DNA of 64,000 nt, from the NCBI GenBank assembly GCA_021298155.1, contig JAJTEN010000001.1, positions 1 to 64,000 of the forward strand. Direction: 5' to 3'. Below are positions 1 to 64,000 of this stretch, in pieces. Origin of the DNA: Sphingobacteriales bacterium. Lineage in GTDB: Bacteria; Bacteroidota; Bacteroidia; UKL13-3. A program made the position numbers and the translations under genes. The notes under the pieces were generated by a model, which saw only the letters and a program-made list of their open reading frames with translations, did no database searches and was not told the DNA's origin. Numbering within the stretch: the stretch's first letter is position 1; the number at the start of each line of letters is the position of its first letter.

Positions 1-206
1 CCCGCACAACCGCCATGTTCTTCATACATTTCATAGCCTGCCAATGCACCAATTTCTATTTGTGGTTTATCTGCATCTAATAAATAAGCAACTCTTTCAC
101 GGGCAAGCATTTTGCCTTTCTCTTTTTGTTTTGCAGCTGCTTTCGCTCCGCCGCCAGTATAAATTTTTGCTAATCGATCGTGTAATTGGGTTGTAAGATT
201 ATTCAT
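1..206 (-). CDS. Acyl-CoA carboxylase carboxyltransferase (beta) subunit, 5' end only
   Basis: Only the first 68 codons are present; the gene runs off the left edge. The N-terminus (MNNLTTQLHDRLAKIYTGGG, then an Ala/Lys-rich stretch and KMLARERVAYLLD) matches the start of the biotin-dependent carboxyltransferase beta subunits of propionyl-/methylcrotonyl-CoA carboxylases, which carry a conserved ..ARERI..LLD motif and then an acyl-CoA binding core. The ATG at 206 is the only sensible start. The visible end (GALAGYEMYEEHGGCAG) fits the next conserved block. Substrate (propionyl, methylcrotonyl or another acyl-CoA) cannot be told from this piece. It is transcribed away from the SRP RNA gene, with a 185-base gap between them. 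Confidence 0.8.
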   Translation of the reverse strand, partial: MNNLTTQLHDRLAKIYTGGGAKAAAKQKEKGKMLARERVAYLLDADKPQIEIGALAGYEMYEEHGGCA

Positions 207-355
207 ACTGCAATACCTGTTTTAGATATTGCAATTATAGGCAAAGAAAATGTCTAAATTTGAATTCTAACCTGAAAAAACTGATTCACAGAAAATGGTT
301 TATGGGACGGATTACGCGAATCACTTAAAACTTCTGCTTATCACTCAAAAATAAG

Positions 356-386
356 TTTGTATTAACTCAGAAAAAACCTACTTTTG
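356..386 (+). promoter_or_regulatory. Bacteroidota-type promoter of the SRP RNA gene
   Basis: TTTG at 356-359 and TACTTTTG at 379-386 are separated by 19 bases, an exact match to the Bacteroidota housekeeping consensus (TTTG, 19-21 bases, TAnnTTTG). The first base of the SRP RNA terminal helix (392) is 6 bases after the last G of the -7 box, so the transcription start can be placed well. Confidence 0.85.
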
Positions 387-391
387 CGCTC

Positions 392-486
392 GGGTGAGCC
401 CTGTACGATCAGCTCCCTCTAATCCCCCAGGACAGGAATGTAGCAAGGGCGTGAGGTTGTAGCGGTGCGATGCAGTAAGCTTGCCC
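392..486 (+). ncRNA. ffs: Signal recognition particle RNA (small bacterial 4.5S type)
   Basis: A roughly 95-nt RNA whose ends pair (GGGTGAGC 392-399 with GCTTGCCC 479-486). In the middle is the conserved SRP apical hairpin region, CCAGGACAGGAATGTAGCAA at 427-446, containing the GGAA-type tetraloop and the asymmetric loop that bind the Ffh M domain. The length fits the small, Alu-less SRP RNA of Gram-negative bacteria. A T-run (487-493) directly follows the terminal helix and probably ends transcription. The upstream promoter is near perfect. The RNA works with Ffh and FtsY in co-translational targeting to the inner membrane. Confidence 0.9.
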
Positions 487-497
487 TTTTTTTATGC

Positions 498-827
498 CTA
501 TAACTTAGGGTTTTCTAAATGACGCGTGCCGTCTCTATTGGTTTTTTTAGCCATATTTTGTTCAAAGGCTTCAGTTAAATCTATTCCTGTTTGATTAGCC
601 AAACAAATTAATACCCAGAGTACATCAGCCATTTCATCGGCCAAGTTTACTGTTTCATCTGATTTTTTGTACGACTGCTCGCCATATTTTCGCGCCATTA
701 TGCGTGCTACTTCGCCCACTTCTTCCATTAAAATGGCGGTATTGGTAAGCTCGTTAAAATATCTAACGCCAATGCTCTGTATCCATTGGTCTACTTGCTT
801 CTGCGCTTCTTCTATTGTTAAACTCAT
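498..827 (-). CDS. MazG-like nucleotide pyrophosphohydrolase
   Basis: A 109-aa all-alpha NTP-PPase. The metal-binding acidic residues are visible as E35-E36-x2-E39 (MEEVGEV) and E65-x2-D68 (DEMADVLW), the signature of the MazG/dUTPase-like fold. Single-domain members hydrolyse non-canonical or excess (d)NTPs to the monophosphate and pyrophosphate; the substrate here is unknown. An upstream in-frame start (851) exists, but the ATG at 827 overlaps the dtd stop in an ATGA arrangement and leaves the usual MazG N-terminus, so I chose it. It is the last gene of rsgA-dtd-mazG. Its stop lies 12 bases from the end of the convergent SRP RNA gene. Confidence 0.85.
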   Translation of the reverse strand: MSLTIEEAQKQVDQWIQSIGVRYFNELTNTAILMEEVGEVARIMARKYGEQSYKKSDETVNLADEMADVLWVLICLANQTGIDLTEAFEQNMAKKTNRDGTRHLENPKL

Positions 828-1276
828 TGCTTGTTTTTTGTGTCTATCCAAATACTAACTGGGCCATCATTAATTAACTTTACTTGCATGTTGGCCCCAA
901 ATTGCCCGCATTGTATGGGCTTGCCCAAATCTTTTGCTAATTGTTCTTTAAATTGTTCGTATACAGGAATAGCAATTGTGGGTTTAGCTGCCTGAATAAA
1001 GGAGGGTCGATTCCCTTTTTTCGTTTCGGCATGCAAGGTAAATTGGCTAATCACCAAAATATCGCCGCCTACCTCTTTTACAGATACATTCATTAATCCT
1101 TGTTCATCATTAAATATTCTCAACTGACAAATTTTATTAGATAGCCAAATGATATCTGTTTCATTATCCGATTCTTCTATGCCAACCAAGATAAGTAAGC
1201 CCTTTTGGATCGAACCAATGGTTTTTTTATCTACCTGAACCGATGCCTCTGAAACCCTTTGTAACAATACCCGCAT
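824..1276 (-). CDS. dtd: D-aminoacyl-tRNA deacylase
   Basis: A 150-aa full-length DTD. It begins MRVLLQRVSEASVQVD, contains the active-site SQFTL motif and, near the C-terminus, the GP motif (NDGPVSIW) that supplies the cross-subunit Gly-cisPro chirality filter. The enzyme hydrolyses D-amino acids (and misacylated glycine) from tRNA in the cytoplasm. It lies 9 bases downstream of rsgA and overlaps mazG by 4 bases, so the three genes are probably translated as one operon of housekeeping functions. Confidence 0.95.
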   Translation of the reverse strand: MRVLLQRVSEASVQVDKKTIGSIQKGLLILVGIEESDNETDIIWLSNKICQLRIFNDEQGLMNVSVKEVGGDILVISQFTLHAETKKGNRPSFIQAAKPTIAIPVYEQFKEQLAKDLGKPIQCGQFGANMQVKLINDGPVSIWIDTKNKQ

Positions 1277-1285
1277 AATTTTTCC

Positions 1286-2206
1286 TTACTCGTAAATATC
1301 TTCTTTGCTCATAATACTTAAGTAACTACTAAAGCGTTCTATGCTAATTTTACCTTCTTTTACTGCATCTTGAACAGCGCATTCTGGCTCGTTAATATGT
1401 TTGCAATTGTTAAATTTACAATGCCCAATAAAAGGCTGCATTTCCTTGAAATAGTGACTTATTTCAGCATCCTCAAAATCTACTAAGCCAAATTCTCTAA
1501 TACCGGGTGTATCTACTATATAACCACCAAAACTTAATGGGTGCATTTCTGCAAAGGTAGTGGTATGCTGCCCTTTTAAAGAGTAACTAGAAATAGCCGT
1601 TGTTTTTAGGTCTAAGTTAGGTTCTATATGGTTTAATAAGGTAGACTTTCCAACACCTGAATGCCCACTTAGGAGCGATATTTTATTTTTTAATAATGCC
1701 GTTAATGCCTCAATTCCCGCGCCTGTTACCGTTGAGGTTTTGAGGCATGTATAGCCAATTTTTTGGTAGCGCTGAATAGTTTCATCCACCATATCTTCCC
1801 ATTCGCCTTGCATTAAATCAATTTTGTTAAATACCAAAATTGCCGGAATATGATAGGCTTCTGCACTCACTAAAAATCTATCTATAAAACCCAATGAAGT
1901 TTTTGGAAAGGCAAGGGTAATAATTAATAAACTTTGATCGAGATTACTTGCTATAATATGGGTTTGCTTACTCATATTATTTGCCTTTCTAATAATGTGA
2001 TTTTTCCTGTCGTAAAGCTTATGTATTACGCCATTTTCAGATTCTGTTTCTAGCTCAAATTCAACTTGGTCGCCAACAGTAATGGGATTTGTATGTTTAA
2101 TGCCATTTAACCTAAACTTACCTTTTAATCTACACGCATGTATTTTTCCGGTTTCGGTTCGAACCAAATACCAAGATCCCGTAGATTTTATGACTTTACC
2201 TTCCAT
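1286..2206 (-). CDS. rsgA: Small ribosomal subunit biogenesis GTPase RsgA
   Basis: A 306-aa circularly permuted GTPase. Order: OB fold (about 1-75), G4 NKID at 127-130, G1 P-loop GHSGVGKS at 181-188, G3 DTPG at 232-235, then a C-terminal zinc site (Cys263, Cys268, His270, Cys276). RsgA checks late 30S maturation and hydrolyses GTP on the 30S particle. A longer reading starts at a TTG (2221), but the ATG at 2206 gives the normal family start (MEGKVIKSTGSWYLV), so I use it. First gene of the rsgA-dtd-mazG group. I see no clear promoter directly upstream. Confidence 0.95.
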   Translation of the reverse strand: MEGKVIKSTGSWYLVRTETGKIHACRLKGKFRLNGIKHTNPITVGDQVEFELETESENGVIHKLYDRKNHIIRKANNMSKQTHIIASNLDQSLLIITLAFPKTSLGFIDRFLVSAEAYHIPAILVFNKIDLMQGEWEDMVDETIQRYQKIGYTCLKTSTVTGAGIEALTALLKNKISLLSGHSGVGKSTLLNHIEPNLDLKTTAISSYSLKGQHTTTFAEMHPLSFGGYIVDTPGIREFGLVDFEDAEISHYFKEMQPFIGHCKFNNCKHINEPECAVQDAVKEGKISIERFSSYLSIMSKEDIYE

Positions 2207-2251
2207 GAATATTGGCTGCAATTTATTGATTTAATTTCAATTTAGATTTTT

Positions 2252-3154
2252 TTACTTTCTACCTCTTGGGTGAAATTGTAAAACAGTATCATGCAAATAG
2301 GCCCTGTCTAAATGCGTATAAATTTCAGTTGTAGTAATGCTTTCGTGTCCTAACATTTGTTGCACTGCCCTTAAATCTGCACCTGCCTCCACTAGGCTGG
2401 TGGCAAAGGAATGACGCAGGGTATGCGGACTAATATCTTTTTTCAATCCGGCTGCTGCGGCTAAATCTTTTAGTATGTAAAATATCATTTGCCGACTCAA
2501 TTTGCCGCCCCTTCGGTTCAAAAAAAGGATATCATTGCAGCCTGGTTTGGGGTTTTGGTGGAACCTAATGTCTTTTAAATAGATATTGATTAGCCCTAAA
2601 GCCGAATCACTTATGGGTACCAATCTTTCTTTGTTTCCTTTGCCGGTAATTTTCACATAATCATCTTGAAAGGAGATGTGAGAAATTTTTAAATCATTGG
2701 TTTCACTTACACGCAAACCACATGAAAACATGGTTTCAATGATAACTTTATTCCTAAATCCTTCAGGTGAACTTTGGTTAATGCAAGCAATCATGGCATC
2801 TATTTCATGAACCTCTAAAACATCTGGTAGTTTCCTACTTAGTTTGGGTGCTTCGAGTAATTCGGCTGGACTCTGTTTAATTTCATCTTCTAATAGGAGG
2901 TAATGGAAGAAAGATTTGATTCCAGAGATTATTCTGGCCTGACTATTTGCAGCTAAACCTAAGTTGTTTAGGTAGGCTATGAAAAGGCGTAGGTGACTTA
3001 ACTTTATTTGGGTAGGAGATATGCTTGAATGGTCTATTTGTAGAAATTGGGCAAGTTTTTCAACGTCATGCAGGTAGGCTTCAAGCGAATTAGCTGCCAG
3101 CGATTTTTCTAATTGCAGATATAATTTGAACCCATTGATATACGCTTTCCACAT
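2252..3154 (-). CDS. xerD: Tyrosine recombinase XerD-like
   Basis: A 300-aa integrase. The N-terminal SAM-like core-binding domain (about 1-90) contains LEKSLAANSLEAYLHDVEKL. The catalytic domain carries the full R-K-H-R-H-Y set: Arg in CGLRVSE, Lys in GKGNKERLVP, HTLRH, GHES and the nucleophilic Tyr in EIYTHLD. It resolves chromosome dimers at dif with a partner XerC. The open frame continues upstream to 3307 through a terminator hairpin, which cannot be coding. ATG candidates are 3166 and 3154. I prefer 3154 (MWKAYINGFKLYLQLE) because a TAnnTTTG box covers 3160-3167 and would start RNA at about 3154. Confidence 0.9.
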   Translation of the reverse strand: MWKAYINGFKLYLQLEKSLAANSLEAYLHDVEKLAQFLQIDHSSISPTQIKLSHLRLFIAYLNNLGLAANSQARIISGIKSFFHYLLLEDEIKQSPAELLEAPKLSRKLPDVLEVHEIDAMIACINQSSPEGFRNKVIIETMFSCGLRVSETNDLKISHISFQDDYVKITGKGNKERLVPISDSALGLINIYLKDIRFHQNPKPGCNDILFLNRRGGKLSRQMIFYILKDLAAAAGLKKDISPHTLRHSFATSLVEAGADLRAVQQMLGHESITTTEIYTHLDRAYLHDTVLQFHPRGRK

Positions 3155-3159
3155 AGGTT

Positions 3160-3167
3160 CAAACATA
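3160..3167 (-). promoter_or_regulatory. Candidate -7 box for xerD (leaderless)
   Basis: On the minus strand the sequence is TATGTTTG, a full match to TAnnTTTG. The last G (3160) is 6 bases before the ATG at 3154, the same distance as from the SRP -7 box to the RNA start. No TTTG is found at the -33 distance, which falls inside the terminator stem, so this is a half-supported promoter. Confidence 0.4.
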
Positions 3168-3203
3168 AAAAAAAAGACCGACTCTTTTGGAGTCGGTCTT
3201 TTT
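3167..3203 (-). terminator. Rho-independent terminator after the broken lipoprotein gene
   Basis: A perfect 14-bp stem (3171-3184 with 3190-3203, core GACCGACTC/GAGTCGGTC) and a 5-base loop, flanked by A/T runs on both sides, so it could act in both directions. On the minus strand the U-tract (3175-3167) abuts the first xerD ATG candidate at 3166. Confidence 0.9.
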
Positions 3204-3225
3204 AATATTTCGTCTAACTGAAAAA

Positions 3226-3710
3226 TTAGTTTAATTTTATAGTTGTACTGTTGTTGATGGTGTATTGAGTTCCAGATTTTTTCCAAACAATAACCATGAT
3301 TGAACAATTTTCTTTTTTGAAAGTAGGCTGAATAAAGAAATTCATTGTTTGCTCAAAAGTTTGGTCTTTTTTAGGTGCAGTTGCAAAAACTTCTCCTAAA
3401 ATTTTATCGCCAAATTTAGCGCGCAATACATCATGGTGAATGTTCTTTTCAACACTTGCATCAGAAACTTGAGTATGGTTTAATTTGCCTTCTAATAAAT
3501 AACCACCAATAGTATACTCATCCGTTGCATCAGCAAAGAATTTACCGTTTACTTTTAGCGTAATTAAACCATCATTGTTATCTGTAGCAGTTAATAAGAA
3601 ATTAGCTTTAGCAGTTTTAGCAATCTGCCAGTGTCGTCTTTTGAACAACTAACTACTGTGAATGATAAACCAATTAAAATGGCTAATGAACTTTTGAATA
3701 AGTGCTTCAT
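3226..3710 (-). pseudogene. Lipoprotein of unknown function interrupted by a frameshift
   Basis: The ATG at 3710 opens a lipoprotein signal peptide (MKHLFKSSLAILIGLSFTVV, then SC at residue 22 and SKDD), but this frame stops at 3591-3593 after 39 codons. The remaining ~133 codons lie in the -1 frame, starting around the Trp codon at 3630-3628 (WQIAKTAKANFLLTATDN) and ending TTIKLN. One base appears to be missing at about 3630-3635, between the codons for SKDD and WQI. The joined protein would be about 160 aa: a secreted lipoprotein with an acidic post-Cys stretch like surface-export signals in this phylum, and a compact beta-rich body. I do not recognise the family. It may be a true pseudogene, a phase-variable gene or an assembly error. 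Confidence 0.7.
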
Positions 3711-3817
3711 TGTTTTATGTGTTTTGTTTTGTGTTTTACTTACGAAAAACAAATATTAGAAAAAAATTGAGAAAACAAAAGGAAATTTTTAAGAATAGGA
3801 GTCAACTGAAATAAATT

Positions 3818-4672
3818 TTACTTTTCCACTCTCATACTGAGGTCTATGCTCTTGGCAGAATGGGTTAGTGCCCCTACCGAAATAAAATCAACTCCGCTTG
3901 CTGCATAAGCCTGTATATTATCTAGGGTAATGCCACCGCTTGCCTCGGTTTCGTATTTTTTATTAATAAGTAAAACAGCTTCTGTTAATAATTCTGGCGA
4001 AAAATTATCTAACATAATGCGATTTATTTTTCCATATGCCAGCACTTGTTTCACTTCATCCAAATTTCTTGTTTCTATTTCAATCGGTAGGTTTAAACCT
4101 TTAAATTGTAAATATTGCTGCGTTTTTTCTATGGCTTGAGCAATTCCACCCGCAAAATCAATGTGATTATCTTTTAACATAATCATATCATACAAACCCA
4201 ATCTATGGTTCTTACAGCCGCCCAATTGCACAGCCCATTTTTCAAGTAAGCGCATACCAGGCGTGGTTTTGCGTGTATCTAAAACAGTTGTATGATAGTT
4301 TTCTAATAACTTACTTATTACATAACTTTGTGTAGCAATGCCACTCAATCTTTGCATAAAGTTCAAAACCAAACGCTCTGCTGTTAATATACTAATATCT
4401 GAACCTAAAACTTCAAAAACGCGATCCCCAATTTCAATATGATCGCCGTCTTGTTTTAAGGGGATAAATTGCAGTTTTGGGTCGATACGTTTAAAAATAT
4501 ATGCGGCTAGCTCTATACCCGCTAATTTTCCATCTTGCTTGGCAATGCAATAGGCTTTCCCAATTTTATCTGATTGTATACATGCCATTGAGCTGTGGTC
4601 TCCACTACCCACATCTTCTCTTATGGCAATTTCAATAAGTTCTTTTATGTCTTTGTGTTGTAAAAGTTCCAT
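3818..4672 (-). CDS. nadC: Nicotinate-nucleotide pyrophosphorylase (carboxylating)
   Basis: A 284-aa quinolinate phosphoribosyltransferase. Family motifs are in place: REDVGSGDHS at the start, then LVLNFMQRLSGIAT, the phosphate/quinolinate site around LDTRKTTPGMR, KNHRLGLYD and KDNHI, and a barrel end with EASGGITLDNI. It converts quinolinate and PRPP to nicotinate mononucleotide, CO2 and PPi in de novo NAD synthesis. Its ATG lies 4 bases after the hutH stop, so it is the third gene of hisS-hutH-nadC. No nadA or nadB is nearby; nadK is in this window at 55.9 kb but in another operon. Confidence 0.95.
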   Translation of the reverse strand: MELLQHKDIKELIEIAIREDVGSGDHSSMACIQSDKIGKAYCIAKQDGKLAGIELAAYIFKRIDPKLQFIPLKQDGDHIEIGDRVFEVLGSDISILTAERLVLNFMQRLSGIATQSYVISKLLENYHTTVLDTRKTTPGMRLLEKWAVQLGGCKNHRLGLYDMIMLKDNHIDFAGGIAQAIEKTQQYLQFKGLNLPIEIETRNLDEVKQVLAYGKINRIMLDNFSPELLTEAVLLINKKYETEASGGITLDNIQAYAASGVDFISVGALTHSAKSIDLSMRVEK

Positions 4673-4676
4673 GTTT

Positions 4677-6218
4677 TTAACGACTGATAGAAATCAAACT
4701 TTGCATATCAAAGTTGAGTTTTTTGTGGCTAATAAAATCTTTGGTTATTTGTATGTCGGTATACAAATACCTATCATTTTCTAATCTTGGCACTAAGCTA
4801 CGGTATTCTTTTAGCACCTCTTCAATTTGGTTTGAACTTTTTAAGGGCCTCCGATACTCTAATGCCTGTGCAGCATTCATGTATTCTATTGCCAATACTG
4901 TTTCTATATTTTTACAAACTTTTAATAATTTGGTAGCTGCATTTGCGCCCATACTCACATGGTCTTCTTGTCCGTTACTACTTACGATACTATCTACACT
5001 AGCCGGACTACAAAGTTGTTTGTTCTGGCTTACAATACTTGCAGCGGTATATTGCGGAATCATAAATCCAGAGTTTAAACCTGGATTGTCTGTTAAAAAT
5101 GGAGGTAAGCCTCTACTTCCAGAAATGAGCTGATAGGTTCTACGTTCAGAAATATTTCCAAGTTCAGATAAGGCAATGGCCCAAAAATCAAATGCCAATG
5201 CCAAAGGTTGTCCGTGAAAATTACCACCCGAAATAATGATATCTAGTTCTGGGAAGATATTAGGATTGTCTGTAACTGAATTAATCTCCATGCTTATAAC
5301 CCGCTGGAAATAGATAAATGCATCTATTGTTGCCCCATGAACCTGAGGAATACATCTAAAAGAATATGGGTCTTGTACCTGCTTTTTAGGTGCTGAGGCA
5401 ATCTCACTATTGCTTAATAATTCTCTAATTAATTGGGCAGAAGTTATTTGTCCAACATGCGGTCTAATTTGATGCAACGCCGGGTGAAATGGTTCTTGTC
5501 TACAATCGAAGGCATCTAAAGAATTTGCAGCAATAAAATGACTCCAATTTAGCATGTGTTCAGATTTTATCCAAACATATGCACCAATTGCGGCCATAAA
5601 CTGCGTGCCATTAATTAAGGCTAATCCCTCTTTAGATTGCAATTGTATGGGTTCCCATTGATGTATTTTTAATACATCCGAGGCTTCCAATATCTCAAAT
5701 GTTTCTCCATTCTTTTGCTTAATCCAAACTTTTCCCTCGCCAATGAGCGGTAAACATAAGTGTGCCAGTGGGGCTAAATCTCCACTCGCGCCAAGAGAGC
5801 CTTGCTCATACACCACAGGTAAAATATCGGAATTAAAAAAATCTACCAATCTTTGAACCGTTTCCAAACTTACCCCGCTATTGCCTAAAGCCAATGATTG
5901 AACCTTTAGGAGCAGCATTATTTTTACAATTTCTAAATCTATCGTTTCGCCAGCCCCACATGCATGGGAGCGTAATAAGTTCTCTTGTAAGGTGCTTAAT
6001 TCATCTGATTCAACTACGGTATTACAGAGTGAACCAAAGCCCGTATTTATGCCATAAATGGGGGCGCCTCCCTCGGCCATTTTATTATTTAAATAGGTTC
6101 TACATCTTAAAATATCGCTTTTAACTTTAGCAGATAATTCAATTTTATGGTTCGAAAGAATGATGTTTTTAAGTTGGGTTAAACTTAATGTATTGTCAAT
6201 TGAAAAAATGGTATTCAT
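4677..6218 (-). CDS. hutH: Histidine ammonia-lyase
   Basis: A 513-aa lyase with the MIO-forming triad Ala144-Ser145-Gly146 in GSLGASGDLAPL. The substrate-selectivity position reads Ser84-His85 (LLRSHACG), as in histidine lyases and unlike tyrosine or phenylalanine lyases. It removes ammonia from L-histidine to give urocanate. The active-site loop YGINTGFG is intact at 55-62. It overlaps the hisS stop by one base (TAATG) and is followed 4 bases later by nadC. None of hutU, hutI or hutG is adjacent, so the rest of the histidine pathway must be elsewhere or absent. Confidence 0.93.
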   Translation of the reverse strand: MNTIFSIDNTLSLTQLKNIILSNHKIELSAKVKSDILRCRTYLNNKMAEGGAPIYGINTGFGSLCNTVVESDELSTLQENLLRSHACGAGETIDLEIVKIMLLLKVQSLALGNSGVSLETVQRLVDFFNSDILPVVYEQGSLGASGDLAPLAHLCLPLIGEGKVWIKQKNGETFEILEASDVLKIHQWEPIQLQSKEGLALINGTQFMAAIGAYVWIKSEHMLNWSHFIAANSLDAFDCRQEPFHPALHQIRPHVGQITSAQLIRELLSNSEIASAPKKQVQDPYSFRCIPQVHGATIDAFIYFQRVISMEINSVTDNPNIFPELDIIISGGNFHGQPLALAFDFWAIALSELGNISERRTYQLISGSRGLPPFLTDNPGLNSGFMIPQYTAASIVSQNKQLCSPASVDSIVSSNGQEDHVSMGANAATKLLKVCKNIETVLAIEYMNAAQALEYRRPLKSSNQIEEVLKEYRSLVPRLENDRYLYTDIQITKDFISHKKLNFDMQSLISISR

Positions 6219-7645
6219 TATTGAAGTAAATTGATCATTGAAGTAATATCCATTGGGTATTGCTCGCCGCTGAATAGGTTCTTAACTTGTAAAGTATTGC
6301 TGTTTAATTCTGTTTCGCCAATGATACAGGCATAGCCTATCTCAAGTTTATTTGCATAGTCTAGTTGCTTGCCAATTTTTTTAGTTATATCAGGGAAAAC
6401 TTCCGCAGCAATACCCTGGTTCCGGAGCTCTGCGCAAAGAGAAATTGCTTTTAGTTGAGTAGCTTCGTCAAAATAGCAAAACAAGATTTTAGTATCATTG
6501 GTTCTAAGGTTTACTGGAAATAATTTTTGTTCTTCCAGTACATCATAAATTCTATCTAATCCAAATGAAATTCCTACGCCAGATATGCCTGGCATGCCAA
6601 AAATCCCTGTTAGGTTGTCATATCTTCCTCCGCCTCCAATGCTCGCTTTAAAGTTACCAATATTTGCTTGAACTTCTACAATTGCTCCTGTATAATAACT
6701 TAAACCGCGTGCTAAAGTAAAGTTGTATTCAATGGTATTAATAGGTGATAATAATTGGATATATTCTTGTAGTTTTTTTAGTTCCAAAATACCTAATTTC
6801 CCTTCTTCAATTTGCCCCAGCATGTCTTCAGCCGCAGCAATAGGGTCGGCTGCTTTACTTAGGTTTAAGAAGCGTAAAATGGTGGCAATTTGTTCTGAAC
6901 TTAAACCAGTTTGAGCCAATATATCTGAAACCCCTTGTTGGCCAATTTTATCTAATTTGTCAATGGCAACAGTAATGGCAATAAAATGTTCTTCTGCTTG
7001 AATATATGTGGCTAAGGCACTTAATAACTTCCGATTGTTGATTTTGATGATCACAGGTAGAGAAAGTTTGTCAAAAACTTCATCATACATTTTAATTAAC
7101 TCGGCTTCATTTAAAATACTTTCGCTGCCTATTATATCTGCATCGCATTGCCAAAATTCGCGGTACCGGCCTTTTTGAGGTTTATCTGCACGCCAAACAG
7201 GTTGCATTTGATATCGCTTAAAAGGAAATGTTATGCTATTTCTATTCATTGTTACATATCGCGCAAAGGGCACTGTTAAATCATAACGCAATCCTTTTTC
7301 GGCAATAAATGGCAAGCTTTTTTTAGCATCTAAATGTTCAATACTGTTGTCAAATGAAGGTAAAATGGTTTTATCCAATTCCTCATGTCCCATCGCCTGT
7401 GCTTGATGCGCGGCAAGTTTCTTGAAGTAATCTCCCGAATTTAAAATTTTATACAGCAATTGATCCCCTTCATCGCCATATTTCCCGCTGAGGGTGTTTA
7501 ACTGCTCCATGGCAGGCGTTTCCAATGGCATAAAGCCATATTTCTTAAAAACTGCCTCAATAGTGTGCAGTATATATTTTCTTTGCTGAACCACAAGCGG
7601 TCCGAAATCTCGCGTGCCTTGCGGTAAGTTTGGTTTTTGAGACAT
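6218..7645 (-). CDS. hisS: Histidyl-tRNA synthetase
   Basis: A 475-aa class II synthetase. It has the N-terminal LPQGTRDFGP, motif 1/2 region (LRYDLTVPFARYV, FKRYQMQPVWRADKP, then GRYREFWQCDADI), the histidine-specific RGLSYYTGAIVE, motif 3 (SGVGISFGLDRIYDVL) and a C-terminal anticodon-binding domain. It charges tRNA-His in the cytoplasm. The open frame can start at 7657, but that ATG lies within the -7 promoter box; the ATG at 7645 gives MSQKPNLPQGTRD and is better. First gene of the hisS-hutH-nadC operon, coupling His-tRNA charging with a His-degrading enzyme. Confidence 0.95.
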   Translation of the reverse strand: MSQKPNLPQGTRDFGPLVVQQRKYILHTIEAVFKKYGFMPLETPAMEQLNTLSGKYGDEGDQLLYKILNSGDYFKKLAAHQAQAMGHEELDKTILPSFDNSIEHLDAKKSLPFIAEKGLRYDLTVPFARYVTMNRNSITFPFKRYQMQPVWRADKPQKGRYREFWQCDADIIGSESILNEAELIKMYDEVFDKLSLPVIIKINNRKLLSALATYIQAEEHFIAITVAIDKLDKIGQQGVSDILAQTGLSSEQIATILRFLNLSKAADPIAAAEDMLGQIEEGKLGILELKKLQEYIQLLSPINTIEYNFTLARGLSYYTGAIVEVQANIGNFKASIGGGGRYDNLTGIFGMPGISGVGISFGLDRIYDVLEEQKLFPVNLRTNDTKILFCYFDEATQLKAISLCAELRNQGIAAEVFPDITKKIGKQLDYANKLEIGYACIIGETELNSNTLQVKNLFSGEQYPMDITSMINLLQ

Positions 7646-7654
7646 AACTATTGG

Positions 7655-7686
7655 CAAATATAGCTTTTGTAATCAAACTCTATAAA
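7655..7686 (-). promoter_or_regulatory. Candidate promoter of hisS-hutH-nadC
   Basis: On the minus strand TATATTTG (7662-7655) is a full TAnnTTTG match, with TTTA (7686-7683) 20 bases further upstream as a -33-like element. By the SRP ruler, RNA would begin near 7649, four bases before the ATG at 7645, implying an extremely short leader. Confidence 0.5.
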
Positions 7687-7718
7687 CATGCCAAAAGATA
7701 TTCCAATTTTACCAGTAT

Positions 7719-8204
7719 TTATCTGATTCTATCGGCACTTTTTACCAATTCCTCATCTTTTTTGATGAGAAAAAATACGCGAAGGTTTAAATAAACGGTA
7801 AAAAGCATGAAGGCGATGCTTATAATTGATGTTGCCATTAATTTTTCAGCATTAAAATTAGGAATAAATTGGTATGCTTTTACTGTAAATGTTGTCAATA
7901 AAGCCAAAATAGCTACCAAATTTAAGCGGGTGAACTGCATCTGCTTTAATCGATTTTTGAAATTTATTAGAATAAAAATACTCAATCCAATTACAACAGA
8001 AACGAGTAAAATTAATATAATTTGTATCTGACTATCAATCAATATTCCATTTTCTAAGGTATTGAAATAGAAGAAATTTAAGGCAAATTCTGTGGCTTTT
8101 TTGCCCGATTCTATTTCTACCAAATGAATAATATCAAAGGCACAGTAGGCAGATAATATGATAATTATGAAGGCTAAATAAACAGATTGGATGCGTTGTA
8201 TCAT
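7719..8204 (-). CDS. DUF4293 family inner-membrane protein
   Basis: A 161-aa protein with four predicted membrane helices (about 7-25, 58-80, 92-110, 122-145) and the family's characteristic ends, MIQRIQSVYL and KDEELVKSADRIR. DUF4293 proteins are found across Bacteroidota and have no known function. Both termini are probably cytoplasmic. It lies 73 bases upstream of hisS's ATG on the same strand but has its own intergenic space on both sides; operon membership is uncertain. Confidence 0.85.
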   Translation of the reverse strand: MIQRIQSVYLAFIIIILSAYCAFDIIHLVEIESGKKATEFALNFFYFNTLENGILIDSQIQIILILLVSVVIGLSIFILINFKNRLKQMQFTRLNLVAILALLTTFTVKAYQFIPNFNAEKLMATSIISIAFMLFTVYLNLRVFFLIKKDEELVKSADRIR

Positions 8205-8267
8205 GATACAAAGAAAATTTGATTTTTGATAAATACAAAGTAATTCATTGTTTTACCCTGTTGGCGG

Positions 8268-9116
8268 CTAGTTTGGACTCCAATTTTTAAATTGCGCATA
8301 CACATTCTCTTTAATTTTCTCATTTTTTTGCAAGGCTAAATCTCTAGAACTTCTTCCATTTCCTAAATAGTAATGAGGAACATAAAATATCCAAAACAAG
8401 GCTGCTTGCGGCCAGTTATAAAAATGTGCGGTTATAATTGTTGCTCCAATTAGAGATCCATTTAGAAAAAAAGCGTTGCCTGCATTATGATAATCTTTTT
8501 GGTAAAGTTGACCCAATCCGGGTAGGAGTAAACTGAGTATTTGTGCTTTTTGGGGAGAAAAATAGCGCATATTTTCATACCTATTTAGCAGGCTATCTAA
8601 ACTTAACTGCTGCTGTGTGGTAGCAAACTTTTTTAAGTGTAGAGCACTTTGCCTTACCAGGTCTTTTCTGTTTAATTTGATTTCACATAGTAGTTTAAAG
8701 TAAGCTAAATTGGCTTGAAAATTATTAATCGAATCATCCATGTAGTTTTCAATTTGTTTGGTGCAATCTTCATAGTTTTCTGCATTAAAATATGCTGCTA
8801 TCTCTATGAGTTTTTGGTCTGAACCTAAATTTGGTTCAGCCCCACTTTTTAAAAATTGAATTATTTCTAAACTCGTATTATAGTGCTGAGCATAAAATGC
8901 TGATAGAAGATAATTGTTTGTGATTGTACTTTTTTCATTTTCTGAGGCAAAAAACCAAATTCTATGATACAACGCATAAGCAGATTGATAGCTTTTTGCA
9001 AAGAATAAACTATCTGCTTCTTGTTTACATTTACTGCTAGTTTGAGCAAATACATTATGTGTTTTACTCGCAAGAAATACGGTAATAGCTAGAATATAAA
9101 TTTGCGTTAATTTCAT
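8268..9116 (-). CDS. Exported helical-repeat protein with C-terminal membrane domain, second of a tandem pair
   Basis: A 282-aa protein. Residues 1-24 are a signal peptide (ending HNVFAQ). Residues about 30-190 are an all-alpha TPR-like region. The C-terminal ~80 residues form a hydrophobic domain beginning LSLLLPGLGQLYQKDY, like the PGxGQ-Y start of DUF5683/TM2-like domains, with two likely membrane hairpins and a charged tail. It resembles the product of 9064-9867 in layout and C-terminal motif, so the two are probably paralogues. It overlaps that gene by 53 bases, its signal peptide being encoded across the upstream gene's last codons. Function unknown; see the YidD-like gene two steps upstream. 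Confidence 0.7.
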   Translation of the reverse strand: MKLTQIYILAITVFLASKTHNVFAQTSSKCKQEADSLFFAKSYQSAYALYHRIWFFASENEKSTITNNYLLSAFYAQHYNTSLEIIQFLKSGAEPNLGSDQKLIEIAAYFNAENYEDCTKQIENYMDDSINNFQANLAYFKLLCEIKLNRKDLVRQSALHLKKFATTQQQLSLDSLLNRYENMRYFSPQKAQILSLLLPGLGQLYQKDYHNAGNAFFLNGSLIGATIITAHFYNWPQAALFWIFYVPHYYLGNGRSSRDLALQKNEKIKENVYAQFKNWSPN

Positions 9117-9867
9117 TTTTTAAATGTTGTATTTCAAAAGCTTTTTTGCGTTTTAAACTGTAATAAGTTCCCCAAATATTTCCTCCGTAAAAAACAGTTC
9201 CCATGAATAGATTGGTAAAGCCAAAAATTGATCGTGCGCCGTAATTATTGAAGCTATATACGCTTAAATAGGTGTGGGTGGCAACCATAAATAGCTGTAG
9301 AAAGCCTTCATAGGTGTTTCCTATCCACATTTTTCCGCTGCCAGGTATAAATATCGCCGCAATAACAGGTTTAATGTTAAGTGGCTTTTTGATTGTTTTT
9401 AATTGGTTGCGTAAAGTATAGAAATAGTTGCTGTCTATCGTATGTTTGTTTTTTAAAATAGTTGCATCTAAAAGTTCTATATTATCTGTTAATAGAAGAT
9501 ATCTTAGCTGCAATTCGGTAGGTAATTTTTTCCAGCTTTTTTCTAATAAATGAAGGGAGTCATATTTAAGGCATAGGCAGGCTAGTTGATGCAATACTTG
9601 GTCAGAGATGCTGTCTTTGTTGAGTGCATTTTGCAGGTAAAAAAAAAGTTTTTCCCTCTCATTTAATTGAGATAAGCAGTGAATGTAGAGACAAAACAGG
9701 CTATCTGTTTGCCCTGAACCAATAGGTGAAACTAAAGCTTCTTGTGCTTGCCTAAATTGCCCTTCACATACCAGGTGTTTTGCATAAGTATAGCTATGTT
9801 CTTTATCAAATAAATCTTGTGCATACAGTTTGCTGCCAATGAATAATAATATAATGAGAATTCTCAT
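9064..9867 (-). CDS. Exported helical-repeat protein with C-terminal membrane domain, first of a tandem pair
   Basis: A 267-aa protein with a short signal peptide (MRILIILLFIGSKLYAQ), a TPR-like helical region (about 25-165), and a C-terminal membrane part starting AAIFIPGSGKMWIGNTYEG. The PGxGxxx motif, following hydrophobic stretches and Lys/Glu-rich tail parallel its downstream neighbour. It starts in an ATGA overlap with the YidD-like gene, so translation is coupled. Its last 53 bases overlap the next gene. I infer a periplasmic repeat domain anchored to the inner membrane. No enzymatic motif is visible. Confidence 0.7.
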   Translation of the reverse strand: MRILIILLFIGSKLYAQDLFDKEHSYTYAKHLVCEGQFRQAQEALVSPIGSGQTDSLFCLYIHCLSQLNEREKLFFYLQNALNKDSISDQVLHQLACLCLKYDSLHLLEKSWKKLPTELQLRYLLLTDNIELLDATILKNKHTIDSNYFYTLRNQLKTIKKPLNIKPVIAAIFIPGSGKMWIGNTYEGFLQLFMVATHTYLSVYSFNNYGARSIFGFTNLFMGTVFYGGNIWGTYYSLKRKKAFEIQHLKNEINANLYSSYYRISCE

Positions 9868-10208
9868 GGCAGGTCTACGGCTTTATTTGCTGCGTTTAAA
9901 GGGTAATCCTCAACTCTTCCATTGCAGCGTAAAAGCCTATCGGCACTTAAAAATAGGGCAATGGGTAAAGGGAATTTTTTGAGCGCTAACTTAGCAAAAT
10001 GTGAACACGATGGATAAAATTGGCAATTAGAGCCATCTTGTGAGGAAATATATTTTTTATATAGCCCATGCAGTCCATTGTATTGCATTAATTCGTGTTT
10101 GTGCGTGTCGTCAAAAATGAGTGATTTTTGCAGTTTTATATCCTGAGAAACGCAAATATTGCATAATAATATAAGGTTAAAAACAAGTGCAAATTTTAAT
10201 TTCCTCAT
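9864..10208 (-). CDS. YidD-like protein carrying an N-terminal signal peptide
   Basis: A 114-aa protein. The core matches YidD (membrane protein insertion efficiency factor): Tyr-rich lead, Cys62-QFYPSCS (Cys68), LALKKFP, and LLRC (Cys94)-NG. Ordinary YidD is a cytoplasmic, membrane-associated peptide of about 70-90 residues encoded by rpmH-rnpA-yidD-yidC. This one instead starts with a cleavable-looking signal (MRKLKFALVFNLILLCNICV then SQD) plus a linker, and it sits with two exported proteins. I infer a periplasmic or membrane-attached paralogue with a different role. First gene of the three-gene unit; only 37 bases separate it from the divergent gene at 10246. Confidence 0.8.
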   Translation of the reverse strand: MRKLKFALVFNLILLCNICVSQDIKLQKSLIFDDTHKHELMQYNGLHGLYKKYISSQDGSNCQFYPSCSHFAKLALKKFPLPIALFLSADRLLRCNGRVEDYPLNAANKAVDLP

Positions 10209-10245
10209 TTTTTTATTTTTATTGCAATAAAATTAAAAACCTCAT

Positions 10246-11904
10246 ATGAAAAAAGTTTTCCTGCTCTGTTTTGCTTATTTGTTTGTTTTCAGCTTATTAG
10301 CTCAGGAGCCAGCCCGAATTGAGTTCGATGCCGAAAATGCAGTAGGCAATAAATATTATACCTATCCAATTGGTGAGAATGGTTTAATATTAATGTACCA
10401 AGCTGCTGGAAAAGAGAAAGGTAAGTCGAAAGAATTGGCTTATACCCTTAAAAAATTAGATGTAAATTTCAAGGAAATAGGTAAAAGTTCTTTTCCAATA
10501 TCTAAAGGATATACGTTGGATGAAGTAGTAAGTGATGCAAATAATTTGTATGCCTTGTTCTCACCCTCTGCCAATTTTACGAGCTATACCGTATACAAAA
10601 TAGATAAGAAAACCCTTAAAACCACCATTTTTGAGGGTGAATACCCTAAGCATTTAAAATATGAGGGTATGCAGGTTATGAATGGTGTTGTTTATTTGGG
10701 TTTAACAGCGGGTCCAAATCCTTCAACAACTACAATTTTAACGTGTGTTTCTATGCCACTATGTTTTATTCCTATGCTTTTCTATAACCCAAAATATTAT
10801 TCTATGGTAACCGCTTTAGATTTCAATAAAAAAGTTGTTTCAAAAAAAGAATATCAATTGGGTGGAGGTAAAGGACTTACCATAGAATTCATTGATATTT
10901 CTAAAAATGATTCGCTCAATAAAGTTGATTTGTTGCTTTCGTTAGAGGGTAAAAAGGAGTCAAGAACCATATTGAGAGAGTTAAGCGGAACTACACTCGA
11001 TAAGGAAAAGGTATTTAAACTTACTGGAGGAAAAGAAATTGCAAGTGCAAAGGTATTTAGTACAAATCCAACCAATAAAATTGTAATCGGACAATTTAAA
11101 AACAAACGAGGTAAAACAAGGAAAGAACGCAAGGAGGCTGCCAAAAAGGCTCCAGGTGGAATCTTTATTAGTAGTGTAGATAATGGCAAGCAAACCTTTA
11201 CCAAATTGGTTCCATTTTCATCTTTTAAAAATTTCACCATTAGTATTCCTAAAAGTGAAAGCAAAAAGGGGAAATCGAATAGCAAAAGAGAAGCGTCTCA
11301 AAGCCTAGGATTGCAAAGTATCATTTCATTTACTTTTCATGATATATTGGTGAGAGAAGATGAAATAATAGTGTTTGCTGAGCCATATTATCCAACGTAT
11401 CACACAGAAACACGTGTTGTTTATGTAAATGGTAGAGCAACTACGCAAACCGTAACCGTTTTTGATGGCTATAAGTTTCTAGGTGCAATGGTAATGGCTT
11501 TCGACATGGAAGGAAATATGAAATGGGAAAATGGATTTAAAATTTCTGATGGTCCGCTTTCTTTCTCAACCAGCAGAAAATTTGATTTTTACGAAACAGA
11601 AGACCAAGGCATAAAGGTTGTATATAACAATGCTGGGTCTATTTTTTCAAAGGTGATATACAACGATAAGGTAGATTCGGAAGTTGAATTGATGAAAATT
11701 AAGGCTGCCGGTAATAATAAAAAGGTTAAAAATTTGGATTCAAGATATACAGAAGTTAATGGTACTGAGTATTGGTATGATAATTTTTATTTAGCTTTTG
11801 GTATGCAAAAAATTACATCAGATACTAAGGCTAAAGACAGAGCCAAAGATGAAAAGAAAAACCGTACCATATTTTACCTCAATAAAATAGAAATTGAAGA
11901 ATAG
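10246..11904 (+). CDS. Large exported protein of unknown function
   Basis: A 552-aa protein with a clear signal peptide (MKKVFLLCFAYLFVFSLLAQ). The mature part is beta-rich with repeating hydrophobic/charged strand patterns, reminiscent of a beta-propeller, plus two Lys-rich inserts (KNKRGKTRKERKEAAKK near 285-300 and SESKKGKSNSKRE near 340). A hydrophobic stretch at about 165-185 (ILTCVSMPLCFIPMLFYN) could touch the membrane. I do not recognise a family. It is the first gene of a three-gene plus-strand unit with an M48 peptidase and a barrel-like protein, and overlaps the peptidase gene by 11 bases. Confidence 0.7.
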   Translation: MKKVFLLCFAYLFVFSLLAQEPARIEFDAENAVGNKYYTYPIGENGLILMYQAAGKEKGKSKELAYTLKKLDVNFKEIGKSSFPISKGYTLDEVVSDANNLYALFSPSANFTSYTVYKIDKKTLKTTIFEGEYPKHLKYEGMQVMNGVVYLGLTAGPNPSTTTILTCVSMPLCFIPMLFYNPKYYSMVTALDFNKKVVSKKEYQLGGGKGLTIEFIDISKNDSLNKVDLLLSLEGKKESRTILRELSGTTLDKEKVFKLTGGKEIASAKVFSTNPTNKIVIGQFKNKRGKTRKERKEAAKKAPGGIFISSVDNGKQTFTKLVPFSSFKNFTISIPKSESKKGKSNSKREASQSLGLQSIISFTFHDILVREDEIIVFAEPYYPTYHTETRVVYVNGRATTQTVTVFDGYKFLGAMVMAFDMEGNMKWENGFKISDGPLSFSTSRKFDFYETEDQGIKVVYNNAGSIFSKVIYNDKVDSEVELMKIKAAGNNKKVKNLDSRYTEVNGTEYWYDNFYLAFGMQKITSDTKAKDRAKDEKKNRTIFYLNKIEIEE

Positions 11905-14155
11905 GATTTTTTGCTTGCTGTGGCTGATTTTTTTGTCAGTTACTTCGCAAGCCCAAGAATACAAATCTTGGTTTAAAACCATAGCGCCTTTAGGTTCAGA
12001 ATTTACCGATAGGAAAAACCTACTTGCCGATTTAGAATTAGATAAACCTGCTAAAAAATCTAAGGTTAATATTAAGGCTTTTAAAGAGTCGAACGACTAT
12101 TTTATTGATAGGTTTTTAAACTCGGGTAGGGTTGTAGCCTATAGTAAAGCCAATGTGTATTTAGATCAAGTAGCAGATAAACTTTTGCAGCATGATCCTG
12201 CCTTGCGCGCTAAGTTAAAGTTTTATATTGTATATACTTCTGAGGTAAATGCGTTTACCTTCACCAACGGTATGATTTTCGTAAATATTGGCTTGTTTGC
12301 TCGTTTAGAAAATGAAGCACAATTGGCTTTTATTTTGGCACATGAGATTGCACATTATACCAAAAAACATGTTTTTGAACGCTATAAGTTTAGCTCAGAA
12401 TCTGAGGTAGAAGACATGAATGAAGAGGAGTTTTTAGAGGTAGTATTAAGCAAGTTTTCACGAAATCAAGAGTTTGAAGCAGATCAAATTGGCTTCGACA
12501 TTTTTAAAAAATCTGGCTATACCCAATCAGAAGCTGCTAAGGTTTTCGAAATTTTAAAATTATCTGAATATCCTGTTGAAAATAAGAAAATTGAAAAACA
12601 TGTTTTTGAAGGGCAATATTTAAAAGTTCCCTACGCTTTTTATCCAGACACGGCCATACAGATAGTGGTTAATGATGATGAAAACGACTCCACACACACG
12701 CATCCTAGCAGTTGGAAAAGGCAATTAGCCTTGGGTAAACAGATGGATAACAATGCTTCAAATTTTGGTTCACCATTTAAAATAGATGCGAAAGCCTTTG
12801 CCAATATTAAATTAGCTTCTCAATTTGCTTTAAGTGAAATTCTTATACAAGAAAAAGACTATATCAGTTCTTTGTATAATTCAGAGCTATTATTGTCTAA
12901 ATATCCCAACAATGAAACTTTGCTTGGACTCAAAGTAAAAGCATATTATTTCTTACTTGCCAATATTAATGCTGGCAGTAGTTCATCCGTTATTAAAAAG
13001 CCCAAAAAGATTAATGGTGAAATTAGAAAGTTTCATCAGCTTTTTAAAAAGTTAAATATTAAAGAAACCAATACCTTAGCCTTGCGCATTGCTTGGGATA
13101 TTCATTTGGCTAATCCAAAAAACGAAGAGATTAAAGTTTTTACACATGCCATAACCAAAATGTTTGCTGGAAGTGTAAGCACAGATTTGACGCAATTTGC
13201 CAAGCTTAATGAGTATGATGAATCTCTAATTGCATCCTTTTATGCGCCAGATACAACCCAAGAATTTGCCAAGCGCAAGCGATTTAATTCTGGTACGGGT
13301 GCAGTTATCAGAAAATCGAAACCCAAAACCAAAGAAAGTTTTGTTAAGTATGCTATTCCAGATTTAATAGAAAATCAAAATTTTAAAACAGTATTTACGG
13401 CCATTGCCAGAGATGTAATAGTGTATCAAGAAGCCAATCCGAGTGATATTGAACAATACGACGATGTAGAAGAAAATACAGTGTATAACAGACCTAAACC
13501 AGAGGAGAAGAAGAAGAAAAAGGGGTCGGCAAAAAAAATGCTTGAAGCCAGAGAACCGTTTAGGGCAGAGAAAATTTTAATTATCGATGTAAGCAATGTA
13601 AAACTTGATTTAAGCTCTGGGAGTCCGGTAAAATTCTTTTCAATCCAACAAAAGCAAAAAGAATTAGTAAATACTATTCAAAATTGTGCTGAGCTTACTG
13701 GGATGAAGTTAACGGTGTTTAATCCAGTAGATTTAATAGCCAACGATTCTCAATTTTACAATGATAGAAATATCCTTGAAACATGGAAGATGGAGCGCAT
13801 TACCAATCGCCATATGGAAGAAGTTTTGCCATCAAATTATCAAGAAATAGAAGATTTATGTCGACGTTATGGAACCAAATATGTTTGTTTCATCAATACG
13901 CGATCAATTATTCTACCGGTAAATCAAGCGCAATTATTTACCAATGTGCTGTATACTATTTATAATCCACCATTGTTTGCCTTTGTGATGTATAGTGTGT
14001 TTAGGTATAAGAGATATAGCGCCATTTACATGCCCGTATTTGATATAACCACAGGAAAGGTAATGGCCGATTATTCTTCCGAATATGATTATCCAGATCA
14101 TCCAGATTTAATGAAGGCCGAGTTTTACTACTTCTTTAATTCAATCAAAAAATGA
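11894..14155 (+). CDS. Exported M48-family zinc metallopeptidase with long C-terminal extension
   Basis: A 753-aa protein. It has a signal peptide (residues 1-20), then an M48 domain with the HExxH zinc site His150-Glu151-His154 (AHEIAHYTKKH) and the third ligand Glu195 in NQEFEADQIG. After about residue 300 come a helical TPR-like part, a Lys-rich linker (near 540) and a 200-residue C-terminal domain of unknown type. M48 proteins of this sort (BepA/LoiP-like) act in periplasmic quality control of envelope proteins. The start is TTG at 11894, inside the previous gene; no ATG suits the signal peptide. The stop overlaps the next ATG (ATGA). No membrane helices besides the signal. Confidence 0.85.
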   Translation: MKNRIFCLLWLIFLSVTSQAQEYKSWFKTIAPLGSEFTDRKNLLADLELDKPAKKSKVNIKAFKESNDYFIDRFLNSGRVVAYSKANVYLDQVADKLLQHDPALRAKLKFYIVYTSEVNAFTFTNGMIFVNIGLFARLENEAQLAFILAHEIAHYTKKHVFERYKFSSESEVEDMNEEEFLEVVLSKFSRNQEFEADQIGFDIFKKSGYTQSEAAKVFEILKLSEYPVENKKIEKHVFEGQYLKVPYAFYPDTAIQIVVNDDENDSTHTHPSSWKRQLALGKQMDNNASNFGSPFKIDAKAFANIKLASQFALSEILIQEKDYISSLYNSELLLSKYPNNETLLGLKVKAYYFLLANINAGSSSSVIKKPKKINGEIRKFHQLFKKLNIKETNTLALRIAWDIHLANPKNEEIKVFTHAITKMFAGSVSTDLTQFAKLNEYDESLIASFYAPDTTQEFAKRKRFNSGTGAVIRKSKPKTKESFVKYAIPDLIENQNFKTVFTAIARDVIVYQEANPSDIEQYDDVEENTVYNRPKPEEKKKKKGSAKKMLEAREPFRAEKILIIDVSNVKLDLSSGSPVKFFSIQQKQKELVNTIQNCAELTGMKLTVFNPVDLIANDSQFYNDRNILETWKMERITNRHMEEVLPSNYQEIEDLCRRYGTKYVCFINTRSIILPVNQAQLFTNVLYTIYNPPLFAFVMYSVFRYKRYSAIYMPVFDITTGKVMADYSSEYDYPDHPDLMKAEFYYFFNSIKK

Positions 14156-14883
14156 AAAGATTATTGAAAATAACGCTTTTAATGCTATTTATTGGTCTGA
14201 CCCAATATCATGCTTACGCCCAACGTGTGGCTGGGTATATGGGAAAGCGTTTTTTTGTTGGCATTCCAGTTTCCTACATGCCCAATATTTATGGTTTTGT
14301 AAATCAAGAGGCAAAAATAAATTACAATGGGAAAAATCAATTTTACATGTTAAATGCGCTTAAAGTTGGTGCCAGTGTTGGTTTAGTTACTAGTAATTTG
14401 AGATCTGTTGTGCTTGATGTAGATTTTCAAAATACTGGAGTAGCTAAAGAATCGAGTAGTTATTATAACTTTAATGGAACACCAAGTAATTTTGTGTATG
14501 GAAGAAGTAAGCTAATTTCTTATAAATTAAGGGTTCAAAATGCCTTTCAACACTGTGCCCCGGTTGGCGGATATAAAGGTATTACCTTAGGCTTAACTAC
14601 TTTTAATAATTCATACATTAATGAGCAAGGTGCAGAGGTAACAACGGCAGATGAGTTAGATTTTTCTATTGGTTATGCAGGTGGACTCAGGCGTGTGTAC
14701 AAAGATAAAATTGTGGTAGACCTTGGTTTAGAATACAATATGTTTGTTAGGGCCATTGGAGGTATTTTTGATTTTGAATCTGAGGATAAAGCACCCGAGG
14801 AGACTGTTGGTAATTATGCGATCAAGAAGAATGGTTTAAATAGCATCATCGTATGCAAAGCGGCAATTTATCTGCTATTGTAA
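14152..14883 (+). CDS. Exported beta-barrel-like protein of unknown function
   Basis: A 243-aa protein with a signal peptide (MKRLLKITLLMLFIGLTQYHAYA) and alternating strand patterns with aromatic ends typical of small outer-membrane barrels (VGIPVSYMPNIYGF, SIGYAGGLRRVYKDK, VDLGLEYNMFVRAIGG). The last residues are hydrophobic (CKAAIYLLL), as expected for a closing strand, although the final Phe usual for BAM substrates is replaced by Leu. It is coupled to the M48 gene by a 4-base overlap. An inferred role is a client or partner of that peptidase in the outer membrane. Confidence 0.6.
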   Translation: MKRLLKITLLMLFIGLTQYHAYAQRVAGYMGKRFFVGIPVSYMPNIYGFVNQEAKINYNGKNQFYMLNALKVGASVGLVTSNLRSVVLDVDFQNTGVAKESSSYYNFNGTPSNFVYGRSKLISYKLRVQNAFQHCAPVGGYKGITLGLTTFNNSYINEQGAEVTTADELDFSIGYAGGLRRVYKDKIVVDLGLEYNMFVRAIGGIFDFESEDKAPEETVGNYAIKKNGLNSIIVCKAAIYLLL

Positions 14884-14887
14884 TTAT

Positions 14888-15544
14888 TTATTTTTTGCGA
14901 AACTGGTTCCCAAAAACCTTTTCAAATTTCTCTAGCTTCGGCGCAATAACATACTGACAATAACCTTGCGAGCTATTTTGATTATAATAGTTTTGGTGGT
15001 ATGCCTCTGCTTCATAAAAGTTGGTATATGCCGTAATTTCTGTAACAATTGGATCGCTAAAAGCGCCACTGGCATCTAGGTCATTTTTAATTTTTTCAGC
15101 AATTGTTTTTTGTGTTTCATTCAGATAAAATATAGCAGATCTATATTGTGTCCCTATGTCGTTTCCTTGGCGGTTTAAGGTTGTTGGGTTGTGTGTTTGC
15201 CAAAATACAGAGAGCAAAGTTTCAAATGAAACCTCTTGTGGGTTATAGATTAATCTGATTACTTCTGCATGTCCAGTTGTGCCCTCACAAATTTCTGTAT
15301 AAGTTGGGTTTACAACGCTACCACCACTATATCCTGAAACAATTTGTTTAATACCAGGCACGCGCTGAAATACGGCTTCTACACACCAAAAACAGCCTGC
15401 ACCCAAAATCGCAGTATCTAAATTTGAATCTTTTATTTGCTCTGTCATGATATTCGTTTTTAATTTTTTGTTTTTATTGTCTGATTGAGATTGGCAAGAT
15501 ATACCCAATAAAATAATTGTACTTATAATAATATGTTGTATCAT
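14888..15544 (-). CDS. msrA: Peptide methionine sulfoxide reductase MsrA, lipoprotein form
   Basis: A 218-aa protein. The catalytic GCFWC is at residues 50-54 (Cys51 nucleophile); a C-terminal Cys in SSQGYCQYV is the likely resolving residue. The N-terminus is a lipoprotein signal with lipobox ILLGISC (Cys17), so the enzyme is anchored in the envelope rather than cytoplasmic. It reduces methionine-S-sulfoxide in proteins. An internal ATG (MTEQIKDS, residue 33) could yield a cytoplasmic form, but the signal in front is well formed. It ends 4 bases from the convergent gene at 14883 and is followed upstream by an unrelated redox cluster. Confidence 0.93.
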   Translation of the reverse strand: MIQHIIISTIILLGISCQSQSDNKNKKLKTNIMTEQIKDSNLDTAILGAGCFWCVEAVFQRVPGIKQIVSGYSGGSVVNPTYTEICEGTTGHAEVIRLIYNPQEVSFETLLSVFWQTHNPTTLNRQGNDIGTQYRSAIFYLNETQKTIAEKIKNDLDASGAFSDPIVTEITAYTNFYEAEAYHQNYYNQNSSQGYCQYVIAPKLEKFEKVFGNQFRKK

Positions 15545-15552
15545 GATATAGA

Positions 15553-16173
15553 TTATTTGATTGGTTTAGCATAAGGTAATCTGCTTACTTTTTCTGCTTG
15601 ATAATAGGTCTCTAACCCATGAACCAAAGCTGTTTTACTATTGTTTAGGTTAAGAAATCCCTCTGCTTCTATGATGCCCTCTGCTGCTATAATTTCCTCT
15701 ACGCTTCCAATAATTAATAATGTATCATTGCTGGTAATGGGAATAATTTCTGCTAATTTTAGTCCGATTTTGAGTTTACTTTCTTTTACGTATGGTGCCT
15801 GAATGTGTGGGGTAAATTCTTCGCTAAATCCGCAATGCTCAAATTCACTCTGACTCCTTTGATAACGTGCCGAAGTTTGATGCGCATCTTTATATTTTTC
15901 TATGGGCACATGGTTTAAGGTAAAATATTCATTTGTGATGATATTTTCATAGGTGTGTTTTTCTACACTCACAGGCCTGTGTAAAATGCCCATTAATGGA
16001 GGGTTAGCTCCCACATGCACTACTTGTGAGAAAATAGCCAAATTAGTGTGTCCATCTTTGTCTTGAGTACCAACTAAAATGGCAGATTTGATACCTGCCA
16101 AACCATTGATCAAATTGGTTCTATACTGTTTTTCAAAATTGGCAATATCTGCCGCATAAACATGTGTATTCAT
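15553..16173 (-). CDS. Flavin reductase-family (FMN-binding) protein
   Basis: A 206-aa protein of the flavin reductase/flavoredoxin-like split-barrel family: NLINGLAGIKSAILVGT at the start of the barrel, then SQVVHVGANPPLMGILHRP, EKHTYENI and FTLNHV, the usual FMN phosphate and isoalloxazine contacts. Members bind FMN and either supply reduced flavin or act as oxidoreductases. A TTG start 12 bases upstream exists, but the ATG at 16173 lies immediately after the SDR stop and fits the family. It ends the methyltransferase-FAD oxidoreductase-SDR-flavin reductase cluster; the exact reaction is unknown. Confidence 0.85.
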   Translation of the reverse strand: MNTHVYAADIANFEKQYRTNLINGLAGIKSAILVGTQDKDGHTNLAIFSQVVHVGANPPLMGILHRPVSVEKHTYENIITNEYFTLNHVPIEKYKDAHQTSARYQRSQSEFEHCGFSEEFTPHIQAPYVKESKLKIGLKLAEIIPITSNDTLLIIGSVEEIIAAEGIIEAEGFLNLNNSKTALVHGLETYYQAEKVSRLPYAKPIK

Positions 16174-16174
16174 T

Positions 16175-16867
16175 TTAATTCCCAATAGTGCTCATTCCAC
16201 CATCAATATTGATAATTTGACCACTTACCCAATGGGCATTCAATAAATAAATTACAGCTTCACTAATGTCTTGGGCTGAACCAATTTTCTTTAATGGATG
16301 ACGTTCTGCTGCGGCACTTATTTTACTTTCACTGTTTAATAGTTTTTCTGCAAGTGGCGTTGCTGTTAATGATGGGGCGATGGCATTTACTCTAATTTTT
16401 GGTGCATATTCTGCTGCGAGTGCCTTTGTTAGGCCTTCTATAGCGCCTTTTGCCCCAGAAATACTGGCATGAAATGGCATTCCTTTTTGCACAGCTACTG
16501 TGCTAAACAATACTATGGAGGCGGTTTGACTCATTAATAATTGTGGCAAATATTTTTGAATCGTTTGAATGGCACCCAAATAATTAATTTGAAGGTCGCT
16601 TAAAAAATCGCTTTGTTTTAATGCTTTAAACGGCCGCAAATTGATACTTCCAGGGCAATACACTATGCCATCAATGATATCTGGTAACTCTGGAAATTGA
16701 ATTGGTTCGGCCAATATATCTATGGCATGAAAGTGAATATTCTGTGGTATTTCTGCTTCCTTCCACGTTCTGCTCAGCACATGAACGGTATTACCTGCAT
16801 TGGCCAATTGTTTCGCTGTTTCTAGTCCTATTCCGCTACTTCCGCCTACTATTACATAATTTTTCAT
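16175..16867 (-). CDS. SDR-family oxidoreductase lacking the catalytic tyrosine
   Basis: A 230-aa Rossmann protein. The NAD(P) motif GGSSGIG is at 8-14 and the C-terminal VSGQIINIDGGMS is intact. The usual Ser-x12/13-Tyr-x3-Lys site reads FSTVAVQKGMPFHASISGAK: Lys is present, but four residues before it is Ile rather than Tyr. Similar Tyr-less SDRs (HASxxxAKGAxEGLT) occur in other bacteria from memory, so this is likely a family trait and not decay. It may still bind cofactor but use different chemistry. It sits 30 bases after the FAD oxidoreductase and directly before the flavin reductase. Confidence 0.85.
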   Translation of the reverse strand: MKNYVIVGGSSGIGLETAKQLANAGNTVHVLSRTWKEAEIPQNIHFHAIDILAEPIQFPELPDIIDGIVYCPGSINLRPFKALKQSDFLSDLQINYLGAIQTIQKYLPQLLMSQTASIVLFSTVAVQKGMPFHASISGAKGAIEGLTKALAAEYAPKIRVNAIAPSLTATPLAEKLLNSESKISAAAERHPLKKIGSAQDISEAVIYLLNAHWVSGQIINIDGGMSTIGN

Positions 16868-16897
16868 ATGTATTAAACAGAGGCTTGCTTAAATTGT

Positions 16898-18037
16898 TTA
16901 AAAACGTTCGCCGTGTGTAGCGCGGATAATTTTTTGTAATAGGCTAGGAAATGGTTTTAAGAGTAGAATTACCAGCCAGGTTGTAAAAGTTGAGCCAAAT
17001 AAATGTTGAAAAATTCTTCCTACGCGAAGGCGAACAGAAAAGTTACGGTTCCATGCCGCGCTATAGGCATTTTCAAATTTTACCCGCTCACCTGAGTTAC
17101 TCGGATCAGCCGGAAATAATTTACTTATTATATCTGCTGCACGCATGGCCATGCTCATTCCGTTTCCACACAAAGGTGCAATTAGTCCGGCCGCGTCTCC
17201 TAGCATAATCATATGTTGCTCAATTAATTGCTTTGGTTCGAACCGAATTTGCGAAATAACGAGAGGTTTTTGATAGAGCATTTCTGCCTCAGTAAATATT
17301 CTTTTTAAGTGGGGGTTTTTATATAAAACGGCTTCCTCCATGGTTTTAATTTGATTACCATATTTACTCAAATTTTCTTGCGTAGTCAGATAACATAAAC
17401 AATATGTTTCTTTGTCTATTTTGGAGATGCCGCAGTATCCATTTTTAAAATTATGTAATTCAATTAAGTTGTCAGGAAAATTTACTTTGATATGGTATTT
17501 AACACCGATATAATTCTGCTTTCCTTGTTTTTTTTCATGCGTAAACTGCCGCTTTAGTTGGATATCTAAATTGCTTTTTTTTCCATACGCACCAAAAGCG
17601 TAGAAGCAATTAAAACTTCCTTTTGTGCTCTGAATATGGAATTGATTATTCTCAAATTGCACTTGGGTTACTTTTGCATTTTCTATGGCATTTACGCCAA
17701 CTTTTAGGGCTTGGTCAAATAATAATTTATCTAGGCTGAACCTAGCAATGCCAAAACCACCCAAATCCAAAGCTTGTTCTAAGTATAATCCATTAGGAGC
17801 GCTTATGCCAAGTTTTGAGATAATAGGTAACTGAAGATCTTCTAAGGATATGCCGCAAGATGTAATATATTCCCAGCTTTCCATAGAGATATATTCTCCA
17901 CAAACTTTATGAAAGGGGTAGCTTTCTTTTTCTAATAAAAGCACTTTTTTACCTGCTTGAGCAAGTTTTATTGAGAGGGTTAATCCGCCAAGTCCACCAC
18001 CAATAATTGCGGCATCATACATTTCATTTGCTTGCAT
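16898..18037 (-). CDS. NAD(P)/FAD-dependent oxidoreductase (geranylgeranyl-reductase-like)
   Basis: A 379-aa flavoprotein. It has the GxGxxG-type FAD motif (IIGGGLGGLTLSIKLAQAGK), the adjoining VLLLEKESYPFHKVCGEYIS typical of the geranylgeranyl reductase/halogenase-like branch, and the second FAD motif MLGDAAGLIAPLCGNGMSMAM. A hydrophobic C-terminus (TWLVILLLKPFPSLLQKII) may dock on the membrane. In Bacteroidota, this type is often found next to a methyltransferase and a type III polyketide synthase in resorcinol/pyrone lipid clusters; here the methyltransferase is present (14-base overlap) but no polyketide synthase is in the window. Substrate unknown. Confidence 0.85.
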   Translation of the reverse strand: MQANEMYDAAIIGGGLGGLTLSIKLAQAGKKVLLLEKESYPFHKVCGEYISMESWEYITSCGISLEDLQLPIISKLGISAPNGLYLEQALDLGGFGIARFSLDKLLFDQALKVGVNAIENAKVTQVQFENNQFHIQSTKGSFNCFYAFGAYGKKSNLDIQLKRQFTHEKKQGKQNYIGVKYHIKVNFPDNLIELHNFKNGYCGISKIDKETYCLCYLTTQENLSKYGNQIKTMEEAVLYKNPHLKRIFTEAEMLYQKPLVISQIRFEPKQLIEQHMIMLGDAAGLIAPLCGNGMSMAMRAADIISKLFPADPSNSGERVKFENAYSAAWNRNFSVRLRVGRIFQHLFGSTFTTWLVILLLKPFPSLLQKIIRATHGERF

Positions 18038-18734
18038 GTGTATAGATTATTAACCACCTAAATGCCCATTGCCAACTAATTCTACTATTAGAATACAAAC
18101 TTACAGGTAATAATTGTGTAAGATTCTCCAAAGAAAATCCTCTTAGGACTGATAAACAAGCATCGTTTTTTACCAGATAACTGCGCGAAAAAATATAAGT
18201 TATCCATTTAATACTATAATAGGCTAGGGGATGACGGTGCAAATCATTTACAAAAAATCCGAGCTTAGATTTTTCTTTCATGAGTTGAAATAATTCTTGT
18301 AGTTGAGCGTCCTTAAAATGATGACAAAACAGGGCATTGAAAATAATATCAAAAGGCGCATGCTTCCTTAAAAAGCTTTGATAATCTGAGCAAACAAAGC
18401 TAATTTCTGGGTAGTTGGCGCACTGTTTTTGTGCAAATGAAATGCAATCTTGTTTTAAATCTACACCTATTAATTGCAATGAAATGCCCTTTTTTCTGGC
18501 CCATTTAGCCAGGCTAATGAGATTGTCTCCACCCCCACAACCAATATCTAAAATGGTGTAAGTAATTTCTTTATTTAATTCAAAAGAGTTTAATGCCTTA
18601 CAGGTTACAGCATGGCCTCCTAAATAGGTGTTAATGGTGTTTAGTTCTCGTAGGTTTAAGTATAAATCTGAGACAGGAATATGCTCGCTATCTAGTAATT
18701 CTAACTCATTGCTACGTTCGCTAAAATTAGGCAT
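18024..18734 (-). CDS. Class I SAM-dependent methyltransferase
   Basis: A 236-aa protein with the SAM motif I ILDIGCGGGDNL, motif II acidic end (LIGVDLKQDC), and post-II region FDIIFNALFCHHF. It matches the small methyltransferases paired with the FAD oxidoreductase of type III polyketide clusters. The N-terminal MPNFSERSNELELLDSEHI is a conserved feature of these. It probably methylates a hydroxyl or acid of a small lipid-like substrate. It begins 6 bases after the FAA-hydrolase stop, and its stop lies within the next gene, so it is translationally linked to both. Confidence 0.85.
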   Translation of the reverse strand: MPNFSERSNELELLDSEHIPVSDLYLNLRELNTINTYLGGHAVTCKALNSFELNKEITYTILDIGCGGGDNLISLAKWARKKGISLQLIGVDLKQDCISFAQKQCANYPEISFVCSDYQSFLRKHAPFDIIFNALFCHHFKDAQLQELFQLMKEKSKLGFFVNDLHRHPLAYYSIKWITYIFSRSYLVKNDACLSVLRGFSLENLTQLLPVSLYSNSRISWQWAFRWLIIYTHASK

Positions 18735-18740
18735 ACATGC

Positions 18741-19754
18741 TTATTGCGGCTTATTTTTTTTGATTTGTAATAGGCTAAATGCTGAATCTACTTTTTTAAT
18801 GGTATTACTTAATCTACCTAATCCATCAATTTCCATTTCAACCACATCACCATCTTGTAACCACTGAGGGATATAGTTTTTATCATTTAATAATCCGGTT
18901 CCGTTTAACTCTAAAAAGCAGCCTGTGCCAACAGTTCCAGAGCCAATTACATCACCAGGTAAAATATCAACTCCATAGGCGCATCTCTCAATAATTTCAG
19001 CGAATGTCCAATCCATATCTCCTACGTTACCTTCACTTACTAATTTACCGTTCACCCAGCACTTCATGGTAAGGTTATGGTTGTTACCTGTGTGTCCGGG
19101 TTTGGCTGGAATTTTATGGAATTCAAGTTCGTCTGGCGTTACAAAATAGGGACCAATAACAGTTGAAAAATCTTTGCCTTTTGCTGGACCCAAATTGAGA
19201 AGCATTTCCTCCATTTGTAGGGTTCTTGCACTCATATCATTCATAATCATATAACCGGCAATATATTCATCTGCTTCACTTGCTTTGATATTTCTACCTT
19301 TTTTTCCAATCACAACCGCTATCTCTAATTCAAAATCTAATTTTTGGAAATGATCTGGCATACAGTTGATTTCACCTGGTCCTTGTATGGCATTGTGGTT
19401 GGTAAAATAGAAAATGGGATATTGATCAAATTCTTCAATCATTGGAACGCCACGATTTCTTCTCGCAGCAGCTACATGTTGTCTAAAGGCATACCCATCT
19501 CTACATGAAGTTGGGTTGGGAATTGGAGCTTCAAGTGTAACTGCTGACACCCCAATAGGTTCAACCAAATTTGGATTGTTTTTAAGTTGTGAATCTAGGT
19601 TTTTAGCCAAGGCCATGAGCGGTGCTCCACCTTGTAAAAAAGCGAGCATGTTATCTGGTAATTCCTTATGTAATTCATGTGTTGGCCAGATAGAATTGTT
19701 TTGAAGAATTCCCAATTGAGATTTTCCTGAGTAGGTATAGGTTACTAATTTCAT
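18741..19754 (-). CDS. Fumarylacetoacetate hydrolase-family protein
   Basis: A 337-aa FAH-family enzyme. The metal-binding acidic residues are visible in DFELEIAVVIGKKG and the IMNDMSAR segment, with the substrate-side YAFRQHV and CFLELNGTG. This length, with a short N-terminal domain, is that of bacterial fumarylacetoacetase-like hydrolases in tyrosine/homogentisate breakdown, though the family also holds decarboxylases and isomerases. No hpd or hmgA gene lies nearby, so the substrate is uncertain. It is followed by the methyltransferase gene and preceded by a SPOR protein (1-base gap). Confidence 0.85.
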   Translation of the reverse strand: MKLVTYTYSGKSQLGILQNNSIWPTHELHKELPDNMLAFLQGGAPLMALAKNLDSQLKNNPNLVEPIGVSAVTLEAPIPNPTSCRDGYAFRQHVAAARRNRGVPMIEEFDQYPIFYFTNHNAIQGPGEINCMPDHFQKLDFELEIAVVIGKKGRNIKASEADEYIAGYMIMNDMSARTLQMEEMLLNLGPAKGKDFSTVIGPYFVTPDELEFHKIPAKPGHTGNNHNLTMKCWVNGKLVSEGNVGDMDWTFAEIIERCAYGVDILPGDVIGSGTVGTGCFLELNGTGLLNDKNYIPQWLQDGDVVEMEIDGLGRLSNTIKKVDSAFSLLQIKKNKPQ

Positions 19755-19755
19755 A

Positions 19756-20142
19756 TTATAATTTAGGTAAGTTTATTTTGTCTGGTACTATTAAAATTTG
19801 GCCAAATTGTTTCTGTAGTTGTGTGTAAAAGGATTGGGCTTCAATTAAATTTCTATAATCGCCAACGCGCAATTTAAAATAAGGTTGCTGGTAGATGAGA
19901 TAGATTTGTTGCTCGGGGAAATCTGTTAAAAATTTATTTCTGATTGCTACCGCATTATTCCTATCTGCTCCCGTAAATATTTGAATTCTGTATCCGTCTA
20001 AATGTGGCGTAACGGTATTGATTTCTTGGTATTTTTTTACCAAAGAGTCTATTAATGGGTCTACTTTCACGACCAATTTATTTTGGGCAAATACGGTTAA
20101 ATAGCCATTAACAAGTAACAGTAACAGAATAACTTTTTTCAT
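19756..20142 (-). CDS. SPOR-domain protein
   Basis: A 128-aa exported protein: signal peptide (residues 1-19, ending TVFAQ), short linker, and a C-terminal SPOR domain (about 50-122) with GYRIQIFTGADRNNA and the final YFKLRVGDYRN. SPOR domains bind denuded peptidoglycan, typically at the division site. In this phylum such short SPOR proteins are common and mostly uncharacterised. It lies between deoC (10-base gap) and the FAA hydrolase. Confidence 0.85.
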   Translation of the reverse strand: MKKVILLLLLVNGYLTVFAQNKLVVKVDPLIDSLVKKYQEINTVTPHLDGYRIQIFTGADRNNAVAIRNKFLTDFPEQQIYLIYQQPYFKLRVGDYRNLIEAQSFYTQLQKQFGQILIVPDKINLPKL

Positions 20143-20152
20143 GAATATAGAC

Positions 20153-20800
20153 TTATGCTTGAATAATATCTACCCCTGCTGAGGTGCCAATCCTATTGGC
20201 TCCTGCTGCAATTAAATCTTCAGCAAAACTTTTGGTTTTTATGCCACCTGATGCCTTTATTTTAATCTTTGCTGGCAAGCATTTACGCATAATTTTAACC
20301 ACATCAACAGTTGCCCCTTCCACACCATATCCGGTAGATGTTTTTACGAAGTCTGCCTCACAATCTGCACATATTTTACAAATTAGTTTTATTTCTTCTT
20401 CATTTAAGAAGCAAGTTTCAATAATTACTTTAACTAATTTATTTTGTAGGTGACATGCCGTAACAACAGCTTGAATATCATTCTGCACAGTTGCCATGTC
20501 GCCACTTTTAAAAGCAGCTAAGTTAATAACCATATCAACCTCATCTGCACCAGAGTTTATTGCTTTTTTAGCCTCCTCAACTTTACTTGATACGGTATTG
20601 TATCCGAAAGGGAAGCCAATTACACTGATAATTTTAACAGGTGCTTTCTTGATCGTTTTTTTTGCCAATTGAATATAATAAGGCGATACGCAAATGCCAT
20701 AGAATCCATTTTCAATAGCCTCATTACAAAGTGCAATAATATCCTCAGCAGTTGCATTGGGCTTAAGGTTGGTATGTTCTATGAAATTTGCTAGGGTCAT
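20153..20800 (-). CDS. deoC: Deoxyribose-phosphate aldolase
   Basis: A 215-aa class I aldolase. The Schiff-base Lys153 lies in DFVKTSTGYG; KVIIETC and IKASGGIKT supply the other catalytic Lys and phosphate-binding loop. The N-terminus (IEHTNLKPNATAEDI) is canonical. It cleaves 2-deoxyribose-5-phosphate to glyceraldehyde-3-phosphate and acetaldehyde. It is the first gene downstream of secA (16-base gap), followed by the SPOR protein. Confidence 0.95.
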   Translation of the reverse strand: MTLANFIEHTNLKPNATAEDIIALCNEAIENGFYGICVSPYYIQLAKKTIKKAPVKIISVIGFPFGYNTVSSKVEEAKKAINSGADEVDMVINLAAFKSGDMATVQNDIQAVVTACHLQNKLVKVIIETCFLNEEEIKLICKICADCEADFVKTSTGYGVEGATVDVVKIMRKCLPAKIKIKASGGIKTKSFAEDLIAAGANRIGTSAGVDIIQA

Positions 20801-20816
20801 ATCCTTATAGTTACAT

Positions 20817-23800
20817 TTAGTTTAGTTCCTCTTTTCCATGACAAGATTTATACTTTTTGCCACTTCCACAAGGGCAAACATCATTTCTGCCAATTTTTAC
20901 TACGCCCTTTACTTGTGCAGGTTTTTGTGGCTCTTGGCCTCCTTGCGCAGCTTGTTGATTATTACGTTGGGCTTGGGCTAAATCATCAGTCCTAGATGTT
21001 TTTAACTTACTCGAATCAGCTCTTCTTGGCAACTCAGCTTGTTTTACATCAGTAGCGTTTTCTACTGGTATAAAACCTTTAAAAAGCATACCTAATACCT
21101 GCTTATTGATGCGAGATAGCATGCTTTTAAATAAGTTGAATGATTCTAACTTATAAATCAACAATGGATCTTTTTGCTCAAATACTGCGTTTTGAGAACT
21201 TTGTTTTAAGTCGTCCATTTCACGCAAGTGTTCTTTCCAATCGTTATCTATAACAAATAAAGAGGCAAATTTTTCAAATGTTTTGCTTATTTCTCTCGCC
21301 TCAGTTTCATATGCTTTTTGCAAGTTTACTGGAATTTGCATATTGTGTATACCATCACTTACAGGTACCGCAATCGACTCAAATTGTGTGCCTTTATTGG
21401 TATATACATCTTGTATTACAGGCCAGGCAATTCTGGCCATCTCGTTTGTTTTGTGCTGGTAATGGGCTAATAGTTCATCAAATAAATGGTCACTAACCAG
21501 GGCCGTTTTTGAACTCAAAAATTCAGATTCGCTAATGCTTGGTTCATATGCGAATACGCGCATGACTTCAAACTTAAATTCAGCGTAGTTTTTCTGTTCT
21601 TGATAGGTTTCAACCAATTCTTCGCAGGTATCAGCAAGCATATTGCTGATGTCTAAAGCCAGTTTATCTCCATATAATGCATTTCTACGTTTACTGTAAA
21701 TTACCTCTCGCTGAGAGTTCATTACATCATCGTATTCTAATAACCTTTTGCGAATACCAAAGTTATTTTGTTCAACTCTTTTTTGTGCACGTTCAATATT
21801 TTTGGTAATCAAAGAATGTTCAATGTTTTCACCTTCTTTCATTCCCAATTTATCCATAATGCCTGCAATTCTTTCCGATCCAAATAAGCGCATTAAATCG
21901 TCTTCTAGGGATACGAAGAATTTAGATGAACCAGGATCTCCTTGTCTACCAGACCTACCTCGTAACTGCCTATCAACCCTTCTGCTCTCGTGGCGTTCTG
22001 TACCAATAATGGCTAAACCACCTACTTCTTTAACGCCCTCTCCCAGTTTAATGTCTGTTCCTCTACCAGCCATGTTCGTAGCAATGGTAACGGCACTTCT
22101 CTGACCTGCTTCTGCAACAATATCAGCCTCTTTTTGATGTTGTTTTGCGTTCAATACATTGTGTTTTATTTTTCGCATGGTAAGCATTCTGCCTAATAAT
22201 TCGCTTACCTCAACAGAGGTTGTACCAACTAACACAGGTCTTCCTGCTTCTGTTAACCGTACAATTTCATCTATTACAGCATTGTATTTTTCTCGCTTGG
22301 TTTTATAAATAACATCCTCATCATCTTTTCTAGAAATTGCTCTATGTGTAGGAATTTCAACCACATCTAATTTGTAAATTTCCCAAAATTCTCCAGCTTC
22401 AGTGGTTGCCGTACCAGTCATACCACACAATTTATGATACATCCTGAAGAAGTTCTGAAGGGTTACTGTAGCATAGGTTTGCGTGGCAGCCTCAACTTTT
22501 ACATTTTCTTTGGCTTCAATGGCTTGGTGTAGTCCGTCACTGTATCTTCTTCCATCTAATACGCGACCTGTTTGTTCATCAACAATTTTAACTTTACTAT
22601 CTTGTATAATGTATTCTACATCTCTCTCAAACATACAGTACGCTTTCAATAGTTGGTTGATAGTATGTATGCGCTCTGATTTGATAGTAAAATCTAGCAT
22701 TAATTGCTCTTTGCGTTTTAATTTTTCATCTTCAGGCAGATTCGACTTTTCTATTTCAGCTATTTCTGACCCAACATCAGGAATAATGAAGAAGTTAGGA
22801 TCTTCTCCAGAAGAGGTGATAAATTCTGCACCCTTTTCTGTTAAGTCAACAGAGTTCAGTTTCTCATCGATTACAAAATATAAATCGGCATCTATTTTGT
22901 GCATTTCCTTTTGTTGGTCTTGCAAGTAATAGTTTTCCGTTTTATTCATGATTTGCCTGATACCTGATTCTCCTAAAAATTTGATAAGGGCAGAATTTTT
23001 AGGTAATCCGCGATACGCTTGAAATAATTTAAAGCCACCCTCTTTTTCGTTATTAGCAGCAATAAGTTTTTTTGCGTCTGCTAATGCGGTACTGAGGTAG
23101 GTTTTTTGAATGTTTACCAGTTTCTCAATCCTAGGTTTGAGTGCGTAAAATTGTTGATCATCTCCACGTGGTACCGGACCAGAGATAATCAATGGTGTTC
23201 TAGCATCATCAATTAAAACTGAATCTACTTCATCTACCATCGCAAAATGGTGTTTGCGTTGAACCAATTCATCTAGGCTATTTGCCATATTGTCTCGGAG
23301 ATAATCGAATCCAAACTCATTGTTTGTTCCATAGGTTATATCTGCTTGATATGCTTTTCTGCGCTCTGGAGAATTTGGTTGGTGATAATCTATACAGTCT
23401 ACTTTTAAACCGTGAAATTCAAACAATGGTGCATTCCATTCACAGTCTCTTCGTGCCAAATAATCATTTACAGTTACAATATGTACTCCTAATCCGGCTA
23501 ATGCATTCAGGTAGGAAGGTAAGGTAGATACCAAAGTTTTTCCTTCACCCGTAGCCATTTCAGAAATTTTTCCGCTATGTAATACCATACCACCAATAAG
23601 CTGCACATCATAATGAATCATGTTCCAGGTTATCATTTGTCCGGCAGCCTCCCAGGTGTTCGACCAAATAGCTTTATCGCCTTCTATCCTTACTGGTTTT
23701 TTAATGCGCGATCTCGCACTTAATTCTTTGTCGTATGCGGTGGCAGTAACTACAAGTTGTTTATTTTCTGTTAGTCGTCTGGCTGTTTCTTTAACTACTG

Positions 23801-24146
23801 CGAAAGCTTCAGGTAAAATCTCGTTCAATACCAACTCTAACTCTTGATCACGTTTTTTCTTTAGAACGTCTATTTCCTTGTATAAGTCGTCTTTTTTAAT
23901 CAAATCAATTTTTTCGGCTTTCGTCTCCTCCAATATCTCAGCGATTGCCTCATCAATTTCTTTTAATTTATTTTGGATTGTGGTTTTAAAGGCATTGGTT
24001 TTTTCGCGCAGTTCGTCATCACTAATGCTATTTAAATTGGCGTATACGGTATTAATCTCTGTAACTATTGGATATAGTTCTTTTAAGTCTCGGTCGGCTT
24101 TGCTTCCAAAAATTTTCGTGATTCCTTTTAAAATGCTTCCAATCAT
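20817..24146 (-). CDS. secA: Preprotein translocase ATPase SecA
   Basis: A 1109-aa SecA, of the long type usual in Bacteroidota. Motifs: Walker A in [11 protein letters not shown], Walker B/DEAD-like [21 protein letters not shown], the NBD2 motifs [12 protein letters not shown] and [14 protein letters not shown], a linker rich in Gln/Pro, and the C-terminal zinc finger [14 protein letters not shown] that binds SecB or lipid. It drives export through SecYEG. The 168-base gap upstream (24147-24314) shows no full TAnnTTTG match on this strand. Confidence 0.98.
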
Positions 24147-24314
24147 ACGTGTAGTTTCTCTCTGGTATATCTATGCAATAGGGCATAGGGCTGTAAATTT
24201 ATATTATTTTTCCTTATTGGCATAAATTAATCCAATATCAAATTTTGACATTATGGCATATTAAAACCCTATGAATTTCATTTTTGCCATTAAATGAATG
24301 CATTTATGCGACAA

Positions 24315-25001
24315 TTAATCTGTAATATCTGTTGAACTTTGATTTCTAAAACCAAGTAATTTACCAGTTGGCATTCCACTACTATAGCTCATCAAGTTTT
24401 TCTGCTCTAAAGAAATATAACTCATCGACTCCATCGGTGGGGCCATTAAATCAAAGTTTAGACAATAATACATAGATTCTGTTAAGATGGTATGAATACT
24501 TTCTTCGTTAATACAACATTTGCCTATGTCATCATACGTAAAAGCAAGTGGTCTTTTCCCTTCAATGAATACATGCTGATCTTTGTTTATAAAAATCCTA
24601 GCTACTAAATAACCTAAATCGCCCTCTCTATTATATTTTATGCTATCTGCCAAGAAGTTATAAATCTGTATCATGCCACAAAATTCACGCATAGGGTCAG
24701 CTATGATATAGGGGTTACTATGAATAAAATGGTCAGGAGGGAAATCGAAGATATTGGTATGCATCATCAGAACTAGGGTATCGCCACTAAATTTCAAATG
24801 CATTTCATAATCACCCTTTTCGTAATATTTAATTTCTACCCTCGATTCTATGGGATTAATTTCTTTTGAAAGTTGTTCTGCCAATTTCTTTGCCTCAACT
24901 TTAAGCATATTAAAAACTTGAAGTGTGCGCTTAAATGCGTGCTGTTTTGCAGCAGATTTTTTTAGAAGCAATTCCTTGATTTGATCTAATTTATTTTCCA
25001 T
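24315..25001 (-). CDS. Conserved protein of unknown function
   Basis: A 228-aa soluble protein without signal peptide or membrane segments. It begins with a helical, Lys-rich stretch (1-50), then mixed alpha/beta with KYYEKGDYEMHLKFSGDTLVLMMHTNIFDF and IYNFLADSIKYNREGDLGYLVARIFINKDQHVF. I recall similar Bacteroidota proteins but no assigned function. It lies 18 bases downstream of proS and probably shares its transcript. Confidence 0.7.
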   Translation of the reverse strand: MENKLDQIKELLLKKSAAKQHAFKRTLQVFNMLKVEAKKLAEQLSKEINPIESRVEIKYYEKGDYEMHLKFSGDTLVLMMHTNIFDFPPDHFIHSNPYIIADPMREFCGMIQIYNFLADSIKYNREGDLGYLVARIFINKDQHVFIEGKRPLAFTYDDIGKCCINEESIHTILTESMYYCLNFDLMAPPMESMSYISLEQKNLMSYSSGMPTGKLLGFRNQSSTDITD

Positions 25002-25019
25002 ATCAGTTCAGGATTATAT

Positions 25020-26495
25020 TTAGTATGCTCTTGCAAACAAAACACGCTCTTTAGATGGGTTGCCTGTTAATATACATTTTCCAGATTCTTGCATATTGTT
25101 TAATGGTATACAACGTATGGTGGCTTTAGATAATTCCTTGATCTTATTTTCAGTTTCAGAACTTCCATCCCAATGAGCGCTTACAAAGCCAGTTTTGTTT
25201 TCTAATGCATCCATAAATTCATCCCAACTGTCTACCGTATGTATATGCTCACTTCTATAATCCAATGCTTTTTGGTAGATATTCTGTTGTATTTGTTCTA
25301 ATAGGTGGGGGATTTTGTGCTCTAAATCTGCAGCATGCATTAGCTGTTTCTCTTTTGTATCTCTTCTAGCAACTTCAACAGTTTGGTTTTGAACATCTCT
25401 TGGTCCGATAGCAATGCGAACTGGCACACCTTTTAGTTCATAGTCGGCAAATTTATAACCCGGACTAACATTGTCTCTGTCGTCTAACTTTACAGAAATT
25501 CCTTGTTTTTTTAGCAATTGGAAATACGCATCTGCTTTTTCCATAACCACTGTTTTTTCTTCATCTTTTCTAAAGATTGGAACAATAACAACTTGTATGG
25601 GTGCGAGTCTTGGCGGTAAAACCAAGCCTTCATCATCACTATGACTCATAATTAAGGCACCCATAAGTCGGGTTGAAACACCCCAAGAAGTGGCCCAAAC
25701 ATATTCTGATTTATTTTCTTTGCTTACATATTTCACGTCGAATGCTTTGGCAAAGTTCTGACCCAAAAAGTGGGAAGTTCCCATTTGAAGTGCTTTTCCA
25801 TCTTGCATCAAACCCTCGATACAATACGTATCTAAAGCGCCTGCAAAACGCTCGTTAGCCGATTTTACACCTTTAATTACAGGCACTGCTAAAATATTTT
25901 CGGCAAAATCTGCATATACCTCGAGCATTTTTCTTGTTTCTTCAATGGCTTCCTCGGCAGTTGCATGAGCTGTATGACCTTCTTGCCAGAGGAATTCTGT
26001 TGTTCTTAAAAATAATCGGGTTCTCATTTCCCACCTAACCACATTTGCCCATTGGTTTAACAAAATGGGTAAGTCTCTGTAGCTTTGAATCCAATTTCTG
26101 TAGGTATTCCAAATAATTGTTTCGCTGGTAGGGCGCACAATGAGTTCTTCTTCAAGCTTTGCTTCAGGATCTACTACAATTTCTTTGGTTTCAGGGTCTA
26201 CTTTTAATCTGTAATGGGTTACCACCGCGCATTCTTTGGCAAATCCATCTACATGACTCGCCTCTTTGGTGAAAAAAGATTTTGGAATAAAAAGTGGAAA
26301 ATAGGCATTTGAGTGTCCAGTATCTTTAAATCTTCTGTCTAATTCTGCTTGCATTTTTTCCCAAATGGCATATCCATAAGGTTTAATAATCATACAACCT
26401 TTAACGTCTGAATGCTCTGCTAAATCTGCATTTTTAACAAGATTGTTGTACCAAGCACTATAATCTTCGCTTCTTTTTACTTTTTTAATGTCCAT
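25020..26495 (-). CDS. proS: Prolyl-tRNA synthetase (archaeal/eukaryotic type)
   Basis: A 491-aa class II synthetase of the shorter ProS type 3, without the bacterial INS editing domain. Motif 2 is around [21 protein letters not shown] and motif 3 around [19 protein letters not shown]; the C-terminal zinc-like domain ends RVLFARAY. The frame is open to 26591, but the ATG at 26495 ([17 protein letters not shown]) is the family start and lies 38 bases after the predicted transcription start. It charges tRNA-Pro. Bidirectional intergenic region with the lipoprotein gene at 26590. Confidence 0.95.
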
Positions 26496-26538
26496 ATCCT
26501 TTTTTTGGAATAGTATTTGTTTTAGTTGAAATATACCA

Positions 26539-26571
26539 CAAAAATACTTTTTAGTTGTTACTTTGTGCAAG
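26539..26571 (-). promoter_or_regulatory. Candidate promoter of proS
   Basis: On the minus strand, CTTG (26571-26568), 21 bases, TATTTTTG (26546-26539). The -7 box is a full match; the -33 box has one mismatch. RNA would start near 26533, giving a leader of about 38 bases. Confidence 0.55.
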
Positions 26572-26589
26572 GAATAAAAATCCATTATC

Positions 26590-28053
26590 ATGAAAAATAC
26601 CTATTCCCATTATTACTTGCTGTTAATGTTAGCATTAGCATCTTGTAGCCGTCAAAATTTTACACCTATTAGCCAGGTAAATGATGATTCTTATTGGGTT
26701 GAAAAGGACGATGAACGCACCCCAGGTAAAAAATTAGATGAAATAGAGCCATGGAATAGTAAAAAAGAAGGTCAGTCTAATCCAACGCCGAGTAGATATA
26801 ATAACGAAGCAAATCCACCTTCTTCTTCTCAATCATATGAAGATTCGCGTGGCAGAGCGGCTCGTCAAGCATGGGATAATCAAAGAAATACTGAGCAAGC
26901 GCAATCTTCAAATTCACAAGATTTTTCGCAAGAAAATTTTACCAATGAGGAGCTAGATCAGCGCGAAATGGATAGAGATTCAAGGCGTTTTGGTTCGAAC
27001 CGAACCTTTTATTACGACGACCCATACTACCAAGTTTTGAGTCCGAATTGGGGATGGACAAATTTATATGCACCGGTAGTTAGACCTGGTTTTTTTAATT
27101 GGGCGCCCGGTTGGAATGTGGGCTTAAGTTGGAATAGTTTTAACGGATTTGGCATGGGTATGGGCATGCAGTTTGGATATGGCTTTGGGTATAATCCGTT
27201 TTTTTACGACCCTTGGATGTATGGTGGTGCTTGGGGAATGCCTTTTTATAATCCATATTCTCCTTGGGGGTTTCATCCATGGTATAATCCATACAGATTT
27301 GGTTTTGGATGTGGTGGTTTTTATGATCCTTGGGGTTTTAGAAATAATCATCATTTTGGTCCAGGTGGGGGAGATGTGGTAACCAATAGGCCGCTTATGC
27401 AACCGAGGCAATCGATGGGTTCTTCTATTCCTTCAGCAGTGGGTTCAAATAGACCAAATTATCAAAACTTTGATGGTAAATCTGTGCGCGATAGTAGGCC
27501 TAGTCCAACTCAAAATAGTGACGGAAGTGCCACTACGCCTAGAAATAGACAAGATGGTGGAATTAGATATACTCCAGATAGACCAGCTGTTACTGAGCCA
27601 TCAAATAGGCCTGGTGGTGAATTGAGGCCTGATCAAAATGGAAGACCCGTTTATGTTTCTCCAAACAATAATAGTCCAATTAGAAATGCAGAAATTCAAC
27701 CAGGAACAAGCACTAGGCCCGGCGGTGAGTTAAGAGAAGGGCGCAATGGTGCGCCAGTTTATATTCCGCCAAGCAGAAGTAGGAATGAAGGTGGAGATAA
27801 TCGCCCAAGTATCAATACAGATAGGCCGGCTCGGAGTTATGATGGCGGAATGCCAGACAGAAATCCAAGAAATGCAAGGCCAAGTTTTGAAAGTCCGAGA
27901 AGCAGTGGAGGTGAAGGTGGGTACAGGCCTGCTCCTTCTCAGCCGGCGCCAAGTAGGCCAAGTTATTCTGCGCCTTCACCTAGCAGTAGACCAAGCTATT
28001 CAGCTCCTGCATCACGGCCGCCAGCAGGTGGCGGAGGTATGCGCCCTAGATAA
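26590..28053 (+). CDS. Lipoprotein with aromatic/glycine-rich and Pro/Ser/Arg-rich low-complexity regions
   Basis: A 487-aa lipoprotein (lipobox LALASC, Cys19). Three parts are visible: an acidic/polar region (20-140), a Gly/Phe/Trp/Tyr/Met-rich region (about 145-260, with [19 protein letters not shown] and many PWG, NPY and FYDP units), and a disordered Pro/Arg/Ser/Gly-rich tail. In the tail, a 20-residue unit occurs twice ([20 protein letters not shown] at about 340 and [20 protein letters not shown] at about 377), followed by RPSYSAP repeats. The make-up recalls adhesive or aggregating surface proteins, but function is unknown. The next gene, 23 bases downstream, is a FadL-like barrel. Confidence 0.75.
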
Positions 28054-28076
28054 TCTTAACCTTAAAATTAGTACAC

Positions 28077-29576
28077 ATGAAAAGAATAATAGTGGTATTG
28101 CTGAGTGCATTTTGCATGCAGGTTTCGGCACAAAATCAAGAAGATATTTTAAGATATAGTAGCAGAGGGATGCTTGGTTCAGCCAGAACTATGGGTTTAA
28201 GTGGTGCCTTTGGCGCTGTTGGTGCAGATTTAAGCGCAGCATCTATAAATCCAGCAGGTTTGGGACTTTACAGAAGTAATCAGTTTTTAATCAGTTCTGC
28301 AATTACTGCCAATTTAACTAACACAACGTATTCAGGAAATTTAATGAGTGATAGTAGGACAAATTTCAATTTGCCTAATATTGGTATTGCGTTAAATACG
28401 GTAGATCATTATATGGGCAAACCCAGAACAAAAGGTATAATAGGAGGTACATTGGTTTTGGGTTTAAATAGACTTAATGATTTCGGTACGAATGTGCAAT
28501 ATGCTGGAAATGTGAGAAACGCTACTGTTGGTGATTATTTAGCGCGTCAAGCAGAAGGGTATAATTATACTGTTTTGAATCAAAGTTCATTTGATAATTA
28601 CTTGGCGGCGCAGGCTTGGCGTGTAGCATTAATCGATTCTTTGCCAGGTGTAAATAAATATATTTCGATTCAAGAATTGATGGGAGATACTGCTTACTCT
28701 GTTTCGCAATATCAACAAATTGCAAACCGAGGAAGAATGCAAGAGTGGTATTTTGGCGGTGGCATAAATGTTTCTAATTTTTTGTATTTGGGTGCTACAA
28801 TGGTTATTCAGCAAGCTAATTATACGAGCAAACTGTTGTACAAGGAATCACTGAAAGAAAGCAGTGTTCAAAATAATCCCTATCATTCTGTTTCTATAAC
28901 ACAAAATGTAGAAACTACAGGTTCTGGTGTTGGGGGTAAATTCGGATTTATTATTCGTCCAGCATCTTTTATTCGTTTAGGAGGAGCTTATCACACGCCA
29001 GTGCGTTTATCTATGACCGATAATTATGAAAACTCATTAAGTATGCGCTATAGTAATGGTAAAACCTTTACTGAACCGCAACTAGCGAGGAAAGATTTCT
29101 ACGAATATCAAATTGTTACACCAGGTAGATTGCATGCAAATGCAGCTATTATAATTGGAAAAGCATTTTTGTTTACGGCAGATTATGAAAGGTTAGATTA
29201 CCGCAAAGGTAGGTTGCAAGCAACGAATGATTTAGCAGATTTTATGCAAGCAAATTCTAATAATCAATTATTACATACATTGGCTGAAAATTATCGTACA
29301 GGTATTGAATTTAGTTACGATTTTTTGAGAATTAGAGCTGGGTATGCTTATTTAGGAAGTCCATTTAATGAACAGTATATTTCTAAAAAAGATGGTTCGA
29401 AACAGTTAATTAGCGGGGGATTAGGTTGGGTATATGATAACAGTATCTTTTTTGATTTTGCCGTAAGTAGTTTAATTGGCACCGACTTCCACATCCCTTT
29501 TGGTAGGAATCCTGAAACTGCATCTATTGCCGGGAATAGATTAAATTTTATGATTGGCGCGGGATTTAAATTTTAG
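28077..29576 (+). CDS. FadL/OmpP1-like outer-membrane beta-barrel
   Basis: A 499-aa protein with a signal peptide (ending CMQVSAQ) and the N-terminal hatch typical of FadL/OmpP1-like proteins of this phylum: TMGLSGAFGAVGADLSAASINPAGLGLY. The rest is a long barrel with alternating strands, ending LNFMIGAGFKF with a C-terminal Phe recognised by BAM. FadL relatives carry hydrophobic compounds across the outer membrane; PorV/PorP-type relatives serve the T9SS, so substrate is open. It follows the low-complexity lipoprotein and is closed by a strong terminator. Confidence 0.85.
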   Translation: MKRIIVVLLSAFCMQVSAQNQEDILRYSSRGMLGSARTMGLSGAFGAVGADLSAASINPAGLGLYRSNQFLISSAITANLTNTTYSGNLMSDSRTNFNLPNIGIALNTVDHYMGKPRTKGIIGGTLVLGLNRLNDFGTNVQYAGNVRNATVGDYLARQAEGYNYTVLNQSSFDNYLAAQAWRVALIDSLPGVNKYISIQELMGDTAYSVSQYQQIANRGRMQEWYFGGGINVSNFLYLGATMVIQQANYTSKLLYKESLKESSVQNNPYHSVSITQNVETTGSGVGGKFGFIIRPASFIRLGGAYHTPVRLSMTDNYENSLSMRYSNGKTFTEPQLARKDFYEYQIVTPGRLHANAAIIIGKAFLFTADYERLDYRKGRLQATNDLADFMQANSNNQLLHTLAENYRTGIEFSYDFLRIRAGYAYLGSPFNEQYISKKDGSKQLISGGLGWVYDNSIFFDFAVSSLIGTDFHIPFGRNPETASIAGNRLNFMIGAGFKF

Positions 29577-29591
29577 TTGAAATTGGCGCAT

Positions 29592-29631
29592 AAAAAAAGG
29601 CTGAGTAAATACATTTACTCAGCCTTTTTTT
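29592..29631. terminator. Bidirectional terminator between convergent genes
   Basis: A perfect long hairpin (arms about AAAAAAGGCTGAGTAAAT and its complement, 2-4 base loop) with an A-run on the left and a T-run on the right. It serves the barrel gene on the plus strand and the T9SS substrate gene on the minus strand. Confidence 0.92.
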
Positions 29632-29647
29632 AGGTAATGAATTAGGT

Positions 29648-30334
29648 TTATTCCGACTTAGAAAATGATTTCGAAATGGTTTTTGATCCTTCTTTAAAAC
29701 GGATAAAGTAAATACCTTTTTGCAAATCACTAATGTTTATATCTGTTTCTAGTCCACCATGATTAAACGATTTAACCTTTGATCCCAATACATTATAAAT
29801 TTCCATTGATACTGGCTCACGTGAAGTGCCTTGATATTTAACCACCAAACGATCTTTAGCAGGATTTGGGAATAAGTTTAACTCGCGGTTTACAACAGTT
29901 TCTTTTACTGAAGTTATCCAGGCATTCAGTATAAATTCTACGGTATCTCTAATACTTGGATTATTTTTTACATAACAAACTACTTTTCCAGAGCCATTTC
30001 CACTTTTCTCATTCAGTACAAAGTCGCCCTTGAATTCACCTGTTTTGCCTGGTGCTAATGTAAATTCTGCTTTAGAGCCAACCTTTAAATTAACCAAACA
30101 ATTTCCTGGGTCGCACAAACCAAATTCCCATTCAGGGCGAGATGATGAAATTTCAATAACTTCCCATTCAAATACACTATCGGTGGTATTGTTGGTAAAG
30201 TTTGACTTGGCATCTAACTGATAAAAAGTGCTTGGACCTTGACTTTTGCTCACTTTCGGATTAAAAGAAACAGTTTGTGCAAATAGACTTGGCGAAACTA
30301 TTAGGGTTAAAAAATAAAGTATTAGTTTTTTCAT
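29648..30334 (-). CDS. Secreted protein with T9SS type A C-terminal sorting domain
   Basis: A 228-aa protein: signal peptide from the ATG at 30334 (MKKLILYFLTLIVSPSLFAQ), an Ig-like beta domain (about 25-145) containing a Cys pair in GLCDPGNCLV, and a C-terminal domain beginning LNLFPNPAKDRLVV, with IYNVLGSKV and GIYFIRFKEGSKTISKSF, the hallmark of type IX cargo. The upstream start at 30376 is an artefact of an open frame. A TAnnTTTG match (TACTTTTG, 30401-30394) lies 60 bases upstream. The domain marks the protein for export through the T9SS and possibly surface attachment; the cargo's role is unknown. Confidence 0.88.
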   Translation of the reverse strand: MKKLILYFLTLIVSPSLFAQTVSFNPKVSKSQGPSTFYQLDAKSNFTNNTTDSVFEWEVIEISSSRPEWEFGLCDPGNCLVNLKVGSKAEFTLAPGKTGEFKGDFVLNEKSGNGSGKVVCYVKNNPSIRDTVEFILNAWITSVKETVVNRELNLFPNPAKDRLVVKYQGTSREPVSMEIYNVLGSKVKSFNHGGLETDINISDLQKGIYFIRFKEGSKTISKSFSKSE

Positions 30335-30434
30335 ATTGATTAATTTTAATTTCAAATGAGTAATATTGTTTCTCATTTGATTCTAATTATTTGCAAAAGT
30401 ATAGCAAAATTTCTTAATAAAGCACTAAAAAGGC

Positions 30435-30848
30435 ATGAAAATCATAATTATTAACGGGCCGAACCTAAATTTATTAGGAAAAAGAGAGCCTGAAATATAC
30501 GGGAATCAGGATTTTGACTCGTTTTTTCTTCAATTAAAAAATCATTTTCCCAATATCGAATTAAGCTATTTTCAGAGCAATGTAGAAGGTGAAATTATTA
30601 ATTGTTTGCATGAAGTGGGTTTTTCTTATGATGGTATCATTTTAAATGCCGGAGCCTATTCTCATACTTCAATTGCCATTGGAGATGCTGTTGCAGCCAT
30701 TAATACACCTGTTGTAGAAGTTCACATAAGCAATTTGGCTGCTAGAGAAGACTACAGGCATAAAACGTGCATTGCGCCTTATGCAAAAGGGGTAATTTTT
30801 GGGTTTGGCTTAATGGGGTATAAGCTTGCTATTGCGTCTTTTCTTTAA
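30435..30848 (+). CDS. aroQ: Type II 3-dehydroquinate dehydratase
   Basis: A 137-aa enzyme with the family's first strand INGPNLNLLGKREPEIYG (catalytic Tyr22), NAGAYSHTS and VEVHISN (catalytic His). It converts 3-dehydroquinate to 3-dehydroshikimate in the shikimate pathway. It stands alone on the plus strand; its last 20 bases overlap the convergent glycosyltransferase gene. Confidence 0.97.
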   Translation: MKIIIINGPNLNLLGKREPEIYGNQDFDSFFLQLKNHFPNIELSYFQSNVEGEIINCLHEVGFSYDGIILNAGAYSHTSIAIGDAVAAINTPVVEVHISNLAAREDYRHKTCIAPYAKGVIFGFGLMGYKLAIASFL

Positions 30849-31911
30849 TTTTGTGTTGGTTCAAGCCCATAAATTGAGCAATTTGAGGAAGCTGTGAAAA
30901 GGTGGTAATTTTACCTATAAAATGAGCAAAAACAATGCTTTTAGGGTAGATTCCATATAGGTTTCGAACCAATTTTTGTTCCCCTATTAACTTTCGCTTT
31001 CTCCACCATTTGGCCCATTGAAAGAAAAAATGGGAATGAGCTAAGTGTACGGCTTTTGAATCTTTAAAATTTCTATTTTTTATAAAATAAAAAGAACTTA
31101 ATAAATCAAGGGTTGAACGCAAAGGAATTAGCCAAATTAAGGTATAAGTAGCGCTATTTTTGAGCAACATTTGCAGTGAATTTCTGAAATTTAGATAGGT
31201 TTTTTTTGGGTTTCCTTGCTGTAAAGTGCTTCCACCTAAGTGGTAAACTGTACTATTACCTACATACCAATTTTGATATCCTGCTAATTGTAAACGCCAG
31301 CATAAGTCTACCTCCTCCATGTGGGCAAAAAAATGTTCATCGAATCCACCTACTTCATGAAATGCACTGGCCCTCAAAAATAAGCATGCGCCACTGGCCC
31401 AAAAAACAGGCACATTAGTATTGTACTGACCTTCATCTTTCTCCATGTGTTCGAATATTCTCCCTCTACAAAAGATATATCCTAGGTGATCCATATATCC
31501 ACCTGCTGCTCCGGCATATTCGAAATATTCTTTATTATTATATTGTAATAATTTAGGCTGTGCCGCTGCAATTTTGCTGTCTTTTTCCATCCATTCAATA
31601 ACAGGCTCAAGCCAATTTGGACTTACCTCCACATCATTATTTAATAATACGTAATAATCGGCCTGAACCCATTTTAATGCTTGATTATATCCACCTGCAT
31701 AGCCATAATTTTCATCAAGTTGGATAACTTCAACACTGGGGAAGTGGTTCAATAAAAATGGAACAGAATCGTCTGTAGATGCGTTGTCGGCTACAACTAT
31801 TTTTAGGTTAGGATAGGTAGAAGCTATCACACTTGGTAAAAATTGTTCTAGTAATTGGCGTTTATTCCAATGTATAATTACAACGGCAACAGATGCTTGG
31901 ATCAGACTCAT
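30829..31911 (-). CDS. Glycosyltransferase family 2
   Basis: A 360-aa GT-A fold enzyme: VAVVIIHWNKRQLLEQFLPS, nucleotide-binding VVADNASTDDS, the metal-binding LLNNDVEV (DxD-like) and the acceptor-side FDEHFFAHMEEVDLCWRLQLAGY. It resembles rhamnosyltransferase-type GT2 proteins that build surface polysaccharide. The C-terminal ~90 residues are basic and aromatic, suitable for membrane attachment. It overlaps the upstream gene in ATGA and is the last gene of rlmD-31908-GT2. Confidence 0.9.
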   Translation of the reverse strand: MSLIQASVAVVIIHWNKRQLLEQFLPSVIASTYPNLKIVVADNASTDDSVPFLLNHFPSVEVIQLDENYGYAGGYNQALKWVQADYYVLLNNDVEVSPNWLEPVIEWMEKDSKIAAAQPKLLQYNNKEYFEYAGAAGGYMDHLGYIFCRGRIFEHMEKDEGQYNTNVPVFWASGACLFLRASAFHEVGGFDEHFFAHMEEVDLCWRLQLAGYQNWYVGNSTVYHLGGSTLQQGNPKKTYLNFRNSLQMLLKNSATYTLIWLIPLRSTLDLLSSFYFIKNRNFKDSKAVHLAHSHFFFQWAKWWRKRKLIGEQKLVRNLYGIYPKSIVFAHFIGKITTFSQLPQIAQFMGLNQHKIKEKTQ

Positions 31912-32282
31912 GAATTTTTCTTCTTCTTATAAGGTGCGTAAATAAAGCGAGCATCACCTGGTGTTATAAACAAAATACACATGAATTCTTTGGCATTTTT
32001 ATAGTTAGCAATAAAATCTGCTTCCCTATCTGGGAGCACCAATTTACGTTCTTTAAGTTCCTCTAAAGTGCATGCATTGATGCTAAATTCCCTGGCATAA
32101 TCTTCTTTTAACAGTATTGGTTCACCCAATTTAACCTCATGTTGGTGCGCCACAAAAATGGGATATTGGGTAAACCCTTCTTTTACCATTTCTAGTGAAA
32201 CTTCTTTAATCATCGGACTATAAAATCCTAAGTCGTCTTCAAGTACTGCTAATAATTTTTTAAGAATATCTTCTTTTTCCAT
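31908..32282 (-). CDS. Conserved small protein of unknown function
   Basis: A 124-aa soluble protein: helical start (MEKEDILKKLLAVLEDDL), then beta strands (PIFVAHQHEVKLGEPILL, FMCILFITPGDARFIYAPY) and a Lys-rich tail. I recall homologues only in Bacteroidota, often beside a glycosyltransferase. No catalytic motif is visible. Start overlaps the rlmD stop (TAATG) and stop overlaps the GT2 start (ATGA). Confidence 0.7.
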   Translation of the reverse strand: MEKEDILKKLLAVLEDDLGFYSPMIKEVSLEMVKEGFTQYPIFVAHQHEVKLGEPILLKEDYAREFSINACTLEELKERKLVLPDREADFIANYKNAKEFMCILFITPGDARFIYAPYKKKKNS

Positions 32283-33694
32283 TATTTTAAAATGAGTAAT
32301 GCAATATTTTCTACATGGTGTGTGTGAGGAAACATATCTACTGCCTGCACTTTGGCAACCTCATATACATCAGTCATTAATGCTATATCTCTGGCTTGCG
32401 TAGCGGGATTACAGCTTACATAGACTATTTTTTTTGGTCTAACTTGTAGTAATTGATTTATAACATCTTCATGCATACCTGCCCTTGGTGGATCGGTAAT
32501 CACTACATCTGGTTTGCCGTGTGTTTCTATAAAATCTTGGGTAAGCAAGTCCTTCATATCACCCGCAAAAAAATGGGTATGTTCTATTTGGTTCAGGGCG
32601 GCATTCTTTTTGGCATCTTCAATGGCTTGCACCACGTTTTCTATGCCTACCACTTTTTTGGCAAATTTAGAAATAAACAAAGCTATGGTTCCAACGCCTG
32701 TGTATAAATCGTAAACCAATTCATTGCCTGTTAACCCAGCAAACTCACGGGCTTTTTTGTATAGCTCAATGGTCTGATGGGCATTGGTTTGGAAAAACGA
32801 CTTGGGTCCGATATAAAATTGAAGGTCTTCTAATTCTTCAATTAAATGGTCGTTTCCTTTATAAACCTTTATGTCTTGGTCGTATAGCGAATCATTTTTC
32901 TTCTCATTAATTACATACATTAAGGCGGTAATTTGCGGGACGGTGTGATGCAAATGATCCAACAAAGCCTCTCGTTTAACTACATCCTCATGGCCAAAAC
33001 TCATTATAAGCATCCATTCTCCTTTGAGGTTTGTGCGCAGCAACATATTGCGCATAAAGCCTGTTTGGCCATATAAATTATAGAAATCATAATCGTTTGC
33101 TTTGCAAAAATCGCGCACGCTATTTCTAATTTCATCGTTTAACTGCGGCATTAAATGGCAGGTAAAAACCTCAAATACCTTATCAAATCTGCCTGGAATA
33201 TGGTATCCAAGCCCCATGTTTTCTTCTTTACTAAGTGTGCCAATTTCCACCTTTTCCGTCAGCCATTTTCTGTCGGTAAACGAGAACTCCACCTTGTTTC
33301 TATATTCTGTAGTTCTGGCTGAACCTAAAATGGGCTCAAGCGGAGGGAAAGGGAATTTGCCGATGCGTTCGAAGGCGTCGAGCACTTGTTGTTGTTTATA
33401 GCGCAATTGGGCTGGGTACGACATTTGTTGCCATTTACAGCCACCGCAGGTGCCGGCATGTTGGCAAAAAGTATCTATTCTGTCTTCAGAAGGTTTTACT
33501 ACTTCAGTAATGGTAGCTATTTCGAACCTGCGTTTATTTTGAATAACGCGTGCGTTCACTATATCACCAGGTACTGCATATTCTACCATCACCACTTTGC
33601 CATCTGGTCTGGCTATACTTTTACCCTCGCTACCTGCATTTTCTATGAGTAGGTTTTCATAAAAAATAGGTTCTTTTGATTTCTTTTTACCCAT
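32282..33694 (-). CDS. rlmD: 23S rRNA (uracil-C5)-methyltransferase RlmD/RumA family
   Basis: A 470-aa enzyme: N-terminal TRAM domain (about 10-70), Fe-S cluster cysteines Cys77, Cys83, Cys86 (FCQHAGTCGGCKWQQ) plus the likely fourth in FTCHLM, then the Rossmann methyltransferase domain (VYDLYTGVGTIALF, VITDPPRAG) and nucleophile Cys in VYVSCNPATQARD. It makes 5-methyluridine in 23S rRNA (U1939 in E. coli); a sister enzyme with another target site cannot be excluded. First gene of a three-gene overlapping set. Confidence 0.92.
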   Translation of the reverse strand: MGKKKSKEPIFYENLLIENAGSEGKSIARPDGKVVMVEYAVPGDIVNARVIQNKRRFEIATITEVVKPSEDRIDTFCQHAGTCGGCKWQQMSYPAQLRYKQQQVLDAFERIGKFPFPPLEPILGSARTTEYRNKVEFSFTDRKWLTEKVEIGTLSKEENMGLGYHIPGRFDKVFEVFTCHLMPQLNDEIRNSVRDFCKANDYDFYNLYGQTGFMRNMLLRTNLKGEWMLIMSFGHEDVVKREALLDHLHHTVPQITALMYVINEKKNDSLYDQDIKVYKGNDHLIEELEDLQFYIGPKSFFQTNAHQTIELYKKAREFAGLTGNELVYDLYTGVGTIALFISKFAKKVVGIENVVQAIEDAKKNAALNQIEHTHFFAGDMKDLLTQDFIETHGKPDVVITDPPRAGMHEDVINQLLQVRPKKIVYVSCNPATQARDIALMTDVYEVAKVQAVDMFPHTHHVENIALLILK

Positions 33695-33773
33695 TAGGCC
33701 CGCAATTTAAGAATTTGCTACCTTAATTTTTGTAAAAAGGAAAATACCAACTGGCATAGAACCTTGAATTGAC

Positions 33774-34790
33774 TTAAATGATATTTACTTCTGGAGTTAT
33801 TTTAATGCCAAAGGTTTCGAACACGGTGGCTTGAATTTGTTTGGCCAAGGCGAAAATCTCGTTACCTGTAGCTTCGCCGTAATTAACCAATACAAGTGCC
33901 TGGTCTTTGTGTGCACCCGTATTACCAATGCGTTTTCCTTTAAAACCGCATTGCTCTATTAGCCATCCGGCGGGCACTTTTACCAAATCCGTATTGAGTG
34001 GGTAACCAGGTATAGTTGGGTATTTTAGTTTAAGCGCATCATATTGATTCGCATGAATCTCTGGGTTCTTGAAAAAACTACCTGAGTTGCCCAATACTTT
34101 GGGGTCAGGCAGTTTAGAAGAGCGAATAGCAATAACCGCATCGCTCACATCTCTAATACTTGGTTCGGCAATCCCTTTTTGTTTTAGGGTGTCGGAAATA
34201 GCGCCATATTGGGTATTTAGGTTTCCTTTTTTACTTAGTTTAAAGGTAACCGAAACAATGATGTATTTGTCTTTTGCTTCGTTTTTAAAAATGCTTTCTC
34301 TGTAGCCAAATTTACATTCTTCATTTTTAAATGTTACTAATTTCCCCGTTTCAATTTCAACTGCAGTAAGCTCTTCAAAGGTGTCTTTTATTTCTACACC
34401 ATAGGCGCCTATGTTTTGCATGGGAGCTGCGCCAACGCATCCAGGAATGAGTGATAAATTTTCTAAACCATAATAATTGTTATCTACGGCATACATTACT
34501 AAATGATGCCAAACCTCACCACTCATGGCTTTTATCCAAACAAAATTATCATCTTCTTTTATTTTGTTTATGCCATTTAGTTCAATTTTAATGGCCATGC
34601 CATCAAAATCTTGGGTAAGTAATAGATTGCTTCCACCACCAAAAATTAATTTTTTACGTTCAGCTAAATTAAAGGTAGTGCATAACACCTGCACTTCTTC
34701 TATAGTGTTAACCCTTACAAATTGGGCTGCATTTACATCAATCCCAAAAGTGTTGTATGGTTTTAGCGATATGTTTTGATAAATCACCAT
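33774..34790 (-). CDS. murB: UDP-N-acetylenolpyruvoylglucosamine reductase
   Basis: A 338-aa type I MurB: PYNTFGIDVNA, FAD-binding FGGGSNLL, GLENLSLIPGCVGAAPMQNIGAYG, YRESIFK, and the catalytic Ser in GNSGSFFKNP, with the C-terminal substrate domain. It reduces enolpyruvyl-UDP-GlcNAc to UDP-MurNAc in peptidoglycan precursor synthesis. It is divergent from the membrane transferase at 34859 and separated from rlmD by 79 bases. Confidence 0.97.
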   Translation of the reverse strand: MVIYQNISLKPYNTFGIDVNAAQFVRVNTIEEVQVLCTTFNLAERKKLIFGGGSNLLLTQDFDGMAIKIELNGINKIKEDDNFVWIKAMSGEVWHHLVMYAVDNNYYGLENLSLIPGCVGAAPMQNIGAYGVEIKDTFEELTAVEIETGKLVTFKNEECKFGYRESIFKNEAKDKYIIVSVTFKLSKKGNLNTQYGAISDTLKQKGIAEPSIRDVSDAVIAIRSSKLPDPKVLGNSGSFFKNPEIHANQYDALKLKYPTIPGYPLNTDLVKVPAGWLIEQCGFKGKRIGNTGAHKDQALVLVNYGEATGNEIFALAKQIQATVFETFGIKITPEVNII

Positions 34791-34816
34791 CTTTGCTTGG
34801 CAAGTAAAGAAATACT

Positions 34817-34846
34817 CTTGAAAAAAGCGATATATAATTATTTTTG
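34817..34846 (+). promoter_or_regulatory. Candidate promoter of the LTA-synthase-like gene
   Basis: CTTG (34817-34820), 18 bases, TATTTTTG (34839-34846). The -7 box is a full match. RNA would start near 34852, so the leader before the ATG at 34859 would be about 7 bases. Confidence 0.5.
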
Positions 34847-34858
34847 TTGATTAATTTT

Positions 34859-36736
34859 ATGTTTTTACCCATTCAAATCCTAACCAAGAGATTCATTCTT
34901 GCCCTTGCCATTGCGAGTATTTGCAGGCTATTATTTCTTGTTTTTAATCCGGTTTTATTGGCTTTCCCAAACACACAATTAGCAGAATCCTTTTTTTTTG
35001 GTTTGGCATATGATATCTCTTCCTTGGTATATATTCATGGACTTTTTATTGGATTACATCTTTTGCCATATGCGTTTTTTAATCGCGTTAAAACTCAGCG
35101 TTTCTTATTTTTCTTGTTTATGCTGGGGCAATTTTTATTTTTATTTTTCAACTTTGTAGATATTGGATTGTATCCCATAGTGGGTAGAAGAAGTGGTAGC
35201 GAAATTTTTTCAATGGCCACTGAAACCGAAGGTTTGGTATTACAATATTTATTCGGGTATTGGCACTTATTTGTTTTGCTTTTGGCTTTGGTATATCTCA
35301 ATTACTTTGCCTATCAAAGAATTAAATACCAAACTACCCCTGCGGCAAATGAACCCATTTCATGGCCATCTGCCATATTGCTTCGGGTTGGGGTATTGGT
35401 TTTAGTTTTTATTGGTGGTAGAGGTGGGTTTAAATTAATGCCATTAAATCCTTTTGATGCAGCCAGAAATACGCGTGCCGAACTTATTCCGCTTGTTATA
35501 AATACGCCTTTTAATATGATTATAAGCGCTCAGCATGCAGGATTAAAAGAAAAAAAGTACTTTGAAGATGAGTTACAATTAATTGCAAATTTTAATCCAA
35601 TTAAACAAGTTATTCCAAAGCGAAATGCTGCCCAAAAAAGAAATATAGTTCTCATTATTTTAGAAAGCTTAGGGAAAGAATATATTGGTTTTTATAATCA
35701 TGGTAAGGGTTATACACCATTCTTAGATTCATTAATGAAGCATAGTCAGGTATTTGTGCATGCGTATGCCAATGGTAAAAAATCGATTGAAGGTATTCCT
35801 GCAATTTTATCTGGTATGCCTTCTTTAATGCAGGTTCCATATTTAAGCAGTAATTACCACAGTAATATCATTAGGAGTGCCGGACATTACCTTCAGGAAT
35901 TAGGGTATACTGCTGGGTTTTATCATGGAGGTAAAAATGGTACGATGAGCTTCGATAATTATGTTGCACTGAGCAATAGTGGTGATTATTTTGGTAAAAA
36001 TGAGTATCCTAATCCTTCAGATTTTGATGGGTTTTGGGGTATCTCAGATAGACCTTATTTGCAGTATGTTGCTAAGCAAATTGGGAAATCAAACTTTCCA
36101 TCTTTTACTAGTGTATTTACTTTAACTTCCCATCATCCTTATCAATTACCGAGTTCAGAGCTAGCTCGTTTTAAAGATGGTTCATTGCCAATTCACAAAA
36201 CAATTTCCTATACAGATGATGCATTGAGAGATTTCTTTAAAACTGCCTCTCAACAAGATTGGTTTAATAACACCACCTTTATCATTACTGCAGACCATAG
36301 CGCAGAAAATGAACGGCCATACTATCAAACGCCTACAGGTAAATTTGAAATACCATTGCTTATTTATCGACCCAAAGACGTGTTGCCTGAAATGAAATTA
36401 GAAACTGTTTCGCAAACAGATATTTTGCAACTTATTTTGGAAGAAGCCAATTACACGAAGCCTTTTTTTAGTTTTGGTTCGGGCTTACATGCTGATGGAA
36501 GTGGCTGTGCAATGCAATTTCATGATGGGTATTACCAACTCATTCAATGGCCTTTTGTATTAAATTTTGCGAATGATAAGGCAATTGGCTTTTTCCATTT
36601 GGAGAAGGATTCATTGATGAAAACAAATCAAATTGAAAACGCCTCCTATGCCAACAAAAGGGATAGTTTAACACTAAAAGCAAAAGCAATAATACAAACG
36701 TTTAATACCCGTGTTCTGAACAATACAGCCCATTAA
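34859..36736 (+). CDS. LTA synthase-like membrane phosphotransferase (sulfatase fold)
   Basis: A 625-aa protein: five membrane helices in the first ~190 residues, then an extracytoplasmic alkaline-phosphatase/sulfatase-fold domain. The metal site is visible in IVLIILESLGKE, nucleophile region NGKKSIEGIPAILSGMPSL (Ser in place of Thr of LtaS), HGGKNGTMSFDN, TLTSHHPY and TADHSAEN. Relatives transfer phosphoglycerol or phosphoethanolamine to glycans or lipids. Gram-negative Bacteroidota lack lipoteichoic acid, so the acceptor is probably a lipid or polysaccharide. An open-frame TTG start (34844) is less likely than the ATG at 34859. It ends with a 4-base convergent overlap with yjbR. Confidence 0.88.
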   Translation: MFLPIQILTKRFILALAIASICRLLFLVFNPVLLAFPNTQLAESFFFGLAYDISSLVYIHGLFIGLHLLPYAFFNRVKTQRFLFFLFMLGQFLFLFFNFVDIGLYPIVGRRSGSEIFSMATETEGLVLQYLFGYWHLFVLLLALVYLNYFAYQRIKYQTTPAANEPISWPSAILLRVGVLVLVFIGGRGGFKLMPLNPFDAARNTRAELIPLVINTPFNMIISAQHAGLKEKKYFEDELQLIANFNPIKQVIPKRNAAQKRNIVLIILESLGKEYIGFYNHGKGYTPFLDSLMKHSQVFVHAYANGKKSIEGIPAILSGMPSLMQVPYLSSNYHSNIIRSAGHYLQELGYTAGFYHGGKNGTMSFDNYVALSNSGDYFGKNEYPNPSDFDGFWGISDRPYLQYVAKQIGKSNFPSFTSVFTLTSHHPYQLPSSELARFKDGSLPIHKTISYTDDALRDFFKTASQQDWFNNTTFIITADHSAENERPYYQTPTGKFEIPLLIYRPKDVLPEMKLETVSQTDILQLILEEANYTKPFFSFGSGLHADGSGCAMQFHDGYYQLIQWPFVLNFANDKAIGFFHLEKDSLMKTNQIENASYANKRDSLTLKAKAIIQTFNTRVLNNTAH

Positions 36737-37092
36737 TGATTGCTAATTCCTGCTTCTTTTTTAACTTTTTTACTCAGATTATTACAAACCAATTGATAGG
36801 AAATATCAATCAGTTCTATAATTACTGAATGCGGTACATCTGAATGAAAGCTTACAGTATTCCAATGGGTTTTATCCATGTGAAATCCGGGTGTAATTCC
36901 TGAATAGTTGGCCCGTAATTCAATTGATTTTTCTGGAATACATTTTAAATTACAGGCGTTGGGTTGGGCAATACTGATCAAACAAAACATTTTGCCAGCA
37001 ACCTTAAACACTAAGGTGTCATTATCAAATGGGAAGTGCTCACTTACTGCTTGCTTTGAAAGACAGTAATCGCGAAGTTCTTCAATGTTCAT
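36733..37092 (-). CDS. MmcQ/YjbR-family protein
   Basis: A 119-aa protein matching the YjbR fold (double-wing, CyaY-like): MNIEELRDYCLSKQAVSEHFPFDND, TLVFKVAGKMFCLIS, NLKCIPEKSIELRANY and the C-terminal DISYQLVCNNLSKK. Some members bind DNA non-specifically; function is otherwise unknown. Its ATG directly abuts the stop of the upstream PorT-like gene. Confidence 0.9.
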   Translation of the reverse strand: MNIEELRDYCLSKQAVSEHFPFDNDTLVFKVAGKMFCLISIAQPNACNLKCIPEKSIELRANYSGITPGFHMDKTHWNTVSFHSDVPHSVIIELIDISYQLVCNNLSKKVKKEAGISNH

Positions 37093-37704
37093 TTACAGCA
37101 AGCTGTATAGTTTTAAGCCTACTTGTATGGTTACCATTTTATTTTGTAGGGTAGGCGCAATTCCTTTATAACTGAATGCGGATCCCATATCGCTTGTATT
37201 AAAATCATACTTCACATCAAAGCGCAACTTTAATATGTCTAATCCAGCGCCCACTTGGAATCCTGTGGTATGGTCTTTTAAACTTTCTAGTTTAAAGTCA
37301 GCATTATTGGGAATTTCCGTAATTTGTTTCATCAGAAATTGAAAGTTGGGTCCACCATATAAACGAAAAGTTTTTAGAAATCTCCAACCTATTAAAACCG
37401 GTACATCCACATAATTTGCGGTATGACTAAAAGCTTGTAAACCTGCAAGGTCTATTTTGAAATTACTAGCTCTTCGGTTAAAAACTGCTTCAGGTTGAAT
37501 GTATAATCCAAAAGGTGTGCTTAGTCTTAAATAAGCGCCAATATTTATGGTTGTATTTGCCTCAATTTTAGCAGATAAATTTTGTAGGTCTTCAAGCTCA
37601 ATTTTGTCTCTGTTCATTCCGGCTTTAATTCCTAATTCTAGGTTCTGGGCTTGGGTGTTTAAAACACAATAAAATAGGAAAAGGGTGCTAATAATTTTTT
37701 TCAT
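37093..37704 (-). CDS. PorT-like outer-membrane beta-barrel protein
   Basis: A 203-aa exported protein: signal peptide (ending LNTQAQ), LELGIKAGMNRDKIE, then eight-strand small-barrel pattern (GAYLRLSTPFGLYIQPEAVFN, YVDVPVLIGWRF, TGFQVGAGLDIL, RFDVKYDFN, VGLKLYSLL), as in the OMP_b-brl_2/PorT family. PorT itself belongs to the T9SS locus, but this broad family also has many unrelated members, so I do not call it PorT. A TAnnTTTG match (TAACTTTG, 37733-37726) lies 22 bases before the ATG. Confidence 0.8.
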   Translation of the reverse strand: MKKIISTLFLFYCVLNTQAQNLELGIKAGMNRDKIELEDLQNLSAKIEANTTINIGAYLRLSTPFGLYIQPEAVFNRRASNFKIDLAGLQAFSHTANYVDVPVLIGWRFLKTFRLYGGPNFQFLMKQITEIPNNADFKLESLKDHTTGFQVGAGLDILKLRFDVKYDFNTSDMGSAFSYKGIAPTLQNKMVTIQVGLKLYSLL

Positions 37705-37748
37705 GTTTCAAGTATTTACTAGTATCAAAGTTAATGAAATTTCTGGCA

Positions 37749-37778
37749 AAAAAAATCTGGCTGTAAGCCAGATTTTTT
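37749..37778 (-). terminator. Terminator after the DPP III gene
   Basis: An 11-12 bp stem (AAAAATCTGGC paired with GCCAGATTTTT, loop of about 5 bases) just past the stop at 37785, with T-runs on both sides. It may also act on transcripts of the other strand. Confidence 0.85.
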
Positions 37779-37784
37779 CTTTTC

Positions 37785-39842
37785 TTAATTTTTATTGGGC
37801 AAAAAACTATATTTTTTACTACGCTCTAATTGGTCTTTCAACCAGTTGTCTGGGTAGCTAACTTTTACATCTACTATTTTATTGTTTTCCATTACCGGAG
37901 TTAACACAGGTTGAATAAATCCTTTGTAGGGGGCAACATTTAATTTTTCAAAGCGTTCTTTTACTTCCTTCAAAAGAGTTTGGTCAACTTTTACTCCATA
38001 ATTTTCTACCAGAGCTTGTCCAGCAGCAAAATCACCCTCAGATTTTATGCGTTGAATTTCACGTAATAATTCTCCAAAAAGTTCACGTAAGCGTTCGTAG
38101 TTATTCACTTTTACATAGGTTTTTCCGTTTTCTTTAAAAAAGCTAATTACATTTTCGCTTTTGCCTTTTTCATAGGCCCACATTGCATTTAATTGGCGAT
38201 TGCGCATGTGTGCTTCTTCTAAGTTTTCGCCAATATTTAGACGGGTTAATTGTGTAATTAAACCATTGCGGATGTACCCATCATATTCGGTTTTCCCTAC
38301 TTCTAAACTTGGCATAATTCCCATTTCAACCAATTTTGGATCATATACATAATACAAGGCTACTAAATCGGCTCGCGCTTCTTCTAAGGTGCTTGCATAA
38401 TTTTTTAATGTTTGATCTGGGTCGCCTATACCGGGATTTATTATACCAGAAGCGTGTCCAATCACCTCATGCATATCGGTATGTAAGTCGCCCGCCAATG
38501 CGCCATATTTTTCATTTCTAGAAATTTCTTCTGCAGAAATGCAGAATTCTTTCATCATCGGACTTTTAGCGCCAACTATGTTGTAAGCATGCACAATATT
38601 ACCTAATGAAACAGATTTTGACCCATGCTCTTGTCTGATCCAATTTGCGTTTGGCAAGTTAATGCCAATAGGTGTGCTTGGTGAGCTTGCGCCTGCTTCT
38701 TGGATTACGGTTATAACTTTTGCAGTTATCCCTTTCACACTTGCTTTTTTGTGTTCTGGTAAAATAGGGGAATGGTCTTCAAACCACTGCGCTTCTTTCG
38801 CAATAGCAGCAATCCTTTTGGTAGCTTCCATGTCTTTGATGCTTACCACCGATTCAAATGAGGCTCTTTTGCCAATGGCATCATCATATACTTCAATAAA
38901 TCCATTAACAACATCTATTCTGCTTTCAGTATCATTTACCCAAGCAATATTATACTCGTCCCAAATTTTAAGGTCACCAGTTTTGTAGTATTGAACCAAA
39001 AGTGTTAAAGCTTTTTTCTGTTTATCGTTTTCGGCAACGGTTACTGCTTTTTCTAACCAATACACAATTTTTTCTATGGCTGGTCCGTACATGCTACCCA
39101 CTTTCCAAACCATTTCTTTTAATTGTCCATCTACTTTTATTAACTTGCTATTTAATCCCCAAGAGATGGGTTTTCTATCGCTGGTATCAATGCGTGCAGC
39201 ATAAAAGGCTTCAACTTCTTTGGCTGTTACACCTTCATAAAAATTATTGGCAGAAGATGCAACATTATCGATATCCGAAGCTAGGTTTACAATTTTAGCA
39301 TCAAAGTTTGGATCAAATACAATCTTGTGGATGTTATTCAAGAATTGATCAACGGTTATGCCCTCTAGCGGCAGTAAATTTGCATCTGATGCCTTAACAA
39401 GTGCTGCGAAATAGGCAGGACTACAAGCTAAAGTGAATTTAATATTTGAATAATGGTGGTGAATACCATTAGAGAAAAACACCCTTTTGGCATAGGTTTC
39501 AAATTGATTCCATTCGTTTCCGCTTCGCTCTCCTGTGTAGCTATTTAAAATAGCCTCCAAGGTTCTTCTTATGGTTAAGTTGTGTTTGTATTTTTGGTCA
39601 TAATAAATGTCTCTGCCACAATTGGCTGCTTCTGAGAGATAATAGGCCAATTCTTTTTGCTGTGGGGTTAACGCTTCAAAGCCAGGAATTTGATAGCGTA
39701 ATACTTGCAGGTCTGCAAAATTATCGCAGTTCACTTCAAAGGTGTCTTCCTCCTGTGCCATGCTTTTATTGTCGCTTTTACAGGCAGCAAATGCGAGCAT
39801 AGTGCCCATAGTTCCGTAAATCATCATTTTCTTAACATTCAT
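37785..39842 (-). CDS. Dipeptidyl-peptidase III (M49) lipoprotein
   Basis: A 685-aa metallopeptidase with a lipoprotein signal (lipobox LAFAAC, Cys21). The M49-specific zinc motif HEVIGH is at 458-463 and the second motif EEARAD at 487-492, both intact. M49 enzymes cut dipeptides from the N-terminus of short peptides. Here the lipid anchor puts it in the periplasm or outer membrane, suggesting a part in peptide feeding. It is monocistronic: its own promoter at 39863-39893 and terminator at 37749-37778. Confidence 0.93.
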   Translation of the reverse strand: MNVKKMMIYGTMGTMLAFAACKSDNKSMAQEEDTFEVNCDNFADLQVLRYQIPGFEALTPQQKELAYYLSEAANCGRDIYYDQKYKHNLTIRRTLEAILNSYTGERSGNEWNQFETYAKRVFFSNGIHHHYSNIKFTLACSPAYFAALVKASDANLLPLEGITVDQFLNNIHKIVFDPNFDAKIVNLASDIDNVASSANNFYEGVTAKEVEAFYAARIDTSDRKPISWGLNSKLIKVDGQLKEMVWKVGSMYGPAIEKIVYWLEKAVTVAENDKQKKALTLLVQYYKTGDLKIWDEYNIAWVNDTESRIDVVNGFIEVYDDAIGKRASFESVVSIKDMEATKRIAAIAKEAQWFEDHSPILPEHKKASVKGITAKVITVIQEAGASSPSTPIGINLPNANWIRQEHGSKSVSLGNIVHAYNIVGAKSPMMKEFCISAEEISRNEKYGALAGDLHTDMHEVIGHASGIINPGIGDPDQTLKNYASTLEEARADLVALYYVYDPKLVEMGIMPSLEVGKTEYDGYIRNGLITQLTRLNIGENLEEAHMRNRQLNAMWAYEKGKSENVISFFKENGKTYVKVNNYERLRELFGELLREIQRIKSEGDFAAGQALVENYGVKVDQTLLKEVKERFEKLNVAPYKGFIQPVLTPVMENNKIVDVKVSYPDNWLKDQLERSKKYSFLPNKN

Positions 39843-39862
39843 TATCTAGCAATTTTATGGTG

Positions 39863-39893
39863 CAAATATATTGATTATGACTGGTTATTTAAA
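39863..39893 (-). promoter_or_regulatory. Candidate promoter of the DPP III gene
   Basis: On the minus strand, TTTA (39893-39890), 19 bases, TATATTTG (39870-39863), the -7 box a full match. RNA would start near 39857, about 15 bases before the ATG at 39842. Confidence 0.5.
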
Positions 39894-40667
39894 TTTTTCC
39901 ATTGCTCCTAATCCAAATAGCGCAAAATCATATTTAACAGGGTCTTTTGGGTCTAATTGTCTAAGTAGGTAATCTAGTTCTTGAACTGCTTTGGCATCGT
40001 CTTGTTTTCTCATGAGTAAGCCAAGTTTTCTAGCCATATTTCCACTATGTACATCAAGTGGTATGCTTAGTTGAGCCATATTTAATTCAGTATTCCAGAT
40101 TCCAAAATCTACGCCTCTTTGATCTTTTCTAACAAACCAGCGAAGCATCATATTCATTCTTTTGGCAGCTGAGCCTTTCATTGGATCGGAGATGTGTTTT
40201 TGCGTTCTAATGGGGTGAGGTATTTCAAAAAACAATGCTTTAAATTTACTTATGGCTGGTTGTAGTGTATTGGCTTGTGCATGTCGACTAAAAATTTCTT
40301 CCATGCCTCCATGTGTGGTGTAAATATGTTGTAGGCCTTTTATAAAATAAGCGAAGTCTATCCCGTTAAAGGTTCTATGCACAAATGAATGCAAGCGGAG
40401 AAGGTTTTTGGGTTTGTGAGAAAGTACAAAATCGTAGGGGGATTCACCCAATAAATCCAGCATTTTATGTCCGTTTTGCACAATCATTTTTCGGTTGCCC
40501 CAAGCAATACTTGCCGCTAAAAAACCCGCGATTTCAATATCTTCTTTTTGGCTAAATCTATGCGGAATACTGATAGGGTCGGGTTCTATAAAACTACTTC
40601 TATTGTAAAGATCTACCCTCTCCTCTAAAAATGCTTTTACTTCATCATCTATATAATTTACTGGCAT
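39885..40667 (-). CDS. TIGR02757/DUF2400 family protein
   Basis: A 260-aa soluble alpha-helical protein: IEIAGFLAASIAWGNRKMIVQ, LHSFVHRTFNGIDFAYFI, AAKRMNMMLRWFVRKDQRGVDFGIW, and SIPLDVHSGNMARKLGL are the conserved blocks of TIGR02757 (DUF2400). The HhH-like layout hints at relation to DNA glycosylase folds, but no activity is known to me. It is 11 bases downstream of the small membrane protein gene and ends within the DPP III promoter region. Confidence 0.88.
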   Translation of the reverse strand: MPVNYIDDEVKAFLEERVDLYNRSSFIEPDPISIPHRFSQKEDIEIAGFLAASIAWGNRKMIVQNGHKMLDLLGESPYDFVLSHKPKNLLRLHSFVHRTFNGIDFAYFIKGLQHIYTTHGGMEEIFSRHAQANTLQPAISKFKALFFEIPHPIRTQKHISDPMKGSAAKRMNMMLRWFVRKDQRGVDFGIWNTELNMAQLSIPLDVHSGNMARKLGLLMRKQDDAKAVQELDYLLRQLDPKDPVKYDFALFGLGAMEKFK

Positions 40668-40678
40668 GTAGAAGGGAT

Positions 40679-40924
40679 TTACAAAAGTTTATAAATCTCT
40701 CTTACTTTATTAATAACATGTAAAAGCAATAATGCAGGCCAAATAAGGGCGCTTTGACTGTTATAATTAATGGTTATAATACTCACTAAAACCCCAATAT
40801 TAAAGGTGGCAACAACCACATAAATGAGTTGGAAACGAAGATTGTCTGATTTGCTAAATGAAAGTGCTGCAAACACGAGGAGTAAAAGTACTGAAATGAT
40901 GGCAACAATGTAGGCAATATTCAT
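40679..40924 (-). CDS. Small membrane protein of unknown function
   Basis: An 81-aa protein with two to three membrane helices (about 4-24, 33-52, 59-72), a short polar loop (SKSDNLRFQ) and basic tail (NKVREIYKLL). A TAnnTTTG match (TAACTTTG, 40969-40962) sits 38 bases before the ATG on this strand, supporting expression. It probably shares a transcript with the TIGR02757 gene. I recognise no family. Confidence 0.65.
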   Translation of the reverse strand: MNIAYIVAIISVLLLLVFAALSFSKSDNLRFQLIYVVVATFNIGVLVSIITINYNSQSALIWPALLLLHVINKVREIYKLL

Positions 40925-41046
40925 GGTGTTGATTAGCGGGTTATAATTTTAATTGTGCGAACAAAGTTAAAAAATTGCAAACTTTTCAATTTATTAAATA
41001 TTTTGTGCCCAATCTCAAAATTTATTACCTTAAAATAAAGTTTTTC

Positions 41047-42507
41047 ATGAATTATACCGTTTATATGGCAGATACTACAGATCATTTTGTAGGATTGCAG
41101 GCTAAAATAAATACGCAAGGAGAAAAATTAATTCAATTACAATTGCCCGCTTGGCGGCCGGGTAGATATGAGTTAGGTAATTTTGCTAAGCATATTCGTA
41201 AGTTAAAAATTACTGGCGATACTGGTGATCAATTAGATTTTTATAAGTTAAGTAAAGATTGTTGGGAAGTAAATTGTTTGAACCAAGATGTTATTACACT
41301 TTCCTATGAATATTTTGCCAATCAGCCTGATGCTGGCGCCTGTTTTATAAATGAAAATTTACTCTATCTAAACCCCGTGCATTGCTTTATGTATGTTGTA
41401 GGAAGAGCCAATGAAACTTTTACAATTTCCCTTGATATTCCCGATCATTGGAGAATTGCCTGTCAGCTACCTCAATACGAGAAAAAATTATTGGCAAATA
41501 GTTTTGATACCTTAGCAGATAGTCCGCTTTTTGCCTCTCCAAACCTAATACACCATTCATTCGGTTTGAACCAATCTACAATACATTTTTGGTTTGAGGG
41601 AGGTGTGGTACCCGATATGCAATTATTAGAAGAGCATACCAGAAAATATGCCTTGGCTCAGACCGAAATATTTGGAGAATTACCCTTAATAGATTACCAC
41701 TTTTTATACTTGATTTTACCAAGTAAATTTAGGCATGGAGTAGAGCATGCTGATTCTACTGTTATTGCTATGGGTCCGGCTTCGGAGCTTGTAGAGAAGA
41801 GTTTTTACAACGACTTTTTAGCTATCAGTTCGCATGAGTTGTTTCATTTATGGAATATAAAACGCATGCGACCAGCAGAAATGTTGCCTTATGATTTTAC
41901 CAAAGAGAATTATTCTAGATTAGGATATATTTATGAAGGGATAACAACCTATTATGGTGATTTAATGTTGTTGAGAAGCGGAGTATGGGATTTAAATACT
42001 TATTTCTCTAGCTTGTGTGGTGATTTGGATAGACATTTAAACAACGAAGGAAGATTTAATTATTCGTTGGCAGAATCTAGTTTTGATACTTGGTTGGATG
42101 GTTATGTTCAAGGAGTAAAAGGTAGAAAGGTTTCTATTTATATGGAAGGTTTGGTTGCTGCATGGATTGCCGACGTAAAGATATTGGTTCAAACTAAAGG
42201 AAAATACAGATTAGACGAGGTAATGAAGCGATTGTATGAGCAGTCGTACAAATCTGGAAGAGGATATACCCAAGAAATGTATAAAAATACTCTTGAAAGC
42301 GTAGCTGGAATCTCATTCGAAAATTATTTTACGGAGTTAATTGATGGAAAGGGAAATTGGGATAAATATATTGCTGAGACACTTGAATATATTGGATTAG
42401 AATTGATTGTGCAAAAAGATGAATTGGGTAACTTGCTAAGCCGATTGGTAAAAAAACAGCAAATGTCAAATTCTCAGGCCGAGATATTTGATTTTTGGAT
42501 TAAATAG
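41047..42507 (+). CDS. M61 family (glycyl aminopeptidase-like) metallopeptidase
   Basis: A 486-aa cytoplasmic peptidase. The N-terminal beta domain has the family signature LQLPAWRPGRYELGNFAKHI; the catalytic domain has HExxH as His263-Glu264-His267 (SSHELFHLWNIKRMRP), then GFIYEG-like GYIYEGITTYY. Many M61 proteins carry a C-terminal PDZ; here the protein ends soon after the peptidase domain, so it is the PDZ-less form. The open frame extends upstream to 40975, but the ATG at 41047 (MNYTVYMADTTDH) is the family start. Monocistronic, ahead of the Crp/Fnr gene. Confidence 0.9.
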   Translation: MNYTVYMADTTDHFVGLQAKINTQGEKLIQLQLPAWRPGRYELGNFAKHIRKLKITGDTGDQLDFYKLSKDCWEVNCLNQDVITLSYEYFANQPDAGACFINENLLYLNPVHCFMYVVGRANETFTISLDIPDHWRIACQLPQYEKKLLANSFDTLADSPLFASPNLIHHSFGLNQSTIHFWFEGGVVPDMQLLEEHTRKYALAQTEIFGELPLIDYHFLYLILPSKFRHGVEHADSTVIAMGPASELVEKSFYNDFLAISSHELFHLWNIKRMRPAEMLPYDFTKENYSRLGYIYEGITTYYGDLMLLRSGVWDLNTYFSSLCGDLDRHLNNEGRFNYSLAESSFDTWLDGYVQGVKGRKVSIYMEGLVAAWIADVKILVQTKGKYRLDEVMKRLYEQSYKSGRGYTQEMYKNTLESVAGISFENYFTELIDGKGNWDKYIAETLEYIGLELIVQKDELGNLLSRLVKKQQMSNSQAEIFDFWIK

Positions 42508-42548
42508 ATTTTATTTGAAATAGAAATCGACCACTCAATTCATTTCAC

Positions 42549-43259
42549 ATGCAGAAGATTTATCTAGATTGTAAAAATTGCGACGTCAAAGCCGTATCTT
42601 TTTTATCGTATTGTACAGACGAAGAAGCAGAGATTGTATCAGCGGCCAAATCTTGTAGTCATTACAATAAAGGTCAATCCATCTTTTATGAAGACAATAT
42701 TCCTCTCGGAATTTATTGTTTAAGCAAAGGCGCTATCAAATTAACGCGCTCAAACAAAGACGGCAAAGAGCAAATCATTCGTTTTGCCAGAGAGGGCGAG
42801 TTCTTGGGATACCGTGCTTTGATTGCAGATGAACCTCTAGTGGCTACAGCAACTTGTATAGAAGATACTGTATGTTGCTTTGTGCCTAAAAATGTATTTT
42901 TAGAGCTTTTAGAAAAGAATGCTCAGATAAACAAACACATGCTTAAATCTTTGTGTCACGATCTTGGAATTGCTGATGAGCGTATCCAAAGTTTGGCACA
43001 GAAAAGTGTAAGGGAGCGTTTAGCAGAAACTTTGTTGTTTTTGCAAAAAACCTTCCAAGATGATAAAACTCAAGATGAAAACTTGATAGCCGTTACGCTT
43101 CCAAGGGAAGATATTGCTAATATTGTTGGTACAGCTACTGAGACTGTTATTAGACTCTTATCTGAGTTTAAATCAGACAAGCTTATCGATATGGAAGGAA
43201 AGAAAATTCGTATCTTAAACCAATCAGCACTCGAGAGAATTTCGCACGCATCTGTCTAG
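42549..43259 (+). CDS. Crp/Fnr-family transcriptional regulator
   Basis: A 236-aa regulator: cyclic-nucleotide-type beta barrel (about 25-140), dimer helix, and winged HTH (LPREDIANIVGTATETVIRLLSEF). The N-terminus has four cysteines (Cys8-x2-Cys11, Cys22, Cys36), and there are others at 57, 103, 109 and 110. FNR uses three N-terminal cysteines plus one central for an oxygen-labile 4Fe-4S cluster, so a similar sensor is possible though spacing differs. It is the first gene of the cbb3 oxidase locus and the best candidate to bind the inverted repeat before ccoNO. Confidence 0.9.
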   Translation: MQKIYLDCKNCDVKAVSFLSYCTDEEAEIVSAAKSCSHYNKGQSIFYEDNIPLGIYCLSKGAIKLTRSNKDGKEQIIRFAREGEFLGYRALIADEPLVATATCIEDTVCCFVPKNVFLELLEKNAQINKHMLKSLCHDLGIADERIQSLAQKSVRERLAETLLFLQKTFQDDKTQDENLIAVTLPREDIANIVGTATETVIRLLSEFKSDKLIDMEGKKIRILNQSALERISHASV

Positions 43260-43274
43260 CTTGTATGTGTATGC

Positions 43275-43288
43275 ATGACTTTAATCAT
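43275..43288. promoter_or_regulatory. Possible Crp/Fnr half-site pair upstream of the usp-ccoI operon
   Basis: ATGA-CTTTAA-TCAT has the same two-half, N6 layout as FNR sites (TTGA-N6-TCAA) with one mismatch in each half. Its centre is about 64 bases before the predicted start (-7 box at 43333). The match to the repeat before ccoNO is weak. Confidence 0.3.
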
Positions 43289-43332
43289 ACTCGGTTTTGA
43301 GATAGGTCATATTTTGTAGAGCCACATAAAAT

Positions 43333-43340
43333 TATTTTTG
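43333..43340 (+). promoter_or_regulatory. Candidate -7 box of the usp-ccoI-ccoS operon
   Basis: TATTTTTG, full TAnnTTTG match, ending 20 bases before the GTG start at 43360. A TTTG (43313-43316) lies only 16 bases upstream, shorter than the usual 19-21, so the -33 element is doubtful. Confidence 0.4.
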
Positions 43341-43359
43341 AAGATAAAATAATTGAGTT

Positions 43360-44196
43360 GTGGTAAGAAACATGCTTTTATTAATGGATGGCACTTCAGA
43401 CGCAGAGCGTTTGCTGGATTGTTCCATCAAAATTTTTCATAATCAAAAAGATCATTTTAATGGTGCTTTTGTAGATGGAATTAGCTCCAATAATTTAAAT
43501 GAAGTATTTGATACTAAAGAGCATTTGAGTTCCCAGTTTACTCGTTCAGAGATAATTGAGAAAATTCTTCATACAAATTTAAACAATAGTAATGAGTTCA
43601 TTAATCGCTTTGTAAAGAAATGCGAAGAGTTGAACCTACGCACTAAAGTATTTATTGGTCCGGAAGAAACCAATGAAGACTTGGTAAAAGAAAGCATGTT
43701 CAATGATTTGTTTTTGATAGGTAAAGATGTTTTTAGGAAACCAAATGTGTCTCGACAATCATTTGATGCTATCGAATCGTTAATGAGAAACACTAAATGT
43801 CCGATTGTTTTATTGTCGTGTGAGCAGATTTCATTTCAAAATGTAGTGCTAATCTATGATGGTAGTAAGCGTTCATTTGATGCCATCAAATTGTTTATGT
43901 ATTTAATGAGCGAGTCTATTCAAAAGAATAATTTAATGCTCAATATTGTTGTTACAGAGAATAGTTCTAACAATGAAAAAGGTGTTATAGATTACCTGAA
44001 AAATTACAAATTACATTTCTCCATAAACAGAGTTTATCCAGATAATTATTATTCAGAATTGTTAAATCTTTTAGTGAGTTTAAATTCATTTTTATTGGTA
44101 ACGGGTGTGAATAGAAATGATATTTTGGAAGACTTAATTTTCAATAAGGAACATTCGTTTTTTATGCACGGTCAGAGGTCAATATTCTTTGGATAA
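43360..44196 (+). CDS. UspA-like two-domain universal stress protein
   Basis: A 278-aa protein with two Usp-like alpha/beta halves (about 1-150 and 155-278). First half: MLLLMDGTSDAERLLDCSIKI and CPIVLLS; second: NVVLIYDGSKRSFDAIKLF. The ATP-binding GxxGxxxxG loop of classical Usp is not evident, so nucleotide binding is doubtful. Start is GTG at 43360 or ATG at 43372; I keep the GTG because it preserves VRNMLLLMDG. It lies 5 bases before ccoI; Usp-like proteins between an Fnr gene and cbb3 genes are common in this phylum. Confidence 0.75.
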   Translation: MVRNMLLLMDGTSDAERLLDCSIKIFHNQKDHFNGAFVDGISSNNLNEVFDTKEHLSSQFTRSEIIEKILHTNLNNSNEFINRFVKKCEELNLRTKVFIGPEETNEDLVKESMFNDLFLIGKDVFRKPNVSRQSFDAIESLMRNTKCPIVLLSCEQISFQNVVLIYDGSKRSFDAIKLFMYLMSESIQKNNLMLNIVVTENSSNNEKGVIDYLKNYKLHFSINRVYPDNYYSELLNLLVSLNSFLLVTGVNRNDILEDLIFNKEHSFFMHGQRSIFFG

Positions 44197-44201
44197 CCGC
44201 T

Positions 44202-46622
44202 ATGGAAATTGTAGAAAAGGATAAAAAATTAAGTTGTTTTCATTGTGGCGATACCATTAGCAATAAGCCATTAGTGTTCGATGATAAAAACTTTTGTTGT
44301 CAGGGTTGCGAGGGAGTATACGCCTTATTAAGTCAACATAACTTATGTGATTATTATAATTTAGATGAGGCTCCTGGCCTAACCCAAAAGAATCCAGTTT
44401 CTAAAATTAAATTTAATTATTTAGACGATGAGCAGATTCAGTCGCAGCTCATTCAATATAGAGATAGTAAGATTTCTAAAATAACCTTTCATATGCCAAC
44501 TATGCATTGCAGTAGTTGTATTTGGTTATTAGAAAGTTTATACAAAATTGAAGCAGGTGTTACATACTCGCGAGTTGATTTTTTAAAGAAGCAATTGAGT
44601 GTTACTTTTAACCATACTATTTGTAGTTTACGTCAATTAGTAGAATTGTTAAGTTCATTAGGCTACGAGCCTGCTTTAAACATGAACGACTTAACAGGCA
44701 AAAAGGAGCAACATAGTAATAGAAGATTATTGTATCAAATGGGCGTGGCTGGATTTGCATTTGGTAATATTATGCTCATTAGTTTTCCAGAATATTTTGG
44801 ACTTGATAGCTTTTCGCACCATGCTTTCTCTAGGTTATTTGGATACTTAAATTTAGTGTTAGCCTTACCTGTATTTTTATATGCTTCTCAAGATTATTTT
44901 ATCTCTGCCTATAAGAGCTTAAAAAAAGGGGTGGTAAACATAGATTTTCCTTTGGCATTAGGGATTTTAGTAATGTTTTTTAGAAGTTCTTATGAGGTGA
45001 TTTCTCAAACTGGCATTGGTTTTTTTGACACCCTAGCAGGCTTGGTATTTTTTCTATTATTAGGGAAATGGGTTCAGCAAAGAACCATAGATACCTTATC
45101 TTTTGAGCGCGATTATACTTCTTATTTTCCTGTGGCTGTATCAGTAATTAAAGGCAATGAAGAAACCACAGTACCTGTTACGCAATTAAAAATTGGCGAT
45201 AGGATTTTAATTAGAAATAATGAAATTATTCCAGCAGATTCTATCCTTTTACAAGGAGATGCTCAGATAGATTTTAGTTTTGTTACAGGTGAAAATGATC
45301 CGATAACAAAGGTTTTTGGAGAAATTATTTATGCTGGTGGCCGACAAGTAGGAGGAACCATAGAGTTGGAAGTATGTAAGAGTGTTTCTCAAAGTTACCT
45401 CACACAATTATGGAATAGTGAACATTTCTCTAAATCTGCTGAAAGCACTATTCAGTCGTTCCAAACCATGGTTAGCAAATACTTTACCTTTGCTTTATTA
45501 ATCATTGCATTTGGTTCAGCATTTTTTTGGCTTTGGTTTGAACCAAGTAAAAGTATGGCAGCCTTTACTGCTGTTCTCATCATAGCTTGCCCATGCGCCT
45601 TGGCTTTATCATCTCCCTTTGCACTAGGAAATGCGATGCGTATGATGGGCCGCGCAAAGTTTTATTTAAAGTCGCCCAGTGTAATAGAAAAAATGGCTAA
45701 TGTTAATCACTTAGTTTTCGATAAAACAGGTACTTTAACCCAGGCAAGTGAAGCAAATATTATGTTTGAAGGTGCAGAATTAACAAATGAGAATAAAGCT
45801 TTGATTCATGCTTTATGTATTAATTCTGTTCATCCGTTAAGTAAGCAAATCATACACTTTTTATCATTTGAGTATTCTCAAAAATTGGTTGTTCAAGATT
45901 TTTCGGAAGTATTAGGTAAAGGATTGCAAGCCATAATTCGCGGCATCAAGATTAAAGTTGGTTCAGCCAATTTTATGGGACTACAAAAAGAGGCTGAAGC
46001 TGTTGGAGTAAATACTTCTGTTTATGTAGAAATTGGAGGTGTTATTATAGGTAAATTTAATATAACGAATGCATACAGGCCTCAATTAGCAAGTGTTTTA
46101 ACGGGATTAAGTGAACAAAATAAATTGAGTTTATTAAGTGGAGATAATGATTCTGAAAGAGTACGCCTAAGTACTTATTTTCCTAAGGAAGCCCAGTTGT
46201 TATTTTCTATGAGCCCGTCGGAGAAAATGTTATATATACATCAATTAAAAGAGAGTGGTGAAAAGGTTGCCATGATTGGTGATGGATTAAACGATTCCGG
46301 AGCTCTAAAGGTTGCTGATATTGGGATTTCGGTTTCAGAAAATACAGCACATTTTACTCCTAGTAGCGATGCCATAATGGATGCTCATTCTTTTGCCAAG
46401 CTGAACCAATTTTTTAAGTATTCTAAAAGTACATTAAAGGTAATTCATATCAGTTTTGTAATTTCATTGGTGTACAATGTTATCGGGTTAAGTTTTGCGG
46501 TTCAAGGAGTATTATCTCCTCTAATGGCAGCCATTTTAATGCCTATAAGTAGTATAAGTGTTATTTTATTTACTACTACCGCTACCTATATATTTGCTCG
46601 TAGAGATAAAATTTTAAATTAG
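44202..46622 (+). CDS. ccoI: Copper-translocating P-type ATPase for cbb3 oxidase assembly
   Basis: An 806-aa P1B ATPase. N-terminal cysteine cluster (CFHCGD, CCQGC), a heavy-metal-associated domain with MHCSSC, membrane helices from about residue 175, the transport motif Cys463-Pro-Cys465, phosphorylated Asp507 (DKTGTLT), and the hinge MIGDGLNDSGAL. The double Cys-rich N-terminus is typical of FixI/CcoI, which delivers Cu to CcoN. It is flanked by usp and ccoS, 6 bases apart from the latter. Confidence 0.95.
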   Translation: MEIVEKDKKLSCFHCGDTISNKPLVFDDKNFCCQGCEGVYALLSQHNLCDYYNLDEAPGLTQKNPVSKIKFNYLDDEQIQSQLIQYRDSKISKITFHMPTMHCSSCIWLLESLYKIEAGVTYSRVDFLKKQLSVTFNHTICSLRQLVELLSSLGYEPALNMNDLTGKKEQHSNRRLLYQMGVAGFAFGNIMLISFPEYFGLDSFSHHAFSRLFGYLNLVLALPVFLYASQDYFISAYKSLKKGVVNIDFPLALGILVMFFRSSYEVISQTGIGFFDTLAGLVFFLLLGKWVQQRTIDTLSFERDYTSYFPVAVSVIKGNEETTVPVTQLKIGDRILIRNNEIIPADSILLQGDAQIDFSFVTGENDPITKVFGEIIYAGGRQVGGTIELEVCKSVSQSYLTQLWNSEHFSKSAESTIQSFQTMVSKYFTFALLIIAFGSAFFWLWFEPSKSMAAFTAVLIIACPCALALSSPFALGNAMRMMGRAKFYLKSPSVIEKMANVNHLVFDKTGTLTQASEANIMFEGAELTNENKALIHALCINSVHPLSKQIIHFLSFEYSQKLVVQDFSEVLGKGLQAIIRGIKIKVGSANFMGLQKEAEAVGVNTSVYVEIGGVIIGKFNITNAYRPQLASVLTGLSEQNKLSLLSGDNDSERVRLSTYFPKEAQLLFSMSPSEKMLYIHQLKESGEKVAMIGDGLNDSGALKVADIGISVSENTAHFTPSSDAIMDAHSFAKLNQFFKYSKSTLKVIHISFVISLVYNVIGLSFAVQGVLSPLMAAILMPISSISVILFTTTATYIFARRDKILN

Positions 46623-46628
46623 AGAAAG

Positions 46629-46832
46629 ATGACAATAATATTCATGTTAATTGGTGTAAGTTTATTGATGGCATTGGGTTTTTTAATGGCCTTTGTTTGG
46701 TCTGTAAAAAGCGGACAAATGGAAGACGACTATACACCCTCTGTGCGTATGTTGTTTGAAGACAAGCCATCAACAGAAAAAAAAGAAACAAGTCCAATTT
46801 TAAATACTGATAAAAATCAGATGGGATTATAA
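46629..46832 (+). CDS. ccoS: cbb3 oxidase assembly protein CcoS
   Basis: A 67-aa protein: one membrane helix (about 2-25, IIFMLIGVSLLMALGFLMAFVW) then the family's SVKSGQMEDDYTPSVRMLF and a polar tail. CcoS is needed for cofactor insertion into cbb3 oxidase. It ends just 2 bases before the inverted repeat that precedes ccoNO. Confidence 0.92.
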   Translation: MTIIFMLIGVSLLMALGFLMAFVWSVKSGQMEDDYTPSVRMLFEDKPSTEKKETSPILNTDKNQMGL

Positions 46833-46833
46833 G

Positions 46834-46855
46834 TTATGTCATTTTTCTGACATAA
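46834..46855. promoter_or_regulatory. Perfect inverted repeat over the ccoNO promoter, likely Crp/Fnr operator
   Basis: TTATGTCA, six bases (TTTTTC), TGACATAA: both arms match perfectly over 8 bases. The N6-spaced dyad has the geometry of CRP/FNR sites (TGTGA-N6-TCACA; TTGA-N6-TCAA). Its centre (46844.5) is about 33 bases before the predicted start, so it covers the place where the -33 box should be, and no good TTTG is there. Confidence 0.7.
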
Positions 46856-46864
46856 AACTGACAA

Positions 46865-46872
46865 TACATTTG
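46865..46872 (+). promoter_or_regulatory. -7 box of the ccoNO operon
   Basis: TACATTTG, a full TAnnTTTG match. By the SRP ruler, RNA starts near 46878, leaving a ~21-base leader. The -33 position falls in the inverted repeat, suggesting dependence on a bound activator (or repression). Confidence 0.55.
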
Positions 46873-46898
46873 ATACTTTAAAAATCAAACCAGAATCT

Positions 46899-49028
46899 AT
46901 GCAAGTGGAAAACTTTAACTATGACAACCGGATAGTCCGGAACTTCATTATTGCCTCAGTAGTATTTGGCGTAGTGGGTATGTTGGTGGGTTTAATTGCG
47001 GCTATACAGCTTTACTACCCGGCATTTAACTTTAATCTACCTTATACTTCGTTTGGCAGAATTAGGCCTTTACATACCAATGCAGTAATTTTTGCCTTTG
47101 TGGGTAATGCAATTTTTGCAGGGGTATATTATTCATTACAACGCCTATGTAAGGCAAGATTATTTAGTGATTTTTTAAGTAATTTTCATTTTTGGGGTTG
47201 GCAGTTAATCATTTTAGCAGCAGCTATAACATTGCCTTTAGGTCTTACTACTTCAAAAGAATATGCCGAATTAGAGTGGCCAATTGATATTGCCATTGCA
47301 TTGGTTTGGGTAGCATTTGGTGCTAATATGATTGGTACCATCATTAAACGCAGAGAGCGTCATATGTATGTATCTATTTGGTTCTATTTAGCCACGTTTG
47401 TAACGGTTGCTGTTCTGCATATAGTAAACTCATTTGAATTACCTATAAGCTGGGGTAAAAGTTATATGTTGTATGCCGGTGTTCAAGATGCATTGGTACA
47501 ATGGTGGTACGGACATAACGCGGTGGCATTTTTCTTAACTACTCCTTATTTAGGAATGATGTATTATTATTTACCTAAGGCTGTAAATCGTCCGGTTTAT
47601 TCTTATAAATTGTCTATTTTACACTTTTGGACATTAATCTTCTTATACATTTGGGCTGGTCCGCATCACTTATTATATTCTAGTTTACCAGATTGGGCTC
47701 AATCTTTAGGTGTGGTTTTCTCAGTTATGTTGATTGCTCCATCTTGGGGTGGTATGATTAACGGATTGTTAACGTTAAGAGGAGCTTGGGATAGAGTAAG
47801 AGATGAGCCAGTACTTAAGTTTTTTGCGGTGGGTGTTACTGCATATGGTATGGCTACTTTTGAAGGTCCGTTATTGAGTTTGAAAAACGTTAATGCTATT
47901 GCACACTTTACCGATTGGATTGTAGCACACGTTCACACAGGTGCTTTGGGTTGGAATGGATTAATGACATTTGGTATGTTCTATTGGTTAGTTCCTAAGA
48001 TTTATGGTACCAAATTGTATTCAAAATCATTAGCTAATACTCATTTTTGGATTTCAACTTTAGGCATTTTATTCTATGCTATTCCTATGTATTGGAGTGG
48101 GTTTGCACAAGGTATGATGTGGAAAGAGTTTTTACCAGAAGGTATGTTAAAGTATCCTAACTTCTTAGAAACTACTTTGCAAGTTATTCCTATGCATATA
48201 ATGCGTTCTATTGGTGGAACTTTATTTTTAAGTGGTTTATTCGTTATGATTTATAACTTAATGAAAACTGCTGCTCAAGGTAAATTAATTGCCAATGAAG
48301 CTGCTTCTGCTCCTGCATTAGAGAAAAACTATGTTCCTCAGGGAGCAAATACATACTGGCATAAGGTTTTTGAGCGTAAGCCAGTTACTTTTACTATGTT
48401 AACTATTGTGGCAATTTTAATTGGTGGTATGGTAGAAATTATCCCGATGTTAACTATCAAATCTAATGTAGTTACCATTAGCAGTGTTAAGCCATATACT
48501 CCATTAGAATTGCAAGGTAGAGATATATACATTCGAGAAGGTTGTGTAAGCTGTCACTCTCAAATGATCCGTCCGTTTAGAAGCGAAACCGAGCGTTATG
48601 GGGAATATTCAAAAGCAGGCGAATATGTATATGACCATCCATTTTTATGGGGTTCTAAACGTACTGGTCCAGACTTAATGCGCTTGGGTTGTAAGTATCC
48701 AGATAGTTGGCACTACAATCACATGGTTGGACCAAGGTCTATGTCGCCTGGTTCTATTATGCCAGCCTATCCTTGGCTAGTAGAAAACGATTTAAATACA
48801 TCTAATACTGCTGATAAGATTAATGCAATGCGCACTTTAGGTGTACCATATGAAAAAGGGTTTGAAGACAAAGCAGAGGCTCACTTAATGAACCAAGCCA
48901 AGAAGATTGCTGAAGGCTTAACTAAAGATGGGTATCCTGTAGAAGCAAATAAAGAAATTATTGCTCTTATTGCCTACATGCAGCGCTTAGGTACAGATAT
49001 TAAATTAAGTAAAACCGCAAGTAAATAA
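46899..49028 (+). CDS. ccoNO: Fused cbb3 cytochrome oxidase subunits I and II (CcoN-CcoO)
   Basis: A 709-aa fusion. Residues about 15-465 are the 12-helix CcoN with heme/Cu histidines in RPLHTNAVIFAFVGN, WWYGHNAVAFFLT, IYIWAGPHHLLYSSLPDW-like and VHVHTGALGWNG-like segments. Residues about 500-709 are CcoO: one helix (FTMLTIVAILIGGMVEIIP), heme-c site Cys549-x2-Cys552-His553 (GCVSCHSQMIRPF) and a Met-containing region (SPGSIMPAYPW). The fusion is usual for Bacteroidota. It is the catalytic core of a high-affinity oxygen reductase in the inner membrane. The next gene starts 8 bases downstream. Confidence 0.96.
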   Translation: MQVENFNYDNRIVRNFIIASVVFGVVGMLVGLIAAIQLYYPAFNFNLPYTSFGRIRPLHTNAVIFAFVGNAIFAGVYYSLQRLCKARLFSDFLSNFHFWGWQLIILAAAITLPLGLTTSKEYAELEWPIDIAIALVWVAFGANMIGTIIKRRERHMYVSIWFYLATFVTVAVLHIVNSFELPISWGKSYMLYAGVQDALVQWWYGHNAVAFFLTTPYLGMMYYYLPKAVNRPVYSYKLSILHFWTLIFLYIWAGPHHLLYSSLPDWAQSLGVVFSVMLIAPSWGGMINGLLTLRGAWDRVRDEPVLKFFAVGVTAYGMATFEGPLLSLKNVNAIAHFTDWIVAHVHTGALGWNGLMTFGMFYWLVPKIYGTKLYSKSLANTHFWISTLGILFYAIPMYWSGFAQGMMWKEFLPEGMLKYPNFLETTLQVIPMHIMRSIGGTLFLSGLFVMIYNLMKTAAQGKLIANEAASAPALEKNYVPQGANTYWHKVFERKPVTFTMLTIVAILIGGMVEIIPMLTIKSNVVTISSVKPYTPLELQGRDIYIREGCVSCHSQMIRPFRSETERYGEYSKAGEYVYDHPFLWGSKRTGPDLMRLGCKYPDSWHYNHMVGPRSMSPGSIMPAYPWLVENDLNTSNTADKINAMRTLGVPYEKGFEDKAEAHLMNQAKKIAEGLTKDGYPVEANKEIIALIAYMQRLGTDIKLSKTASK

Positions 49029-49036
49029 AAATTATC

Positions 49037-49198
49037 ATGTTCAAACAACATATTCAAAGCATGGTGGGAATTGAGTCGGGTTACCTGATATTTTCACTCG
49101 TAGTATTTATTAGTTTTTTCCTCGGTGTTTTATGGTATGTACTCAAAGCCGATAAAAACTATATCAAGGATATGGAACAAAAACCTTTTGAAAATTAA
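49037..49198 (+). CDS. ccoQ: CcoQ-like small cbb3 oxidase subunit
   Basis: A 53-aa protein: MFKQHIQSMVGIESGYLIFS, one membrane helix (about 17-36), and a polar tail (VLKADKNYIKDMEQKPFEN). Position between ccoNO and ccoP, 8 and 4 bases from them, and the single-helix layout identify CcoQ/FixQ, which stabilises the oxidase. The longer open frame that begins at 49125 in another phase is not the real start of ccoP. Confidence 0.85.
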   Translation: MFKQHIQSMVGIESGYLIFSLVVFISFFLGVLWYVLKADKNYIKDMEQKPFEN

Positions 49199-49202
49199 AA
49201 TT

Positions 49203-50087
49203 ATGAAGAAGAGTATATTATTTGCCGTGACTGGCTTGCTATTGTTTGCTGGCACTATATCTGCTCAAAATGCAGCTCCTGCTGTAGCCGATTCTTCAAA
49301 CATTAGCTTATCTAGTATTTTAATAGCGGTTAATGTAGTTTTATTATTATTTGTATTGTTTCTTTTAGGAACATTAACTACCGCTATTCAAAAGTTGCGT
49401 AGTGGTGATACCGATAAAGTTCAATTAAGTTGGTGGGATAAATTTGCTGCTTTAAAATCTGAGAAAACTGAAGAAGAATTAAGATTAGATGAGGATTTTG
49501 ATGGCATTCATGAATTAGATAATCCAACTCCTCCTTGGTTCAACTTTATATTTTATACCTCTATTATAGCTGCTATTTTATATTTGTTAAATTACCATGT
49601 GTTTAAAATTGGTCAATTACAAGATGCAGAATATACCAGTGAGGTAACTAAAGCTAAAGCTGAGGTGGATGCTTATTTAAAGAACTCGGGTAGTCTGGTA
49701 GATGAAAACAATGTTCAGTTTATTCAAGATAAAAAGGTATTAGCTGAGGGACAGCAATTATATGCTGAAAAATGTGCGGTTTGCCATTTAGCTGATGGGG
49801 GTGGTGTTGTAGGTCCAAATTTAACAGACGATTATTGGTTACACGGTGGCCATATTCAGTCTATTTTTAAGACCATTAAATATGGTGTTCCAGCAAAAGG
49901 TATGATTGCTTGGCAAAATACTTTTAACGGTAAACAAATGGAAGCTTTAGCATCGTATGTAAAATCACTTCATGGTACCAAACCTGCTGTGGCTAAAGAA
50001 GCTCAAGGTGAGCTATACCAAGAGGGTGGTGCTGCCGCACCAGTAGCAGATTCAACTGCCGCTACTGCAATGGTTGAACCTAAATAA
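49203..50087 (+). CDS. ccoP: cbb3 oxidase subunit III, monoheme CcoP
   Basis: A 294-aa protein from the ATG at 49203: signal-like helix (1-21, ending TISAQ), a second helix (about 36-57), the CcoP signature DGIHELDNPTPPWF and a third helix, then one cytochrome c domain with Cys191-x2-Cys194-His195 (CAVCHLADGGG) and Met in PAKGMIAW. Proteobacterial CcoP has two hemes; only one is present here, as in other Bacteroidota. The Ala/Glu-rich tail is low complexity. A terminator hairpin follows. Confidence 0.93.
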   Translation: MKKSILFAVTGLLLFAGTISAQNAAPAVADSSNISLSSILIAVNVVLLLFVLFLLGTLTTAIQKLRSGDTDKVQLSWWDKFAALKSEKTEEELRLDEDFDGIHELDNPTPPWFNFIFYTSIIAAILYLLNYHVFKIGQLQDAEYTSEVTKAKAEVDAYLKNSGSLVDENNVQFIQDKKVLAEGQQLYAEKCAVCHLADGGGVVGPNLTDDYWLHGGHIQSIFKTIKYGVPAKGMIAWQNTFNGKQMEALASYVKSLHGTKPAVAKEAQGELYQEGGAAAPVADSTAATAMVEPK

Positions 50088-50106
50088 TTTAAAATAATAT
50101 TTTGTT

Positions 50107-50150
50107 TAAGAGTTTGATGGTTCGCAGTAAACAAATCATCAAACTCTTTT
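50107..50150 (+). terminator. Terminator/attenuator between ccoP and ccoG
   Basis: GAGTTTGATG (50110-50119) pairs with CATCAAACTC (50137-50146), extended by three inner pairs and A-T pairs outside, and ends in TTTTT. It sits inside the oxidase gene cluster, 14 bases before ccoG, so it probably lowers ccoG-fixH expression rather than ending the locus. Confidence 0.85.
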
Positions 50151-50163
50151 TAATTTAAAAAGT

Positions 50164-51579
50164 ATGAACGGAGCAAGTCCCATAGCCGATGAGCATTTTC
50201 GCGACGAATTATCGAATGTAGATAAAAAGGGTAAACGTTTGTGGGTATTTCCTAAAAAACCTAAAGGCGATTTCTATAATTACAGAACCTGGTTTAGTTG
50301 GTTTTTAATGGCTCTTATGTTTACTGGGCCTTTTTTAAAATTTGAAGGCAAGCCTTTGTTATTGTTAAATGTATTAGAGAGAAAATTTATCGTTTTTGGA
50401 ATGGTGTTTTGGCCGCAAGACCTTAACTTATTTGCCATTTTAATGCTTTCTTTCGTTTTGTTTATCGTTCTTTTTACAGTTTTATTTGGAAGGGTATGGT
50501 GTGGTTGGGCTTGTCCGCAAACCATTTTTATGGAAATGCTTTTCCGAAAAATTGAGTACTTCATCGAAGGCGATTCTGCTCAGCAAAAAAAACTGGCGAG
50601 TCAAGAATGGAATACAGAAAAAATCACTAAAAGAGGTATTAAACATACTTTGTTCTGGATACTTTCTTTTATAATAGCCAATACTTTCTTAGGGTATATC
50701 ATCGGTATTGATCAATTGAAGTTGTTGGTTCAAGACGGACCATTATCGCATTTGGGTAAGTTTTCTTCTTTATTAATTTTTACTACGGTTTTCTATTTTG
50801 TATTTGCTCATTTAAGAGAGTTAGTTTGTATTTTTATTTGTCCGTACGGTCGTTTGCAAGGGCTTATGTTAGACAAAAACTCTATGGTTGTGGCGTATGA
50901 TTTTGTGAGAGGTGAGCCAAGGGGTAAAATTAAAAAAGAGGTTCAAGCAGATAAAGGCGATTGTATAGATTGTAAGTTATGCGTGCAAGTTTGTCCAACC
51001 GGAATTGATATTAGAAATGGTACTCAATTGGAGTGTATCAATTGTACTGCCTGTATAGATGCTTGCGATGAGGTTATGGTGAAGATAGAGAAGCCAAAAG
51101 GTCTTATTAGATTTGCATCTATTAACAATATAACTCAGGGAACCAAATTAGGGTTGAACCTAAGAAATGGTGCATATACCGTGGTATTATTAGGTTTGTT
51201 AAGTGTGTTTTTCTATATGCTTATTACTCGTAAACAAATAGAAACAACCTTGTTAAGAACGTCTGGGATGTTATATCAAACACAAGCAGATGGAAAAATA
51301 TCTAATCTTTATAGCATTGAGTTTGTAAATAAAACGTTTGATGAATTGCCTTTAGAATTAAAATTGGTTGAGCCAAAAGGCGAGATTAAACTTATTGATG
51401 GTGCTGATATTTTGGTTCATAAAGAAAGTGTAGGTAAAACTTCATTCTTTTTGTTGAGAGATGCGAGTGAAATAACTAAAATTGCTACTCCTGTAGTTAT
51501 CGAGGTATGGAGTAATGGCAAGTTAATCGAAACCATGAAATCATCGTTTAATGGTCCGGTTTTAAAACAAACTAATTAA
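50164..51579 (+). CDS. ccoG: Cytochrome c oxidase accessory protein CcoG
   Basis: A 471-aa membrane protein: helices at about 40-57, 80-106, 162-182, 200-220 and 340-358; a first Cys motif in RVWCGWACPQTIF; and two ferredoxin motifs, CIDCKLCVQVCPTG and CINCTACIDACD. The C-terminal Ig-like domain (370-471) is periplasmic. CcoG (FixG/RdxA) reduces Cu(II) for oxidase assembly. ccoG-fixH-safE are tightly packed, with 4-base spacing or overlap. Confidence 0.95.
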   Translation: MNGASPIADEHFRDELSNVDKKGKRLWVFPKKPKGDFYNYRTWFSWFLMALMFTGPFLKFEGKPLLLLNVLERKFIVFGMVFWPQDLNLFAILMLSFVLFIVLFTVLFGRVWCGWACPQTIFMEMLFRKIEYFIEGDSAQQKKLASQEWNTEKITKRGIKHTLFWILSFIIANTFLGYIIGIDQLKLLVQDGPLSHLGKFSSLLIFTTVFYFVFAHLRELVCIFICPYGRLQGLMLDKNSMVVAYDFVRGEPRGKIKKEVQADKGDCIDCKLCVQVCPTGIDIRNGTQLECINCTACIDACDEVMVKIEKPKGLIRFASINNITQGTKLGLNLRNGAYTVVLLGLLSVFFYMLITRKQIETTLLRTSGMLYQTQADGKISNLYSIEFVNKTFDELPLELKLVEPKGEIKLIDGADILVHKESVGKTSFFLLRDASEITKIATPVVIEVWSNGKLIETMKSSFNGPVLKQTN

Positions 51580-51583
51580 GATT

Positions 51584-52006
51584 ATGAAATTAAACTGGGG
51601 AGGCAAATTATTCATTATTGCTGTTTCGTTTATGATTTTTGTAGTAACGATGGTGGTAATTATTTCTAGGCAAGATATGCCTTTAGTAGAGCAAGATTAT
51701 TACGAACGAGGATTAAACTATCAGCAAGAAATTGATAACAATGCTAACATGGATACATCGCTTACTATGGATATAGAAGGCGAACAATTAAAGATATCAG
51801 GTGTACAACATGTACCTTCTGTGAAAGTAAACTATTATCGACCATCAAATCCAGATTTAGATCAAAACTTTTCTGTTAGTATCATGGCTGGCAAACAAGT
51901 AGTTTATGATTTAAGTGAATTGGCCAAAGGTAAATGGATACTTTCTGTTACTTGGTTCAAGGCAGATAAAGAATATAAATTGAGTAAAGATTTCGATAAG
52001 AAATGA
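51584..52006 (+). CDS. fixH: FixH family protein
   Basis: A 140-aa protein with one N-terminal helix (about 6-27, KLFIIAVSFMIFVVTMVVII), then VEQDYYERGLNYQQEIDN, the FixH/CcoH hallmark, and a small beta domain. It takes part in cbb3 assembly. Stop overlaps the next start (ATGA). Confidence 0.92.
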   Translation: MKLNWGGKLFIIAVSFMIFVVTMVVIISRQDMPLVEQDYYERGLNYQQEIDNNANMDTSLTMDIEGEQLKISGVQHVPSVKVNYYRPSNPDLDQNFSVSIMAGKQVVYDLSELAKGKWILSVTWFKADKEYKLSKDFDKK

Positions 52007-52692
52007 TTTTCCTAACTGCTTTTTTAACAGGTTTGTTTGGAAGCTTTCATTGCGCAGGAATGTGCGGACCAATTGCGTTTGCCTTACCAGGTTCCAAAGA
52101 AAAGGGAGTATCGTTTTACTTTGGGAGATTTTTGTATAACCTGGGCAGAATGCTAAGTTATGCTTTACTTGGTTTTATATTAGGTAGCTTTGGATTAGGA
52201 TTAAAATTAGCTGGCATACAGCAGGGATTAAGTATAAGTGTGGGAGTAATTATTATTGCCACACTTATCTATCAAAAATGGCTGCAAAGAGGAGGTGGAT
52301 TTTCTATTTTTTCTCTGCTTTCATCCCAATTTATCCAAAAGTTATTTCGTTCTAAGAGTTTATTTTCATTGGGTTTAATTGGTATGCTTAATGGATTGTT
52401 ACCTTGTGGTTTTGTGTACATTGCAATATTAGGCGCATCGGTAACTCAGAATTCTTGGGATGGTGCAATATTTATGGCTTTGTTTGGTTTAGGAACCTTC
52501 CCAATGATGTTTGGCGTTTCGATAATTGGGCAGTTTTTATCTCAAAAAACGCGTTCTACTTTGGTAAAATGGAGTCCGGTTTTTGCCTTTATTATAGCCA
52601 TCTTATTTATTATTAGAGGATTAAACCTAGGGATTCCATACATGAGCCCTAAATTGGTTCAGCCAAAAGATGCTACCGAGCAATGTGATTAG
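52003..52692 (+). CDS. SafE/TauE-like (DsbD-type) membrane protein of the cbb3 locus
   Basis: A 229-aa protein with about six helices. Key motif GSFHCAGMCGPIAFALP at 12-28 and GLIGMLNGLLPCGFVYIAILGA near 125-146 mirror each other, as in DsbD_2/SafE-family proteins; the HCxGMCGP motif is thought to bind metal. In Bacteroidota this gene closes the cbb3 locus and likely helps copper or redox handling. It shares 4 bases with fixH. I see no hairpin with a T-run downstream. Confidence 0.85.
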   Translation: MIFLTAFLTGLFGSFHCAGMCGPIAFALPGSKEKGVSFYFGRFLYNLGRMLSYALLGFILGSFGLGLKLAGIQQGLSISVGVIIIATLIYQKWLQRGGGFSIFSLLSSQFIQKLFRSKSLFSLGLIGMLNGLLPCGFVYIAILGASVTQNSWDGAIFMALFGLGTFPMMFGVSIIGQFLSQKTRSTLVKWSPVFAFIIAILFIIRGLNLGIPYMSPKLVQPKDATEQCD

Positions 52693-52702
52693 ATATTCTA
52701 AT

Positions 52703-52746
52703 TTGTTTAAGCAAGATAAGTTCCATTAATTTACAAGCTTAAACAA
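52703..52746. repeat. Inverted repeat before the glycosyltransferase gene
   Basis: TTGTTTAAGC (52703-52712) and GCTTAAACAA (52737-52746) are perfect 10-base arms with a 24-base spacer. There is no T-run, so a terminator is unlikely. TTTG (52702-52705) and TAATTTAC (52727-52734), 21 apart, form an imperfect promoter inside the repeat. Confidence 0.5.
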
Positions 52747-52758
52747 TCATTCTGCTGT

Positions 52759-53883
52759 ATGTTACATCTTTTAATTGACGATGAAATCTTTATTTATCAG
52801 AGGTTTGGTGGTGTTTCGCGCATTTTTGCCATACTGCTAGAGCGATTAAAAAAAGAGCCAGATATAAATTTATTATTTCGTTCTACTTACTCAGAGAATG
52901 AATATTTACAAGCGGTTTATCCAAGTGTTTATCCTCCTTTTTTGAAGAATTATCAGTTTCCTCTTAAGGGTAAAATAATGCGTGGAGTACTTAAATCTAT
53001 TAACCATGCTCATATAAAAAGGCAATTGTTAAGTGGCAAGGTTGATGTTTTTCATCCGAGTTTTTATGAAGACTTTTATATAGAATCCCTCAAAAAATCT
53101 AAGGCTAAGTTGGTATTTACGGTTCACGATTTAATTCATGAAAAGTTCCCCGCAAACGAATCGGATAGGAGAATGGCAGAAAAAAAAGCGGCTAATATTG
53201 CTTGCGCAGACAAAATTATTGTTGTTTCTGAGCATACTAAAAAAGATTTGTTGGAGCAGTATCCCTTTGTAAATCCAGAAATTATTGAAGTAATACCCCT
53301 TTCGCATTCACTTCCCAGTATTTCTGAACCAATTATTGGCTTGCCAGCCAGGTATATTTTATTTGTAGGTGAACGCGCTGGATATAAGAACTTCATACAA
53401 TTGCTTCAGGCATTTGAAAAAATCAGCAGAGAGTTTCCTGATGTGCATTTATTTTGCGCTGGCAGCAGACCATTTTCTGCCGCAGAAAACGAAGCCATTG
53501 TTAAGGCTAATTTACAGGGTAAAGTGAAACAAAAAGCCCTTACAGAGGGGCAACTAAAATTTGCGTATGAAAAGGCTTTATTTTTTGTATTTCCATCTCT
53601 GTATGAAGGATTTGGGATTCCAATATTGGAGGCATTTGCATCACAGGTGCCTGTATTAATTAGCAATAGGTCTAGTTTACCCGAAGTGGCTGGAGAGGCT
53701 GCATTGCAATTTGATCCAGATACAGCGGAAGATTTATACAAACAAATGAAATTGCTTATAAATGATGTTAATTTGCGCCAAGAATTGATAGTTTTGGGTA
53801 GTAATCGCGTGAAAGATTTTAGCTGGGAAAAACATTATTCCAAAACCTTAGAGGTATATCATTCGTTAATAAGGAAAAGTTGA
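52759..53883 (+). CDS. Glycosyltransferase family 4
   Basis: A 374-aa GT-B enzyme: N-terminal acceptor domain with RFGGVSRIFAILLERL and TVHDLIHEKFP; hinge KIIVVSEHTKKDLLEQYP; C-terminal donor domain with ILFVGERAGYKNFIQLL and the E-x7-E motif in PSLYEGFGIPILEAFASQVPVL. Resembles mannosyltransferases of surface polysaccharide. It overlaps the next gene by 4 bases. Confidence 0.92.
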   Translation: MLHLLIDDEIFIYQRFGGVSRIFAILLERLKKEPDINLLFRSTYSENEYLQAVYPSVYPPFLKNYQFPLKGKIMRGVLKSINHAHIKRQLLSGKVDVFHPSFYEDFYIESLKKSKAKLVFTVHDLIHEKFPANESDRRMAEKKAANIACADKIIVVSEHTKKDLLEQYPFVNPEIIEVIPLSHSLPSISEPIIGLPARYILFVGERAGYKNFIQLLQAFEKISREFPDVHLFCAGSRPFSAAENEAIVKANLQGKVKQKALTEGQLKFAYEKALFFVFPSLYEGFGIPILEAFASQVPVLISNRSSLPEVAGEAALQFDPDTAEDLYKQMKLLINDVNLRQELIVLGSNRVKDFSWEKHYSKTLEVYHSLIRKS

Positions 53884-54458
53884 AGGTTTTACTAATAGAT
53901 AATTACGATTCTTTCATACACATATTAAGCGATTATTTCGCTCAATTGGGTGTGGATTGCGTGGTAATTAGGAATGATGAAGCAAAACTATTGAAATTAA
54001 CCCCGAAAGATTTTGATGCAATGGTTATTGGTCCGGGACCAGCAACTCCAGATAAATCAGGGTTTTTAATGACAATTTTGCCCAATTGGATAAGTAATTT
54101 GCCTGTATTGGGAGTGTGTTTGGGACATCAAGCTATTGGAGAATATTTTGGTGCAAAATTGCTTAGGGCCAAAAAACCAAGGCATGGGAAAGTAGATCAA
54201 ATGACCCATTCGGGTGGCGAAATTTTTGAGGGTGTGCCAAATGGCTTTTTTGCTACTCGGTATCATTCCCTAATTTTAAAAGATTTGCCTCCCGTTTTGA
54301 AAGGCGACTGTTGGTGTAATGATGAGTTAATGGCGCTATCTCACGTTTCACTGCCGGTATTTGGACTCCAATTTCATCCAGAAAGTTGTGAAACACAATT
54401 TGGTTTAAGGATTGTAAAAAACTTTTTAGATTTGGCAAAAAAATATACTCAAATCTAA
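53880..54458 (+). CDS. PabA/TrpG-type glutamine amidotransferase
   Basis: A 192-aa class I amidotransferase: LLIDNYDSFIHILSDYF, oxyanion GPGPATPD, nucleophile Cys80 (LGVCLGHQAIGEYFG) and the His-Glu pair in LQFHPES. It supplies ammonia for anthranilate or aminodeoxychorismate; the partner TrpE/PabB is not in the window, so I cannot choose between trpG and pabA. The start is TTG at 53880, overlapping the TGA of the glycosyltransferase gene (TTGA); no ATG gives the family N-terminus. Confidence 0.88.
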   Translation: MKVLLIDNYDSFIHILSDYFAQLGVDCVVIRNDEAKLLKLTPKDFDAMVIGPGPATPDKSGFLMTILPNWISNLPVLGVCLGHQAIGEYFGAKLLRAKKPRHGKVDQMTHSGGEIFEGVPNGFFATRYHSLILKDLPPVLKGDCWCNDELMALSHVSLPVFGLQFHPESCETQFGLRIVKNFLDLAKKYTQI

Positions 54459-54493
54459 GATTTATATATATTTGATAAAGAATAATAATTTGA

Positions 54494-55258
54494 ATGGAAT
54501 ACAATATTCGTAAAGAAGGAAAATTCAGTTACATCGATGAAGGGGAGGGAGAGGTTCTTGTATTGTTGCATGGACTTTTTGGAGCTTTAAGTAATTGGAA
54601 AGACGTTTTAAATCATTTTAGTAAGAGCCACAGGGTAGTAATACCCCTCATGCCGATATTTGAAATGAATATTTTAAAGTTAAGCGTAGAAGGTTTAGCT
54701 AATTTTATTAAAGAATTTATAGAATTTAAAGGGTTCACCAAAGTACATTTATTAGGCAACTCATTGGGAGGTCATGTGGCTTTGGTTTATATTAAAAAAT
54801 ACCCTGAAAAAGTAGAGTCGTTACTGCTTACTGGTAGTTCTGGTTTATATGAGAATGCATTTGGTGCATCCTATCCACGCAAAGGCGATAAAGAATATTT
54901 GAGAGATCGGATCAGTTTAACTTTCTATGATCCCTCAACTACCACAGATGAATTGGTAGACGAAGTATACGGAATTATTCAAGATAAAGGGAAACTATTG
55001 CGTATCTTAACGATGGCAAAATCGGCTATCCGTCACAATATGCGCAAGGATCTTCCAAACTTTATGATGCCAGTTTGTTTAATTTGGGGCAAACAAGATA
55101 CCGTAACGCCTCCCGAGGTTTGTGAGGAGTTTCATAGTTTGTTGCCAAATTCTGAAATGCATTTTATTGATAAGTGCGGACATGCACCTATGATGGAACA
55201 ACCGCTTGCATTTAATCTTTTGGCAGATCAATTCTATAAAAAGCACACCGCTAGGTAA
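54494..55258 (+). CDS. Alpha/beta hydrolase
   Basis: A 254-aa hydrolase: HGLFGALSNW oxyanion loop, nucleophile Ser90 (GNSLGGH), acid Asp in GKQDTVTPP and His in KCGHAPMMEQP. The cap region (about 118-185) is helical. Similar to esterases/MhpC-like enzymes; substrate not predictable. A TATATTTG box (54467-54474) lies 20 bases upstream with no matching -33 element. It ends 4 bases before the CBS gene. Confidence 0.9.
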   Translation: MEYNIRKEGKFSYIDEGEGEVLVLLHGLFGALSNWKDVLNHFSKSHRVVIPLMPIFEMNILKLSVEGLANFIKEFIEFKGFTKVHLLGNSLGGHVALVYIKKYPEKVESLLLTGSSGLYENAFGASYPRKGDKEYLRDRISLTFYDPSTTTDELVDEVYGIIQDKGKLLRILTMAKSAIRHNMRKDLPNFMMPVCLIWGKQDTVTPPEVCEEFHSLLPNSEMHFIDKCGHAPMMEQPLAFNLLADQFYKKHTAR

Positions 55259-55262
55259 AAAT

Positions 55263-55925
55263 ATGTTTGCCAACCAATTTATATCTAATGAGATTTTTCC
55301 GCTTAAAAAATCAGACTCAGTCGAGTCGGCGGGATTATTTTTACAAGATTTTCAGGTAAAAGAGCTTCCCATTGTTGAGGGTGGAAAAGTGTTGGGAATG
55401 GTAAATGAAACTATTTTACAGCAAACAGAAAAAAATGGGGTAGAAGAGTGCATGGATATATCAATAGGATCATACCTTGTGCATGAGTTTACCCATTTTT
55501 TTGAGCTTTGGAAGCGGTTTAATCAAACCCATTTTGATACATTAGCACTTGTAAATTCTGAACAACAATTTAGGGGAATTGTGGCTGCTAAAGATGTTTT
55601 AAAACAATCGTATTCCTCTTTGGCTCTGGCGCAAGAAGGCTCTTTTTTGATAATTGAAGTGCCCGTAATCCAGTATTCATTAGCTGAGATTTCAAGGATT
55701 TGTGAAAGTAATGACGCTAAAATTGTGCATTTAATGGTTGAGCACAAAGGAGCCAATACCAACCTGTTGCATGTTTCTGTGCAACTAAATAAAATTTACC
55801 TTAATCACGTTATCGCTAGCTTAGATAGATTTGGGTATAGTGTTATTCATACCAATTCGCCACTAGATCCAAATCAAAATATGGATGACAGGTATAATTG
55901 GTTGCTTAAGTATTTAAGTACCTAA
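55263..55925 (+). CDS. CBS-domain protein
   Basis: A 220-aa protein with a CBS pair: FLQDFQVKELPIVEGGKVLGMVNE and FDTLALVNSEQQFRGIVAAKDVLKQ, followed by an ACT-like C-terminal region (FLIIEVPVIQYSLAEISRICES, then NLLHVSVQLN). It probably senses adenosine ligands. The frame opens at 55206, but the ATG at 55263 (MFANQFISNE) is right. In Bacteroidota it is regularly found before nadK, as here (2 bases). Confidence 0.88.
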   Translation: MFANQFISNEIFPLKKSDSVESAGLFLQDFQVKELPIVEGGKVLGMVNETILQQTEKNGVEECMDISIGSYLVHEFTHFFELWKRFNQTHFDTLALVNSEQQFRGIVAAKDVLKQSYSSLALAQEGSFLIIEVPVIQYSLAEISRICESNDAKIVHLMVEHKGANTNLLHVSVQLNKIYLNHVIASLDRFGYSVIHTNSPLDPNQNMDDRYNWLLKYLST

Positions 55926-55927
55926 AT

Positions 55928-56821
55928 ATGAAATTAGCCATTTTTGGAAAAAACTTTAAAGAGGAAAGATTTGAAGAAATTCAACTTTTTTTTGATGAAT
56001 TGATTCAACAACAAATTCCCTTTACAATTTACAGGAAATATTATGAAGATTGCCTTCGCAACGGATTACACCTGCCACCCAATCTAAAAGTTTTTAACGA
56101 TTATGAAGATTTTGATGCCAGTGAGACTGATTTTTTTATTAGTATAGGTGGTGATGGAACTATATTAAATAGCCTTGAAATAATTAGACAGCATGCTATA
56201 CCTGTGGTAGGTATTAATACCGGAAGATTAGGGTTTTTAGCTGGTGTTTCGGCTGCAGATGCCCACAAACTAATCAAGCAACTAGAAAATGGTGCTTTTT
56301 CAATTGATAAGCGAACCTTATTAGAATTGAGTGCCAACAAAAATATGTTTGGTGGGGTAAAATATGCTTTGAATGATTTTGTGGTGCACAAAAAAGATAG
56401 TTCAAGTATGATTACCATTCATACCTATATTAATGGAGAGTTTTTAAATTCGTACTGGAGTGATGGGCTAATTATTTCTACCCCTACCGGGTCAACAGGA
56501 TATAACTTAAGTTGCGGTGGTCCAATCCTTTATCCTTCATCTCAAAGTTTCGTCATTACACCAATTGCCCCGCATAATTTAAATGTGAGACCGATGATTA
56601 TTTCGGATCAAAATGTGATTTCATTTGAAGTTGAAGGTCGCAGCTCAACTTTTCTGGCAACCCTTGATTCGCGCTCAGAGAGTATCAATACCAGCACACA
56701 AATAGCAATTAAAAAAGCAGATTTCTGTTTAAATCTCATTCGTTTGGATGGTGATAATTATCTCAAAACACTCCGCGAAAAACTAATGTGGGGATTTGAT
56801 AACAGAAATTTCAGAAATTAA
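55928..56821 (+). CDS. nadK: NAD kinase
   Basis: A 297-aa kinase with GGDGT at 74-78 (catalytic Asp76), GINTGRLGFLAG, and the NAD-binding STPTGSTGYNLSCGGPI. It phosphorylates NAD to NADP in the cytoplasm. It follows the CBS gene and is separated from the first porG by 116 bases holding a new promoter. Confidence 0.97.
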   Translation: MKLAIFGKNFKEERFEEIQLFFDELIQQQIPFTIYRKYYEDCLRNGLHLPPNLKVFNDYEDFDASETDFFISIGGDGTILNSLEIIRQHAIPVVGINTGRLGFLAGVSAADAHKLIKQLENGAFSIDKRTLLELSANKNMFGGVKYALNDFVVHKKDSSSMITIHTYINGEFLNSYWSDGLIISTPTGSTGYNLSCGGPILYPSSQSFVITPIAPHNLNVRPMIISDQNVISFEVEGRSSTFLATLDSRSESINTSTQIAIKKADFCLNLIRLDGDNYLKTLREKLMWGFDNRNFRN

Positions 56822-56901
56822 TTCGCGCTTCAAAAATTTCTGCATCCTGAGAAGCTTTTTTTGAGTTTTTTTGTATCATTTTCAGAATACTATGCGTTAT
56901 T

Positions 56902-56932
56902 CTTGCGGGTTTCCTAAAAATCAGTATTTTTG
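56902..56932 (+). promoter_or_regulatory. Promoter of the porG-uppS-bamA operon, leaderless
   Basis: CTTG (56902-56905), 19 bases, TATTTTTG (56925-56932). The -7 box is a full match and the spacing canonical. The predicted start (6 bases after the last G) is 56938, the A of the porG ATG. Confidence 0.6.
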
Positions 56933-56937
56933 CTTTT

Positions 56938-57867
56938 ATGGATAGTTTAAAAAGAAAATTATTATTCGTTTTTTCGCTCGTTAGTAGCTTGATTGTTAGC
57001 GCTCAACATGTAGAAGTTGGGTTAATGCTTGGTGCATCTAATTATTTGGGAGATTTGAGCAATGAAACAATTGTGTTGAAACAGACTCATTTCTCGGGTT
57101 CTTTGTTTGGCAGGTATAATTTTTCGCCACGATTGGCCGTGAAAGGAAGTTTCGGTTATGCAAGGGTTTCGGGAGATGATAAAAACTTTGTTTCTGAGAA
57201 AAGAGATTATATGTTGAATCAAGTTGAAGTGAAAGATTTTGAATTTAATAAATTCAGGAACTTAAATTTCTTTTCTGATATCTATGAATTTTCATTGCAT
57301 GGAGAGTTTAATTTGCTACCCAATGATTTAAATTCATACAATACAAGGCCTTTTGTGCCCTATGTGTTTATGGGTATAGGTATTTTTAATTTTAACCCTA
57401 AGACCACGTACAATAATACAACGATCGAATTACAGCCTGTTGCCACTGAAGGTCAGGGTTCTACCACCTACAATGATTTCAAGCCTTACAACTTAAGTTC
57501 TATGTGTATTCCTATTGGATTAGGATTTCGGCAAAAAATTGGAGACGACTTTTTTCTTGGTGTAGAAGCTGGGGTAAGGTTTACATCTACCAATTATTTA
57601 GACGATGTTGGTGGCGTTTATGGAAGTAGGTCTGTAATAAGTGGAGCAACGGGCAGAACGGGTTTGCATTTATCTGACCGATCATGGGAGTTAAACCCAA
57701 GCGCCGATCCAATAAATAATCCAAATCCATTATCTGAAGCCTATATTTTTAATGAAAATGACAAAAGAAGCGTGCGTGAAACTTTCAGGAATGATGTTTA
57801 TTTTATGGCTGGAATTACGCTTTCATACACACTTCGCTTCAGAGGCCAGGGCTGTCCACAATTTTAA
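56938..57867 (+). CDS. PorG-family (DUF6089) outer-membrane protein, first copy
   Basis: A 309-aa protein: signal peptide (ending LIVSAQ), then HVEVGLMLGASNYLGDLSNE, SLFGRYNFSPRLAVKGSFGYARVSGDD, FVPYVFMGIGIFNFNP, GVEAGVRFTSTNYLDDVGGVY and a closing strand (AGITLSYTLRF) with a short Cys-Pro-Gln-Phe tail. DUF6089 includes PorG (PG0189 of P. gingivalis), which binds the PorK-PorN ring of the T9SS. The PG0189 position before uppS and bamA is the same here. First gene of the operon; a second, shorter copy follows. Confidence 0.85.
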   Translation: MDSLKRKLLFVFSLVSSLIVSAQHVEVGLMLGASNYLGDLSNETIVLKQTHFSGSLFGRYNFSPRLAVKGSFGYARVSGDDKNFVSEKRDYMLNQVEVKDFEFNKFRNLNFFSDIYEFSLHGEFNLLPNDLNSYNTRPFVPYVFMGIGIFNFNPKTTYNNTTIELQPVATEGQGSTTYNDFKPYNLSSMCIPIGLGFRQKIGDDFFLGVEAGVRFTSTNYLDDVGGVYGSRSVISGATGRTGLHLSDRSWELNPSADPINNPNPLSEAYIFNENDKRSVRETFRNDVYFMAGITLSYTLRFRGQGCPQF

Positions 57868-57871
57868 TTGA

Positions 57872-58660
57872 ATGAAAAAGGGGCTGCTATTCATTTTTCT
57901 TTGTATTGGTTTGCTTAGCAAAGCTCAAAAAACTGAATTGGGTTTGCACGCTGGTGCTAGCACTTATTATGGTGATTTAGCTCCAAGTGTAAGTTTGAAT
58001 GAAATACATCCTGCTTTTGGTTTTTTTGTGAGAAGAAATTTAAGCAATACTTGGGCAATCAGAACAGAATTGAACAGATTTACTGTTTCTGGTAACGACA
58101 ATAATTTCGCCTATAATGCGGCTAGAAATTTAAGTTTCCAGAGTCATATTAATGAGGCTGCCATGGTGATTGAATTTAATTATCTCAAATATGGTCCATA
58201 TGTATTAGACAAAAAATATACCTCATACGTATATGCAGGTATTGCGGGTTTTAATTATAACCCTCAAGCAAACTTGCGCGGAGTGTGGTACGATTTAAGA
58301 GATTACAGAACAGAGGGCATTGGCTATAATACTTTAGCATTGGCTATTCCATTTGGAATTGGATTTAAATATATGGCCAGTAAAAAATTTGCCTTCGAAT
58401 GCCAACTTGGTTTCAGAAGAACCTTCACCGATTATTTGGATGATGTGAGCAATGTGTATCCCGATGTGGTTAATAGATTTGAACAAAGTGGTTTAATTGG
58501 GGCAACGTTAACAGATAGATCTATTGAAAAAACGGGAACACCCGGTTATAAATTAGGTTATAAACGCGGAGATCCAAATACTAAGGATTGGTATATGAGC
58601 TTTACAGTAGGGTGTGCTATGCGGTTAAATACCAAATCAAAATGTGCCCGATTTTTTTAA
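57872..58660 (+). CDS. PorG-family (DUF6089) outer-membrane protein, second copy
   Basis: A 262-aa protein: signal peptide (ending GLLSKAQ), TELGLHAGASTYYGDLAPS, NTWAIRTELNRFTVSGND, YVYAGIAGFNYNPQ, ECQLGFRRTFTDYLDDVSNVY and a closing CAMRLN strand with KCARFF end. It matches its upstream neighbour block for block (YxGDL, RxxVSGxDxNF, YAGIxxFNxNP, R-x-T-x2-YLDDV), so they are tandem paralogues 4 bases apart. One may be the true PorG and the other a specialised variant. Confidence 0.85.
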   Translation: MKKGLLFIFLCIGLLSKAQKTELGLHAGASTYYGDLAPSVSLNEIHPAFGFFVRRNLSNTWAIRTELNRFTVSGNDNNFAYNAARNLSFQSHINEAAMVIEFNYLKYGPYVLDKKYTSYVYAGIAGFNYNPQANLRGVWYDLRDYRTEGIGYNTLALAIPFGIGFKYMASKKFAFECQLGFRRTFTDYLDDVSNVYPDVVNRFEQSGLIGATLTDRSIEKTGTPGYKLGYKRGDPNTKDWYMSFTVGCAMRLNTKSKCARFF

Positions 58661-58687
58661 AGTGGGTTGGAAATAGTAGAGAAAAAA

Positions 58688-59431
58688 ATGAGTTTGAAAG
58701 AAAAGTTAATTGCAGATAAAATGCCCCAGCATATTGCTATCATTATGGATGGAAATGGCAGGTGGGCAAAAGGTAGAGGTAAATTCAGGATTTTTGGGCA
58801 CCAAAATGGTGTTTCAACGGTAAAGACCATAACAGAAGCTTGTGCTGAGCTTGGTGTAAAATACCTTACTTTATATGCATTTTCTACAGAAAATTGGAAC
58901 AGACCAGCTATTGAGGTTCGAGCACTTATGGAATTATTGGTTGATACCATGAGGAAAGAGCTGCCAACCTTGATGGAGAATGGTATTAAACTTTCATTTA
59001 TAGGTAACCAAAGTGACTTGCCTGTAAAATGCCAAAAGCAAATTGAGGTAACGATGGAAGAAACCAAGCACAATACTCGAATGAATTTGGTTTTAGCATT
59101 AAGCTATAGTGCTAAATGGGATTTGGTTCAGGCCATTAAAAATATTAGTAATGATGCAATGAATGGCAAAATAAATGTAGCAGATATCAATGATTCATTG
59201 GTTGATAGTTACCTTTCTACCCATTGGATGCCTCACCCAGAATTGTTGATAAGAACCAGTGGTGAAAAGAGAATTAGTAACTTTTTGCTATGGGAAATCG
59301 CTTATAGTGAGCTATACTTTACTGAAAAACTATGGCCCGATTTTACAAAAGAAGATTTATATGATGCGATTTATGACTTTCAAAACAGAGAAAGACGTTT
59401 TGGTAAAACCAGTGAGCAATTGAGTAATTAG
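58688..59431 (+). CDS. uppS: Isoprenyl transferase (undecaprenyl diphosphate synthase)
   Basis: A 247-aa cis-prenyltransferase: catalytic Asp21 in AIIMDGNGRWAKGRG, LTLYAFSTENWNRP, LVLALSYSAKWDL, and RTSGEKRISNFLLWEIAYSEL. It makes the C55 carrier for peptidoglycan and surface polysaccharide. The ATG at 58688 (MSLKEKLIADKMPQHIA) is the family start; the one at 58667 adds seven unneeded residues. One base separates it from bamA. Confidence 0.96.
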   Translation: MSLKEKLIADKMPQHIAIIMDGNGRWAKGRGKFRIFGHQNGVSTVKTITEACAELGVKYLTLYAFSTENWNRPAIEVRALMELLVDTMRKELPTLMENGIKLSFIGNQSDLPVKCQKQIEVTMEETKHNTRMNLVLALSYSAKWDLVQAIKNISNDAMNGKINVADINDSLVDSYLSTHWMPHPELLIRTSGEKRISNFLLWEIAYSELYFTEKLWPDFTKEDLYDAIYDFQNRERRFGKTSEQLSN

Positions 59432-59432
59432 T

Positions 59433-61994
59433 ATGAACCAAAGAAGTTTAATTTTATTGGTATTGTGCATGCTTTTTGCTTCACATCTCTCGTATTCACA
59501 AAATCAAATTGCTGAAAAAGATACTTTAGGGAAAAATGCCTTGGATTCTTATTTTTTGATGAATTATAACAACCCAAGACAATACATCATTGGTGGCGTA
59601 GATATCGTTGGAACCGAGTATTATGATAAAAGTGTGTTGGTTGTTTTAAGTGGATTGCAAGTTGGACAAAAAATTAGAATTCCGTCTGAAGATATTACCA
59701 AAGCAATTAGCAATCTCTGGAAGCAAAAATTATTTGAGGATGTAAAATTATTGGTAAAAAGAATAAATGATGATGAGATATTCTTTGAAATACAAGTGAA
59801 AGAAAAACCCAGGTTGTCTAACTTTACAATAAAAGGATTAAAGAAAAGTAAGGCAGAAGAATTACGTGAGGCCCTTACCTTAAAGGCAGGGCAAATTATT
59901 ACCGAAAATGTATTGAATAGTACCAATCGTGAAATTAAACTTTTTTATGAAGAAAAGGGATTCTTGGATGCCTATGCCACTTTTGAGCAAATTCCAGACG
60001 ACTTAAAGCGAAATACTGTTAAGCTCAGAATTAATGTAGAACGAGGCAAAAAAATACCGATTTCACAACTCACATTTTCAGGAAATACAACCATCGAATC
60101 CTCAAAAATTAGGAAGGTAATGAAAGATACTAAACCAAAGCGTTTCTTCTTTACCAAATCTCGTTTTATTGAGGATAAATACGTTGAAGATAAGCAAAAA
60201 ATCATTGACAAATATTTGTCAATGGGCTATCGTGATATTCAAGTTATTTCAGATTCTATTTGGCGCGATAAAAAAGGTGTTCGCATCCATGTAAAGCTTT
60301 TTGAAGGGAAAAAATATTACTTCAGAAATATCAATTTTGTAGGTAACGCTAAATATAAATCGGAAGATTTACATAAAATTCTTCGCATTAGACCAGGTGA
60401 TGTGTATGATCAGTCTGTTCTAGACCAACGCTTGAATATGAGTCAAGATGGCGGAGACATAAGTACTTTATACATGGATGATGGGTATTTGTTTTTTAGG
60501 GTTGAACCAATAGAAGTGCTGATAGAAAATGATTCAATAGATATTGAGGTAAGGATTGCAGAGGGGACGCAAGCCTATATTAACATGGTTACGGTAAAGG
60601 GAAATTCAAAAACCAGTGATCATGTAATTTTGCGCGAGTTGCGAACCAAACCTGGGATGTTGTTTAGTAGGAGTGATATCACTCGTTCTTTGCGCGAACT
60701 CTCACAAATAGGATATTTTAATCCTGAGGCATTAAATGTTAATCCAGTACCTAATCCGGTTACAGGTACCGTAGATATAGAATACAAAGTTGAAGAAAGA
60801 CCCAATGATCAAATTGAATTAAGTGGCGGTTGGGGAGCAGGTTTTGTGGTTGGTACTTTGGGATTAACCCTGAATAATTTTTCGGCGAGAAAAGCCTTAG
60901 ATGCAAAAAATTGGACGCCAATTCCAAGTGGTGATGGCCAAAGGATGTCTTTGCGCGCACAAACCAATGGTACTTTTTTTCAATCCTATTCTGCTAGTTT
61001 TACAGAGCCTTGGTTAGGTGGTAAAAGACCTAATGCGCTAACTGTTTCTGTGTATCATTCTATTCAATCAAATGGTAAGCAAGGAGAATTACGGTCGGGC
61101 TTGTATACTACAGGCGCTATGATAGGTTTGGGAAAAAGACTGCGTTGGCCAGATGACTTTTTTACCATACATTATCAATTGGGATATCAGTTGTATAATA
61201 ATGATCCTGACATTGCAGGAAATGTTTTTTGGTCTACTATTCCAACTGGTAAATCAAACAATTTGAGTTTTAAAATTACCCTAGGTAGAAATTCTTCCAA
61301 TCAGCTCATTTATCCAAGTGCTGGATCAAACATTACCATGTCTATGCAGGTTACACCGCCATATTCTATGTTTAATGGCAAAGATTATACCCAAACAGAT
61401 GCCTCAGAAAAAACAAAGTGGTTGGAGTTCTATAAATGGAAGTTTGATGCCACTTGGTTTAATAAATTAGCAGGCGATAAGCGTCCATTGGTATTAATGA
61501 CACGTATCAATTTTGGTTATATTGGTGCGTTCAACCAAGCCAAAGGGATTACACCCTTTGAACGCTTTTGGGTTGGAGGTTCAGGGTTAACTGGATTTAA
61601 TTTAGATGGAAGAGAATTAGTAGCCTTACGTGGATACCAAGACAACTCTTTAACTCCTTTTGCTTTAAACCCCTTAAGTGGTAATGTTCAACAAACGGGA
61701 GCTTCTATCTACAATAGGTATACCATGGAGCTGAGATATCCTATTTCATTGAATCCTCAGGCTACGGTTTTTCCACTGATATTTGCAGAGGCTGGAGGTA
61801 CTTGGCTCGATCCAAAGAAGTTTAATCCTTTTGAAGTTAATCGTTCATATGGTGTGGGTGTGCGTATTTTTTTACCTATGTTTGGTATGATTGGTTTGGA
61901 TTATGGTTGGGGAATCGACTTGCCACCTAATCATCCTAGTCCGGCAAATGTGAATGGCGGTAATTTTCACTTTTTATTGGGTCAACAATTTTAA
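59433..61994 (+). CDS. bamA: Outer-membrane assembly factor BamA
   Basis: An 853-aa Omp85 protein: signal peptide (ending LSYSQ), five POTRA domains from about 50 to 430 (for example YIIGGVDIVGTEYYDKSVLVV, RLSNFTIKGLKKSK, YYFRNINFVGNAKYKS, YINMVTVKGNSKTSD), then a 16-strand barrel ending FHFLLGQQF with terminal Phe. VGGSGLTGFNLDGRELVALRG is the VRGF-like loop 6. It inserts barrel proteins into the outer membrane. Flanked by uppS and ompH. Confidence 0.96.
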   Translation: MNQRSLILLVLCMLFASHLSYSQNQIAEKDTLGKNALDSYFLMNYNNPRQYIIGGVDIVGTEYYDKSVLVVLSGLQVGQKIRIPSEDITKAISNLWKQKLFEDVKLLVKRINDDEIFFEIQVKEKPRLSNFTIKGLKKSKAEELREALTLKAGQIITENVLNSTNREIKLFYEEKGFLDAYATFEQIPDDLKRNTVKLRINVERGKKIPISQLTFSGNTTIESSKIRKVMKDTKPKRFFFTKSRFIEDKYVEDKQKIIDKYLSMGYRDIQVISDSIWRDKKGVRIHVKLFEGKKYYFRNINFVGNAKYKSEDLHKILRIRPGDVYDQSVLDQRLNMSQDGGDISTLYMDDGYLFFRVEPIEVLIENDSIDIEVRIAEGTQAYINMVTVKGNSKTSDHVILRELRTKPGMLFSRSDITRSLRELSQIGYFNPEALNVNPVPNPVTGTVDIEYKVEERPNDQIELSGGWGAGFVVGTLGLTLNNFSARKALDAKNWTPIPSGDGQRMSLRAQTNGTFFQSYSASFTEPWLGGKRPNALTVSVYHSIQSNGKQGELRSGLYTTGAMIGLGKRLRWPDDFFTIHYQLGYQLYNNDPDIAGNVFWSTIPTGKSNNLSFKITLGRNSSNQLIYPSAGSNITMSMQVTPPYSMFNGKDYTQTDASEKTKWLEFYKWKFDATWFNKLAGDKRPLVLMTRINFGYIGAFNQAKGITPFERFWVGGSGLTGFNLDGRELVALRGYQDNSLTPFALNPLSGNVQQTGASIYNRYTMELRYPISLNPQATVFPLIFAEAGGTWLDPKKFNPFEVNRSYGVGVRIFLPMFGMIGLDYGWGIDLPPNHPSPANVNGGNFHFLLGQQF

Positions 61995-62003
61995 CTCCGT
62001 AGT

Positions 62004-62600
62004 ATGAAAAAATATTTAGTTTATTTGGTGTTCTTGTTAGTAACCATGAATACGCAATTGCAGGCTCAGCGCTTTGCCTACGTAGATACTGATTATATAT
62101 TGGATATGCTGCCAGAATATAAATCGGCGCAAAAGCAATTGGATTTGATTGCTGAAACTTGGCAAAAAGAAGCGGAGGAAAAGAAAGCAGAAATAGAAAA
62201 AATGTTGCAGGATTTTCAAGCTGAACAAATATTATTGACAGCAGAATTGAAAAAAAAGAAGGAAACAGATATTAAATTAAAAGAAGCTGAACTTAAGGAG
62301 TTTATGAATAAAAAGTTTGGCTATGAAGGTGAATTATTTAAAAAAAGGCAAGAATTAGTAAAGCCAATTCAAGATAAAGTTTTTGATGCTTGTCAAAACA
62401 TTGCAAAAAAAAGTGCCTTAGACTTTATATTTGCCAAAGGAGGAGAAATGATAATGATGTACAGCAACGCTCGCTACGATAAGAGTGATGAAGTACTGAT
62501 TGAGTTAGGTGTAAATGTTACCAAAAACAAAGGCAATTCACCTGAACCAAATGCAGCTCCAAATAATATGCCTAACACAAGACCTGGCGGTGGTAGGTAA
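62004..62600 (+). CDS. OmpH/Skp-family periplasmic chaperone, first copy
   Basis: A 198-aa exported protein: signal peptide (ending TQLQA), QRFAYVDTDYILDMLPEYKSAQKQL, a long coiled coil (about 45-120) and the closing FIFAKGGEMIMMYSNARYDKSDEVLIELGVN. A Pro/Asn/Gly-rich tail (PEPNAAPNNMPNTRPGGG) is unusual for Skp and looks disordered. Skp holds unfolded barrels before BamA. Confidence 0.9.
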   Translation: MKKYLVYLVFLLVTMNTQLQAQRFAYVDTDYILDMLPEYKSAQKQLDLIAETWQKEAEEKKAEIEKMLQDFQAEQILLTAELKKKKETDIKLKEAELKEFMNKKFGYEGELFKKRQELVKPIQDKVFDACQNIAKKSALDFIFAKGGEMIMMYSNARYDKSDEVLIELGVNVTKNKGNSPEPNAAPNNMPNTRPGGGR

Positions 62601-62646
62601 TTGGCACGATTTTAGAATACGAAATACTAATAAATAAAAAAGAAAA

Positions 62647-63159
62647 ATGAAGAACATGTTAAAATCTATGGTTGCCTTATTTGCTATTTTAATTATGGCA
62701 AATAGCAACGTGAATGCTCAAAAATTTGGTTATGTTGATTTGCAGGAATTAATGCAACTTATGCCAGAATACAAAAAAGCCAATACAGATATGGAAGCTT
62801 TTGGTAAGTCATTGGAAGATGAATTAAAAAAATTGAGTGATGAGTTTCAAAAGAAAGTAGCAGATTATCAAAAAGTTGAAAAGACATTGAATGAGGCTAT
62901 CAGAGATCTAAAACAAAAAGAATTACAGGATATGCAAAGCCGTATTCAAGAATTTCAACAAGCAGCTCAAGAAAATATTCGTAAGAAGGAAGCTGATTTG
63001 TTAAAGCCAATCATCGAAAAAGCTAAAACAGCAATTAGCCAGGTTGCCAAAGAAGGATCATACAGCTATATTTTCGATAGCAGCGTGGCTGGTTTCTTAT
63101 ATAAGCCTGAAGGTGACAATGTTTTACCAGCAGTTAAAAAGAAATTGGGAATCATATAA
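62647..63159 (+). CDS. OmpH/Skp-family periplasmic chaperone, second copy
   Basis: A 170-aa exported protein: signal peptide (ending NSNVNA), QKFGYVDLQELMQLMPEYKKANTDM, coiled coil (about 45-115) and C-terminal SYSYIFDSSVAGFLYKPEGDNV. It lacks the tail of the first copy. Tandem ompH genes after bamA are typical of the phylum. A strong terminator follows. Confidence 0.92.
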   Translation: MKNMLKSMVALFAILIMANSNVNAQKFGYVDLQELMQLMPEYKKANTDMEAFGKSLEDELKKLSDEFQKKVADYQKVEKTLNEAIRDLKQKELQDMQSRIQEFQQAAQENIRKKEADLLKPIIEKAKTAISQVAKEGSYSYIFDSSVAGFLYKPEGDNVLPAVKKKLGII

Positions 63160-63174
63160 TTAAATTATTTATAC

Positions 63175-63216
63175 AGAAAAGCCGATGCCTGTTTGGGTAT
63201 CGGCTTTTCTTTTTTA
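63175..63216 (+). terminator. Terminator after the ompH genes
   Basis: A 12-bp stem (AGAAAAGCCGAT at 63175-63186 with ATCGGCTTTTCT at 63199-63210), 12-base loop and T-run to 63215. The TTTG in its loop (63192-63195) lies 19 bases before TATCTTGC (63215-63222), an imperfect -7 box that would start RNA next to the murI ATG (63229). Confidence 0.9.
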
Positions 63217-63228
63217 TCTTGCCCTATC

Positions 63229-64000
63229 ATGAATCATACTTTTAAACCTATTCAGCCTATTGGTATTTTCGACTCAGGTATTGGGGGATTAACGGTAGCG
63301 CGCGCTATCACTAAGTTGCTACCAAACGAGCAAATTATTTATTTTGGAGACACTGCGCATATGCCATACGGAGAAAAAAGTGCGGAAGCCATAAAGCATT
63401 ACTCCATTAAAATTGCCGAGTTTTTGAAATTTAAGAATTGCAAAATGATTGTGATTGCCTGTAATACTGCTTCTGCTGCTGCCTATAAGTCGGTTGTTAA
63501 AAGTACAGGTATGAAAGATTTAATAGTAAATGTGATAGATCCTGCAGTTGCGTATGTGGTAAAACATCATTACCGCCAGCGGGTTGGGGTTATTGCCACA
63601 AAAAGAACAATTAGCTCAAATGTTTATGCGAAAAGAATAGAAGCATTAGATCCTGTTTCTGATGTGGTTCAATTGGCAACGCCATTATTGGCACCTATGA
63701 TAGAAGAAGGATTTTATAACAATAAAATTTCACAAACTGTTATTAATAGTTATTTGTCAAAATCAAAATTAAGTAAAATTGATGCATTAATTTTGGGTTG
63801 TACGCATTATCCACTGATTAAGGACGAGATTCAAAGTTTTTATGGTAAATCAGTTGATATTGTTGATAGCAGTGAGATTGTTGCTCAGTATGTAAAAGAA
63901 GTTTTAGCTAAAAATTCATTGTTGAATGAAAACAAAGGCACCCTTTTCTCAATAGCAAAAAAGTCTCAATTTTTTGTAAGTGATTATACCCAGAGTTTTG
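63229..64000 (+). CDS. murI: Glutamate racemase, 3' end missing
   Basis: The first 257 codons; the gene runs off the right edge, probably a few residues short of its end. It has PIGIFDSGIGGLTVARAI, FGDTAHMPYG, catalytic Cys in VIACNTASAAA and the second catalytic Cys in ILGCTHYPLI. It supplies D-glutamate for peptidoglycan. It follows the porG-uppS-bamA-ompH operon, but past a strong terminator, so it is likely transcribed separately. Confidence 0.95.
   Translation, partial: MNHTFKPIQPIGIFDSGIGGLTVARAITKLLPNEQIIYFGDTAHMPYGEKSAEAIKHYSIKIAEFLKFKNCKMIVIACNTASAAAYKSVVKSTGMKDLIVNVIDPAVAYVVKHHYRQRVGVIATKRTISSNVYAKRIEALDPVSDVVQLATPLLAPMIEEGFYNNKISQTVINSYLSKSKLSKIDALILGCTHYPLIKDEIQSFYGKSVDIVDSSEIVAQYVKEVLAKNSLLNENKGTLFSIAKKSQFFVSDYTQSF

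Follow-up and report, generated by a model that had tools for sequence, protein, structure and literature searches.

How YidD, a small and very widespread protein, works is poorly understood. According to passages in PMC8082313 and PMC3573977 that cite Yu et al. 2011, the E. coli protein has been cross-linked at the site of Sec/YidC insertion and counts as a putative insertion efficiency factor. In a 64,000-nucleotide stretch of DNA from a Sphingobacteriales bacterium (contig JAJTEN010000001.1, positions 1 to 64,000; hereafter the window), a sequence-only reading had noticed a YidD core placed behind a signal peptide and next to two further exported proteins. The question raised by this locus is whether it holds an ordinary YidD in an unusual place or a separate, exported form with partners of its own and, if the latter, what such a set of genes might do.

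The YidD-like protein and its two partners

All three open reading frames claimed for the region 8268–10208 lie there on the minus strand, with the following features:

9864..10208, minus strand: exported YidD-like protein, 114 aa (conserved family alignment A1)
10146..10208, minus strand: its predicted signal peptide, residues 1–21, with cleavage before Q22, which is invariant in 18 homologues
9918..10064, minus strand: its YidD core, residues 49–97 (the extent of the Pfam match), with C62, C68, and C95
9064..9867, minus strand: partner B, an exported TPR protein with a C-terminal PGxGK..Y domain, 267 aa (profile A2 against solved TPR proteins)
9097..9387, minus strand: the PGxGK..Y...FYxGNI C-terminal domain of B, about residues 161–257, with P175, G178, G210, Y227, and N230 invariant in 18 sequences
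8268..9116, minus strand: partner C, a paralogous exported TPR protein, 282 aa, present in 44 of 50 loci
8289..8558, minus strand: the DUF5683/TM2-like C-terminal domain of C, about residues 187–276 (just under the PF18935 cut-off)

The first of these proteins matches both the Pfam model PF01809 (E = 6e-14, 52 bits, cut-off 27) and the NCBIfam model TIGR00278 (52.4 bits, cut-off 40), and the cysteines of its mature part are found at positions 62, 68, and 95. Its N-terminus reads MRKLKFALVFNLILLCNICVS up to the predicted cleavage site and QD after it, as in a signal peptide. For comparison we used 50 exported forms and 26 canonical YidDs; a rough script that looks for a hydrophobic stretch followed by [AGSC] directly before Q was positive for 46 of the 49 exported forms on which it was run versus 1 of the 26 canonical ones. 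C62 and C68 are invariant (50/50 exported forms), while C95 is kept in 22 of the 50, including the window protein. The claim of a three-cysteine YidD core behind a signal peptide is borne out by these scores, residues, and motifs, and the prediction that the protein carries a cleavable-type export signal is well supported. A search of PDB sequences with the exported YidD family gave no match, and an AlphaFold model built from two sequences (pLDDT 40) was too poor to use.

Behind a signal-like start, both B and C have a TPR region and then, at the C-terminal end, a PGxGxxY domain. The TPR region was recognized by comparing the B family profile (A2) with solved and consensus TPR structures (E = 5e-25), and in the C homologue of locus L038 by the TPR_2 model (39 bits, cut-off 27), the same homologue having weak matches to TM2 and DUF5683. 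C itself scores 24.3 bits against PF18935 (DUF5683), below the cut-off of 26.7, and B gave no match to the DUF5683 and TM2 Pfam models. A BLASTP comparison of the two window proteins was not significant (E = 0.80); profile-profile comparison with hhalign aligned them over 265 columns at 99.5% probability (E = 3e-23), so that B and C are clearly paralogues, visible as such at the profile level only. Modeling of B with AlphaFold from two sequences gave a pLDDT of 64, too poor to use, and a fold search of the PDB with this model returned nothing at E ≤ 0.001; a tblastn search of plasmids with a B homologue gave no match.

The sequence-only reading had described both partners as ATGA-coupled to the YidD-like gene and as sharing a TPR-like region and a membrane domain. 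The coupling holds for the first junction, where the stop of the YidD-like gene and the start of B share ATGA (4 bp overlap), and fails for the second, where B and C overlap by 53 bp instead. The shared architecture stands through the profile-level paralogy, and the C-terminal region is likely a membrane domain; that assignment is not secure, because the domains are only moderately hydrophobic. As in the DUF5683 (PF18935) and TM2 (PF05154) proteins, the PGxGxxY motif opens the C-terminal domain, but B and C score below the curated cut-offs of these families and have a signal peptide and TPRs ahead of the domain. With membrane-anchored TPR scaffolds such as those of the LapB-like type they have the profile-detected repeats in common; unlike these, they form a dedicated paralogous pair, and there is no sequence relation beyond the repeat.

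Separation from canonical YidD and conservation of the gene set

A second, classical yidD, for which the sequence-only reading had proposed a search at rnpA, is present in the same genome (G000:C16, 75 aa) and overlaps the end of rnpA, while the window gene lies outside the rnpA-yidC cluster; the window gene is therefore not the ordinary YidD. The two have the same domain (window residues 49–97), and the exported form differs by its signal peptide, its TPR partners, and the missing rnpA-yidC context. Canonical YidD has three cysteines with the motifs CRxxPTC and GxDP, whereas the window protein keeps the three cysteines without CR and GxDP. This holds more widely: the exported forms retain C-x5-C together with the Y, P, and R positions of the core, have lost the Arg that follows the first Cys in canonical YidD (CR) as well as the GxDP motif, and in 48 of 50 cases have gained an Asp before Arg. 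In 25 of the 50, mainly relatives from other classes, the third Cys is replaced by Asp. Since canonical Arg, Gly, and GxDP positions are lost, the activity of the exported YidD may have changed. In a tree of the 69-column core, exported and canonical YidDs of this sample separate completely (support 0.998). The Asp-type exported YidDs of loci L049–L070 have an acidic DxDGDN loop ahead of the first Cys, and for this loop and the Asp change a metal site or a disulfide is possible.

Among 60 relatives, a search with YidD alone found 17 exported-YidD loci, all of which (17/17) have B just downstream in the same orientation; C is also present, save in L029, where the contig ends, and in L036. Three short canonical YidDs among the loci of the relatives have no TPR partner beside them. 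We then considered a phylum sample of 297 genomes in which the YidD and B profiles were searched independently. At least two YidD matches occurred in 36 genomes, of which 33 had a strong B match, compared with none of the 261 genomes with fewer than two YidDs (Fisher p about 1e-40 for YidD count versus B presence across the 297 genomes, with relatedness ignored). In the three exception genomes the second YidD lacks a signal peptide, and B is missing. Besides the window there are 32 B loci, each with an exported YidD adjoining B or fused to it. The proposed check across Bacteroidota has thus found the gene set conserved, the exported YidD with B being present in all 17 loci of the relatives and in 33 of the 297 genomes. 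Neither of the outcomes that would have counted against the sequence-only reading, a lone yidD and a gene order without conservation, was observed.

Over 50 loci the gene order is fixed and the genes mostly overlap, the spacing being mostly –60 to +25 bp. Four distant loci (L075 and L078–L080) have one TPR partner and no C. In L075 (6599–7801) a single frame of 400 aa runs from signal peptide through YidD and TPR to PGxGxxY, a natural fusion that is the only hint of a direct interaction. The gene context varies between classes while the unit stays intact, which argues against mere hitch-hiking. Judged from these comparisons, the unit and its export signal are very probably real. One genome (G034) has two exported-YidD units, L032 of the M48 type and L039 of the LolA-like type. 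Extra YidD-like copies with neither signal peptide nor TPR partners lie at L088:988–1203, L114:5383–5739, and L115:5101–5439.

A literature search on an exported YidD or a YidD-TPR gene set, also under DUF5683, found no description, most subscription papers and all preprints lying outside its coverage. The secreted YidDs of the Bacteroidota sample would accordingly form a subfamily with partners of its own for which we found no earlier description, and the presence in many Bacteroidota of a second, exported YidD beside one or two related repeat proteins points to an undescribed envelope machine. When the exported forms receive the automatic label “membrane protein insertion efficiency factor YidD”, this probably misleads.

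Genes adjoining the unit

Ten loci have a 230–250-aa exported protein (family A4) encoded codirectionally and directly or nearly directly upstream of the unit; within the 60 relatives, all seven occurrences of the family lie just upstream of the unit, with a small gene between in L036. The example given here was taken from L038:

L038:2656–3375: exported A4 family protein, upstream of the unit; nine other loci are alike (alignment A4)

LolA, LolA_like, DUF4292, and DUF2092 form one superfamily, and the A4 members match these models below threshold (Pfam E 0.007–0.035). The likeness to the LolA/LolB superfamily carriers, which concerns the A4 loci rather than the window, consists of such weak model matches and was not confirmed by profile comparison (hhalign against 13 LolA sequences of relatives, 8% probability). 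We therefore treat the A4 family as a lead to a LolA-like carrier. No A4 member was found in the window genome, which has one ordinary LolA elsewhere. Upstream of the LolA-like gene, L033:3581–4039, L038:2220–2666, and L074:1456–1869 encode small exported proteins whose C-terminal segments are hydrophobic and which have no family match above cut-off. Separate TM2-domain genes adjoin the unit in five loci, e.g., L037:6346–6978, L039:8029–8451, and L042:3922–4359.

In the window, the unit has divergent neighbors on the opposite strand:

10246..11904, plus strand: exported 552-aa protein of no recognized family, conserved next to the unit in five loci, L032 among them
11894..14155, plus strand: exported M48 metallopeptidase (PF01435, 85 bits)
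14152..14883, plus strand: exported 243-aa protein, its gene overlapping the M48 gene by ATGA; a related gene occurs in L029–L032

This neighborhood is common to the loci of the same genus and L032, and in L041 an M48 gene also lies codirectionally upstream of the unit. The 552-aa protein gave no family match, and its homologues are patchy in the relatives and occur also in genomes without the unit, for which reason the three genes, first considered as unit members, were set aside as local context; the 552-aa neighbor is probably no part of the unit. The acyl-CoA dehydrogenase, ACT, DUF711, LemA, and TPM neighbors found in another class were read as vertical gene order rather than function. 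Further along the window (14888–15544) lies a gene whose product, as judged by eye, starts like a lipoprotein and resembles the peptide methionine sulfoxide reductase MsrA.

Possible roles of the unit

That the three genes make up a dedicated envelope complex around a secreted YidD paralogue is a serious proposition, to which we give somewhat less than an even chance. In such a complex, the C-terminal domains of B and C would anchor them in the inner membrane and leave their TPR parts in the periplasm, where the two would keep the small YidD fold pressed to the membrane on its periplasmic side, C62 and C68 forming a periplasmic disulfide. The exported YidD might then help hydrophobic cargo into or out of the bilayer, as canonical YidD supposedly does for YidC on the cytoplasmic side. 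Lipoproteins, lipids, or envelope proteins would be the most likely cargo, a guess made because a dedicated LolA-like protein goes with the unit in one group of loci, and in some lineages the cargo might be passed on to that protein. This cargo-handling mechanism is tentative, and we hold it to be on the doubtful side. The same reserve applies to its fullest form, in which a secreted YidD fold and two membrane-anchored TPR proteins, sometimes with a LolA-like carrier, would insert hydrophobic cargo, extract it, or hand it over at the periplasmic face of a membrane, as a counterpart of the YidC/YidD site on the trans side. If the mechanism is true, Bacteroidota own an extra route for envelope cargo. 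The secreted form, its own partners, the fusion, and the natural loss of a cysteine together make a system for testing the YidD fold apart from YidC.

The unit could also serve a known Bacteroidota export pathway, as an accessory to type IX secretion or lipoprotein sorting that delivers particular outer-membrane cargo. Consistent with this, the SprA translocon occurs in all 33 genomes with the unit, the LolA-like gene is dedicated to some of the loci, and LolA2/LolB2 of F. johnsoniae belong to a pigment operon, whose pathway they are believed to serve (PMC11885536). However, 196 SprA-positive genomes are without the unit, and in the loci examined no T9SS gene was recognized adjoining it. The overlap with SprA is moreover confounded by phylogeny, the listed SprA-negative genomes being mostly of one family, and the nesting of the unit within SprA-positive genomes may be of phylogenetic origin. 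On balance we consider a service to a known pathway unlikely.

Also unlikely, in our estimate, is a real unit whose YidD fold has been co-opted as a structural or metal-binding subunit without any insertion of cargo, e.g., for sensing envelope stress together with the neighboring M48 peptidase. The replacement of the third Cys by Asp in half of the exported forms (25/50) and the loss of canonical motifs would fit such a change of function, as would the M48 gene found beside the unit in L041 and in the group to which the window belongs. Against it, the exported forms retain C-x5-C and further core positions, and the occurrence of the 552-aa gene next to M48 in genomes without the unit makes that neighborhood look independent.

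A lytic or permeabilizing role, with the exported YidD acting on the outer membrane or on membranes outside the cell while B and C restrain it, is very improbable. It recalls the former name of the Pfam family, “haemolytic domain”, which goes back to cell lysis caused by B. subtilis ytjA but was deemed uninformative for YidD orthologues (PMC3573977). No secretion tag was seen, the genes keep their order, and one locus has YidD fused to a TPR protein; a search for defence families found no match beyond weak metallopeptidase ones.

That the window protein is an ordinary YidD, whose N-terminus is long without being a signal peptide and whose partners adjoin it by chance gene order, draws on the above-cut-off score of TIGR00278, an equivalog model, but is refuted to the point of a negligible probability by the canonical yidD behind rnpA in the same genome and the synteny kept across families and classes, together with signal peptides that are kept in homologues and missing from canonical forms and a tree group of its own.
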